Assembly: GCA_029242935.1 (NCBI GenBank)
Contig: JAQWSX010000128.1
Span: forward strand, 1 to 42,871
Source: Akkermansiaceae bacterium
Lineage (GTDB): Bacteria; Verrucomicrobiota; Verrucomicrobiia; Verrucomicrobiales; Akkermansiaceae
Reading direction: 5' to 3'
Length of the DNA stretch: 42,871 nucleotides
Of the stretch, positions 1 to 42,871 are shown piece by piece. Position 1 is the stretch's first letter, and every line of letters begins with the position of its first letter. A program made the translations under genes and the position numbers. The notes below the pieces were generated by a model. The model ran no database searches and was not told the DNA's origin. It worked only from the letters and a program-made list of their open reading frames with translations.

Positions 1-714
1 ACACCCAACGGTTAGACCGAGGTATTTGAAGAGAGCACCCATCCATTCAGAGTCACGACGAGCAAGGTAATCGTTGACGGTCACGAGGTGGACTCCAAGT
101 CCGGTAAGGGCGTTTAGGAAAACGGGAAGGGTTCCAACCAATGTCTTACCCTCACCGGTTTGCATTTCAGCAATCCTTCCTTGATGAAGCGAGATGCCTC
201 CCACGAGCTGGACGTCAAAGTGAACCATGTCCCAGGGGAGCATATTATCGACCACTTCGATCTCAGTTCCGCAGAGACGACGGGCTCCGTTTTTTACGGT
301 GGCGTAGGCTTCAGGAAGAATCTTATCGAGATACTTGTCACGAAGGGCTGGGAATTGCTCGTCGATTTCGTTGAAAGCGTTCTTAGCTTCATTGATTTCC
401 TCGCGATTCCTAATTCTGGTAGGAAGATTGGGAAATTCGTCGCGAAGGGCGTCGAATCTTTCCTGAACACTAGCCGCTGCGACCGAGACAGACTCGTTGT
501 CCATGGTTTCTAGCTGCCTTTTAGTGGGTAGCTGCAGCGGGAGGTAGCGATGGAGATGCTTCTGCCAATCTTTAACGCGGGCGAGCAACTGCTCTTGGGA
601 TTCCCTTTGATAGCCTTCCTCAAGTTCATTGATACGGTCCACCAAGGGCTGCATACGCTTAAGTTCACGCTGGTTTTTAGAACCAACGATTTTCTGGAGA
701 GTCCACTTGATCAT
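1..714 (-). CDS. secA: Preprotein translocase ATPase SecA, N-terminal part (runs off window)
   Basis: The first 238 codons of SecA, the cytosolic motor ATPase that pushes preproteins through SecYEG. The start is the ATG at 712-714 ([18 protein letters not shown]), matching the usual SecA opening. The Walker A stretch EMQTGEGKT lies near residues 185-193 and is followed by the typical [14 protein letters not shown] segment. Compared with E. coli SecA there are about 75 extra residues, largely helical and charged, between the first helix (to about residue 55) and [15 protein letters not shown] (about residue 133), plus a short insert before [13 protein letters not shown]. The WDMV-DVQ wording is what I associate with Bacteroidetes and Chlamydiae SecA, so this is the long form of the family. 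No strong Shine-Dalgarno precedes the ATG. The rest of the protein is outside the window. Confidence 0.97.
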
Positions 715-1173
715 GAAATTTTTCCCGCTTTTTCTTCTCGGGAGGGGTCAGATATACCGTTCGCGCGCGAGAAGCAAGGGGGGCTTTTCGGGAAAATAGC
801 AAGATTTTCGCAGAGTGCCTTTTGTAGAGGGTTAATTCGGAATCCAAGGAGCTTTGTGAATTTCACCTTTATTGGGAGTGAGTCGATGCCAACCCAGTAA
901 ATATGCAAGAGCCTTAACCGCTGCTACGATGAACGATTTAGGCTGTAAACAGTGATGATTTAGCTCCCGTGTCTAGCGGGTGATTCTTTTAAAACTTGGG
1001 CGACTTATGGCGATTAGAGCAGCATTTGTTATGCTAGGGGGGGCTTTCTACCCATTCGTTTATTGACCGTTTGAAGCGGCCATCTGCCGCCGGAAATAGC
1101 CTGAAGATCGCTAATTCCAACGATTAAGCATTGCACGAGGTGTTTCCATGGCTAGCGTCCGTCTTTTCCCGGC
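715..1173. other. Divergent intergenic region secA / sucC, no gene seen
   Basis: A 459-bp gap between two divergently transcribed housekeeping genes, so it should carry promoters for both. I find no coding frame with protein-like composition. A small inverted repeat (CCCG ... CGGG at about 967-981) and a CGGC/GCCG hairpin near 1077-1090 are visible, but I cannot assign a promoter with confidence and neither gene has a clear Shine-Dalgarno. Confidence 0.5.
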
Positions 1174-2352
1174 ATGAATATCCACGAATATCAGGCAAAG
1201 GAGCTGTTTGATCGCTTTGAAGTCCCCAGTCCCCGGGGAAAGATGGCAGGAACAGCTGAAGAGGCGGAAGCCATCGCAAAAGAAATCGGTTCAGACCTTT
1301 TGGTGGTCAAGGCTCAGGTCCACGCAGGAGGCAGGGGAAAAGGCACCTTTAAGAATGGATTCGAAGGGGGAGTTCATCTCACCAAGGATCCTGCCGCGAT
1401 CGGCGAAATTGCTGGCAAAATGATAGGCGAAACTCTCGTGACCAAGCAGACTGGCGAAGAAGGCCGACTTGTCCGTAAAGTCATGATTGCCGATGCTGTT
1501 GAGATCGAGCACGAATATTATCTGTCGCTTCTCATGGATCGCGACACTAGCCGTCCCGTAATTGTCGCCTCGACTGAGGGTGGGATGGACATTGAGGAAG
1601 TCGCTGAGAATCGCCCCGAAAAAATCATCAAGCAGCTCATTCACCCGCTCGCCGGCCTTCAGCCTTATGAAGTTCGCAAGCTCACGGCTGCCCTCGGATT
1701 CAAAGGCGGAGCTGCCAAGGAATTCGGTAAGCTCCTCAAAAATCTCTACAAGCTTTTCCTTAGTCTCGATTGCGACATGGTCGAAATCAACCCGCTTGTC
1801 GAAACCAAGGACGGACAAGTGCTCGCTCTCGATGCAAAGTTCGGTTTCGACGATAACGCGCTTTACCGCCACCCAGAGGTCCTAGCATATCGCGATACCG
1901 AAGAGGAAGATCCTCGCGAAGTTGCTGCTTCCGAGTTCGACCTTAGCTACATTGGACTTGATGGAAACATCGCCTGCCTCGTGAATGGAGCTGGTCTAGC
2001 CATGGCAACCATGGATGCTATCAAATTTGCGGGCGGTGACCCTGCTAACTTTCTTGACGTTGGTGGTGGTGCGACCAAGGAACAGGTCGTGGGCGCCTTT
2101 AATATTATTCAATCTGATGCTAAGGTTGAAGCCATTTTAATTAACATTTTCGGCGGAATCATGGACTGCAACGTCATTGCCGAAGGCGTGGTAGCAGCAG
2201 TTCAGGAGACAGGGCTTAAACTTCCTCTCATCGTTCGTCTCGAAGGAAATAACGTGACCGCTGGTCGCGAAACCCTCTCCGCTTCCGGACTCGCTATCAC
2301 TGGCGCGGACGACCTCGCAGATGCTGCCAAGAAGGCCGTTGCTTCTGTCTAA
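1174..2352 (+). CDS. sucC: Succinyl-CoA synthetase (ADP-forming) beta subunit
   Basis: Beta subunit of succinate-CoA ligase, the TCA-cycle enzyme that converts succinyl-CoA, ADP and phosphate to succinate, CoA and ATP in the cytosol. The protein is 392 residues, the normal family length. It opens with [15 protein letters not shown], the family signature start, and continues through an ATP-grasp domain ([13 protein letters not shown] at about 46-58, nucleotide loop and [10 protein letters not shown] at about 202-211) to the C-terminal CoA-ligase-like domain containing GGGATKEQV and [14 protein letters not shown]. sucD follows after 23 bp, so the two subunits are co-transcribed. The start codon has no recognisable Shine-Dalgarno upstream. 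Confidence 0.98.
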
Positions 2353-2375
2353 ATTCCAAACTGAATTATAAAAAG

Positions 2376-3281
2376 ATGTCTATTCTCGTTAATGCAGACA
2401 CCAAGGTTTTGGTGCAAGGAATCACCGGTGGATTTGGCGGACGCCATGCCGGACTGAGTCTCGATTACGGAACCTCACTTGTTGCCGGAGTTACTCCGGG
2501 GAAGGGAGGGAAAACCTTTGATCATGGCAACCATAGTATCCCCGTTTATGATACCGTGTCTGATGCAGTGAAGGAAACTGGAGCCACTACCTCGGCGATT
2601 TTCGTGCCGCCGCGATTCGCGGCTGATGCTATCCTTGAGGCGGTCGATGCTGGTGTTGACCTCATCGTCGCTATTACCGAAGGCATTCCTGTGATGGATA
2701 TGATGCGGGTAAAGGAATACATGCGTGGATCCAAAACCCGCCTCATTGGACCCAACTGTCCTGGCGTCGTTACTCCTGGAACTGGTCCTGATTCTACTGG
2801 TGGGTGTCGTATTGGAATCGCCCCCGGCTATATCCATAAAAAAGGAAATGTTGGTATTCTTTCTCGTTCCGGAACGCTCACCTACGAAGCTGTTTGGCAG
2901 GTCACCTCGCTCGGCTATGGACAGAGTACCTGTGTCGGAATCGGTGGAGATCCTATCAATGGGACTTCCCATCTTGATATCATCAAGCTTTTCAACGAAG
3001 ATCCCGAGACTGAGTCGATCATCATGATCGGTGAAATTGGTGGATCAGCCGAAGAAGAGGCGGCTGCTTGGATCAAGGAAAATTGCAAGAAGCCTGTCGC
3101 CGGATTCATCGCCGGGGCGACTGCGCCCCCGGGACGCCGCATGGGGCACGCTGGAGCAATTGTTTCAGGCGGGCAGGGGACTGCTGAAGCTAAAAAAGCT
3201 GCTATGGCTGACGCTGGTATTGTTGTTGCCGAGACTCCTTCCGAGATGGGGTCCGCTCTTCTTCAAGCATGGGGTAAGTAG
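2376..3281 (+). CDS. sucD: Succinyl-CoA synthetase alpha subunit
   Basis: Alpha subunit of succinate-CoA ligase; it binds CoA and carries the phosphohistidine that moves phosphate from succinyl phosphate to the nucleotide bound by SucC. The 301-residue protein has the N-terminal CoA-binding Rossmann fold ([15 protein letters not shown] at 11-25), [13 protein letters not shown] at 123-135, and the active-site histidine at residue 258 in [11 protein letters not shown]. The full length and all motifs are intact. It forms an operon with sucC and ends 24 bp before a predicted terminator. Confidence 0.98.
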
Positions 3282-3305
3282 GGTAATCTGATTTTAAGAT
3301 TTTCA

Positions 3306-3346
3306 AAAGCGCGATCGGGCTAAGTCCTCACCGTGCTTTTTATTTT
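3306..3346 (+). terminator. Intrinsic terminator after sucCD
   Basis: An 8-bp stem AAAGCGCG / CGTGCTTT (one G-U pair, 3306-3313 with 3332-3339) is followed by a T-rich run. It sits 24 bp after the sucD stop and before an oppositely oriented gene, the expected place for the end of the sucCD transcript. The 18-nt loop is long, so strength is uncertain. Confidence 0.6.
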
Positions 3347-3479
3347 AACCGAGCATCAGAAAATAGGGTTGATGAAGTGATTTCATCAAGGACGGCCAAA
3401 AAAATAAGAAGGTTTCTTTTGAGATGCTGTTTTGACTTTGAAGAAGATTCCAGAGGATAGAGGGTCGGCTTCGAATTTT

Positions 3480-3725
3480 TCACCAGAGGGGGATTTGTTT
3501 GTCTTCGTTATTTTCTTTTTGAGCGGGCCCCGTGATTTGATCCAGATCGAGAATGAGATCAAGGGAAGCCCTTTCCTCTTCTTCGAGAATCTCGCGGAGG
3601 TGCTCTCTCCACATTCCCGCATCACCACCTTGTTTGCGGGATAATTGCTCGGCCCATTGGCTTAGTGCTCCGCTGGCGTTTGCCCTCTTACGGATTTTTG
3701 CGAGCCAAGTATTATAGGTTTTCAT
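3480..3725 (-). CDS. Small hypothetical protein
   Basis: An 81-residue frame starting MKTYNTWLAKIRKRANASGA and ending EDKQIPLW. I do not recognise the family. It is hydrophilic and charged, with a central helical, acidic segment (REHLREILEEEERASLDLILDLD), no signal peptide and no membrane segment, so a cytosolic product is likely if it is expressed. An in-frame TTG at 3770 would add 15 residues (MAIRSLPAHSPVASF); neither start has a Shine-Dalgarno, and I prefer the ATG. It stands alone between sucD and the aminopeptidase gene, opposite to both. The amino-acid pattern looks more protein-like than the overlapping frame at 3386-3628, but the call remains tentative. Confidence 0.45.
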   Translation of the reverse strand: MKTYNTWLAKIRKRANASGALSQWAEQLSRKQGGDAGMWREHLREILEEEERASLDLILDLDQITGPAQKENNEDKQIPLW

Positions 3726-3854
3726 GAAGGAAGCGACTGGAGAATGAGCGGGAAGAGATCGAATTGCCAAGTGAAATTGAATACTCTTGCTCTGTGAGTT
3801 TTCACCTCGGTAAAAATAGCCATATTTTGAGACGGACTTACTAGGGAAAGGAAA

Positions 3855-5213
3855 ATGAATTACCCAGGTTGTAGTCCACTCTTGCCAGATTGGATGAAAA
3901 CGAGTGCATTACTCGACATGCGCCACGAACCTATTGATCCTCAGTTTTTTGTCCGTAATCGCGAGCGATTGCTAGAGAAACTGAAGCCGAACAGCTTGGT
4001 TGTCATTCATGCCAATGATATCTTCCCGACCAATGCCGATGGGACGATGACTTTCCGTCAGAACAATGATTTGTTTTATTTGACCGGAGTTGATCAAGAA
4101 GAGACGGTTTTGATTTTGAGTCCGGATGCGGCGCTTGAAGAGGACCGGGCGCTTCTTTTTGTCAGAGAGACTTCCGAACAAATTTCGATTTGGGAAGGAG
4201 ACAAGTTGACCAAGGAACAGGCGACTGAGGTTTCGGGGATGAAAAATATTCAGTGGACCGATGCGTTTGAGCCAGCTTTTCGTCGCCTCGCGTTACAGGC
4301 CGAAAATATTTATCTGCATACCAACGAATATGTAGCGGCTGCAGAGATTGTAGAGACTCGTAATCGTCGCTTCATTCGGAGGTGTCAGGAGCTTTATCCA
4401 TTACACAATTATGAGCGGGTGGCGGCGCCTTTGCAGGAACTCCGCATGGTCAAAGCCCCAGAAGAGATCAAGTTTCTTCAGAGGGCAATCGATATCACGG
4501 AGGCGGGATTCCGCCGGGTGCTCAAGTTCCTCAAGCCCGGGGTTGGCGAGTGGGAACTGGAGGCCGAATACCTTCATGAATTTGTTCGAAACAAGTCGCG
4601 GGGATTCTCCTATTCGCCGATTATTGGATCTGGAAGGAATGCCTGCGCGCTCCACTATTTGGACAATGATGACATTTGTGAGGAGGGTGAAATGGTGCTC
4701 ATGGATGTGGGAGCCGAGTATGGTAATTGGAACGCTGACATGACGCGGACAGTCCCAGTGAATGGGAAGTTTTCGCCGCGGCAGAAAGATGTTTATGAGG
4801 CCGTTCTTCGTGTGATGTGGGGTGCGAATGGTATTCTTCGTCCTGGTCTCACCCCAAGCGAGTATCAGAAACAGGTTCTCGAGATCATGGAGAAAGAGTT
4901 AATAGGTTTGGGATTGATCGATGCCGAAGAGGCCAAGAAGCAGGACAAGTCCAAGAAGTTGGTGAAAAAATATTTTATGCATGGGACTTCCCATCACCTT
5001 GGTTTGGATGTTCATGATGTAAATCCTGCAAATGCTCCATACGCAGTCGGGCAGGTTCTCACGATCGAGCCTGGCATCTACATTCCTGAAGAGAATTTGG
5101 GTGTCCGAATCGAGAATGATGTCATCATCGGTGAAACTGATAATATTGATATGTTTGCCAATTTTCCAACGACGGTAGAGGAGATTGAAGCGTCAATGGC
5201 TGAGAAAGGATAG
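3855..5213 (+). CDS. pepP: Xaa-Pro aminopeptidase (aminopeptidase P, M24B)
   Basis: A cytosolic two-metal peptidase that removes an N-terminal residue preceding proline. The 452-residue protein has the N-terminal aminopeptidase-P domain (about 24-170, with FRQNNDLFYLTGVDQEE) and the C-terminal creatinase 'pita-bread' catalytic domain. All five metal ligands are visible: D284 (LMDVGAEYG), D295 (NADMTRTV), H380 (HGTSHHLGLDVHD), E405 (TIEPGIYIP) and E420 (VRIENDVI). The ATG is preceded by AAAGGA at a good distance, one of the few clear Shine-Dalgarno sites in the window. A weak promoter candidate is TTTCAC (3800-3805), 17 bp, TATTTT (3823-3828). The gene is monocistronic, closed by a terminator. 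Confidence 0.95.
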   Translation: MNYPGCSPLLPDWMKTSALLDMRHEPIDPQFFVRNRERLLEKLKPNSLVVIHANDIFPTNADGTMTFRQNNDLFYLTGVDQEETVLILSPDAALEEDRALLFVRETSEQISIWEGDKLTKEQATEVSGMKNIQWTDAFEPAFRRLALQAENIYLHTNEYVAAAEIVETRNRRFIRRCQELYPLHNYERVAAPLQELRMVKAPEEIKFLQRAIDITEAGFRRVLKFLKPGVGEWELEAEYLHEFVRNKSRGFSYSPIIGSGRNACALHYLDNDDICEEGEMVLMDVGAEYGNWNADMTRTVPVNGKFSPRQKDVYEAVLRVMWGANGILRPGLTPSEYQKQVLEIMEKELIGLGLIDAEEAKKQDKSKKLVKKYFMHGTSHHLGLDVHDVNPANAPYAVGQVLTIEPGIYIPEENLGVRIENDVIIGETDNIDMFANFPTTVEEIEASMAEKG

Positions 5214-5248
5214 AGGCGGTTAATGCGATTGTCTGGCCCCGCCTTTTT
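5214..5248 (+). terminator. Intrinsic terminator after pepP
   Basis: The stem AGGCGG (5214-5219) pairs with CCGCCT (5239-5244) and is followed by TTTT. It begins directly after the pepP stop codon and lies between two convergent genes. Confidence 0.65.
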
Positions 5249-5289
5249 ACCTGGTGTTGCTTTTGCTTTTTATTCGTTTCAGCCCTTAA

Positions 5290-6468
5290 CTAAGACAGCA
5301 AGGTTTTGAGATCAGTCTCAAGTCGGTCGATCGCATCTTGGTCAGTTAATTTTTTTCCGTCTGGAGTGCTGACATAGATTGAGTCGAGGGCGGCTCCTTT
5401 CTCGGTGCAGATGCGTGAGTGAACTGTGACGAGATTGTGGTCGTTCACAGTTCTGAGGACATCGTGGAGGAGTGCGATACGATCGAGGGCCTGAAGTTCG
5501 ATCACAGTATAATGTGGATCGAGATTGTTACTGGTCCACGCCCGGACGGGGAACTCGAAGATCTGCTTTGTCTCTGGTTTAAGGAAATTTTCCTTCTTCT
5601 TGAGGTATTTGGCAGGCTCGTAAGTTTCCTGTTGGTTGATTTCGTAGAGTGTTGCGACAATCGACTTCTGAGTGTTGTTGTTGGTTATGGCCTTAAAATC
5701 GTCATTACAGACGCGGAAGAGATCTAGGACGACGCCGTCTGGACGTGTGTAGACATCTGCAGACAGAATATTTATTTGGTGGGTTGCGAGGGCACAGCAG
5801 GTTTTTTCCAAGAGACGATGGGAATTTTGGCTAACAATGATGAGTTCACTATAACCAAATTTGGACCGCTTAATCCACTGAACAGCGCACTCGAAAGGAG
5901 TGTTAGGCCGCCGCTTTCGCCGATCGATATATTGCCAGAGTGCGACGATATGCTTGGAAATGCTTTTCTTACTTCGATATCGGAAGTAGCGCTTCGGCAT
6001 GAGCTTGGAGTGCTCGTCGAAAATAGCGTGATACTTTTCCTTTAGCCCTGATTTAATTTCAGAGAGTGTTTCTTGAACTTCCTCATTAATTTCCTCTTTG
6101 CCCGCGGTCATTCCTTCGAGAATGAATTCGCGGGTATTTCGGTAGAGCTGGAGAATGAGGGTTTCTTTCCATGGTGACCAAGCTTCTTCGTTGGTGCCAT
6201 TTGAATCCGCATATGTGAAGAGAAGAAGGGCATCAAGGCGGTGCCGATCTCTCATGATCTCCGAAAACTCCCGAATGACTTCGGGGTCATCAATGTTTTT
6301 CTTCGTCGCGAACCTCCATAGGGTGAGGTGATGATCGACAAGGAACATGATAAGATTACGGCGTCCACCTGATATTTTAAGGCGCTTGCAAAGTCGGGCT
6401 GCTAGAATGGCAGAGCCGTCGATATGCTCGCGAACGTTCTCTGCTCTTCCGGTATCGTGCAGAATCAA
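5290..6468 (-). CDS. glnD: GlnD C-terminal fragment (HD domain remainder plus two ACT domains)
   Basis: The distal half of the PII uridylyltransferase/uridylyl-removing enzyme, in the same frame as the upstream fragment and separated from it only by a TAA at 6523-6525. The first codons after that TAA read IYRDLFLKHPDPYALFVA, and the HD metal motif follows as LILHDTGRA, so the protein continues without insertion or loss. Downstream are VDHHLTLW of the HD domain, a helical linker, and two ACT domains (about residues 210-290 and 315-390, the latter with VIELQALDRIALLHDVLRTV), which in GlnD sense glutamine. The start given is a TTG inside the HD domain with no Shine-Dalgarno; independent translation is doubtful, and it would lack the first half of the HD fold. 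Confidence 0.8.
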   Translation of the reverse strand: MILHDTGRAENVREHIDGSAILAARLCKRLKISGGRRNLIMFLVDHHLTLWRFATKKNIDDPEVIREFSEIMRDRHRLDALLLFTYADSNGTNEEAWSPWKETLILQLYRNTREFILEGMTAGKEEINEEVQETLSEIKSGLKEKYHAIFDEHSKLMPKRYFRYRSKKSISKHIVALWQYIDRRKRRPNTPFECAVQWIKRSKFGYSELIIVSQNSHRLLEKTCCALATHQINILSADVYTRPDGVVLDLFRVCNDDFKAITNNNTQKSIVATLYEINQQETYEPAKYLKKKENFLKPETKQIFEFPVRAWTSNNLDPHYTVIELQALDRIALLHDVLRTVNDHNLVTVHSRICTEKGAALDSIYVSTPDGKKLTDQDAIDRLETDLKTLLS

Positions 6469-6522
6469 AGCAACAAAAAGAGCGTATGGATCGGGGTGCT
6501 TTAAGAAAAGATCGCGATAGAT

Positions 6523-6525
6523 TTA
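6523..6525 (-). other. In-frame TAA interrupting glnD
   Basis: On the minus strand the codons run GAC CCG AAA CAC TAA ATC TAT CGC GAT. The reading frame is the same on both sides and the flanking residues (EDPKH before, IYRDLF after) join as a normal GlnD would, so one codon, not a frameshift, separates the halves. TAA is not a selenocysteine or pyrrolysine codon. It could be a real nonsense mutation or a base-call error. Confidence 0.85.
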
Positions 6526-7998
6526 GTGTTTCGGGTCCTCGTCATCGACCAGGCTATCAAGTTGATCGATGCAACGCAGGGTGTGTTCGTCTGCGGTGTA
6601 TCGATGGAAGAATTCGTGCTGCACGAGGCAATCTAGTGCGCCAAACTCGGGAAGATATCTTCCTAAAACTCCGCAGCGGTGCATCAGGCGAAGGGTGCGT
6701 GCGACTTGACCTTTTTTCTCGAGGATTTCCCGGAACGCATCACGGTTTTCCACCCGCATGCGGAACGACTTATCGATGAAGGCCCAACTGGCTTTGATGA
6801 GCTTTCGGAGGGAAGGGGAAGGGCTAACCTCGTATTTTTGGCAGTAGGCGAAAAGTCGGATCAGGCGGTTGGGGTTTTCCTCAAAGATTGTTTTGCGGCG
6901 AGGGAAAAGCCGTTTGTCGCGGATGGTGTAATCGTCAAGTGACTTGGGCTTCTTTTTGATTAGTCCGAAGGTCAGCTTGGATCGAAGTCCATATTGTTGT
7001 CCTTCGTCGTGTTGGAGTTCGAAGATCTCGAAGACTGACTTGGTGTGATTGTAAACGTTTCGAGTATGAGTATAGTAGTCCTTCATGAAACACTCAATGC
7101 GGCGAAGGATGGATTTTTGTGGGTAGCCAAATTCGTTGGCGACTACGCCCTGAAAACGAAGGGTTAGGATATCGTTACCTTTGTCATGGTAATGAAGAGC
7201 GTTTCTGACTCGATGGAGAAAATTAAAAGCGTCCTTTAATTCGCGCCTAGCAAGGCGGCTGAGGATGCGTTTAGAAATGAGCTCAGTCATCGAACGGGTT
7301 CCAGCTTCGGCATCGATGATCCACTCCAAGTTGTGGTAGTCACGGAGAGTGCCGGGACTATCTTTGATATTAGGCTCTTGAAGAAAAACCGTGTGTGACC
7401 ATTTGGCGTGGCGTGATGTGATATCTGATCGACGTTCCTCGAAAAAGGCTTCCTTGTCCTTCTCAATGCAGACCCTCCGGAAACGATCCTGAAATTTCTG
7501 AAATAATTCCTGCGGCCCAATCAACAGGCGGGCATCGAAAAGGGCGGTCCGGGATTGTGGCTCGAGTTTGGCTTCGTTCAGGCACTCTGTGATGGAGCGG
7601 GTAGACGGCAGAAATTTAAAACCAAGATCCCAAACCGTGTTTTGCAGCTCACAAATGACTTCGGAGACCCGCTTTGAGACCTTGCCGGAAGGAACCGAAG
7701 TAAGAAAGAGGAGGTCGACATCCGAGCCCGGATTCATGATGCCCCGGCCGTATCCACCACTGGCGACTAGGGCGAGGCTACCCAATTCTTCGTCTTTTTT
7801 TAGCAAAGAGAGTAAAAGAGTTCTTAAAAGATGATCAATGGCTTCTGAGTGAGCTTGGGCGTGCGCTAAGCCTGCTTCACCTGCGAGATGGCGTTTATGA
7901 AGCTTTCCGTGCCAGTCTTTCAGCTTAGACTTTAAATAAATGAGCCTCTCTTGGGGGGGCAGCTCGCGTAGATGGTCCGCTTTGAGATCGTGGGGCAC
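6523..7998 (-). CDS. glnD: GlnD N-terminal fragment (PII uridylyltransferase domain), truncated
   Basis: The proximal half of GlnD, which attaches UMP to the nitrogen regulator PII when glutamine is low and removes it when glutamine is high. The nucleotidyltransferase motif is intact: ALVASGGYGRGIMNPGSDVDLLFL with the DxD pair. It is followed by the helical GlnE/D-type domain (SPGTLRDYHNLEWI, LHRVRNALHYHDKG) and the first part of the HD domain (HEFFHRYTADEHTLRCIDQLD). Translation then stops at the TAA at 6523. The start is unclear. A GTG at 7998, 16 bp after the upstream gene's stop, seems likeliest; a GTG at 8088 would overlap the L,D-transpeptidase gene by 74 bp and adds residues that do not look conserved. 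Whether the truncated UTase domain is stable or active is unknown. Confidence 0.82.
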   Translation of the reverse strand: MPHDLKADHLRELPPQERLIYLKSKLKDWHGKLHKRHLAGEAGLAHAQAHSEAIDHLLRTLLLSLLKKDEELGSLALVASGGYGRGIMNPGSDVDLLFLTSVPSGKVSKRVSEVICELQNTVWDLGFKFLPSTRSITECLNEAKLEPQSRTALFDARLLIGPQELFQKFQDRFRRVCIEKDKEAFFEERRSDITSRHAKWSHTVFLQEPNIKDSPGTLRDYHNLEWIIDAEAGTRSMTELISKRILSRLARRELKDAFNFLHRVRNALHYHDKGNDILTLRFQGVVANEFGYPQKSILRRIECFMKDYYTHTRNVYNHTKSVFEIFELQHDEGQQYGLRSKLTFGLIKKKPKSLDDYTIRDKRLFPRRKTIFEENPNRLIRLFAYCQKYEVSPSPSLRKLIKASWAFIDKSFRMRVENRDAFREILEKKGQVARTLRLMHRCGVLGRYLPEFGALDCLVQHEFFHRYTADEHTLRCIDQLDSLVDDEDPKH

Positions 7999-8014
7999 AA
8001 GAGATATTGGTAGA

Positions 8015-8647
8015 TTACCAGCGGATTGGGTTGATGCGGTTCCAAACGCTATTACGCGTGTAGTAGGTCCGGCCTGCAGAAGTAGCACGAAGTGATCCGC
8101 GAATGATCTTCACCTCGGTTCCTTCACCAACACGGCGGTATAGATCAATGATGTCTCTGGACTTCATGCGAATGCAGCCATACGAAACGGGGCGACCAAT
8201 CTCCTTCTCGACAGGGGTCCCATGGATATAAATGTAGCGGCGGAAGGTATTGAGATTGTGGCTTTCTTTGCCGCTGAGCCAGAGGATGCGGGTCACGATC
8301 GGATCACGTCCTTTGGCGTTGGGCTTCAAGATCACCCCGGTCTGGCGGCGGTTCTTAAAGACGGCGCCTTTCGGTGCTCCTTCGCCGATTTTTTTTGCAA
8401 TGACGTGGTTTCCAAGCGGAGTACGGTAACTGCCCGATCGGCTGCCAAGACCAAACCTAGAGGTGGAAACGGGGTAGGCCTTAACAGGTTCCCCGTTTTT
8501 CACTACGAGTACTTTTTGGTCCCGGACGCTGATAATCATCCTGTTTTCGAGGTCAATCGATGGAGTGGGGCTTAAATCAATCGATGGAGTACAAGCTGAA
8601 AAGAGGAGAGGGAGAGTTGTAAGGAGGGCACAAACAATCGATTTCAT
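8015..8647 (-). CDS. L,D-transpeptidase (YkuD family) lipoprotein
   Basis: A periplasmic enzyme expected to form 3-3 peptidoglycan cross-links or to link proteins to the wall. The 210-residue protein has a lipoprotein signal peptide ending in LLFSAC with the lipidated Cys at 19. The YkuD domain follows (about 35-185), with the substrate-side histidine at 142 in IHGTP and the nucleophile Cys158 in SYGCIRM. A short tandem duplication, TPSIDL-SP-TPSIDL, sits just after the lipobox and is visible in the DNA as a repeated TCAATCGATGGAGT on the plus strand. It lies between the glycosyltransferase gene (43 bp upstream) and glnD on the same strand. Confidence 0.93.
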   Translation of the reverse strand: MKSIVCALLTTLPLLFSACTPSIDLSPTPSIDLENRMIISVRDQKVLVVKNGEPVKAYPVSTSRFGLGSRSGSYRTPLGNHVIAKKIGEGAPKGAVFKNRRQTGVILKPNAKGRDPIVTRILWLSGKESHNLNTFRRYIYIHGTPVEKEIGRPVSYGCIRMKSRDIIDLYRRVGEGTEVKIIRGSLRATSAGRTYYTRNSVWNRINPIRW

Positions 8648-8690
8648 TAATCGCGTGATGGAATCGTGAGATTGATTTGTGCCTGATTGA

Positions 8691-10193
8691 TCAATTCCCT
8701 TTGGAGCGGGATGGCAGCAGTTGAGCGAAACTTGCCATTTGTCCCAAAGAATTTAGCGAGGTGTAAAAGAATCCTACAGGAAACGGAAGCAACAGGATTG
8801 CGGAAGGCCAATTTCCTTGAAGCGCGGCATCAATGACCACGAAGAGGAAGAAGAAACCAAAAAGGAGCTCCACGATCGGAGTGAGACTCTTGAGCGCCTT
8901 GTAGCGGCTTTTTTTAATTTGCATCTTCTTTTTTCCTTCGATGCCATACTTGGGAGTGCGGACAAATCCGGATTCGTGACCGATTATGGCCTCAATGACG
9001 GCCTTCGCATTGTTGACTGCCATTCCGATGCCTAGGGCAAGAAGAAGCGGAAGGTAGCAGATTTCACGCACCCAGGTCTTGGGGTTTACTGCACGTTGGG
9101 CCACGGCGTAGAAGATCACGATGGAGATAGATGAGAAAAAGAAAATAGGAAAGTGAATGAGTAGGTTCCCCCAAAAGCCGAACTCAGGACCCCATTCGTT
9201 TTTGGGGAAGATGAGAAAGCAAAGAGCGAACAGCGCAAGGTAGGCGAAGTTTGCGGTAAGGTGTGCGGTAGCTTCAAGTTTGACTGCGAGAGGGAACTTG
9301 CTGCGCCAGATGGAAGGAAGACATTTTTTACAGCATTGAATGGAGCCTTTTGTCCACCGGTGCTGCTGGTTTTTAAACCCGGCCATGTCGACTGGAAGTT
9401 CAGCGGGAGTTTCAACTTCCTTAAGAAAGATAAACTTCCAGCCCTTGAGTTGGGCGCGGTAGCTAAGGTCCATGTCCTCTGTAAGGGTGTCGTGCTCCCA
9501 GCCGCCGGCATCGACGATCGCTTGCTTGCGCCAGATTCCGCCGGTGCCGTTGAAAGTGAAGAAGCGTCCGGAGCGATTACGGGCGGTTTGCTCAAGCTCA
9601 AGGTGGCCGTCTAGGAAAAGGGCCTGAACGCGAGTTAGGGCGTTGTAGTTTCGATTGAGGTGCCCCCAGCGAGTCTGGACAAGAGCGATCTTGTCGTTGG
9701 TGAAGTGGTGAATGGTTTCCTGAAGAAGATCAGAATTCGGCACGAAGTCGGCGTCGAGGATAAGAATAAATTCACCATTGGCCTGTTTCATCCCATTTTC
9801 GAGGGCGCCAGCTTTGAACCCGGTGCGGTCGTTGCGGTGAAGGCACTCGGCGTCGAAGCCTTTTTCGCGAAGCCGGGCTGCTCCAGCGCGCGAAATTTCA
9901 ACAGTCTCGTCGGTCGAGTCATCAAGAATCTGGATTTCCATCTTTTCCTGAGGGTAGTCCAGGGCGGCAACGGCATCGAGAAGGCGGTCAACAACGTGCA
10001 TTTCATTGAAAACCGGAAGCTGAATGGTGACGAGGGGCATTGTTTCGAACTCGCAAGCAGGCATGGGGCGTTTGCGGCCGTGCTTAAAGTAGAGATAAAT
10101 AATGGTCAGGCGGTGGAATCCGTAACCGGCAAGGGCAAGAAGAACTGCCGTGTAAAGACCGAACCAGATCCAGGAAGAGACGTCGTTTGACAT
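8691..10193 (-). CDS. Cellulose-synthase-like GT2 membrane glycosyltransferase
   Basis: A 500-residue inner-membrane processive-type glycosyltransferase. One N-terminal membrane segment (about 10-30) precedes a cytosolic GT-A catalytic domain (about 52-290) with the family signatures: VTIQLPVFNE, the DDS of QILDDSTDE, the DAD of LILDADFVPN, TED in DTLTEDMDLSYRA, and QQHRWTKG, the Q(Q/R)xRW motif. Four or more C-terminal membrane helices follow. The architecture is that of bacterial CESA/CSLA-like enzymes, which make beta-linked glucans or mannans or add single sugars to lipids; the product cannot be read from the sequence. No BcsB, BcsC or PilZ domain is nearby, so a classic cellulose operon is not supported. 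The next gene downstream is the wall-modifying L,D-transpeptidase. Confidence 0.9.
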   Translation of the reverse strand: MSNDVSSWIWFGLYTAVLLALAGYGFHRLTIIYLYFKHGRKRPMPACEFETMPLVTIQLPVFNEMHVVDRLLDAVAALDYPQEKMEIQILDDSTDETVEISRAGAARLREKGFDAECLHRNDRTGFKAGALENGMKQANGEFILILDADFVPNSDLLQETIHHFTNDKIALVQTRWGHLNRNYNALTRVQALFLDGHLELEQTARNRSGRFFTFNGTGGIWRKQAIVDAGGWEHDTLTEDMDLSYRAQLKGWKFIFLKEVETPAELPVDMAGFKNQQHRWTKGSIQCCKKCLPSIWRSKFPLAVKLEATAHLTANFAYLALFALCFLIFPKNEWGPEFGFWGNLLIHFPIFFFSSISIVIFYAVAQRAVNPKTWVREICYLPLLLALGIGMAVNNAKAVIEAIIGHESGFVRTPKYGIEGKKKMQIKKSRYKALKSLTPIVELLFGFFFLFVVIDAALQGNWPSAILLLPFPVGFFYTSLNSLGQMASFAQLLPSRSKGN

Positions 10194-10375
10194 AAATTCT
10201 ATAGGTGAAATGTGTAAAGTGGGTAAATTTTAGGGGCCTAGACGGACTAACTAGTGAAAGCAACCCCCCTTGGCGTTGCAATAATCCGAGCTCTTGTCAA
10301 GACATTGAACGGGACTACCGTCCCTACGCCAATCCTTGGAAATTCTACATTTTTGGAGTTTTACTTAGAAAATCT

Positions 10376-10405
10376 CGACAAATGACCATTCCAAAGTTTT
10401 TGTCG
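10376..10405. repeat. Inverted repeat just upstream of the SMP-30 gene
   Basis: CGACAAA (10376-10382) and TTTGTCG (10399-10405) form a perfect 7-bp inverted repeat with a 16-bp gap, ending 4 bp before the ATG at 10410. It could be an operator or an RNA hairpin covering the ribosome binding region. There is no other evidence for function. Confidence 0.35.
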
Positions 10406-10409
10406 TTTC

Positions 10410-11258
10410 ATGACAATTGACCCAGTTGGGGAATTTCGTTCAGTATGGGGAGAGGGTCCGATTTGGTCCGGTGGACGCTTACTGTATGTCGATATTGAGT
10501 CACACAAGGTTGTTTCCTTCGAGCCAGAGAGCCGGAAAGAGAAGATTTGGGATGTGGGTCAGCGGGTTGGAATGGTGGTTCCAAGGAGATCCGGTGGCTT
10601 AGTGATTGCTGGCGATAAAGGTTTTGCTTTTCTTGACGAAAGAAATGGAGAGGTGGCGGCGATTGCCGATCCCGAACCGGAAAAAGAGAACAATCGTTTC
10701 AACGACGGGAAATGTGCGCCAGACGGGTATCTTTTTGCCGGGACGATCAGTTTGGTCAAAAATGAAGGTGATGCTGATCTTTACCGGCTGTCCCCTGATT
10801 TGGAGGTGACTAAGGCATATGGTCCAGTGACAAATTCGAATGGGATTGTTTGGTCTGCTGATGGTGGGACCTGTTACTACATAGATACTCCGACGAAGCA
10901 GGTGCTAGCTTTCGATTATTCCAGCGGCCTCTTAACGAATTCGCGTCGCGTGGTCGCGCTCAACCACCTTGATAGCTCACCTGATGGCATGGCTATTGAC
11001 GAAAACGGCCATCTTTGGATCGCTTTCTGTCATGGTGCCTGTGTAACCAGTTTTGATCCCGTGAGTGGCTACGAGGTCCAGCGGGTGAACTTACCCTGCC
11101 TAGAAACGACAGCTTGTGCCTTTGGCGGTCCGGATTTGAGAGATCTTTATGTGACCACCGGAGTTCATAAAACAGAAAAGGAGGAGCACGCGGGGAGGCT
11201 TTTTGTAATCAAAGGTCTTAGCGTAAAGGGCCAGCCGGCTCACCCTTTTGGTGGATGA
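10410..11258 (+). CDS. SMP-30/gluconolactonase/LRE family protein
   Basis: A predicted six-bladed beta-propeller lactonase of the SMP-30 family, which hydrolyses sugar lactones such as gluconolactone in oxidative sugar catabolism. The 282-residue protein has no signal peptide, so it is cytosolic. The metal-ligand motifs are present: E15 in WGEGPIW, the NRFNDGK motif near residue 94, TNSNGIVWSADG with the Asn ligand near 145, and SSPDGMAID with the Asp ligand near 200. The ending GRLFVIKGLSVKGQPAHPFGG is typical. It is a single gene with convergent or unrelated neighbours. Substrate identity cannot be told from the sequence. Confidence 0.92.
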   Translation: MTIDPVGEFRSVWGEGPIWSGGRLLYVDIESHKVVSFEPESRKEKIWDVGQRVGMVVPRRSGGLVIAGDKGFAFLDERNGEVAAIADPEPEKENNRFNDGKCAPDGYLFAGTISLVKNEGDADLYRLSPDLEVTKAYGPVTNSNGIVWSADGGTCYYIDTPTKQVLAFDYSSGLLTNSRRVVALNHLDSSPDGMAIDENGHLWIAFCHGACVTSFDPVSGYEVQRVNLPCLETTACAFGGPDLRDLYVTTGVHKTEKEEHAGRLFVIKGLSVKGQPAHPFGG

Positions 11259-11736
11259 ATTGATCCGGAAACGGCGCACAGACCAATGGGCTAGATCACC
11301 GGCCTTGAAACTAGAAGCTTTGGTCTCTTATCCGCTGATACGGCCTGAAGCGAGTGGGATGAGGGCAGTTTTCGAGGTGGCTCGGAAAACGTGAGGGAAT
11401 CTCATTGGCGTTTTGGTGTGAGAATTATCAAGAGAACCGATTTCTAAAGAAGGATCCTCATCGGTGACGATAGTTGAGTCTAGGTCAGATTTACTCAATG
11501 GTCTTGGATAGAAATTGTTTGATATGTCCGAGTTAGCGTTTTTCCAAGGTAGGGAAGATCGCGATTTAATTAGGGAAACCAAAATTCAGGGATATACAAT
11601 ATGTTGTACTAAAAATTAAAATAGATACCATATGAGGTTGTTTTGTTTGGGCTATCTTGCAGGCTGAAATTTTGGGAGTTATTCTCTCCACTCGTTTAAC
11701 GATCTATCTTCGATCCTAATTTTCATTCTCTGATTC
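11259..11736. other. Intergenic region upstream of smc
   Basis: 478 bp with no convincing gene. An 84-codon minus-strand frame (11328-11582) and a short plus-strand frame overlapping the SMP-30 stop look random. The region turns AT-rich at 11590-11640, where an inverted repeat TACAA-TATG-TTGTA (11595-11608) overlaps a weak promoter candidate TTGTAC (11604-11609), 16 bp, TACCAT (11626-11631), about 105 bp before the smc start. Confidence 0.4.
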
Positions 11737-14700
11737 ATGTATCTCAAATCTCTCGATATCCACGGCTTTAAGTCTTTTGCCGATAAGACCCGTTTTGAAT
11801 TCGCCGAAGGCGTTACTGGAATCGTGGGGCCAAATGGTTGCGGAAAGTCCAATGTTGTTGATGCCATCCGTTGGGTGCTCGGAGAGACTTCGGCCAAGGC
11901 GCTGCGAGGTGGCGAAATGGCAGATGTTATTTTTAATGGTTCCGAGAAACGAAAGAAGCTTGGCATGGCCGAGGTCACACTCACGCTTGCTGATTGTGAA
12001 GAAGCGCTGAAGACCGACTACAACGAGATCTCCATCACTCGGCGGGTCTATGCCGACGGGAAATCTGAGTTTCTTATTAATAACACCCGCTGCCGTCTCC
12101 GTGATATTGGGGATCTTTTCATGGACACTGGAATTGGTCGCTCGTCGTATTCCATTATGGAGCAGGGGAAGATCGATATGCTCCTGTCGGCTAAGCCAGA
12201 GGATCGTCGCCAGGTCTTTGAGGAGGCAGCAGGAATCACTAAGTCCAAAAAGGAGAAGAAGGACGCGCTCCGAAAGCTCGAATACACTGAAGGTAATCTA
12301 CTCCGCGTTTCGGATGTTCTTGCTGAACAGGAGCGCCGGATGAATTCACTCAAACGCCAGGTGTCCAAGGCCCGCCGTTACCAGGCACTCGCCAAGGATG
12401 TTACAATTCTCGATACTCATCTGAGTCATCGCGTGTGGGAGCGACTGACCGCTGAGAGGGCCGAACTCCTCACATCTTTATCCTCTCTCTTTAAGGGGCG
12501 CGATTCCATCGATCAGGATCTTCCTAAATTTGAATCCGCTGTCGTCGAAGCTCGCGACAAAGCCCAGGCGCTCGATTCGCAACTTTCTGGTCTTCGCCAG
12601 CGACTCTCAGACAAGAAGAATTCCATCTCAGCAGCCGAGAATCGGGTTGCTTTCAACAATGAGCGTAAAGGTGAACTCGCCGAGCGTCTTGAGCAGAACG
12701 AGAAAGACATCGAAGCCACCCAATCAAACCTCGCTGAGCAGGAGCAAACCCTACAACAGAGCCAGGCTGCTTTGCAGGATCTTGAGAAGAGGATTCAGGA
12801 CAAGGAAAGTCAGGCTCGTGAACGTCAGAATTCTGCGAATGGTTTGGCTCAGGAGCGTCTGGAGATTGAAAATCAACTGCGCCGGGCGCGGGCGGAGGCT
12901 AATTCGACACAACAGATTATCGCTAGTTCGCAAGCCAAGATCGAGAGCGCTCTGGGCCAGATGGAAGGCAATAAGGAGCGCATGAAGCAGCTTGAGGAGG
13001 AGGCTGAGCGACTTCGCAACGAGCAAATCAAGGCGGTCGCCGAGCGTGATCAGTTTCAGAAGCTTCTCGAAGAGCACCAGAAGACTTTACCTGGACTCGA
13101 GGAAGCTCGAGAGAAAATCCAGCGTGAATTTGAAGAAGTGCGGGGGGCATTGGACCTTGCGAGGAAAGCGGCTTCCGAAGCTCACCGCTCCTACTCACAA
13201 AAGAGCTCCCGACTCGATGTCTTGATGCAGCTAGTTGAAAGCGGCGAAGGTCTCGAGAAGGGAACACAGGCCGTCCTTAAGGGGCTCAATGATCCAGATC
13301 TTATCAAGCCCGGCTTAAGCGGCTTGTTGGGAGCTCAACTCAAAGCTCCAGACGAATATGCTGTCGCAGTTGAATCGGCCTTGTCTCAGTTTTTACAGGC
13401 CATCATCGTTCGTGATGAGGACTTAGCTGATTCGATTATTGATCGTCTTGTCGATGGTAAGAAAGGTAGCGCAGCGATTCTTCCTGAGAGTTTTCTGCCT
13501 GTTGCCGAGGGTAGCCAGATCGAGGCCTTGCCTGAAGGTGCTTCGGCGTGGGCTCTGGATGTGGTTACGGTTGATTCAAAGTTTACCGGTCTCATGGAAC
13601 GGCTTCTTTCCCGGGTTCTCATCGTGCCGGATCGCAGCACCGCGCTAAAGCTTCGCAAGGACTATCCGGACCTTTCGTTCGTGACCCGGAATGGCGAAAT
13701 ACTTACTCCTGAGGGAGTGCTCCGTGGTGGGTCGAGCGGAGGAAAAGATAGTTCCCTTCTCAAGCGTCGGAATGAAATCGAAGCGCTTGTTATTGAAGTG
13801 AAAAAGTTGGCTGACGAGGAAAAAGTGGCCGAACAAGAGATTCTTGATTGTGAGACGCGGACAAAGGAGCTGCGCGAAGAGCTGGAGCAAGCGAAGGATA
13901 GGTTGCAGCGTCATCGTGTCGAGGATTCAACCTTTCAAGGTCAATTGAAGCTCGCCAAGCGTGAGGCCGATGCGATCGAATCGAAAGTTGCCAATAACAA
14001 GTGGGAGCGTGAAGAATTAGGTGGTCGTGAAAAGACGGCGACAGACAGCCGATCCGCATTGGAAAATGAATTAACCCGCGCGCGCGAGCGACTGACCGCG
14101 TTGGAAGACGATTCCCGTAAATTTTCTGTTCGGGCCGAGGAAGCAATCAAACGTGAAAATGAAGCTCGCGAACAATTGAGTGAAGCCCGGACTGCGCTTG
14201 CGGTTGAGAAACAGGCCCGTGACTCCGCAGCTCGTGAGCAGGATCCAATGAGTCGTCGGATTCGTGAGCTGGCTGAGTTGAACGAGCGCCGTAAAAGCGA
14301 AATTTCTTCAGCCCGCGAGAGAATTACAAAGGGTGATGGCGAGAACGAAGCGCTCGTTACGGAGATGGAATCTTATCGCAGTGAAGTCGCCAACCTTACC
14401 GAGGAGCTCAGTCATGCTGACGAGCAAAGAAAAGGATTTGCGAGGGGTATTGAAGAGGCTGAGGCCGCTTTCTCCGAGGTTCGAAGCAAGCAAAATAAGG
14501 CCCTGAATCAGATTAGCAAAGAAGAGGTGGCTTGCACCAAGTTGGATCTGCGACTTGAGAATCTCGTTGAGTCTACGATGGAGCGTCACCAGGTTGATCT
14601 TGCCCATTTCCGACCCGATGCACACGTTCTGATTGCTTGCATCAATGATCGCAAGGAGGTCGAGAAGAAGAGCAGGTCCCGAAAGGTCTTTGAGGTTCAG

Positions 14701-15534
14701 TCGAAGGTTGATGGGGAAGAAGTTCCCGATAAAGAAATCGAAATCAGTGCGAAGACCGAGTTAGACGAGAGGGCCGATGAAAAATCCGTCATGGAGATTC
14801 TCGAAGGTGAAGGGCCGGATTGGGAATTCGTTGAAGCAATTGTAGCCGACTTGAAACGCCGCCTTGATTCGATGGGACCGGTCAATCTCGATGCTATCGA
14901 GGAATTCGATGAGTTAGAGGAACGCCATAACTTTACTAAGAACCAGCATGATGACCTTGTGAATTCAAAGGAGAAGCTGTTGGAAATTATCGAGCGGATC
15001 AACATCGAGTCTGAGCGCCTGTTTGCCGAGACCTTCCACGCGGTGAGTAAGAACTTTAAATCGATGTTTAAGCGTCTCTTTGGTGATAAGGCGACTGCTG
15101 ATCTGATCCTCCAGGATGAGAGCGATCCACTTGAGTGTGGTATCGAAGTGATTGCCAAACCCCCAGGTAAGAAATTACAATCGATCTCGCTGATGTCAGG
15201 TGGAGAACGCTCGATGACGGCAGTGGCGCTGCTCTTCTCGATCTACATGGTCAAGCCTAGTCCCTTCTGTGTGTTGGACGAGCTTGATGCTCCGCTCGAC
15301 GAGTCGAATATCGGGCGATTCCTGAAAGTCCTCGACGCGTTCATTGACCAGAGTCAGTTCATTATCGTAACTCACTCCAAACGAACCATGGAGCGTGCCG
15401 ACGTAATGTATGGTGTGACCATGGAAGAGTTTGGTGTTTCTAAGCCGGTGGGTGTGCGTCTTACCAATGGAGTAGATAAATCAGGTGACACCAAGTCTGA
15501 GGCGCAAAAAGAAGCACTAAAACTGGACTCTTAA
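11737..15534 (+). CDS. smc: Chromosome segregation ATPase SMC
   Basis: The bacterial condensin core subunit, which extrudes and organises chromosomal DNA with ScpA and ScpB. The 1265-residue protein has an ABC-type head half (Walker A GPNGCGKSN at 31-39), a long coiled coil, a hinge domain at about 520-660 (SGLLGAQLKAPDEYAVAVE and LTPEGVLRGGSSGGK), a return coiled coil, and the second head half with the signature LMSGGERSMTAVALL near 1151 and Walker B FCVLDELDAPLDE near 1179. It is longer than the roughly 1190-residue B. subtilis protein. Much of the excess is a charged stretch at about 958-1028, between MERHQVDL and the PVNLDAIEEF motif. scpA and scpB are not in the window. The start is at MYLKSLDIHGFKSFADKT, the standard SMC opening. 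Confidence 0.97.
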   Translation: MYLKSLDIHGFKSFADKTRFEFAEGVTGIVGPNGCGKSNVVDAIRWVLGETSAKALRGGEMADVIFNGSEKRKKLGMAEVTLTLADCEEALKTDYNEISITRRVYADGKSEFLINNTRCRLRDIGDLFMDTGIGRSSYSIMEQGKIDMLLSAKPEDRRQVFEEAAGITKSKKEKKDALRKLEYTEGNLLRVSDVLAEQERRMNSLKRQVSKARRYQALAKDVTILDTHLSHRVWERLTAERAELLTSLSSLFKGRDSIDQDLPKFESAVVEARDKAQALDSQLSGLRQRLSDKKNSISAAENRVAFNNERKGELAERLEQNEKDIEATQSNLAEQEQTLQQSQAALQDLEKRIQDKESQARERQNSANGLAQERLEIENQLRRARAEANSTQQIIASSQAKIESALGQMEGNKERMKQLEEEAERLRNEQIKAVAERDQFQKLLEEHQKTLPGLEEAREKIQREFEEVRGALDLARKAASEAHRSYSQKSSRLDVLMQLVESGEGLEKGTQAVLKGLNDPDLIKPGLSGLLGAQLKAPDEYAVAVESALSQFLQAIIVRDEDLADSIIDRLVDGKKGSAAILPESFLPVAEGSQIEALPEGASAWALDVVTVDSKFTGLMERLLSRVLIVPDRSTALKLRKDYPDLSFVTRNGEILTPEGVLRGGSSGGKDSSLLKRRNEIEALVIEVKKLADEEKVAEQEILDCETRTKELREELEQAKDRLQRHRVEDSTFQGQLKLAKREADAIESKVANNKWEREELGGREKTATDSRSALENELTRARERLTALEDDSRKFSVRAEEAIKRENEAREQLSEARTALAVEKQARDSAAREQDPMSRRIRELAELNERRKSEISSARERITKGDGENEALVTEMESYRSEVANLTEELSHADEQRKGFARGIEEAEAAFSEVRSKQNKALNQISKEEVACTKLDLRLENLVESTMERHQVDLAHFRPDAHVLIACINDRKEVEKKSRSRKVFEVQSKVDGEEVPDKEIEISAKTELDERADEKSVMEILEGEGPDWEFVEAIVADLKRRLDSMGPVNLDAIEEFDELEERHNFTKNQHDDLVNSKEKLLEIIERINIESERLFAETFHAVSKNFKSMFKRLFGDKATADLILQDESDPLECGIEVIAKPPGKKLQSISLMSGGERSMTAVALLFSIYMVKPSPFCVLDELDAPLDESNIGRFLKVLDAFIDQSQFIIVTHSKRTMERADVMYGVTMEEFGVSKPVGVRLTNGVDKSGDTKSEAQKEALKLDS

Positions 15535-15538
15535 AGCA

Positions 15539-16084
15539 ATGGTTCCGCCGCCCATGCCGGAAGATCCGCGTGACACTCGTCAACTCAATCTCCTAGTTGT
15601 CTTTTATTACGTTTACATGGGCCTCCAAGTTGCTGGCTTGGCCTTTTTGGGCCTACGTTACTTCATCGCACAGTCGGTTATTAGAGTGATTGGTGAGTTT
15701 ACGAAGAGTGAGACGCCGAGCGTTGAAAAAGTGGAAGCTGGGTCTTTCCCTGATGGTGAATCAATTCCGCCGGAAACGGAGGTTCGTTCAGTTGAGGTCG
15801 TTCAATCTTCTGAGGTGAAAGTGAATATCGAAGATTTTTTTCTGGGCTTTAAAAATCTCTTTATGGCCTTTGATGTGATTAGCGCCGTTTTTCTGGTCGT
15901 ATACGTGGTGTTCAATTTCCTCGCGGCCCGGTCTATCAGTCAGCGGAGAGGGCGGGTCTTCTCGATGGTAGTAGCAGGCTTTAACTGCTTCAGCTTCCCG
16001 CTCGGAACTGCTCTGGGTGTTTTTACTTTGATTGTGTTGAGCCGCCATACGGTAATGAACAGCTATGGGTTAAGGGCTGGTTAG
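15539..16084 (+). CDS. Hypothetical small membrane protein
   Basis: A 181-residue protein with an N-terminal membrane helix (about 18-43), a soluble proline- and glutamate-rich segment (about 55-98), and two C-terminal membrane helices (about 106-130 and 140-165, with FPLGTALGVFTLIVLSR). The C-terminal wording, a glycine/phenylalanine-rich helix followed by VFTLIVLSRHTVMNSY, recurs in many bacterial proteins of unknown function. It starts 4 bp after the smc stop and is therefore probably co-transcribed with smc. Its stop overlaps the stop of the convergent GT2 gene (shared bases 16081-16084). Confidence 0.75.
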   Translation: MVPPPMPEDPRDTRQLNLLVVFYYVYMGLQVAGLAFLGLRYFIAQSVIRVIGEFTKSETPSVEKVEAGSFPDGESIPPETEVRSVEVVQSSEVKVNIEDFFLGFKNLFMAFDVISAVFLVVYVVFNFLAARSISQRRGRVFSMVVAGFNCFSFPLGTALGVFTLIVLSRHTVMNSYGLRAG

Positions 16085-16788
16085 TCCCGCTGATCGTACC
16101 AATATTCGTTCGCGATTTTTTCATCGCCTCCATCGAAGACCCGCTTCAAAAAGTTGCGGTCCCGAACTAGGTGCCAGTCGCCATATTGATCGAATTTTCG
16201 ACATGAGGTGACTAAAGGAGCACTCCAAACAGTTCCCCATTTTTTGCAGATAGTTTTCCCATAATCTCGGAGTCGAACCGCAAAGTCTACGTCTTCGATG
16301 GTGACAAAATCCGGATTGAAACCGTTGATGGCCTCAAAGGCACTCCGGGTGGTCCAGAAGGCAGCAAAGGAAAGGCGATATCTGGCAAGGTAGGGCATAG
16401 CCATCAGTGCGCTACAAACGATTCCCAGTGACCAGCGTTCTGGGAGGACGAAAGCTCCACCTCCAATGATCTTTTGTTCCAATTTTTCGACCACGATCCG
16501 AAGGAAGTGCGGGTGCAATCGTGAATCAGCATCGACAGTGACAATGATGTCGCCGGTGGATGCCTTGAAGCCGGCGTTGCGAATACGGGCTAGGTTTTTA
16601 GCCTCTTCACGAGCGATGATTGCCCCGGCTTTGCGGGCAATTTCCTCCGTGCGGTCGTGACAGCGGTTGAGCACAACTACCACTTCAACCTCGCAGGGGC
16701 AAATTTTGGCAGACTTTGCGACTGCGGCAAGCCCGCCGGGGAGGTATTCCTCTTCGTTATGAGCAGGTATGATGACGGAGATCTTCAT
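16081..16788 (-). CDS. GT2 family glycosyltransferase
   Basis: A 235-residue single-domain GT-A glycosyltransferase. It starts MKISVIIPAHNEEEYLPGGL, the classic nucleotide-sugar-binding opening, and continues with VVLNRCHDRT, the metal-binding VTVDADSRLHPHFL, and IEDVDFAVRLRDYG, the catalytic-base region. There is no clear transmembrane helix, though MAMPYLARYRLSFAAFW is hydrophobic and may contact the membrane. A longer frame from 16938 exists but the extra 50 residues do not look like protein and would overlap the divergent gene; the ATG at 16786-16788 is the natural start. Acceptor and donor sugar are unknown. It diverges from the MYG1-like gene with only 41 bp between starts. Confidence 0.9.
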   Translation of the reverse strand: MKISVIIPAHNEEEYLPGGLAAVAKSAKICPCEVEVVVVLNRCHDRTEEIARKAGAIIAREEAKNLARIRNAGFKASTGDIIVTVDADSRLHPHFLRIVVEKLEQKIIGGGAFVLPERWSLGIVCSALMAMPYLARYRLSFAAFWTTRSAFEAINGFNPDFVTIEDVDFAVRLRDYGKTICKKWGTVWSAPLVTSCRKFDQYGDWHLVRDRNFLKRVFDGGDEKIANEYWYDQRD

Positions 16789-16810
16789 TCGTGATTGAGC
16801 ATCGCTTCGA

Positions 16811-16829
16811 GGGAGGTTACCTCCGTCCC
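16811..16829 (+). promoter_or_regulatory. Shine-Dalgarno inside a small hairpin before the MYG1-like gene
   Basis: GGGAGG lies 13 nt before the ATG at 16830 and is the only purine-rich site that could serve it. It is part of GGAGG-TTA-CCTCC, a self-complementary sequence, with a further GTCCC able to extend pairing to GGGA. The pairing would hide the ribosome binding site. Confidence 0.4.
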
Positions 16830-17687
16830 ATGATTCGACAAATCGTAGTTCATCCGGGTGGAGCTCATAAAGATGATTTTTTGGCCTGTGCACTCCTGAT
16901 CGCGGAACATGGGGTTTCCATTTTTCGGCGTGAGCCAAGTGAGGAGGATCTTTCTGATGCCACGATCATAGTGGTGGATGTCGGTTTGGAGTGGGACGAA
17001 TCGAAGATGAACTTTGATCATCACCAATTTCCCCGTGACGCCGAACCGCTTTGCGCATTAAGTCTAGTTTTGAAGCACCTGGGGCTTTATGAGGAGACTC
17101 GAAAATTTTGCGATTGGTTGGAGGTGGCCGAATATATCGATACCCGTGGTCCCAACGAGACAGCTAAGTGGCTCGGTGTAGAACGCGAAGCGATGTCAAA
17201 ATTAAATTCACCCGTCGATATCACCTTGCTTCGCCGCTTTGCGTCGTCGAACGAACACCAGCCCGGGCAGCCGATTTACGAGGTAATGAAAATGGTCGGC
17301 GAGGATTTGATCAGCTTCGTTCGGGGGATGAAAGCACGGCTTGCGTTCATTGCGGAACACAGTGAAATGTGGAATATAGCGGGCGGTAAAAAAGCTCTCT
17401 TTTTACCCCGGACCAATCCGCTTCCCGATGAGACTTCGATGGGAATGGGTCGTTACGTAGAAGATATCGGATTGGAGGAGGAGGTAGTTGCCTTGGTCTA
17501 CCCGGATCGGAGGGGAGAGGGTTATGGGCTTTCCAGATTTAACGACGACAAGCGTATGGAATTCACCAGAATCAGTGATGAAATGGACGTTCATTTTGCG
17601 CATAATAAGGGCTTCATCGCAAAGACTTCATCTGCTGATACCAATCGTTTGAAAACTCTGCTTGATCAGTCTTGGGTCGGGTCTTGA
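16830..17687 (+). CDS. MYG1-like (UPF0160 / DHH-like) metal-dependent hydrolase
   Basis: A 285-residue protein resembling the MYG1 family, DHH-like metal-dependent phosphoesterases; eukaryotic MYG1 is reported to be an exonuclease. The N-terminal VVHPGGAHKDDFLACALLI corresponds to the family's H-x-G-x-x-H-x-D-E motif (here DD), followed by IIVVDVGLEWDES and the DHH-type motif FDHHQFP. The second half holds VYPDRRGEGYGLSRFNDD, the usual C-terminal region. The start chosen is the ATG at 16830 (MIRQIVVHPGG); an earlier ATG at 16791 adds 13 unconvincing residues and abuts the divergent gene. The assignment rests on motif pattern only. recF follows 132 bp downstream on the same strand. Confidence 0.75.
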   Translation: MIRQIVVHPGGAHKDDFLACALLIAEHGVSIFRREPSEEDLSDATIIVVDVGLEWDESKMNFDHHQFPRDAEPLCALSLVLKHLGLYEETRKFCDWLEVAEYIDTRGPNETAKWLGVEREAMSKLNSPVDITLLRRFASSNEHQPGQPIYEVMKMVGEDLISFVRGMKARLAFIAEHSEMWNIAGGKKALFLPRTNPLPDETSMGMGRYVEDIGLEEEVVALVYPDRRGEGYGLSRFNDDKRMEFTRISDEMDVHFAHNKGFIAKTSSADTNRLKTLLDQSWVGS

Positions 17688-17819
17688 TGGCGTTTCCTCG
17701 CAGCTCTTAAGACTTCGCCAAAACTAAAAATTCAAGTCAGGTCATTTCTTTTGTTCTGATATTATTAACCAGATTGGGTTTCGCGTTGCTATGGGCTGAT
17801 TTGCCCGCAGACTTGGGGG

Positions 17820-18875
17820 GTGATTGAGAGCTTGCGCCTTCTGAATTTTCGATGCTTTGAGCAGGTGTTTCTCGAGCTTCCAAGGGCGGGAAAAATCTTT
17901 GTTGGCGAAAATGCACAGGGGAAAACATCTTTACTGGAAGCGGTTTGCCTGCTGCTCCGCTTACAATCTCCGCGGGCCCGCCAGACCCGACAATTGATTT
18001 GCGAAGGAGCGAGTGGGTTTGGAATTGCGGGTGATGCATGGGGCCGCAATTTGCAAGTTCGAGGGGACCGGAAGGGCCTTGCACTGCGGATCAACGGTGA
18101 GGAGATTGGAGCTCGTCGCGATTATCTTTCTGAGAGTGGTTTGGTGGTTTGGATGGGCAACGAGGATCTTGATCTTGTGCGCGGAGGAGGGGAGAGCCGA
18201 CGTCGCTTTTTAGATTTCATCGCTACGCAGGTTAATCCGGATTACCGTCGTCACTGGAATCGTTACCGGAGAGCTCTGGCTGCTCGAAATAAGTATCTGA
18301 AATCGTACTCGGCCCGTGAAGGGGTGGTCAACGCATACACACAAATGCTGATTGAACATGGATCAGAAATGATTCGTATAAGACAGGAGCTTTGTGAAAG
18401 GCTGAATCCTCGTGCCGGAGAGAATCAAAGGGTAATTAGTGGTCGGGATGAAGAACTTGGGATCACTTATAAAGATCGTTCCAAGGGAGATCTTGAAGCG
18501 GCTTTTAAGGAGGTGCAAGATTCCGAAACACGGCGGGGTGTGACTCTGGCAGGGCCACATCGGGATGAGGTGAAACTTGAGATCGCCGGTCGGAATGCCA
18601 AGGACTTTGGGAGCGAAGGCCAGCAGCGGACTGTTGCCCTCGCTCTGAAGTTAGCGCAAGGAGAGATTCTTCGAGAACTTGGAGGTCGCCCACCAATTTA
18701 CTTGATCGATGATGTCTTTGGTGAGCTCGATCCCCGTCGCCGAAATGCTCTGATGAATCTTTTGCCGGTTGATACGCAAAAGCTAGTCACCACTACTAAT
18801 CTGGATTGGTGGGATAGAGGGAGATTGGAACTTGGAGTGATAACCGTTAAAGATGGTGAGCTTTCGAAAGAATGA
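17820..18875 (+). CDS. recF: DNA replication and repair protein RecF
   Basis: An SMC-like ATPase that helps load RecA at single-strand gaps with RecO and RecR. The 351-residue protein starts from GTG (MIESLRLLNFRCFEQ) after a G-rich stretch. Walker A is GENAQGKT (29-36), the ABC signature is GSEGQQRTVALALKLAQ (about 265), and Walker B is IYLIDDVFGELDP (about 295). RecF-specific wording, GPHRDEVKLEI, is also present. Length is close to E. coli RecF (357). The usual partners dnaA, dnaN and gyrB are not next to it, so the canonical replication-origin cluster is not preserved here. Confidence 0.96.
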   Translation: MIESLRLLNFRCFEQVFLELPRAGKIFVGENAQGKTSLLEAVCLLLRLQSPRARQTRQLICEGASGFGIAGDAWGRNLQVRGDRKGLALRINGEEIGARRDYLSESGLVVWMGNEDLDLVRGGGESRRRFLDFIATQVNPDYRRHWNRYRRALAARNKYLKSYSAREGVVNAYTQMLIEHGSEMIRIRQELCERLNPRAGENQRVISGRDEELGITYKDRSKGDLEAAFKEVQDSETRRGVTLAGPHRDEVKLEIAGRNAKDFGSEGQQRTVALALKLAQGEILRELGGRPPIYLIDDVFGELDPRRRNALMNLLPVDTQKLVTTTNLDWWDRGRLELGVITVKDGELSKE

Positions 18876-18913
18876 TTTGGAACCAAGTATCTTCGCCTCC
18901 TAACTCCAAAACT

Positions 18914-20002
18914 TTAAAGTTTCTTTAGGCGAGTTACACGTCCCGTGGAAACCCATTCGGCGACGAAGATATTCCCATCTTTATCAAAGCAGGCGTCGTG
19001 CGGGTGAATGAATTTTCCGTCCACCCATTTATTGGGCTGACTGCGGAGTTTGTTCCCATTTGCAGTCACTTGCTTGCGCCAGTTGTCATCATTGGCGAGG
19101 TGGATGATTTGGTCATTTTTGTCGAGTAAAGTAAGGCGTGCCGAGAGATCTGGGACTAACATGAGATCATTGTGGACATCGACGTTGGCGGGCAGAATGA
19201 ATGGCTCTGTTAGGGTTTTAATATGTTTCCCATTGAGATTGAACCATTGCAGGCGGCTGTTAGCGCGGTCGGCTACACAGAGAGTCGGGTTTGCGGGGTC
19301 GCGACTGTCGATCCACAGCCCGTGGGGGAGGTTGAATTCCCCGTCATTTTTACCGGGCTTGCCGATGGTCGATAGATACTTTCCAGTAGCGTCATAATGA
19401 TGCACACAGTGGGCACCATATCCATCGGCAAGGTAAATGCTTCCATCGGTCGGGTGGAAGGCGGTGTTGGTTGGCATGAACTTATTACGTCCCCAATCGC
19501 GTTTGGTGGTGGTGTCTTCGCCCTCGGCATAACGACCGGAACCCATGGGGGCTCTCTGATACCAAACGATGTCACCAGTCAAAGTGAGTTTGGCAAAGGA
19601 TTTTACATTTTGATAAGCGGTAATGTAGAGGAATTGTTCTTTGCCTTCGGTTCGTACCTCTATCCCGTGGCCTCCTCCTTGAAACTGGCTGCCAAAGGCG
19701 CGGATGAACTTTCCGACAGGGTCGAAAACAAAAATGCTTGGATGGCCTTTTTGGTTGGGCCGCCCTTCGTGCATCACGTAGAGGTTTTGCTCGGCGTCGA
19801 TGGCGACATTGTGGGTCGTTTGCCAAGAAAATTTGTCGGGGAGCTTGGCGAAGTTGTGGTCTACTTCATATTGATAATCTCCTTCTCCAATGATGACTGG
19901 GCCTCCGTTTTTCTTGCCAGTCGCAATGTTTGGGAAAGTGACGACAGCTCCGGCGAAGAGCGAAGATTTTTCGAGAAAGTGGCGACGTGATGAATTGGGC
20001 AT
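18914..20002 (-). CDS. Tat-exported NHL-repeat beta-propeller protein
   Basis: A 362-residue secreted protein. The N-terminus NSSRRHFLEKSSLFAGAVV is a twin-arginine signal (RRHFL), implying export of a folded, possibly cofactor-bearing protein. The rest is a six-bladed NHL-type propeller with repeated blades such as NVAIDAEQNLYVMHEG, HPTDGSIYLADGYG, LPHGLWIDSRD and HPHDACFDKDGNIFVAEWV. Some members of this superfamily, such as peptidylglycine lyases, are enzymes, but many are only annotated as NHL or 6-bladed propellers, and no catalytic set can be assigned here. Secreted propellers like this are common in Planctomycetes and Verrucomicrobia. It converges with recF and stands alone. Confidence 0.88.
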   Translation of the reverse strand: MPNSSRRHFLEKSSLFAGAVVTFPNIATGKKNGGPVIIGEGDYQYEVDHNFAKLPDKFSWQTTHNVAIDAEQNLYVMHEGRPNQKGHPSIFVFDPVGKFIRAFGSQFQGGGHGIEVRTEGKEQFLYITAYQNVKSFAKLTLTGDIVWYQRAPMGSGRYAEGEDTTTKRDWGRNKFMPTNTAFHPTDGSIYLADGYGAHCVHHYDATGKYLSTIGKPGKNDGEFNLPHGLWIDSRDPANPTLCVADRANSRLQWFNLNGKHIKTLTEPFILPANVDVHNDLMLVPDLSARLTLLDKNDQIIHLANDDNWRKQVTANGNKLRSQPNKWVDGKFIHPHDACFDKDGNIFVAEWVSTGRVTRLKKL

Positions 20003-20155
20003 TCGTAGAGCATGAAATCTTTTAGGTCGATCTGTCGAGGTTTGATCTCCGGATGGACAGGGAAAGGGATTGCCAAAATGGGATCACAGGGCTACTGCCG
20101 CCTCCCCTGAAAGCTGGTGGACAGCTTTTTCAGCGTTTTAAAACTTCTTGGCCCT

Positions 20156-21778
20156 ATGATTTTTGACCTAATTCGCAAGCGTAACGGAAATTGGAAAGAT
20201 GACACCCTTTCGGGCCTGACAGTAGCTCTAGCACTGGTTCCGGAAGCGATTGCATTTTCGTTTATCGCTGGGGTTGGCCCGCTTGTTGGGCTTTGGGCCG
20301 CCGTTTTTATGGGCTTAATTACTTCGGCTTTTGGTGGTCGACCGGGAATGATTTCGGGATCGACTGGCGCAATTGCGATCGTTGTTGCGGTTGTGGTCCG
20401 TGTCGGTAATGAGCATGGAATGGCAATGGGTGTCCAAGATTTGGGAATCCAGTATTTGTTTGCCGTAATTATGGTCGCGGGATTGATTCAGATCCTTTTC
20501 GGTGTTTTGAGGCTGGGTCGCTTTATTCGATTGGTCCCCCATCCAGTGATGATGGGATTCGTGAACGGACTTGCGATCGTGATTTTAATCGGACAATTTG
20601 GTTTTTTTAAAGCGCCGTTGATGGAGGATGGAGTGGCTGTGATAGAAAATGGCCGAAAGGTTATGACTTGGATGGATCAAGGTAAGATTATGGTGATGGG
20701 AACTTTGGCGCTTTTGACGATGGCAATCATCCACTTTCTTCCCAAATTAACTAATGCAGTGCCTTCAATATTAGTTGCGATTCTTGTTGTTGGAGGAATT
20801 AGCTACTCGGGGGTGGTTGATACGAAAACGATTTCTGATGTTCTTTATGAGGGCTGGGACTCCCGAGAATTGTCGGCCAGCCTGCCTGTGCTATCGCTAC
20901 CCATGGACATCCCTTGGCAAAAAGAAGGAGTGTTATTTTTAATTATAGGGACTGCTTTTTCGGCGGCGATGGTCGGCATCATTGAGTCCCTCATGACGTT
21001 GCAATTGATCGACGATATGACTGAGACACGTGGTTTCGGAAACCGGGAATGCTTGGCTCAAGGCGGAGCCAATTTCCTGTCCGGAATTTTCGGGGGAATG
21101 GGTGGATGTGCTATGATCGGGCAGTCGCTCATTAATATTAAGTCGGGGGGGCGTGGCCGTTGGTCGGGTATCGTTGCGGCGTTGACCTTAGCGCTATTCA
21201 TCCTGATTGGAGCTGATCTCATTGTAGAGATTCCCGTGGCGGCCTTGGTTGGAGTAATGTTTATGGTGGTGATTGGAACTTTTGAGTGGTCGACCTTGAA
21301 AACCTGGGGGAAGGTCCCTTTTCACGATATTTTTGTCATTGTCGCTGTCACTTTGATTACCGTCTTTTTGCACAATCTTGCCTTGGCTGTTTTGACTGGG
21401 GTGGTTCTTTCTGCCCTAGTATTTGCCTGGGAGAGTGCCAAGCACGTTCGCCTGCGTCGCGATGATAGCCACGACGGGGTTCGGATTTATAACCTTCAGG
21501 GAGTGCTCTATTTTGGCTCGGTTCGGGAGTTTTCCGAGCGTTTGGTTCCTTCTAATGACCCCGATGAAGTGATTATTGACTTTAAGGAGGCTCGTGTGGC
21601 CGATTTCTCGAGTCTGGAAGCTTTGAATGCTCTTACCGAGCGTTACAAGACGGCGGGAAAGAGAATTCGACTCCGTCACCTGAGTCCATCTTGCGCAAAG
21701 ATGATCGACAGCGCCAGTGCGCTTGTTTCGGTGGAGATGGCCGATGATGATCCTCACTACGAGCCGGCGAATTTCTAA
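20156..21778 (+). CDS. SulP/SLC26 family anion transporter with STAS domain
   Basis: A 540-residue inner-membrane anion transporter of the SulP family (sulfate, bicarbonate or related anions). It has the conserved N-terminal SGLTVALALVPEAIAFSFIAGVGPLVGLWAAV, the region with GGRPGMISGSTGAIAIV, and about 12-14 hydrophobic segments, then a cytosolic STAS domain (about 440-530) with ADFSSLEALNALTERY. Verrucomicrobial marine relatives often use SulP for bicarbonate or sulfate, but substrate cannot be decided from the sequence. The ATG at 20156 gives a normal N-terminus; a GTG at 20117 would add 13 residues. It ends 6 bp from the convergent BatD-like gene. Confidence 0.93.
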   Translation: MIFDLIRKRNGNWKDDTLSGLTVALALVPEAIAFSFIAGVGPLVGLWAAVFMGLITSAFGGRPGMISGSTGAIAIVVAVVVRVGNEHGMAMGVQDLGIQYLFAVIMVAGLIQILFGVLRLGRFIRLVPHPVMMGFVNGLAIVILIGQFGFFKAPLMEDGVAVIENGRKVMTWMDQGKIMVMGTLALLTMAIIHFLPKLTNAVPSILVAILVVGGISYSGVVDTKTISDVLYEGWDSRELSASLPVLSLPMDIPWQKEGVLFLIIGTAFSAAMVGIIESLMTLQLIDDMTETRGFGNRECLAQGGANFLSGIFGGMGGCAMIGQSLINIKSGGRGRWSGIVAALTLALFILIGADLIVEIPVAALVGVMFMVVIGTFEWSTLKTWGKVPFHDIFVIVAVTLITVFLHNLALAVLTGVVLSALVFAWESAKHVRLRRDDSHDGVRIYNLQGVLYFGSVREFSERLVPSNDPDEVIIDFKEARVADFSSLEALNALTERYKTAGKRIRLRHLSPSCAKMIDSASALVSVEMADDDPHYEPANF

Positions 21779-21784
21779 GCGGGC

Positions 21785-22762
21785 TTACTTCTTAGTTTTC
21801 AAATTATCGGGCCTTGGCGTGGTATCGTTGATGAACATTCTGATGAGTTCGAGCGATTTTGGTGCTTTCGAAAAATCGGGGGTGTGGTCCGCAAATTTCA
21901 CTTGATCCGAAAGATGAGCGAAGGACTCAAGTTGTCCGAGATGCTGTTTGGGAATCAAGGAGTGGTTCTTGAGAATCTGGAGGAATTCTGCAGAGGTTTT
22001 GGAGCGTCCCCGGAATGAGAAACGTTCCGAAGTGTATTTCTTCAGGATGTCAGTGAGTTTCGAATAAAAGGCGACTGGTGAACCTTGGGGATCAAGCTTT
22101 GAGAGGTTGGCGAGTGCCTTTTCCCAAGGAGGAGTTGTCTTAATAAGACCAGTTTTCTTGAGTAAATAGATGACTAAAATAATTAGAGTAAAGATCCCGA
22201 GTGCCCAGATCCAAAAGTTTGTTCGTTTTTCGGGTAAATTGGCTGCCTCTAATAAGGTTTTCTTTGGTTCCTGCTCGGTGAGGAATTTTTCCGGAACCCT
22301 CGGGTTTTCGGGGATTTTTTCCGGAGTGATAATACTGAGGGGAGGGAGGTTGAGATTGATGGTAGTGGGTGAAATCCGTTTTGTCTTCTTGAGGGGGAAT
22401 GAAGCGGTTGCGCCTTTCAGGTTCTTGGTGTCGGTTGCAACGAAAGGAACGCGGATCGTCCACTCTCTTGTGCCAAGCGGATTGAGACTGCCCTTGGTGA
22501 GTTCGGCTTGATCTAAGACTGGAACGAGTGATTCGGGGTAGGATTGAGGAGAGGGTATGACTTTGCGATGCCATGGCATTTCGATCTCTAGTGTGAGAGT
22601 TGAGGCGTGGCCGAGGAGGATTTCGGTCTCCGTCCAAGAACTCGAAATGACTTTTGGTCGTTCGTTTTTCTGCCACACTCGAAAGAAGAGATAGCCAAAG
22701 GTCACCCCCAGAAGAAAAACTGCAAGAAGTGCTATTTTTAGGACGGTGAGGAAGGGTTTCAT
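21785..22762 (-). CDS. BatD/DUF4381-like membrane protein of the MoxR-DUF58 cluster
   Basis: A 325-residue protein with an N-terminal membrane helix (8-27), an extracytoplasmic beta-rich segment (about 35-180), a second membrane helix (183-201), and a cytosolic helical tail (about 210-320) with PWEKALANLSKLDP and FSFRGRSKTSAEFLQIL. This two-helix layout with a helical C-terminal tail is like BatD or DUF4381 proteins, and the position at the end of a moxR-DUF58 operon supports that, but the sequence is divergent. Its start overlaps the DUF58 stop by four bases (ATGA), implying translational coupling. The role would be a periplasmic arm of the MoxR chaperone system. Confidence 0.7.
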   Translation of the reverse strand: MKPFLTVLKIALLAVFLLGVTFGYLFFRVWQKNERPKVISSSWTETEILLGHASTLTLEIEMPWHRKVIPSPQSYPESLVPVLDQAELTKGSLNPLGTREWTIRVPFVATDTKNLKGATASFPLKKTKRISPTTINLNLPPLSIITPEKIPENPRVPEKFLTEQEPKKTLLEAANLPEKRTNFWIWALGIFTLIILVIYLLKKTGLIKTTPPWEKALANLSKLDPQGSPVAFYSKLTDILKKYTSERFSFRGRSKTSAEFLQILKNHSLIPKQHLGQLESFAHLSDQVKFADHTPDFSKAPKSLELIRMFINDTTPRPDNLKTKK

Positions 22763-23625
22763 CGGCGGGAAATACGCTTCTGGAAGAGCGCGATGATTGA
22801 AGGGAGGTAGTCGGTGGCTGTGTCGAGTGGCACGTAATCAATGCCGGCCCGTCTGCAAGTTGACGCAGCGTTTTCGGAAGCTACGCTGGTTCGTGCTGCT
22901 AGTGCCTGCGCATCTTTCTTGGTGAGCCGTGTGACTTGGCCTGTTTCGAGATCACTGATTGAAAGGGCTGGGATATCTGGGAGCGAGCGCTCGATGGGAT
23001 CGGAAATGTGAATCAGAATGACCTCGTGTTTGCGTGCAAGCGCGCGAAGAGGCTTATCGAAGGTTGGAGTGATGAGGTCGCTTAGAATAAATACGATGGA
23101 CTTTTTGAGGGTAGTTTTGAGAAGATGTTCGATGCCTCCCGCGAGATCAGTGCGGGGTGATTCTGGTTCGAAGGCGAGGAGTTCACGAATCATGCGGAGG
23201 ACATGACGGTGGCCGCGTCCGGGATCGAGTTGCAGTTCCTCCTGATCAGAATAGAGGAGCAATCCAACCTTGTCCTTGTTGAGGGTCGCGGAGAAGGCCA
23301 AGACGGCGGCGACTTCGGCGGTGTATTCCGCCTTGGTGGTCACACCGGAGCCGAATTGGCCTGAGGCCGAGCGATCGACGAGGAAGAAGACATTTTGTTC
23401 GCGTTCTTCGGTAAAGAGCTTGATGAATGGTGAGCCGAAGCGGGCCGAGACATTCCAGTCAATGGCGCGCATTTCATCGCCTTCCTGATATTCTCGGATC
23501 TCGGCGAATTCGATGCCGCGTCCCTTAAAGGAAGCATGCCACGCACCTGCGGTCATGTTCTTTACGATACGGCGGCTCCGGATCTCAATCCGGCGCACCT
23601 TTTCCATTAACTCTGAAGCCAGCAT
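22759..23625 (-). CDS. DUF58 domain protein (vWA-like)
   Basis: A 288-residue cytosolic protein with the DUF58 signature GRGIEFAEIREYQEGDEMRAIDWNVSARF (about 35-63) followed by a von Willebrand A-type fold. The MIDAS-like motif DRSAS is at about 88-92 in FFLVDRSASGQFG, and VFILSDLITP supplies the later acidic position. DUF58 proteins are partners or substrates of MoxR AAA+ ATPases. It lacks the N-terminal membrane helices found in long DUF58 proteins, so it is the short form. It starts 6 bp after moxR and overlaps the next gene by four bases. Confidence 0.92.
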   Translation of the reverse strand: MLASELMEKVRRIEIRSRRIVKNMTAGAWHASFKGRGIEFAEIREYQEGDEMRAIDWNVSARFGSPFIKLFTEEREQNVFFLVDRSASGQFGSGVTTKAEYTAEVAAVLAFSATLNKDKVGLLLYSDQEELQLDPGRGHRHVLRMIRELLAFEPESPRTDLAGGIEHLLKTTLKKSIVFILSDLITPTFDKPLRALARKHEVILIHISDPIERSLPDIPALSISDLETGQVTRLTKKDAQALAARTSVASENAASTCRRAGIDYVPLDTATDYLPSIIALFQKRISRR

Positions 23626-23631
23626 GGAATC

Positions 23632-24645
23632 TTAAGGAGTACGAAGAATGTCTAGAAGTTGGTTGATGATGGTGTCGGCGCTCATATCCTCGGCTTGGGC
23701 CTCATAGCTTGGAATGATACGATGGCGAAGAATGTCGGCGGTAATGGATTTGACATCTTCGGGCAACACGTGGGCGCGGCCCTCTAGAAAGGCTAGACAG
23801 CGGGCACCGCGGACCAACTGGATGGTGGCACGAGGCGATGCTCCAGCGGTAATGAGAGGGTCAAAGGCGGAGAGATCGAGGTCGGCTTGGCGCTCAGAAA
23901 GCTGGAGACGGCCTTCGGCACGGGTGGCGAAGACGATATCCAAAATGTAGTCTTCAATCTTGGGGTCGACATGAATCTCATTAATGAGCCCTCGAGCGGA
24001 AGTGATCGAGTCGAGGCTGGTAACAACTGAGGCGGTTGGAGTCGTGACAGTAGAGGACATACGGCGAAGAACCTCTCGTTCTTCGTCACGCTGGGGGTAA
24101 CCGACAATGACTTTCATCATGAAGCGGTCCATTTGAGCTTCGGGTAAAGGATAGGTGCCCTCTTGGTCGAGAGGGTTTTGTGTTGCCATCACGAGGAAAG
24201 GATTGGGGAGAATACGTGTTTGTCCGCCAAGCGTAACTTGTTTCTCTTGCATTGCTTCGAGAAGAGCCGACTGGACCTTAGCGGGCGCGCGGTTGATTTC
24301 GTCAGCGAGAAGAAGGTTGGTGAAAACGGGGCCCTCTTTCGCTTTGAATTCCTGTGTGCCGGGATTGTAAATGTGAGTTCCAATCACGTCGGCTGGAAGG
24401 AGGTCGGGTGTGAACTGAATCCGGCCAAACTGAGCCTGAAGAGTTTGTGCCAGAGTATTCACCGCGAGGGTTTTGGCTAATCCTGGCAATCCTTCCACAA
24501 GAAGATGGTTCCCGGTGAGAAGGCATATAAGCATGCGGTCAACGAGGTGATCTTGACCAATAAGCACGCGGCCAATCTCGTGACGGAGAGGAGCTATAAA
24601 TTTGGAATGTTCTTGGATGGCGGCTGAAAATTCTTCTGAAGTCAT
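23632..24645 (-). CDS. MoxR family AAA+ ATPase
   Basis: A 337-residue AAA+ ATPase expected to act as a chaperone for vWA-domain partners or metalloenzyme assembly. Walker A is EGLPGLAKT (51-59), Walker B is LLLADEINRAP (about 113), the sensor-1 region is LVMATQNPLDQEGTYPLPEAQMDRF, and the C-terminal lid contains GASPRATIQLVRGARCLAFLEGR. It is the first gene of a three-gene operon (moxR, DUF58, BatD-like), each spaced by less than 10 bp or overlapping. No BatA or BatB vWA membrane protein follows. Confidence 0.95.
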   Translation of the reverse strand: MTSEEFSAAIQEHSKFIAPLRHEIGRVLIGQDHLVDRMLICLLTGNHLLVEGLPGLAKTLAVNTLAQTLQAQFGRIQFTPDLLPADVIGTHIYNPGTQEFKAKEGPVFTNLLLADEINRAPAKVQSALLEAMQEKQVTLGGQTRILPNPFLVMATQNPLDQEGTYPLPEAQMDRFMMKVIVGYPQRDEEREVLRRMSSTVTTPTASVVTSLDSITSARGLINEIHVDPKIEDYILDIVFATRAEGRLQLSERQADLDLSAFDPLITAGASPRATIQLVRGARCLAFLEGRAHVLPEDVKSITADILRHRIIPSYEAQAEDMSADTIINQLLDILRTP

Positions 24646-25353
24646 AAAGGAATTGTATGAATCTGGATTTATCTAGGGGCAGGTTAGCACTGTCTAGGGA
24701 AAGATCGACTCCACTTTTAATACATCTGCGGAAATTTGGTGGGCAAGCGCTGACTTATGTGAATGAAACGGCATGGATAGGGAGTTCTTTTTAAGAAAGG
24801 TGATTTTTTGAGGCTTGGAGGGATACGAAATTATCGGCTAAGATTGGTGCCTGCAGAAGAAATCCCATAACTGCCAGAACGTAAGCGCTGATCACAATCG
24901 CTAATCTCTCAGGTCTTCATTGCCAAGATCAGCAAAAAAGGATTGAGCGAAGTGAAAGAGAATAAACTGGACGAAGCATTTATTGCATCACCCATCTTCG
25001 TTGATGGTAATCTTGTCCTCTGGGGTGCTAAGCATCTAAGGGTAATTCGGTAATCGTTTTGCTTGTGAACCTAATATTGCTGGAGGCCAGTTTTTTTTAA
25101 ATTGGAAAGCCTTCTTTTCGGCTTTTCATCATTGGAGTGGAAGAGACCATTGGTAAATGGTTTCCTGCGATTAATTATTCGCAGCTAAAAATGAAGGCGG
25201 GATCGCGGTTGGGTCACTGGACATCTTTCGCGAAAGCCGCGCTGATTCAAACTAGGTCACTTTTGCCCACAAGGAGATTTTGATTATCGAAGGGACTGCT
25301 CGACAAGGGGTTGGAGGCTTGGAATCCCGGGCATGGACTGATCAGAATCTTCC
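24646..25353. other. Gene-poor spacer between moxR and dxs
   Basis: 708 bp with no intact gene. Its centre holds the relic described at 24892-25053. Elsewhere all frames are closed by frequent stops. The upstream side should carry the moxR promoter, which reads leftward from about 24650; none stands out. Confidence 0.5.
24892..25053 (+). pseudogene. C-terminal relic of a PQQ/BamB-like beta-propeller protein
   Basis: A frame that opens after a TGA at 24889-24891 reads VFIAKISKKGLSEVKENKLD, then EAFIASPIFVDGNLVLWGAK and HLRVIR before a TAA at 25051-25053. The sequence order, a strand ending in a lysine-rich turn, ENKLDE, then ASPIFVDGNLVLWG and KHLRVI at the end, is the last blade of PQQ-like propeller proteins (typically E-N-x-L-x-E, ASP, DGxLYxR, KHLYxI). 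No start codon, signal or other blades are present upstream, and the upstream frames are full of stops, so this is a decayed remnant. The GALP position of the usual Tyr/Arg has changed (VLWG, LRVI), in keeping with decay. Confidence 0.6.
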
Positions 25354-27240
25354 TTACTTGGCCTCAAGATGAGGTGAGATTTTGGCAATAGCAGCTTCTG
25401 ATGTCATTCCGTGTTTTTTGCGAAGGATTTCGGGCTTGCCGTGCTCAATAAATTCATCGGGCCAGCCAATTCGCTCTACGGGGGTGTCGATGACTTTATC
25501 GTGGAGTAATTCAATAATCGAGAGTCCAAAACCATTATAGAGCACGTGATCTTCAAAGGTGCAGACGACTTTTGAATTCGCTGATGACTTTGTGATCGTT
25601 GGTGCGTCGAGAGGTTTGATCCAGCGCGGATTAATTAAGGTGACGCTGTATCCTTTACTTTCTAATTGCTCTTTGGTTTCAAGAGCAACTTCCATCATTG
25701 TTCCCAGTGGAATGAGGCAGACATCGGTTCCTTCCTGAATGACCTCTGCTTCGCCGATCGTGAGAAGGTTTGGCTGATCTTTAATAGATACACCGGGGCC
25801 GTTACCTCGAGGATATCGGATGGCAATTGGGCCGTCCTCGTATTTTGTCATGGTCCAAAGCATATCAATGAATTCATCCTCATCCTTCGGTTGCATATGG
25901 ACTAAGCCTGGGACGTGCCGGAGGTAACCAATATCAAAAAGACCATGATGAGTCGGTCCGTCATCACCGGAAAGTCCCCCACGATCCATACACAAACGGA
26001 CCGGAAGTTTTTGGAGCGCCATATCATGAAGAATCATGTCATATGCCCGCTGCATGAAGGTTGAGTAGATCGCAAGAAAAGGCTTGAGGCCTTGGGTGGC
26101 GTGTCCGCAAGCGAAGAGGGCGGCATGTTCCTCGGCGATGCCGACGTCAAAATAGCGTTCAGGAATCTCGGCTTTGAAGGTTTCCAGTTTTGTTCCGCCG
26201 GGCATGGCCGCGGTGATTGCGGTAATGGATTTATCTTCCTTTGCAAAGTCAGTGACGGTGCGGCCAAAAAGTTCGGAGAAGGTGGGAGCTCCTGATGCGG
26301 TTGAACCGTCTTCGATGTTATAAGGTCCTAGACCGTGGAATTTACCCGGCTTATCGAGAGCGGGCTGATAGCCACGGCCTTTCTCAGTGATGATGTGGAG
26401 AATGACGGGTTCACCTTGCTCCTTGAGATACTCAAAGCTTTTGATGAGGGAAGGAAGGTCATGACCATCAATCGGGCCATAATAGCGCATGCCAAATTTC
26501 TCAAAGAGAACGTTCGGCAGAATCATGTTTTTGGCGTTACGTTCTATTTTATGAGCGAACTTACGGGCACCTGGACCGGCCACTTTTTCCACGAGCGAAG
26601 CGGCTTTAGCTCGAATGTCGTTATAAGCTGGATGTGACTGGAGGGTGTTGAAATACTTGGCGAGGGCTCCGACGTTTTTGTCAATCGACCACTCGTTGTC
26701 GTTGAGAACTACGATGCAGCGGTCGGTTGCTTCGGCAATATTATTGAGAGCCTCCAGGGTGGGTCCACAGGTGAATGCGGCATCACCGGCGACGGCGACA
26801 ACGTGATTGTCGCCGCCTTTCAGATCTCGGGCCGAAGCCATTCCAAGAGCAGCAGAAAGTGCGGTGCCAGCGTGGCCCGCGCCATAGCAGTCGTGCTCTG
26901 ATTCGGTGCGGAGTAGAAAACCGTTAAGTCCCTCATATTGTCTGATGCTACCGATTTCCTTGGCTCGTCCGGTAAGCATCTTGTGGACGTATCCCTGATG
27001 GGAGACATCGAAGAGGAACTTGTCCGTCGGGGTGTTAAAGACACGGTGCATCGCAATCGTTAACTCAACGACGCCAAGGTTAGGTCCGAGGTGCCCTCCA
27101 GTATTCGAAAGAGAGGTGATGAGCTTATTACGAATCTCTTCCGCGAGTTCGGGGAGCCTTTCCGATTCGATCTTTTTGAGATCGTCCGGTCCTTGGATTG
27201 TGTCGAGAAGGTTTGTGCTAGAAGAGTCTGACATCGTCAT
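25354..27240 (-). CDS. dxs: 1-deoxy-D-xylulose-5-phosphate synthase
   Basis: The first enzyme of the MEP isoprenoid pathway: it joins pyruvate and glyceraldehyde 3-phosphate with thiamine diphosphate. The protein is about 628 residues from the ATG at 27240 (MTMSDSSSTNLLDTI). Domain I includes SNTGGHLGPNLGVVELTIAMH and VSHQGYVHKMLTGR. Domain II includes YFDVGIAEEHAALFACG with the catalytic Glu and MQRAYDMILHDMALQKLPVR with DRGGLSGDDGPTHHG. Domain III is the transketolase C-terminal domain. The thiamine-binding motif reads GDAAFTCG instead of the usual GDGA, followed by LNDNEWSIDKNVGAL. A longer frame from 27315 overlaps xseB too far; starts at 27240 or 27234 overlap xseB by 23 or 17 bp, suggesting coupled translation. 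Confidence 0.95.
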   Translation of the reverse strand: MTMSDSSSTNLLDTIQGPDDLKKIESERLPELAEEIRNKLITSLSNTGGHLGPNLGVVELTIAMHRVFNTPTDKFLFDVSHQGYVHKMLTGRAKEIGSIRQYEGLNGFLLRTESEHDCYGAGHAGTALSAALGMASARDLKGGDNHVVAVAGDAAFTCGPTLEALNNIAEATDRCIVVLNDNEWSIDKNVGALAKYFNTLQSHPAYNDIRAKAASLVEKVAGPGARKFAHKIERNAKNMILPNVLFEKFGMRYYGPIDGHDLPSLIKSFEYLKEQGEPVILHIITEKGRGYQPALDKPGKFHGLGPYNIEDGSTASGAPTFSELFGRTVTDFAKEDKSITAITAAMPGGTKLETFKAEIPERYFDVGIAEEHAALFACGHATQGLKPFLAIYSTFMQRAYDMILHDMALQKLPVRLCMDRGGLSGDDGPTHHGLFDIGYLRHVPGLVHMQPKDEDEFIDMLWTMTKYEDGPIAIRYPRGNGPGVSIKDQPNLLTIGEAEVIQEGTDVCLIPLGTMMEVALETKEQLESKGYSVTLINPRWIKPLDAPTITKSSANSKVVCTFEDHVLYNGFGLSIIELLHDKVIDTPVERIGWPDEFIEHGKPEILRKKHGMTSEAAIAKISPHLEAK

Positions 27241-27517
27241 CGAGTGTGTCGGAAGACTGATCAGAAGATTCATTTGAATCTTCATCATTATCTTTCGTCT
27301 GAAGTTTCGCCTCAATCATGTTGAGACGTTTCCTTGCGGATTTTAAGGTCTTTTGGCAATAGCTCAAGAGTGCCTGACCTCTTTCGAAGTCTTCGAGCAG
27401 TTTTCCAAGCGACGAGGGCTCGTCCTCGAGTCGTCTTGTGATCTCTTCAAGCTCGTCTGTCGCCTCCTCGAAGGAGCCGGAGACATATTTAGCAGAGGTT
27501 TTTTTCTTAGCAGCCAT
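27218..27517 (-). CDS. xseB: Exodeoxyribonuclease VII small subunit
   Basis: The small, non-catalytic subunit that binds the coiled coil of XseA in exonuclease VII. The 99-residue protein has the family core SFEEATDELEEITRRLEDEP and LGKLLEDFERGQALLSYCQ, then KTLKSARKRL, two helices forming a hairpin, with an acidic serine-rich tail (DNDEDSNESSDQSSD) that is longer than usual. Its 3' end overlaps the dxs start. The xseB-dxs adjacency is common in bacteria; xseA is not in the window. Confidence 0.94.
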   Translation of the reverse strand: MAAKKKTSAKYVSGSFEEATDELEEITRRLEDEPSSLGKLLEDFERGQALLSYCQKTLKSARKRLNMIEAKLQTKDNDEDSNESSDQSSDTLDDDVRLF

Positions 27518-27543
27518 TTAGAACGAGATGCTCGCGTCTAGGA

Positions 27544-29391
27544 TTATCTGTTATAAATGCGCTGTTTAGAATAAAAGTATATTCTATTACTGAAGAGGTC
27601 GGAAACCTCCGGATACTTATTCATTATCGGTCTTAAATTTTGTGATTGTTTCGCTAGGATTCCCGGGTTCACCATTCCACTTCGACTGTCTGTTTTTGAC
27701 CGGCTCAACGCTCCACGGGCTGGTCCATCAAGCATGAGAGGGGCAAAGTCTTCGTTGTATCCGAAAGGAATCGGACTAAATAAAACATCCTCCTTGAATG
27801 ACATCGGAGTCATGACAATGCCGGCAACCGAGAGTCCTTTATTTGTAGCCAGTTCTTCTAGTTCATTAAATTCTTCAACTTTTCGCGGTAACCAAATTGA
27901 AATTCTATCGGCATACCATGCAACAGCCCAAGGCTGGTCCGAGAAGATGACATCATTGTCATCGGTTGCGTTATGAAGAGTTTCACTAAAGGCGTCCGGC
28001 CAGTAAGGAGGCCAAACAGCTTTCCCACGATCCTTCGTTGCGATTACATTGAGCGTTTCTCTTGGAATCGTCAGAATTAAAGGTCCAGCACTAATGAGAA
28101 TGACGATAGCGAAGTGGCCATATCGCATCAATGCGCCTCCGGCAGGTAGTTCAATTCTTGCCCATAAAATTGAGACGAAGGCCAATCCGTAAGCCGTCAT
28201 AATTGGCGAGAAAAGGATATGGAGTTGATTCGGGGCGAGATTGCTATCTGAGAGCCCGAAAATAGCCATTCCAAGTGTACCCATGATCCACATAAGGAGG
28301 ACAATCCAACGGAATTTGGCAATGGCTTCGCGCTTGAAAGGGTGGAGAAGCGCAAAGAAGAAGAGCGGAGCGACGAGGATAGAACCGAGATTGTTGTAAA
28401 GCTCATTTACCTGCCTCAGCATACTAGTCGTAGTAGTGATGAGGAAGGAGTTGAGGTTGTAGACAATCGTGTAGGTTTGCTCGGCGGGATCGCTCGTCCG
28501 CATGATTACGGATTCCGATTGAGTCAGTCCTCCGTAAAGGCTGAGAAATGCAGTTCCTCCAGGATTTCCTGTCCACTCCATATTCTTGACTAAAAAGTAG
28601 CTACTAAAAACAAGAAGGATCCCGAGGATCATAAAGCCGGAGATTCCTTTGGGTCGGAAAAAGAAGGCGGCGTAAGTGACGAAACCCAAGATGATCCAGA
28701 TAGTCAGCCAATGGGAAAGAGCGAGCAGTGAAAGGAAAACGGCTGCTATGACAAGGGATCCAATATCGCCCCGATTTTCAATTGAGGCCTCGAGTGTCCG
28801 GTAAATAAAGAAAAGCGCACAAGAAAACAGCAGGAGCATCAGCATTTGGGGAAGCCCCGTCTGGGTGAATTTCCACATTAGATCACTTAAAATCATGAGG
28901 ATAGCAGTCGCTCCCGCTATTCGAACATCGAAAATCCGTGAGATGAGGAGGTAGTTGATGCCAACTGCAATGAGGAATAGGATGACTGCAACTGCTGAGA
29001 TTACGCGATCAAGAGTGTAAACAGTTTTCTCATCCTTCTCATTCATTTGAAATTTTTCGAAATCGTCGCCACCCACAGCCTTCAAAACAGCTGCGTAGAT
29101 GTAGGGGTTTAAGGGTGAGTGGTAGGTGTCGTGGAAAGCGCTGAGATCGATGTCCTTTTCGGCTTCTTTGGCCTGCCAAACCGCAGCGCCACGGATCACT
29201 TTGGTGGTAGCATTATTGCCCCGAGCGATCTCACGGCCAATTTGAGCCTGTTCAATTCCCTTTTCTGAGGTGAGGCCCTTAAAGCCCAGAATCAAGTAGA
29301 AGCCTACCAATCCAAAGAGGACGAGGAAAAAGAGGAGGCGACTTATTAGAGTGGCGTTGTCGAAGCCGCCGACTTTAGTGGAACTAATCAT
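27544..29391 (-). CDS. GT-C-like polytopic membrane protein
   Basis: A 615-residue integral membrane protein with about 10-12 hydrophobic helices, the first at about 18-37, and a soluble C-terminal part (from about 460). The first large extracytoplasmic loop carries acidic residues (QAKEAEKDIDLSAFHDTYHSPLNPYIY), which together with the helix count resembles the GT-C fold of PMT/ArnT-type lipid-linked sugar transferases. The C-terminal domain, with DNDVIFSDQPWAVAWYADR, resembles the periplasmic domain of such proteins. Family membership is not certain; donor and acceptor are unknown. The start overlaps the response-regulator stop by four bases (ATGA), so the two are translationally coupled. 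xseB follows after 26 bp. Confidence 0.75.
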   Translation of the reverse strand: MISSTKVGGFDNATLISRLLFFLVLFGLVGFYLILGFKGLTSEKGIEQAQIGREIARGNNATTKVIRGAAVWQAKEAEKDIDLSAFHDTYHSPLNPYIYAAVLKAVGGDDFEKFQMNEKDEKTVYTLDRVISAVAVILFLIAVGINYLLISRIFDVRIAGATAILMILSDLMWKFTQTGLPQMLMLLLFSCALFFIYRTLEASIENRGDIGSLVIAAVFLSLLALSHWLTIWIILGFVTYAAFFFRPKGISGFMILGILLVFSSYFLVKNMEWTGNPGGTAFLSLYGGLTQSESVIMRTSDPAEQTYTIVYNLNSFLITTTTSMLRQVNELYNNLGSILVAPLFFFALLHPFKREAIAKFRWIVLLMWIMGTLGMAIFGLSDSNLAPNQLHILFSPIMTAYGLAFVSILWARIELPAGGALMRYGHFAIVILISAGPLILTIPRETLNVIATKDRGKAVWPPYWPDAFSETLHNATDDNDVIFSDQPWAVAWYADRISIWLPRKVEEFNELEELATNKGLSVAGIVMTPMSFKEDVLFSPIPFGYNEDFAPLMLDGPARGALSRSKTDSRSGMVNPGILAKQSQNLRPIMNKYPEVSDLFSNRIYFYSKQRIYNR

Positions 29392-30788
29392 GATGTTTGT
29401 GGATCAATAAGCGGAACGTCGCGAAGTTTTCGTTGAAGAGTACGTCGGCTAATTCCAAGTAGCTCCGCGGCTTTCGTCCGATTTCCGTCCGTGACCCGCA
29501 GTGCGCCTTGCACAGCTCGTTGCTCGAGGGCATGCAAGTTGAATTCCTCCTTGGGAGCAAGGGTGTTTTTTACCGAAGATGATTCAAAGTGGTGTCCTAG
29601 GCCGGAGACAAAGTCTGGCAGGTGCTGAATATCTAGTTCGGATTGGTTTGACATAACTACGGCATGCTCGATGGCAGTTCGCAATTCTCGGACATTTCCG
29701 GGCCAGCCGTAACTGAGCAGAGAGCTCATGGCAGCCTCGGTGAGAGGTTTTTCTGGGCGGCCATTTTCTCGGGCGAATTCGGATAGGAAGGAGTTCGCAA
29801 GTAACACAATGTCTTCTCTTCTCTCGCGGAGAGGGGGCATGATTAGCCCTAAGACATTGAGTCGGAAGTAAAGATCTTCACGAAACGTTCCCTCTTCGAC
29901 CATCCTGGCAAGACTGCGGTTGGTTGCGGCAATGATGCGAACATCGACTTGAATCGAGGTGTTTGAGCCGACGCGTTCAATCGTTCGTTCGGAAAGAGCT
30001 CGGAGCAGCTTTACTTGTGTTTGTGCATCAATCTCTCCGATTTCATCAAGAAAAAGAGTTCCGCCATGAGCTTGTTCAAATCTGCCTACCCGGCGCTGGG
30101 AGGCTCCAGTGAAGGCGCCTTTTTCATGGCCAAATAGTTCACTTTCTAAAAGTTGGGAAGAAAGAGCGGCACAATTTACACCCACAAATTTCTCGCCTGG
30201 ACGCCCAGAAAGGTCGTGGAGGGCGTGAGCAACCACCTCTTTGCCGGTTCCGGATTCACCCTCAATGAGGACCGTCGCGCGGGTCGGGGCGATTTGTTCG
30301 ATCTTAGCAGCAACTTTGGCCATCAAAGTAGAACGTCCGATCAGGCGGTCAAGGCCGTGGGATGCACTGGCTTTGCTCTCTTTTAGAGTTTCGTTCTCCG
30401 CGACAAGCTTGACGTTTTCCTTTTCCAAGCTTCGATTCCGAACGGCTCGTTTTAGAAGAAGCTCTACTTCGTCGAGATTCAGAGGCTTGGTGACAAAATG
30501 CCAGGCTCCGCGTCGCATGGCTTCCACTGCCGTGTCGACTGAGCCATAGGCCGTCATCATGAGCGCAACCGGTGGGTGGGGAAGCGCGAGGGCCGCGTCG
30601 AGTAATTCCATTCCTGAATCGGCTCCGAGTCTTAGATCTGTAAGGAGTAAATCGACATCTTCGGAATTAAGGACTTGAGTGGCTTGTTTGAGATCTGCCG
30701 CCACGTAACAGTCGAAGCTTTCCTCGAGAGCCATTCTTAAGCCATCGCGGGTCGCCTTTTCGTCATCAACAATTAAGAGGGTTTTCAC
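29388..30788 (-). CDS. NtrC-family sigma-54-dependent response regulator
   Basis: A 466-residue transcription activator. The receiver domain (1-120) has phospho-acceptor Asp51 (LLTDLRLG) and conserved Lys99 (VTKPL). The AAA+ domain (about 147-370) has Walker A GESGTGKE (175-182), the sigma-54-contacting GAFTGA loop (222-227), Walker B GGTLFLDEIGE (about 240-250) and WPGNVRELRTAIEH. The C-terminal Fis-type helix-turn-helix is GNRTKAAELLGISRRTLQRKL. It therefore needs RpoN and opens sigma-54 promoters on phosphorylation, presumably by the histidine kinase 8 bp upstream. Its regulon is unknown; the genes in its own operon are candidates, but I did not find a clear sigma-54 promoter in the window. 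Confidence 0.95.
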   Translation of the reverse strand: MKTLLIVDDEKATRDGLRMALEESFDCYVAADLKQATQVLNSEDVDLLLTDLRLGADSGMELLDAALALPHPPVALMMTAYGSVDTAVEAMRRGAWHFVTKPLNLDEVELLLKRAVRNRSLEKENVKLVAENETLKESKASASHGLDRLIGRSTLMAKVAAKIEQIAPTRATVLIEGESGTGKEVVAHALHDLSGRPGEKFVGVNCAALSSQLLESELFGHEKGAFTGASQRRVGRFEQAHGGTLFLDEIGEIDAQTQVKLLRALSERTIERVGSNTSIQVDVRIIAATNRSLARMVEEGTFREDLYFRLNVLGLIMPPLRERREDIVLLANSFLSEFARENGRPEKPLTEAAMSSLLSYGWPGNVRELRTAIEHAVVMSNQSELDIQHLPDFVSGLGHHFESSSVKNTLAPKEEFNLHALEQRAVQGALRVTDGNRTKAAELLGISRRTLQRKLRDVPLIDPQTS

Positions 30789-30796
30789 AAATATTT

Positions 30797-31984
30797 CTAC
30801 ACTTCGATTGGGGCGCTGTCTTCAAGCAGACGCACTCGTTTATCAGTTCTCGGGAAGTAAAGAGTGACCTTGGTTCCGACCTCCTCTTCGCTTTCAACTT
30901 CGAGCTCTCCGCCATGTTCACGAAGGATGCGACGGACAATGAGCATCCCAAGTCCGGTTCCTTTGGCCTTGGTGGTCCGAAACGGCTCGAACATTGCTCC
31001 CATCGCCTCCGGCGAAATGCCGCTGCCGTTGTCCGAAATCGAAAGGCGAACCTCATAGTCGGTTACGCTGCTTTGAATCAGAATCTCACCTGAATTTTGT
31101 TCGACGGCCTGATAAGCATTCCGGATGACATTATAACACGCCTGCTTAATCTGGGTTGGATCAAGTTCAAGGGAGGGCAAATCCTCGACTAAATCGAGTT
31201 TTACTGGAATTTTACGGCTTTCAAGTTCTGGACTGAGAGCGAGAAGACTTTCTTCAAGTAACTGGTGGAGTTTTGTGGGCTCTCGTTCGGGCTTAGTGGG
31301 GCGCATGGCCTCGAGAAACTGCTTCAAGATGGTGTCGAGCCGACCGATTTCAGTGCGGGCCGTGCCGAGGTGTTTTTGAAGCGGTTCTTGGTCGCCTTCG
31401 GGGAGGTCGGAGATACGGCGTTCAAGAAGTTGGAGGTGAAGTGAGAGAGAATTAAGGGGGTTTCCAATCTCATGGGCTACCCCGGCGGCCAGCAAAGTGA
31501 GTGCATTGAGCTTTTCGGATTCAATCTCCTTTTCCGCTTCTTCGCGAGAGCGAGTGACATCTCGGACCAACATGACGTGTCCAAGGTCAGCCTCGCCTTC
31601 TTCAGCGACCGGGGAGAGGTAAAAATTCAAGTATCGGTTTTCGGGATAAAAAACCTCAAGATCCCGGCTCACCGTCCGGCGGTTGGAGTGCATCAGGTTG
31701 GTCCAATCGACGCCGCGGACGATCTCGTCCAAGGGTTTGCCTTGGGCCTCCTCGGGTGTGGTGCCAAAAAACCGACACCCGGCATGATTGATGAAACTGA
31801 TTCCCCCCGAGGTGTCGAGGAGGAGAACGCCTTCCTGAAGCGCTTCGAAGACCTTCTGAAGGAAGCCTTTTTCGCGAACTAGCCTAGAAAGGAGCGCCTG
31901 CACTTCTCCCGGCTCGATCTGGTCGAGCCGGGAAAGAATCTTGTCGAGGACCGCGGATTTCAAAGCTGCGACAGATTGGCACAA
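30797..31984 (-). CDS. PAS-domain sensor histidine kinase (NtrB-like)
   Basis: A 395-residue cytosolic kinase with no transmembrane segment. A short helical N-terminus leads to a PAS domain (about 42-148: EALQEGVLLLDTSGGISFIN, AGCRFFGTTPEEAQGKPL), the HisKA dimerisation domain with the phosphorylated His171 in GVAHEIGNPLNSLSLHLQLL, and the HATPase domain (N box NVIRNAYQAVEQ, G1 DNGSGISPEAMG, G2 GTGLGMLIVRRI). The start is TTG; an in-frame TGA lies just upstream, so no longer protein is possible. It sits 8 bp before the sigma-54 response regulator, with which it forms a two-component pair. The signal sensed is not evident. Confidence 0.94.
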   Translation of the reverse strand: MCQSVAALKSAVLDKILSRLDQIEPGEVQALLSRLVREKGFLQKVFEALQEGVLLLDTSGGISFINHAGCRFFGTTPEEAQGKPLDEIVRGVDWTNLMHSNRRTVSRDLEVFYPENRYLNFYLSPVAEEGEADLGHVMLVRDVTRSREEAEKEIESEKLNALTLLAAGVAHEIGNPLNSLSLHLQLLERRISDLPEGDQEPLQKHLGTARTEIGRLDTILKQFLEAMRPTKPEREPTKLHQLLEESLLALSPELESRKIPVKLDLVEDLPSLELDPTQIKQACYNVIRNAYQAVEQNSGEILIQSSVTDYEVRLSISDNGSGISPEAMGAMFEPFRTTKAKGTGLGMLIVRRILREHGGELEVESEEEVGTKVTLYFPRTDKRVRLLEDSAPIEV

Positions 31985-32193
31985 TCAGATGGCAGACGCA
32001 ATCCCTGGGCTTAGACAATCAATGCCGCCCCGATTTGGGTGGGCGCCTGCCGATTGATCTAGAGATGTATCACCTAACCAATTCTTGCTTCAGAGGAGCC
32101 TTGGGTTCCCAGATCGCTATCTTAGCCGTTTATAAATCAGTGCAGTAGGTCCGCAAGGACTGGCCTTTTGGGCTGAAATCAGCTTTAAAAGGG
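31985..32193. other. Intergenic region upstream of the kinase operon
   Basis: 209 bp with no gene. It should contain the promoter for the minus-strand kinase operon. A small hairpin with a GCAA tetraloop (GGTCC-GCAA-GGACT, 32148-32161) is visible beside the larger terminator-like hairpin at 32164-32192. Confidence 0.45.
32164..32192 (-). terminator. Terminator-like hairpin after the SHD1-like gene
   Basis: CCTTTTGG (32164-32171) and GCTGA (32172-32176) pair with TCAGC (32179-32183) and TTTAAAAGG (32184-32192), a long stem with one bulge. It starts two bases after the TAA at 32194-32196 that closes the extended frame, and not after the TGA at 32383. No U-run follows, so Rho-independent function is uncertain. 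Confidence 0.5.
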
Positions 32194-32382
32194 TTACTCG
32201 GTCTCTTCTGACAAGGCCAGGACCTTGTCGTTACTTGCACCGGTTTTGATGATCTCACCGTTCACCTTTAAGTGAACGACGAGACCAAGAAGCTTGTCGC
32301 GATACTTGCTCTTAGCCCCTTTGACCATGATCGGGCGCTGATTGAATGTTCCCCACAGACCGTAGGGATCTTCGGTGAAACA
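32194..32382 (-). other. In-frame continuation after TGA (possible Sec-containing tail)
   Basis: Directly after the TGA at 32383-32385 the frame stays open for 62 codons, beginning CFTEDPYGLWGTF, then NQRPIMVKGAKSKYRDKLLG, and ending ASNDKVLALSEETE before a TAA at 32194. The composition is protein-like (LLGLVVHLKVNGEIIKTG reads as paired strands), not random. The full frame would be 255 codons plus stop. This piece is either the true C-terminus reached by decoding TGA as selenocysteine, or the tail of a gene broken by a nonsense change. Confidence 0.65.
32351..32367 (-). promoter_or_regulatory. Candidate bacterial SECIS hairpin
   Basis: On the minus strand CCCUAC-GGUCU-GUGGGG forms a 6-bp stem (one G-U pair) closing a 5-nt loop. 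It begins 15 nt after the TGA, so the loop starts 21 nt after it. Known bacterial SECIS elements have an apical loop with G in the first positions at about 16-37 nt from the UGA; the E. coli fdhF loop reads AGGUCU. No selenocysteine genes are in the window. Confidence 0.4.
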
Positions 32383-32961
32383 TCATCCACCGCCGCCGCC
32401 TGAGGGCATGACCGGGTTATCGCTCCAAGATTCCAGATTGGCGCTCTTGGTAGTGATGGTTTCAGTTCCGTTTGAGAGGACGAGATCGATCGTGTCCGAG
32501 CCCGAAATCTTTTCAATCTTGTTTTGATATTCGCGGCGATTCCGCTCGACGAAGAAGATATACTCGACAGTCACGTCTTTCAGCATCTCGTCGCGCTTGT
32601 TCTCGACGGTTACGATGTAGTTGTGGTCGTATTTCTCGAAGTGCCACTGTCCCTGAGCAGGCTTATTTTTTTCAGTCCGCTTGCTATAATGCTTGGTTTC
32701 AACCGAGAGGCTTTTCTTGGCCTGAACAATCGGACCTTGTTCCTCGACATACTTCTGGTCTTCCTTCGAGAGGACATCGATCGAAAAGGTGAGGACCTTG
32801 CCGCGCGCTATGCGCATCTTAGCTTTCTTTGTAGACGACTCATATTCAATGAGTTCTCCACGGAACGTCTTGCTGCCATCCTTGCTGATGTAGGTGCGCA
32901 TTTCTCCGAACACCGCAGTGATAGGGAAGCATGCAATAAGCAAAAAATTTCTTATTTTCAT
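32383..32961 (-). CDS. Secreted SHD1-like protein ending at in-frame TGA
   Basis: A 192-residue frame with a signal peptide (MKIRNFLLIACFPITAVFG, cleaved near 19) and an N-terminal SLA1-homology-1-like domain at about 21-75 (MRTYISKDGSKTFRGELIEY, then VLTFSIDVLSKEDQKYVEE), a short beta-barrel found in many secreted PVC proteins. The middle (about 90-175) looks like an all-beta domain (HNYIVTVENKRDEMLKDVTVEY), and the frame ends PVMPSGGGGG at TGA. A glycine run directly before the stop is odd, and the frame continues past it for 62 codons. No function can be assigned. The gene follows the PVC haem protein gene on the same strand, 82 bp downstream. Confidence 0.72.
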   Translation of the reverse strand: MKIRNFLLIACFPITAVFGEMRTYISKDGSKTFRGELIEYESSTKKAKMRIARGKVLTFSIDVLSKEDQKYVEEQGPIVQAKKSLSVETKHYSKRTEKNKPAQGQWHFEKYDHNYIVTVENKRDEMLKDVTVEYIFFVERNRREYQNKIEKISGSDTIDLVLSNGTETITTKSANLESWSDNPVMPSGGGGG

Positions 32962-33043
32962 AAACTTCTAAGGATCTTGTCACCTTTACCTTCACGTAGC
33001 AATTTAAAAAGTAAATTGAGCGGGGCTTTGACAATCTCGATCC

Positions 33044-35542
33044 CTATTTCTGGAAAAGAGGATCGTTCTTGTTTCCTCTAGATAAGATGTAAGCGAGTAG
33101 ATCTAGAATGTCGTCATCTTCCAGTAAGTTAAGAAGACCCGGAGGCATCATCGAGAACTTGGTAGGCTCCGACGATTTAATATCGCTGGTCTTGATAATA
33201 GTCATGGCGCCGGGAGCCATGAGATCGGTGATGACCCTGTAAGTGTCTCCGCTCAGGTTGGCGATGCGGCCGATGATTTGTTTTCCATTCTTCAGGGTAA
33301 AGGTAATGGAACCGTATTGGTCACTGATCTCCTTACTGGGGGCGATGATAGATTCAAGTAGGTCGTGCGGGCTGAACTTGCCACCGGCGCTGGTTAAGTC
33401 GGGCCCGATCCCGCCCCCTTCCTCGTTGAAGCGATGACACGCGTAGCAGGTTGCAGTCGCGAACATTTCGCGGCCGTTTTTAAAGTCCCGATTTCCTTCA
33501 AGTCCGGAGCCAAGAAGGGGGGTGAGGTCCTTCATCTTCCAGTTCTTGACGAACTTGAGCTGGCGATTGCTGCTGAGTGGGTTTTTGGTCACGGGCTTGG
33601 CATCGATGATAGACGCGAGCGCCTTCTTTCGCTTCGCAGAAAGACGGGCGAGGTGGTCTTTTTTGATCTCGTTGATGAAGTTGTTGAAGCTTGCACCACC
33701 CTTGTAGCCGGCTGCGCGGCTGAACCAGATGAAAAGTTTTTTCTCGGATTCGTCCGTCCATCCTTGTTTCACAAAACGAATGTTTTTTGCGATGGCAATT
33801 TGCTCTTCCTGGGTGGGTGCGTTGGTAATCAACTCAACCGAGCGTGTGATCATATCGGGAGTCTGAAGGTAGCCTAGAACATTTGAGAGTTCGATGTTTT
33901 CGAATGCCGAATCGCTAGGGTAGTAGGAATCGAGCTGTGCGATTACGGCCGCTTTTTGTTTGGCGTCTGGTGCTCCGAGGCGAAGAAAAGTAAGCCCATA
34001 TGCGCGGAGGAAATCGTAGCGTTCCTGTGGCTTGAGTTCGGCATAATCCAAAGCGAGAAGAGCTTTGATTACAGGAGCCTGATGCTCTTTTCCTCCAAGA
34101 CGGGCGAGGGAAATAAGTCCTCCAAGTTGAGCAAAAGTGTTTTTTTCCCTGAGGACCTTTCCGGCCCATTTTTTGACAGGAACTTTTTCGATGGCAGTGC
34201 GGGCCGTAAAGCGGAGGGCGCGGTCGGCGCTACCAAGGTGCTTCCAAAATTTATCAATAACGGAGGCGTCGCTCTTGAGGTGGTATTTTGCGATGGCCTG
34301 ACGTTCGGCGCGTTCCCTTGCACCTTCGTTGCGAGGCTTAGCGGGAGCGGTGCTTTCGGAACCAGTGTAAGTGACTCGATAAATTCCAGATTGCACCTTA
34401 CGGCCACCGACCGCGATATACATCGCGCCGTCCTTCTTGCTGATACAAATATCGGTCAGAGGGAAAGGCTGTCCGGCGATAAATTCCTCGACTTCCCCGG
34501 TGTAGCTAGAGCCATCCGGCTTAAGGTGAACGGCGTAAAGTTTTCCATAAGACCAGTCGCAGGCGAAGAAGGCCTTTTGATATTTGGTGGGGAATCTGGC
34601 CCCGGTTCCGAAGGTCACGCCGGTGGGTGATCCGGGGCCAACGTTTACAACGGACCCGAAGCTATCGCTGTAATATTCTGGCCATTTGGCCGAGCCATTG
34701 CGCCAGCCGAATTCGGCCCCGCTGATAACGTGGTTGATCCGAGTAGGTCGATACCAAGGCGTGTTGATGTCCCACTCCATATCCGCATCGTAAGTGAACA
34801 TCTCCCCTTCGAGGTTGAAGTCGATGTCGTATTGGTTTCGAAACCCAGTTGCGACAACCTCCCAAATTTCACCTTCGGGATCCGTCTTGCAAATCCATCC
34901 ACGGGGAGCTTCAACCCCTTTCATAAACCCGCGGCCGTAAACCCGCGGTTGGAGTGTGTCTTCGCCCCAGCATTCAGTCACGCGGGAGCTTTGATAATCG
35001 GGAAGAGCAGTTTGGTTTCCGCAGGCCACGTAAAGGGATTTTCCGTCAGGCGAGAGGGACACGGCGTGCGGGCCATGTTCTCCGCCCACTTCTTGAAATT
35101 TTTTGAGTAAGGTGACCTTGTCGAACTTATCATCGTTGTCGGTGTCCTGCACTCGGTAAAGACCACGCCCTTTGTGCTTCTTGTCGTTCACCACGACGTA
35201 AAGAGAGTCGAAGGCATAGCAAAGTCCCCAAGCATGACCAATATCGAGGTCAATCTTTTGGAGGTCCTTGTCGGCGAGAGTTTCACCTTGGGCAGGGCGG
35301 TTGAAGCGGTAAAGCGAGCCGTATTGATCACCTGCGATGAGACGACCTTTATCGTCTTCGCAAAGAACGACCCAGGAACCGAAATCCTTTTTGGGAACTG
35401 AGTAGAGCCGCTCGACTTTGAACCCTTCTTTTACGACTAGGCGTTGTGGGGAAGTGGCTTGGGAGACGAAATCTTCGCCAAGAGTGACTTGAGCCATGAA
35501 AGCGGCTCCGATGATAACGGTAGATTTAAGGGATTTGTTCAC
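33044..35542 (-). CDS. Secreted PVC-type haem-binding propeller/HEAT protein
   Basis: An exported protein of about 832 residues. From the GTG at 35542 it has a good signal peptide (NKSLKSTVIIGAAFMAQVTLG); a TTG at 35587 would add 15 cysteine-rich residues that look spurious. Residues about 30-400 form a sorbosone-dehydrogenase-like beta-propeller (GLYRVQDTDNDDKFDKVTLL, GFRNQYDIDFNLEGEMFTYD), about 400-640 a HEAT-like helical region, and the C-terminus a PVC-type c-haem domain with CYACH near residue 697 (TATCYACHRFNEEGGGIGPD) and MMPPGLLNLL as distal Met ligand. This architecture is typical of Planctomycetes and Verrucomicrobia and is thought to serve oxidation of sugars or similar compounds; substrate is unknown. 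Confidence 0.9.
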   Translation of the reverse strand: MNKSLKSTVIIGAAFMAQVTLGEDFVSQATSPQRLVVKEGFKVERLYSVPKKDFGSWVVLCEDDKGRLIAGDQYGSLYRFNRPAQGETLADKDLQKIDLDIGHAWGLCYAFDSLYVVVNDKKHKGRGLYRVQDTDNDDKFDKVTLLKKFQEVGGEHGPHAVSLSPDGKSLYVACGNQTALPDYQSSRVTECWGEDTLQPRVYGRGFMKGVEAPRGWICKTDPEGEIWEVVATGFRNQYDIDFNLEGEMFTYDADMEWDINTPWYRPTRINHVISGAEFGWRNGSAKWPEYYSDSFGSVVNVGPGSPTGVTFGTGARFPTKYQKAFFACDWSYGKLYAVHLKPDGSSYTGEVEEFIAGQPFPLTDICISKKDGAMYIAVGGRKVQSGIYRVTYTGSESTAPAKPRNEGARERAERQAIAKYHLKSDASVIDKFWKHLGSADRALRFTARTAIEKVPVKKWAGKVLREKNTFAQLGGLISLARLGGKEHQAPVIKALLALDYAELKPQERYDFLRAYGLTFLRLGAPDAKQKAAVIAQLDSYYPSDSAFENIELSNVLGYLQTPDMITRSVELITNAPTQEEQIAIAKNIRFVKQGWTDESEKKLFIWFSRAAGYKGGASFNNFINEIKKDHLARLSAKRKKALASIIDAKPVTKNPLSSNRQLKFVKNWKMKDLTPLLGSGLEGNRDFKNGREMFATATCYACHRFNEEGGGIGPDLTSAGGKFSPHDLLESIIAPSKEISDQYGSITFTLKNGKQIIGRIANLSGDTYRVITDLMAPGAMTIIKTSDIKSSEPTKFSMMPPGLLNLLEDDDILDLLAYILSRGNKNDPLFQK

Positions 35543-35660
35543 AGAGGATGGGATGCTATTCAAGCAGCATTCACAACGCCATTTCAAAAATCAGATCTTG
35601 AAGAAGTGTTTCCTATTTTGAAGCAATCAACATGGAGGAATGGCTCCTTCATCTCGTGTT

Positions 35661-38600
35661 TTATTTATGTCCCTCGTCCGTTTTGTCCTTCTTGCAGGAA
35701 ACGAGGAAGGCCACCAAGTCGCGAGCTTCTTGTTTGCTGAGTAGAGCGTTCATTGGGGGCATTGCCGAGACCGGTTTGCTCTTTTTGGCGATGTCTGATT
35801 TCTTGATGATCTTGGTCGTTTCGGCAAACTTAATAGTGGCATTTCCGTTTTTGTCATCGGGCATGAAGTTGCCGCTGATCTCGGTGCCGTCCTTCAGGGT
35901 GATAGTGCCAAGGCCGTATCCGTCAGCGACTTCGGCGCCAGGATTGATGAGTGAACGCAGCAGGTAGGTGGAATCGTGTTTTTTACCGATCGCTCCAAGC
36001 TCGGGGCCGACGTCCCCGCCGACTCCGTGCATGGTATGGCAGCGTTGACATTGGGCAGCTCCGTGTTCGTAAAAGACCTTTTTCCCCAAGTTGATGTCAC
36101 CACCATCGCGGCAGAGGAGATTCCACTCGGCGTTGGGGTCGTTCTTGGCGAGAGAAGCACGGAATTTCTCGAGCGGGAGAGCCACTGTTTCGGCAGCGGT
36201 GACGATGTCGAGGGCGAGTCCTGACTCGGCTTTTCCGGCAGCCAGTTGGTCGAGAACAGCCTTGATCATCTCTTTAGCTTTGGGTGTTTTGAGCTTGGTC
36301 AGAGTTTGCAGAGTAAGCTGCTTTTCTTTCAAGGTGGCGCTTTTGCTCGTGAGAAGGTTTCCAAGTTGAGCGGTGGCGCGATCGGGATCGTTCTTGAAGA
36401 GAAGCTCTCTCGCCATGCTTCGGACTTTGTCGCTCTTATCGGCGAAAAGTTTCTGAAGTGTGAACGGCCAAACGGAATCCGATTTTTTGAGGGGCGCGAG
36501 AAGTTTCATTGATTTAACGCGGGCCTCCTCGGGGTATTTTTCATTTTTCAGGTATCGAGTGAGTCGAAGTTCACCGAGTGGGATCTGATCTTGTTCGGAG
36601 AGTATGAGGGCTCGGGGAATAAGCTCCATCGAGCTTTTATCATCGCCATCGAGAAGTCCCTTAAGGTCTTCAATGACGTTAAAATCTAGTTTAATCCGAT
36701 TATCGGGAAGGATCCGGGCGAATCCAGTGACAGGATCAGGGACGGGTGGATTGTTCCATTCGAGAAGCGCGATTAGCGCGTCCTTACGAGTCCGAAAATC
36801 AACTTTTGGGTCGGCTGCGATTTTCGCGATTACTTCGGCGTCCTTTTCCTGGCCCAAAACCCAAGCTGCAAAAATTGCTCTTCGGGCGGTCAGAGGATGC
36901 CATTTGATTGCAGGAGAGACTCTTAGAGCAATGCGGTGTGCTTGGTTTGAGAGTGCCCGATAGGTTTTACGAACATCCATTTCGTAAGCAGCGCGAATCG
37001 CTTCCTGACGGACCGACTCATCGCGGTCCGTAAAGTAGGTTTCGAGAAGATGAGATTGATGCCGACGAAGGGCAATGACGATGGCGCGGCGGACTGCTGT
37101 CGAACGATGGTCGTAGTCTTTCCAATCGGGTGTAAACTTGGCGCATTTAGTAAGAACCATGATTCCAGCGTGACGGACAACAACGTCATTATCGTCGTTT
37201 TTCTCTAACATCTCAATCGCTGGTTCGACTGCGTCCTTGTGACCATGATTGGAGAGAGCAATGGCCGCGAGTGACACGACACGTGGTGAGGAATCCTCGA
37301 GCATTGCGATCAGAGTCTTTCGGAATGGGGCGAGGTGCTTACCGTGATTACTAAGTGTGCGCGCGAGGTTGGCTCTGACTTCCATTTCTTTGTCGCCAAT
37401 TAAGCTGGCGAGGGAATTGAGAGCGGAAGGATTTTTCTGACCAAGCTGACCGATCCCCCAAATTCCGTGGATTCTGCGCATAAGTGGTTGGTTGGGCTTG
37501 ATTGCTTTTTCGAATAGAGGAAGTGAATCGAGGTCGTGATCGGCGAGAGCGAATTGAGCGCGCTGGCGAACCCGCTGGTCAGGATGGGCCAGAAGCTCGA
37601 AGAGTTTGTCTGACTTAAGAGAGGGGATGCCCTTTGCAAAAAGATTTTTGACCTCTGCAATGCCTTTTGATTTGAGCTTTGAGTCGTCGGCGAGGGTGTA
37701 TACGTTGCCTTTTCCAGACTTGGTCCAGCCACCACCGTAGTCGGCAATATAGAGCTTGCCATCATATCCCCAGTCGAGGTCGGTAAGGGCAATTCCCTTG
37801 AGGAAGGTTGTTTGCTCGCCGAGTTTGAAGTTGGCTCCGTCAGGATTTAAAGTGAAGCGTTCAATGAGGCAGCGACCGGGGCCGGCAACGTAGCTAGCAA
37901 CGAAGAAGTTACGGTCGAATTTTTTAGGTAGTCCGACGATGCCAGGATTGTAGGCCAACCCACAGGGGCCGTTCGAGCTGTATGCGATCGGTGGGTTGAT
38001 GTAAGCGGGTTGGCGGTCGTGGCGGGTATTCCAAAGACCTTCGTTCATCCAAGCATCGATCTGATCCTCTTTGCGCGAAGGCTTTCCGCCAATATGATTG
38101 TAGACTGAGCCGCCGAAGGAGACCATGGTTTGGTGGCCCATTTTCCAGCCGGAATCTCCATGTTCGACGAGATAGACGATCCGCTCACGATCTCCTTGGT
38201 CGTAGTCGTTATCGACGGTAAATAAGTTGCCAAATTCATCAAAAACAATCTCTTTTGGATTACGAAGATTGACGTAGAACTCCTCAAATTCAGACCCGTC
38301 GGGGTTAGCCCTGAAGACCCCGCCGGAGTCGGGACGAGCAAAGGTCTTACCATCCTGCTCGACATGATAACCACGGTCGCCAATCGACCAGTAGAGTTTG
38401 CCATCGGGACCCCAGGCGAATCCATTGAGGTCATGACCGGAAAAGCTGACGCGGACGCCAAAACCATTAACGAGCGTTTTAACCTCTTCAGCTTTTCCAT
38501 CATTATTGGTATCTTTTAAGCTGTAGACCCCAGGAATCATTGCGAAGTATACGGTGCCGTCTTTTTCGATGAGCCCGCCGGAGGGGCCGGCGAGAGGGGT

Positions 38601-39041
38601 GTTGAAATCACCGCGGTAGATAGTGGTCTTATCTGAGACACCATCGCCATCGGTGTCTTCGAGAAGCTTGATGACCTCGGAATCTTTTGTGAATTCATCC
38701 CACTTCAGGAAGTCCTTCTGCTTGCCGGCCCATTTCTTGTGGTAGGCGGTACGATCCTCAAGAGTCATATTGGAAATATCCCCGTTTACGCGGTCGCGCA
38801 GGAATCTGCCACCGTGACGGATATCTTGGACTTGAACACGCCAGCGATTGGTTTCGGCAATATAAACGCGGTTTTGAGCGTCGATGCAGATCGCGGTGGC
38901 GTTTTGGACCTGACTTTGATCGGCGAAGCGATTGAGCGTTAGGCCTTCGGGAATGGTTATTCTTTTGTCGAGCTTGGAAGGAACGAGCTGGGCGTTGAGC
39001 GGCAGAAGGGCGAAGAAAGAAAGAAGAAGTGTGCGTGGCAT
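35661..39041 (-). CDS. Large secreted PVC-type haem-binding propeller/HEAT protein
   Basis: A 1126-residue exported protein with signal peptide MPRTLLLSFFALLPLNAQ. The N-terminal half is a dehydrogenase-like beta-propeller (AICIDAQNRVYIAETNRWRV, LEDTDGDGVSDKTTIYRG, GLAYNPGIVGLPKKFDRN); a long HEAT-repeat solenoid spans about 480-900 (DQRVRQRAQFALADHD, VRANLARTLSNHGKHL, DESVRQEAIRAAYEMDV); the C-terminal c-haem domain has CQRCH near residue 997 (AAQCQRCHTMHGVGGDVGPE) and SAMPPMNALLSKQEARDLVAFL as Met ligand region. It is a distant paralogue of the downstream gene, 118 bp away on the same strand. A periplasmic or outer-membrane-associated electron-transfer role is inferred; no substrate can be named. 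Confidence 0.9.
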   Translation of the reverse strand: MPRTLLLSFFALLPLNAQLVPSKLDKRITIPEGLTLNRFADQSQVQNATAICIDAQNRVYIAETNRWRVQVQDIRHGGRFLRDRVNGDISNMTLEDRTAYHKKWAGKQKDFLKWDEFTKDSEVIKLLEDTDGDGVSDKTTIYRGDFNTPLAGPSGGLIEKDGTVYFAMIPGVYSLKDTNNDGKAEEVKTLVNGFGVRVSFSGHDLNGFAWGPDGKLYWSIGDRGYHVEQDGKTFARPDSGGVFRANPDGSEFEEFYVNLRNPKEIVFDEFGNLFTVDNDYDQGDRERIVYLVEHGDSGWKMGHQTMVSFGGSVYNHIGGKPSRKEDQIDAWMNEGLWNTRHDRQPAYINPPIAYSSNGPCGLAYNPGIVGLPKKFDRNFFVASYVAGPGRCLIERFTLNPDGANFKLGEQTTFLKGIALTDLDWGYDGKLYIADYGGGWTKSGKGNVYTLADDSKLKSKGIAEVKNLFAKGIPSLKSDKLFELLAHPDQRVRQRAQFALADHDLDSLPLFEKAIKPNQPLMRRIHGIWGIGQLGQKNPSALNSLASLIGDKEMEVRANLARTLSNHGKHLAPFRKTLIAMLEDSSPRVVSLAAIALSNHGHKDAVEPAIEMLEKNDDNDVVVRHAGIMVLTKCAKFTPDWKDYDHRSTAVRRAIVIALRRHQSHLLETYFTDRDESVRQEAIRAAYEMDVRKTYRALSNQAHRIALRVSPAIKWHPLTARRAIFAAWVLGQEKDAEVIAKIAADPKVDFRTRKDALIALLEWNNPPVPDPVTGFARILPDNRIKLDFNVIEDLKGLLDGDDKSSMELIPRALILSEQDQIPLGELRLTRYLKNEKYPEEARVKSMKLLAPLKKSDSVWPFTLQKLFADKSDKVRSMARELLFKNDPDRATAQLGNLLTSKSATLKEKQLTLQTLTKLKTPKAKEMIKAVLDQLAAGKAESGLALDIVTAAETVALPLEKFRASLAKNDPNAEWNLLCRDGGDINLGKKVFYEHGAAQCQRCHTMHGVGGDVGPELGAIGKKHDSTYLLRSLINPGAEVADGYGLGTITLKDGTEISGNFMPDDKNGNATIKFAETTKIIKKSDIAKKSKPVSAMPPMNALLSKQEARDLVAFLVSCKKDKTDEGHK

Positions 39042-39447
39042 AATTTTTTAGGCACGTAGTCTACGCAGGATCAATCTGGAAAATTTCAAGCGAGCCTTGG
39101 CAAGACTTCAGAGAAAAGGTGTGACGGGATAGTGCCCTGTCGCTAGAATTGATGATCTCAAAATCGAAGGAGACATATCATTGGTTTCCTGAGGGAAAGG
39201 AGGTGGATGGAGATCAATCTGCCTTCGGTGATGGTTCGGACAGAGAGATCTGTAGGCCGGGAAATGGTGGTCGATTTTGAAGGGAACGGAAAGGTCGTGC
39301 GGTCGTTGAAGTATCTCGTGGGTTTCGAGGTCAGTGCACTCGGTAAAGTTGATATGACAGTGGAATCCGAGGGGGCTCGTATGTTGAAACTATCGGCAAT
39401 TACGGGATTGTCCGAAAGATCGCGCTATTCCCGACCGAAAGTAAGAA
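39042..39447. other. Intergenic region between haem protein and lipoprotein genes
   Basis: 406 bp between divergent genes. It should hold two promoters. The only frame of note is the small one at 39207-39497; its opening is preceded by a purine-rich AAAGGAGGTGG. Nothing else is seen. Confidence 0.4.
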
Positions 39448-39497
39448 ATGAAGAGATTAGTTTTGATTGTGCTGGGGATGTTTTTCGTGAGTTGTGA
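39207..39497 (+). CDS. Doubtful small ORF with strong Shine-Dalgarno
   Basis: A 96-codon frame (MEINLPSVMVRTERSVGREM ...) with no recognised domain and no signal peptide. AGGAGG ends only 3 nt before the ATG, shorter than normal spacing, though the site itself (AAAGGAGGT, 39197-39205) is the strongest of the window. It overlaps the start of the lipoprotein gene by 50 bp in another frame. Its composition in the middle (MVVDFEGNGKVVRSLKYLVG) is protein-like. It may be a leader or an accident. Confidence 0.25.
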   Translation: MEINLPSVMVRTERSVGREMVVDFEGNGKVVRSLKYLVGFEVSALGKVDMTVESEGARMLKLSAITGLSERSRYSRPKVRNEEISFDCAGDVFREL

Positions 39498-40086
39498 TCG
39501 CCATGAATCTAGGTCTGGTGAGGAAAAGAGGCAGCGTCCATGGATCGAGACAAAAGAGGTCGACTGGAACGAAATTCAATTTGGTGGAGAAGGATCGGCG
39601 CAATGGTCTGATGGGGTGCTTCATCTTGAGGCCGGAGTTGAGCTGACTGGCGTAAAATTTAGCGGAGAACTTCCTGAGATGCCCTATGAGCTTGAGTTGG
39701 ATGCCCGCAAGGAGGTGGGGTCGGACTTTTTCTGTGGATTGACCTTTCCGGTTTCGTCAAAGGAGGAGTGTCTTACCCTTATCATCGGGGGCTGGGGTGG
39801 GGGAACGGTGGGAGTTTCTTCCATCGATGGGATGGATGCCTCGGAGAACGAGACAACGACTTACGGGAATTTTGAAGAAGGTCGGTGGTATGCCGTCCGG
39901 GTGGTCGTGGAGACGGGGAAACTCTCAGCTTTTATTGATGGTAAGCAGGTGGTAGATGTCGCGACCGAAGGCCGCAAACTAGGACTTCGACCAGGGGTCA
40001 TCGAATATTGCGCTCCGATGGGCATTGCGGCGTGGCAAACCGAGGCCAAAGTAAGGAAGGTTCGATGGCGCTCTCTTGCTGATTAG
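39448..40086 (+). CDS. Lipoprotein with 3-keto-disaccharide hydrolase (DUF1080)-like domain
   Basis: A 212-residue protein with a lipoprotein signal (MKRLVLIVLGMFFVSC, lipidated Cys16) followed by a concanavalin-like jelly-roll. Motifs include GVLHLEAGVELTGVKF, YELELDARKEVGSDFFCGLTFP, GRWYAVRVVVETGKLSAFIDG and MGIAAWQTEAKVRKVRWRSL, the pattern of DUF1080 domains, which are abundant in PVC bacteria and include hydrolases of 3-keto-glycosides. Many DUF1080 proteins are only binding modules, and no catalytic site is evident here. It is followed by a strong terminator and then nusA. Confidence 0.82.
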   Translation: MKRLVLIVLGMFFVSCDRHESRSGEEKRQRPWIETKEVDWNEIQFGGEGSAQWSDGVLHLEAGVELTGVKFSGELPEMPYELELDARKEVGSDFFCGLTFPVSSKEECLTLIIGGWGGGTVGVSSIDGMDASENETTTYGNFEEGRWYAVRVVVETGKLSAFIDGKQVVDVATEGRKLGLRPGVIEYCAPMGIAAWQTEAKVRKVRWRSLAD

Positions 40087-40147
40087 GGCTTGTTTTTTTC
40101 AGCGGGGCACGTTAGGCAATCCCTCAACAACTTCTGACGACCGTTTG

Positions 40148-40174
40148 GAGTGGGTTTTCAAACCCGCTCTTTTT
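40148..40174 (+). terminator. Strong intrinsic terminator directly upstream of nusA
   Basis: GAGTGGGTT (40148-40156) pairs with AACCCGCTC (40161-40169), 9 bp with one G-U pair and a TTCA loop, followed by TTTTT (40170-40174). It lies 62 bp after the lipoprotein stop and ends 26 bp before the nusA ATG, so it can end the lipoprotein transcript or act as a leader attenuator for nusA. Confidence 0.8.
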
Positions 40175-40200
40175 GGTCTCAGGGAACCACGAATCTGGAA

Positions 40201-41544
40201 ATGACCACCGACATTGTTGCCCTCATCGAGTTTTATGAAAAAGAAAAGGCTATCGAACGCGAACGCGTCGTCGAGGCCCTCGAGTATGCTTTTTGCTCAG
40301 CCTATCGCAAAATGGTTCCTGGCGCTGACGCTATCGAGTCTCTCCGTGCCGAAATTAATGAGAAGAAAGGTGATACTCGTATCTTTGCCAGCCTAGAGGT
40401 CGTCGCAGATGATGACTACATTGATAAGTTTAACGAAGTGCCGGTTGGCATTGCCAAAAAGAAAGAGGATACCTCTGAGATTGGTTCGCGTCTTGATTTC
40501 GATGTTACTCCCAAAAACTTCGGGAGAATTGCGGTGCAGACTGCTAAGCAGACTATGATGCAGCGTCTACGTCAGGCTGAGAAGGAGAAGATTTATGACG
40601 AATTCAAGGACCGGGCTGGCGACATTGTGAGTGGCTCTGTTCGCCGTTTTGAAAAGAGTGATGTCATGGTTGATCTCGGAAAGTTTGAGGCTCGGATGCC
40701 TTCGAAGGAGCGGGTTGGCACGGAGGATTACTCGGTTGGAGATCGGATTCGCTGCTACGTTGTTTCCGTTGATAACGAAGGACGTGGGCCGGAAATTATT
40801 CTTTCCCGTAGTCACCCCAACTTTGTTCGCCGACTCTTTGAATCAGAAGTTGCAGAAATTTCTGATCGTACCGTTGAGCTTCGTGCTGTTGCCAGGGAAG
40901 CCGGATATCGGACCAAGGTTGCGGTTTATACTCACGATGACAAAGTAGATCCCGTTGGTGCTTGCGTTGGTCTTCGTGGGGCGCGCGTCAAAAACATCGT
41001 GCGTGAGCTAAACAACGAGCGTGTCGATATTATTCGCTGGAACGAGGACGTCACCGAATTTGTCACTGAAGCTCTCAAGCCAGCCATTGTTCGCAGTCTC
41101 AGCCTCGATAATGAAAACCGTGTTGTGAATGTTACGGTTGACGAGGAAGACCTTTCGAAGGCGATCGGTCGCCGCGGTCAAAACGCTCGCTTGACCTCTA
41201 AGCTCACTGGCTGGGATGTCCAAGTCCGCAAGGACGAGAGCCAGCACGAACAGTTTGAAGCTCGTGTCGATGATGCTGCGACCCACCTTGCTGAAGATCT
41301 TAAAATCGATGATGTGACTGCTGGAAGGCTCTTCCGAGCTGGTGGTGTTACGGTTGATATGGTGGCCCAAATGCCTGCTTCATATATTGCGAGTGCAATT
41401 GAGGTTGACCTAGAAGAGGCGACAAGAATTTTGAACGCGGCCAAAGGAGAAGATGTTGGACCAGAAGCCTCCGAGGTTTCTGAAGCCCCCGTTGAGAAAA
41501 CGGTAGAGGCCGAAGTTCCTGCCGAAGAAGCCCCCGAAGGATAA
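40201..41544 (+). CDS. nusA: Transcription termination/antitermination factor NusA
   Basis: An RNA-polymerase-bound factor that promotes hairpin pausing and intrinsic termination and joins antitermination complexes. The 447-residue protein is taken from the ATG at 40201 (MTTDIVALIEFYEKEKAIER), the usual NusA start; the longer frame from 40150 would include the terminator hairpin as coding sequence. An N-terminal RNAP-binding domain (1-130) is followed by S1 (about 136-205, GDIVSGSVRRFEKSDVMVDL), two KH domains (about 210-345, with DPVGACVGLRGARVKNIVRE and LSKAIGRRGQNARL) and a short helix-hairpin-helix-type region (about 360-425). The tail is rich in E, P and A. infB follows 64 bp downstream, the standard nusA-infB order; rimP, often first in this operon, is absent. 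Confidence 0.96.
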   Translation: MTTDIVALIEFYEKEKAIERERVVEALEYAFCSAYRKMVPGADAIESLRAEINEKKGDTRIFASLEVVADDDYIDKFNEVPVGIAKKKEDTSEIGSRLDFDVTPKNFGRIAVQTAKQTMMQRLRQAEKEKIYDEFKDRAGDIVSGSVRRFEKSDVMVDLGKFEARMPSKERVGTEDYSVGDRIRCYVVSVDNEGRGPEIILSRSHPNFVRRLFESEVAEISDRTVELRAVAREAGYRTKVAVYTHDDKVDPVGACVGLRGARVKNIVRELNNERVDIIRWNEDVTEFVTEALKPAIVRSLSLDNENRVVNVTVDEEDLSKAIGRRGQNARLTSKLTGWDVQVRKDESQHEQFEARVDDAATHLAEDLKIDDVTAGRLFRAGGVTVDMVAQMPASYIASAIEVDLEEATRILNAAKGEDVGPEASEVSEAPVEKTVEAEVPAEEAPEG

Positions 41545-41608
41545 AGAAAGAAGATTTTCCACGTCTGATAAATCATCATACCCGACCCACCGAAAGACCC
41601 GCATTAGA

Positions 41609-42871
41609 ATGGCCGACGACAAAGAAAAAAAGGAGGAGGTTCTCGACCTCTTGAGCGAAAAGCCAAAGCCATCGCGTCGCGAACGGCAGCGTCAGGAGGC
41701 GGCGAAGGTGCAGACCGTGGACGATAAGAAAAAGGCTGCCCTCGATCTGGGGATTGAGGAAGATCAGCCCAAGAAAAGTAGCGTTCGTAAAACAGAGAAT
41801 TCAGGAAAGGATATCCTTCCTAGCATTTCCAATCGTCTCGAGGATAAGGCTGATCCGGATTTCGTGAAAACTCCGGCCCCAGTGGAGGAGCCTGCCGCTG
41901 ACTCTGAAGGTTCTTCCGATGACGGCACGGATGAGGGTGAGCTCGATGGTAATGTCATCAGTATAAAACCCCCGATAATTGTAAGCGATCTGGCAGAAAA
42001 GATGGGCAAGATGGCTTTCGAGATCATGGCGGATCTCATCAAGCTGGAGGTCTTCGTAGCTCCTACTCAGGCTATCGAGCCTGAGATTGCTGAGAAAGTC
42101 TGCGAAGCTCACGGGTTTGTTTTTGAGCGTGAAAAACGAGCAAAAGGTGGCGGGGTTCACAAGGAGGAAGAAGTTTTTGAAGAGCCAGAACCAGAGGTCG
42201 AAGAGCCCGAAGAGCAGCTTGCTTACCGCGCTCCTATCATCACTTTCATGGGCCATGTTGATCATGGGAAAACTTCCTTGCTAGATTTTATTCGCGAAAG
42301 CCGCGTTGCCAAAGGCGAAGCCGGAGGTATCACCCAGCATGTGGGTGCATACAGCGTCCAACACGGCGATCGCAGCATTACCTTTCTTGATACGCCGGGT
42401 CATGCCATCTTCTCCAAGATGCGTTCACGTGGTGCAGATGTCACCGATATCGTTGTGGTGGTCGTAGCAGCGGATGACGGTATTATGCCCCAGACCGAAG
42501 AGGCGATTAAACATGCCAAGGCTGCAGGTAAAACGATCATCGTTGCTATCAATAAGATAGACCTTCCTGCTGCTGATCCGATGCGTGTCATGACACAGCT
42601 AATGGAGCACGAACTTGTCCCTTCCGAGATGGGAGGAGATACTGAATGTATAAAAGTTTCTGCCCAGACTGGTGATGGAATCGATGAATTGCTGGAACTT
42701 ATGGCGTTGCAGGCCGAGGTTCTTGAGCTCCGAGCTAATCCTAAAGCTAACGTTCGTGCCTCGGTCATCGAAGCTAGCGTTAAGGCCGGTCGCGGTGCAA
42801 CTGCTACCGTTATCGTCGAAAGCGGAACTCTCAAAAAAGGGAAGCCATTCATCTGTGGGCCTTTCGCTGGC
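41609..42871 (+). CDS. infB: Translation initiation factor IF-2 (N-terminal part, runs off window)
   Basis: The GTPase that brings initiator tRNA to the 30S subunit. The first 421 codons are present from the ATG at 41609 (MADDKEKKEEVLDLLSEKPK). A short charged N-domain (1-115) is rich in lysine and glutamate, then an IF2-N-like helical module (ISIKPPIIVSDLAEKMGKM, about 116-175). The GTPase follows with G1 GHVDHGKT at 215-222, G2 AGGITQHVGAY, G3 DTPGHAIFSKMRSRGADV, and G4 NKIDLP. The N-domain before the GTPase is about 210 residues, compact compared with E. coli IF2. Co-transcription with nusA is expected; no Shine-Dalgarno is seen. Confidence 0.96.
   Translation, partial: MADDKEKKEEVLDLLSEKPKPSRRERQRQEAAKVQTVDDKKKAALDLGIEEDQPKKSSVRKTENSGKDILPSISNRLEDKADPDFVKTPAPVEEPAADSEGSSDDGTDEGELDGNVISIKPPIIVSDLAEKMGKMAFEIMADLIKLEVFVAPTQAIEPEIAEKVCEAHGFVFEREKRAKGGGVHKEEEVFEEPEPEVEEPEEQLAYRAPIITFMGHVDHGKTSLLDFIRESRVAKGEAGGITQHVGAYSVQHGDRSITFLDTPGHAIFSKMRSRGADVTDIVVVVVAADDGIMPQTEEAIKHAKAAGKTIIVAINKIDLPAADPMRVMTQLMEHELVPSEMGGDTECIKVSAQTGDGIDELLELMALQAEVLELRANPKANVRASVIEASVKAGRGATATVIVESGTLKKGKPFICGPFAG

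Follow-up and report, generated by a model that had tools for sequence, protein, structure and literature searches.

The window, by which we mean the whole stretch of 42,871 nt analysed here, contains on its minus strand (32194..32961) a gene that most probably encodes a secreted selenoprotein of a family absent from the catalogues searched, in which selenocysteine (Sec) would be inserted by means of SelB and a hairpin, and a Sec-Cys pair on a loop would form a redox centre (probability about 0.82). The frame begins with the ATG at 32961, runs through an in-frame TGA at 32385-32383, stays open for 62 more sense codons and ends with the TAA at 32196-32194, giving a protein of 255 aa with Sec193; this gene model is based on the frame, the orthologues and AF2 models. 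The open frame beyond the TGA had been described in the earlier note and holds at these coordinates, on a strand that the note left unstated. The TGA lies in the context GGT GGA TGA TGT, directly after five Gly codons (GGGGG, residues 188-192; 32386..32400) in a loop predicted to be disordered (pLDDT < 50), and is followed by the TGT of Cys194, the sole other Cys/Sec in the mature protein. Its assignment as the Sec193 codon (32383..32385) is based on the frame and on the TGA of the orthologues and family members described below. By inspection, the N-terminus (MKIRNFLLIACFPITAVFG; 32905..32961) resembles a signal peptide, so export of the protein is probable.

The reading of this gene as a selenoprotein, which the earlier note had proposed as new in a PVC lineage, is strongly supported at the sequence level by the TGA kept in orthologues and distant members, by hairpins and by the presence of selA, selB and selD. 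From this conservation and these machinery genes we infer that SelB with Sec-tRNA would bind the hairpin, which begins 15 nt downstream of UGA193, so that Sec is inserted and translation does not terminate there. After the probable export, Sec193 and Cys194 may cycle between reduced and selenenylsulfide states, with a diselenide instead in some members and a disulfide in the Cys forms. This would give the protein a redox-active loop, located in the periplasm or on the cell surface, that might, for instance, reduce thiol/disulfide or peroxide substrates.

A family across the order and its paired loop residues

The TGA is retained at the same place in homologues with 16-29% identity, which belong to five families of the order. 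From 386 genomes of the order searched, 102 had a match at E <= 1e-20, and 50 new loci from this search formed a held-out set, in which 40 have TGA in the loop (39 found by script and L205 by eye). Two of the order-wide matches, G534 and G546:C233, also hold a TAA somewhere. Together with the 28 members of the discovery set, 9 of which are same-genus orthologues, 68 TGA members were read in total. In an alignment of 22 diverse members (A1), TGA is found in the loop of all except L018 (21/22). The phylum-wide draw gave matches in 82 from 387 genomes; among the matches listed, TGA was present only in the window's own gene and in a domain-only row (G048:C6), the others being without a stop. The earlier note had considered that homologues might uniformly have Gly at this position, but 68 members have TGA and 10 have Cys in the loop. 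In a tree of 65 rows, whose deepest forks are weak and whose root is a midpoint only, the Sec label needs 3 changes, which could be a single gain with two losses. Of the order's six families represented in the tree, five (f1, f2, f3, f5 and f6) contribute Sec rows, f4 being entirely non-Sec.

In 67 of the 68 members, Sec has another Cys or Sec no more than 10 residues away, at offsets that shift among them. In the discovery set, exactly one other Cys/Sec lies within 8 residues in 28/28, at +1 (13 members), +5 (6), -1 (3), -5 (3) or -3 (1), or as a second Sec at -6 or -7 (2); the density of Cys/Sec is 28/448 positions near Sec vs 13/5751 elsewhere. This pattern was noticed in the discovery set and then sought in the held-out set, where exactly one other Cys/Sec was found within 8 residues in 37/40 members, mostly at -5 or +1 and also at -7, or as a second Sec at +1, +6 or +8. 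The corresponding densities are 36/624 near Sec vs 24/7755 elsewhere (39 scripted members), and the exceptions are L217, whose Sec is alone, and L203 and L207, each with two Sec at a distance of 10. Thus, the Sec-Cys pair pointed out in the earlier note is general across the family, with a spacing that changes from lineage to lineage, which that note had missed. Two in-frame TGA codons occur in L209, L203, L207, L021, L035, L206 and L210, those of L209 being adjacent (GGUUG), possibly encoding a vicinal diselenide.

Homologues with Cys in place of Sec are few, 10 in all, each with at least two Cys in a loop that aligns loosely. Eight of them belong to the 10 held-out members without TGA, the other two of which (L186 and L218) have no Cys in the loop, and the further Cys forms are L073 (CC) and L117 (CPKC). 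In four from the 10 (L117, L212, L213 and L214) a third Cys lies just before. Across the family, the loop has Sec-Cys, Cys-Sec, Sec-Sec (even as an adjacent UU) or Cys-Cys sets, and we infer that they act as a selenenylsulfide/diselenide redox pair. For the family as a whole, we lean slightly towards the view that, across this order of Verrucomicrobiota, selection keeps two chalcogens on one disordered loop, in interchangeable sets and spacings on an Ig-like scaffold, as a new, motif-free, non-thioredoxin extracellular redox or metal centre.

The AF2 models (mean pLDDT of 78.3 and 82.2) consist of a small beta domain, a helix and a beta-sandwich, with the Sec loop (around 187-216, mostly with pLDDT < 50) between two strands. 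The protein is thus predicted to combine a small SHD1-like domain with an Ig-like beta-sandwich that bears Sec on a flexible Gly-rich loop. Foldseek returned weak matches only, many of them Ig-like (arrestins, ApaG-like 1tza, Amuc_1102) and none hinting at an active site. Amuc_1102 (PDB 7dsz) and the ApaG-like Ig folds (1tza, 1xvs and 1xq4) were matched with probabilities of 0.99-1.00, at TM-scores of 0.22-0.44 and 10-17% identity, and the comparison holds at the fold level only.

The SHD1-like character suggested in the earlier note stands as a weak N-terminal resemblance in some members, with SHD1 (PF03983) found at E <= 0.01 in 3 of 50 (best 0.0017), but the window protein itself has no Pfam match to SHD1. 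Among 6 members compared with the gathering cut-off of 23.7, the best score was 16.2 bits (L025), below the cut-off, and a PDB sequence match to SLA1 had an E-value of 0.066. Unlike SHD1 alone, the family adds the Sec-bearing beta-sandwich.

The proximity of Sec to Cys recalls the thioredoxin-fold selenoproteins with UxxC or CxxU (thioredoxin, TlpA-like UGC), as do the Cys homologues with CxxC (CPTC, CPKC), and by this analogy thiol redox chemistry is likely common to both. However, in the family studied here the spacing of the pair is variable and the pair lies on a disordered loop, in a predicted SHD1-like plus Ig-like sandwich architecture. A thioredoxin fold was rejected, since AF2 gives a beta domain and a beta-sandwich and no thioredoxin is among the Foldseek matches listed. 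Separately, an SHD1-like N-terminus joined to a thioredoxin-like domain with TGA at UxxC (WUPPC, STUGPC, WUGPC) was observed in L222 (G000:C158, in the genome that carries the window), L219-L221, L108, L109, L111 and L112, which are candidates for a second selenoprotein group in the genus.

A genuine selenoprotein could also use the loop pair to bind a soft metal (Cu, Hg, Zn or Ni) or to carry selenium, with no redox catalysis. The variable spacing (+1, -1, -3, +5, -5, -7 or a second Sec) and the flexible loop would suit a loose chelating site equally well, the four Cys forms with three Cys fit it, and no enzyme-like fold match was found. Nevertheless, most members have just two such residues, no conserved His or Met is seen beside them by eye in A1, and uncharacterised prokaryotic selenoproteins are mostly thought to have redox functions, according to the available part of a recent inventory (PMC13188914). 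We consider binding or carriage without catalysis unlikely, and a redox role of the pair remains our preferred reading. It is far less probable that the main product is a truncated protein of 192 residues, with Sec insertion being minor or selenium-regulated. UGA recoding in bacteria competes with termination, reaching 30-40% in vivo in one bacterial study (PMC4513850, available part), but the part downstream of the TGA is conserved and the three final predicted strands would be absent from the truncated protein.

Hairpin and selenium machinery

A SECIS-like hairpin, CCCUAC-GGUCU-GUGGGG, is located at 32351..32367 on the minus strand, with arms at 32367-32362 and 32356-32351 and the loop at 32361-32357. 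The 6-bp stem begins 15 nt past the TGA, as the earlier note had observed, and the GGUCU loop starts at nt 22 after the UGA. The E. coli fdhF SECIS has a GGUCU-like loop, and the window hairpin resembles it in both the loop and the distance of 15 nt from the UGA; the stem sequences of the family vary between subfamilies. A piece of 31 nt around the hairpin gave z = -2.13 against dinucleotide shuffles (5/200 as good), and the SECIS-shaped score of the window gene exceeded that of synonymous-codon shuffles (p = 0.024, the same hairpin being counted there as 8 bp with a 3-nt loop). An Rfam scan of the window gave no match. The hairpin after the TAA that had been taken for terminator-like did not fare well, being no better than shuffles (z = -0.95) and absent from the list of the terminator scan.

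Across the family, the SECIS-shaped score, which selects the best paired stem by construction, averages 17.9 in 22 discovery sites vs 10.1 in codon-preserving synonymous shuffles (Fisher 1e-16), with 6e-13 for the 15 less redundant sites. For 39 held-out sites the means are 16.4 vs 9.1 (Fisher 1e-24), and 27 of them are individually below 0.05; these combined p-values overstate independence, because the members are related. The 12 held-out sites not under 0.05 include L169, whose stem is imperfect, and L196, which has N letters. Another of the 12 is L184, where a GGUC hairpin of 9 bp lies outside the scored range, its loop beginning around 46 nt after the TGA (counted by hand); it is possibly a displaced SECIS. 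By plain MFE, the downstream segment was significant against windows from the same gene (1e-7), with no significant gain over synonymous shuffles (p = 0.09).

In distant members the stems differ between subfamilies and the loops are mostly of GGUC or AGUU type, with G among their first positions, starting 18-26 nt after the UGA. At every position of 20 different 5-bp stems (hand-typed) there are at least 4 standard pair types, which illustrates variety and is no test, because the stems were chosen for pairing. Fourteen non-Sec homologues were tested in all: the 4 that keep the (G)GRR motif (L071, L072, L100 and L186) have no hairpin scoring above 12, and the 10 others score 5-26, three of them at 16 or more.

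The genome that carries the window encodes SelA (480.8 bits; cut-off 267.9), SelB (312.5 bits; cut-off 242.25) and SelD (L067, G000:C149:64935-65861; 384.5 bits; cut-off 125), the last with its own in-frame TGA (SCGGUASK), and also contains a further TGA gene reading SASWUPPC. Of the selABCD genes that the earlier note proposed to search for, selA, selB and selD are thus present, but tRNA-Sec (selC) was not found in this 85.5%-complete assembly. G000 (the genome that carries the window), G020, G023 and G026, all of which carry the gene, show no tRNA-Sec over the Rfam cut-off, and a DNA search for it in these four found nothing, in a design that had no positive control genome. In the genus, 20 from 27 genomes contain a tRNA-Sec over the Rfam cut-off, which is also passed by 5 from 14 control genomes, and ARAGORN reported tRNA-SeC in 4 of the 5 loci given to it, the fifth being the flank of the window genome's own selB. 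SelA is present in 21/22 carriers of the TGA form vs 16/36 others (58 genomes searched; p = 6e-5), and the single carrier without it (G062, with an assembly 83% complete) has SelB and tRNA-Sec over the cut-offs.

The missing tRNA-Sec would leave room for another reading of the UGA, as Trp by a changed code or by general read-through. This is hardly credible: SelA, SelB and a Sec-containing SelD are encoded in the genome, and the loop of the 10 non-TGA forms has Cys, not Trp, on which grounds a changed genetic code was rejected. Furthermore, in the same-genus orthologues L010 and L016 a further TGA stands in place of the final TAA or TAG of the other orthologues, which suggests that TGA still ends genes.

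Orthologues and gene neighbourhood

Some match to the selenoprotein was found in 61 from 97 genomes searched, and a full-length or nearly full-length orthologue, with 70-93% identity to the window protein, in 9 from 27 same-genus genomes (own included). All 9 orthologues have the in-frame TGA at the identical codon. The eight others come from MAGs named Akkermansiaceae (4), Verrucomicrobiales (2), Verrucomicrobiota (1) and Verrucomicrobiia (1). Purifying selection acts on the codons downstream of the TGA (NG86 dN/dS of 0.14, 36 pairs), and the upstream codons have a value of 0.05 (24 from 36 pairs usable). Synonymous variation is present at 106 of the 128 codons with an invariant degenerate residue in the 9 orthologues. 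The sole run of at least 4 such codons without synonymous change comprises 9 codons, from -1 to +11 of the TGA, and covers the UGA context and the hairpin.

A nonsense change or base error at the TGA, with the downstream frame as a remnant, was rejected and can practically be dismissed: MAGs can carry errors, but the same TGA in eight further, separate assemblies makes an error in the window assembly very unlikely, and both the downstream dN/dS and the 68 TGA members speak against a remnant. As a parallel for such an error, the earlier note had cited an in-frame stop in glnD (5290-8088, minus strand), where one frame is split into parts of 521 and 392 aa. This stop is a TAA (6525-6523), hence ochre, and so is no parallel for a UGA and is unrelated to Sec.

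Upstream of the selenoprotein gene, 82 nt away and in the same direction, lies a gene for a cytochrome c domain protein of 847 aa (33044..35587, minus strand). It is upstream in 7 of the 8 named orthologous loci, around 1 kb off in L126, with L127 beginning at a contig end. The same 7 loci have a further upstream neighbour (35661..39041, minus strand) encoding 1126 aa with DUF7133, HEAT and cytochrome c domains. Within the genus, the two cytochrome c genes hint at periplasmic electron transfer. A family-wide operon partner was rejected, since in 14 regions the cytochrome genes appear in the one orthologous region and none of the queried window neighbours in the 13 distant ones. Two same-genus copies (L128 and L140) adjoin another protein with two CxxCH motifs, and the distance between a histidine kinase gene and the selenoprotein gene is around 3.7 kb greater in L122 and L124 than in L120.

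Known families and significance

Assignment to a known family of NCBIfam or Pfam was rejected, since 50 members gave no supported model. In NCBIfam (release 20.0), 6 and then 50 members were searched with only three stray single-member matches, none to a selenoprotein model, and in Pfam the 50 members had a few stray matches and no supported family. None of the 119 selenoprotein families in Table 1 of the 2026 inventory (PMC13188914, available part) corresponds by name and motif, and the family is not recognisable in the literature as far as the available parts go, including PMC12013277, PMC9312934, PMC2398784, PMC5330540, PMC5029168, PMC3281104 and PMC13174399. Novelty in print is likely, though not proven. 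The family is comparable to GOS_A, GOS_B (NF041374), DG, DW and DF, which are hypothetical bacterial selenoproteins that are uncharacterised and have no known domain. GOS_A, described with 2 Sec forms and 155 Cys homologues in the available part of PMC2398784, differs from the present family, whose Cys homologues are few; the two are set apart by description, not by sequence.

If our reading is correct, Verrucomicrobiota make a large and apparently overlooked family of secreted selenoproteins. Standard gene calling would truncate these proteins at the UGA and, given the scarcity of Cys homologues and a loop that hardly aligns, the family would tend to escape searches based on Cys/Sec pairs. 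For deep-Sep, its authors note that the method may filter out selenoproteins without Cys homologues (PMC12013277). The interchangeable Sec-Cys, Sec-Sec and Cys-Cys sets would allow the reasons for using selenium to be studied in a natural experiment, and the candidate SHD1-like/thioredoxin-like UxxC fusions in the same genus may point to a wider extracellular selenium redox system that is worth testing.
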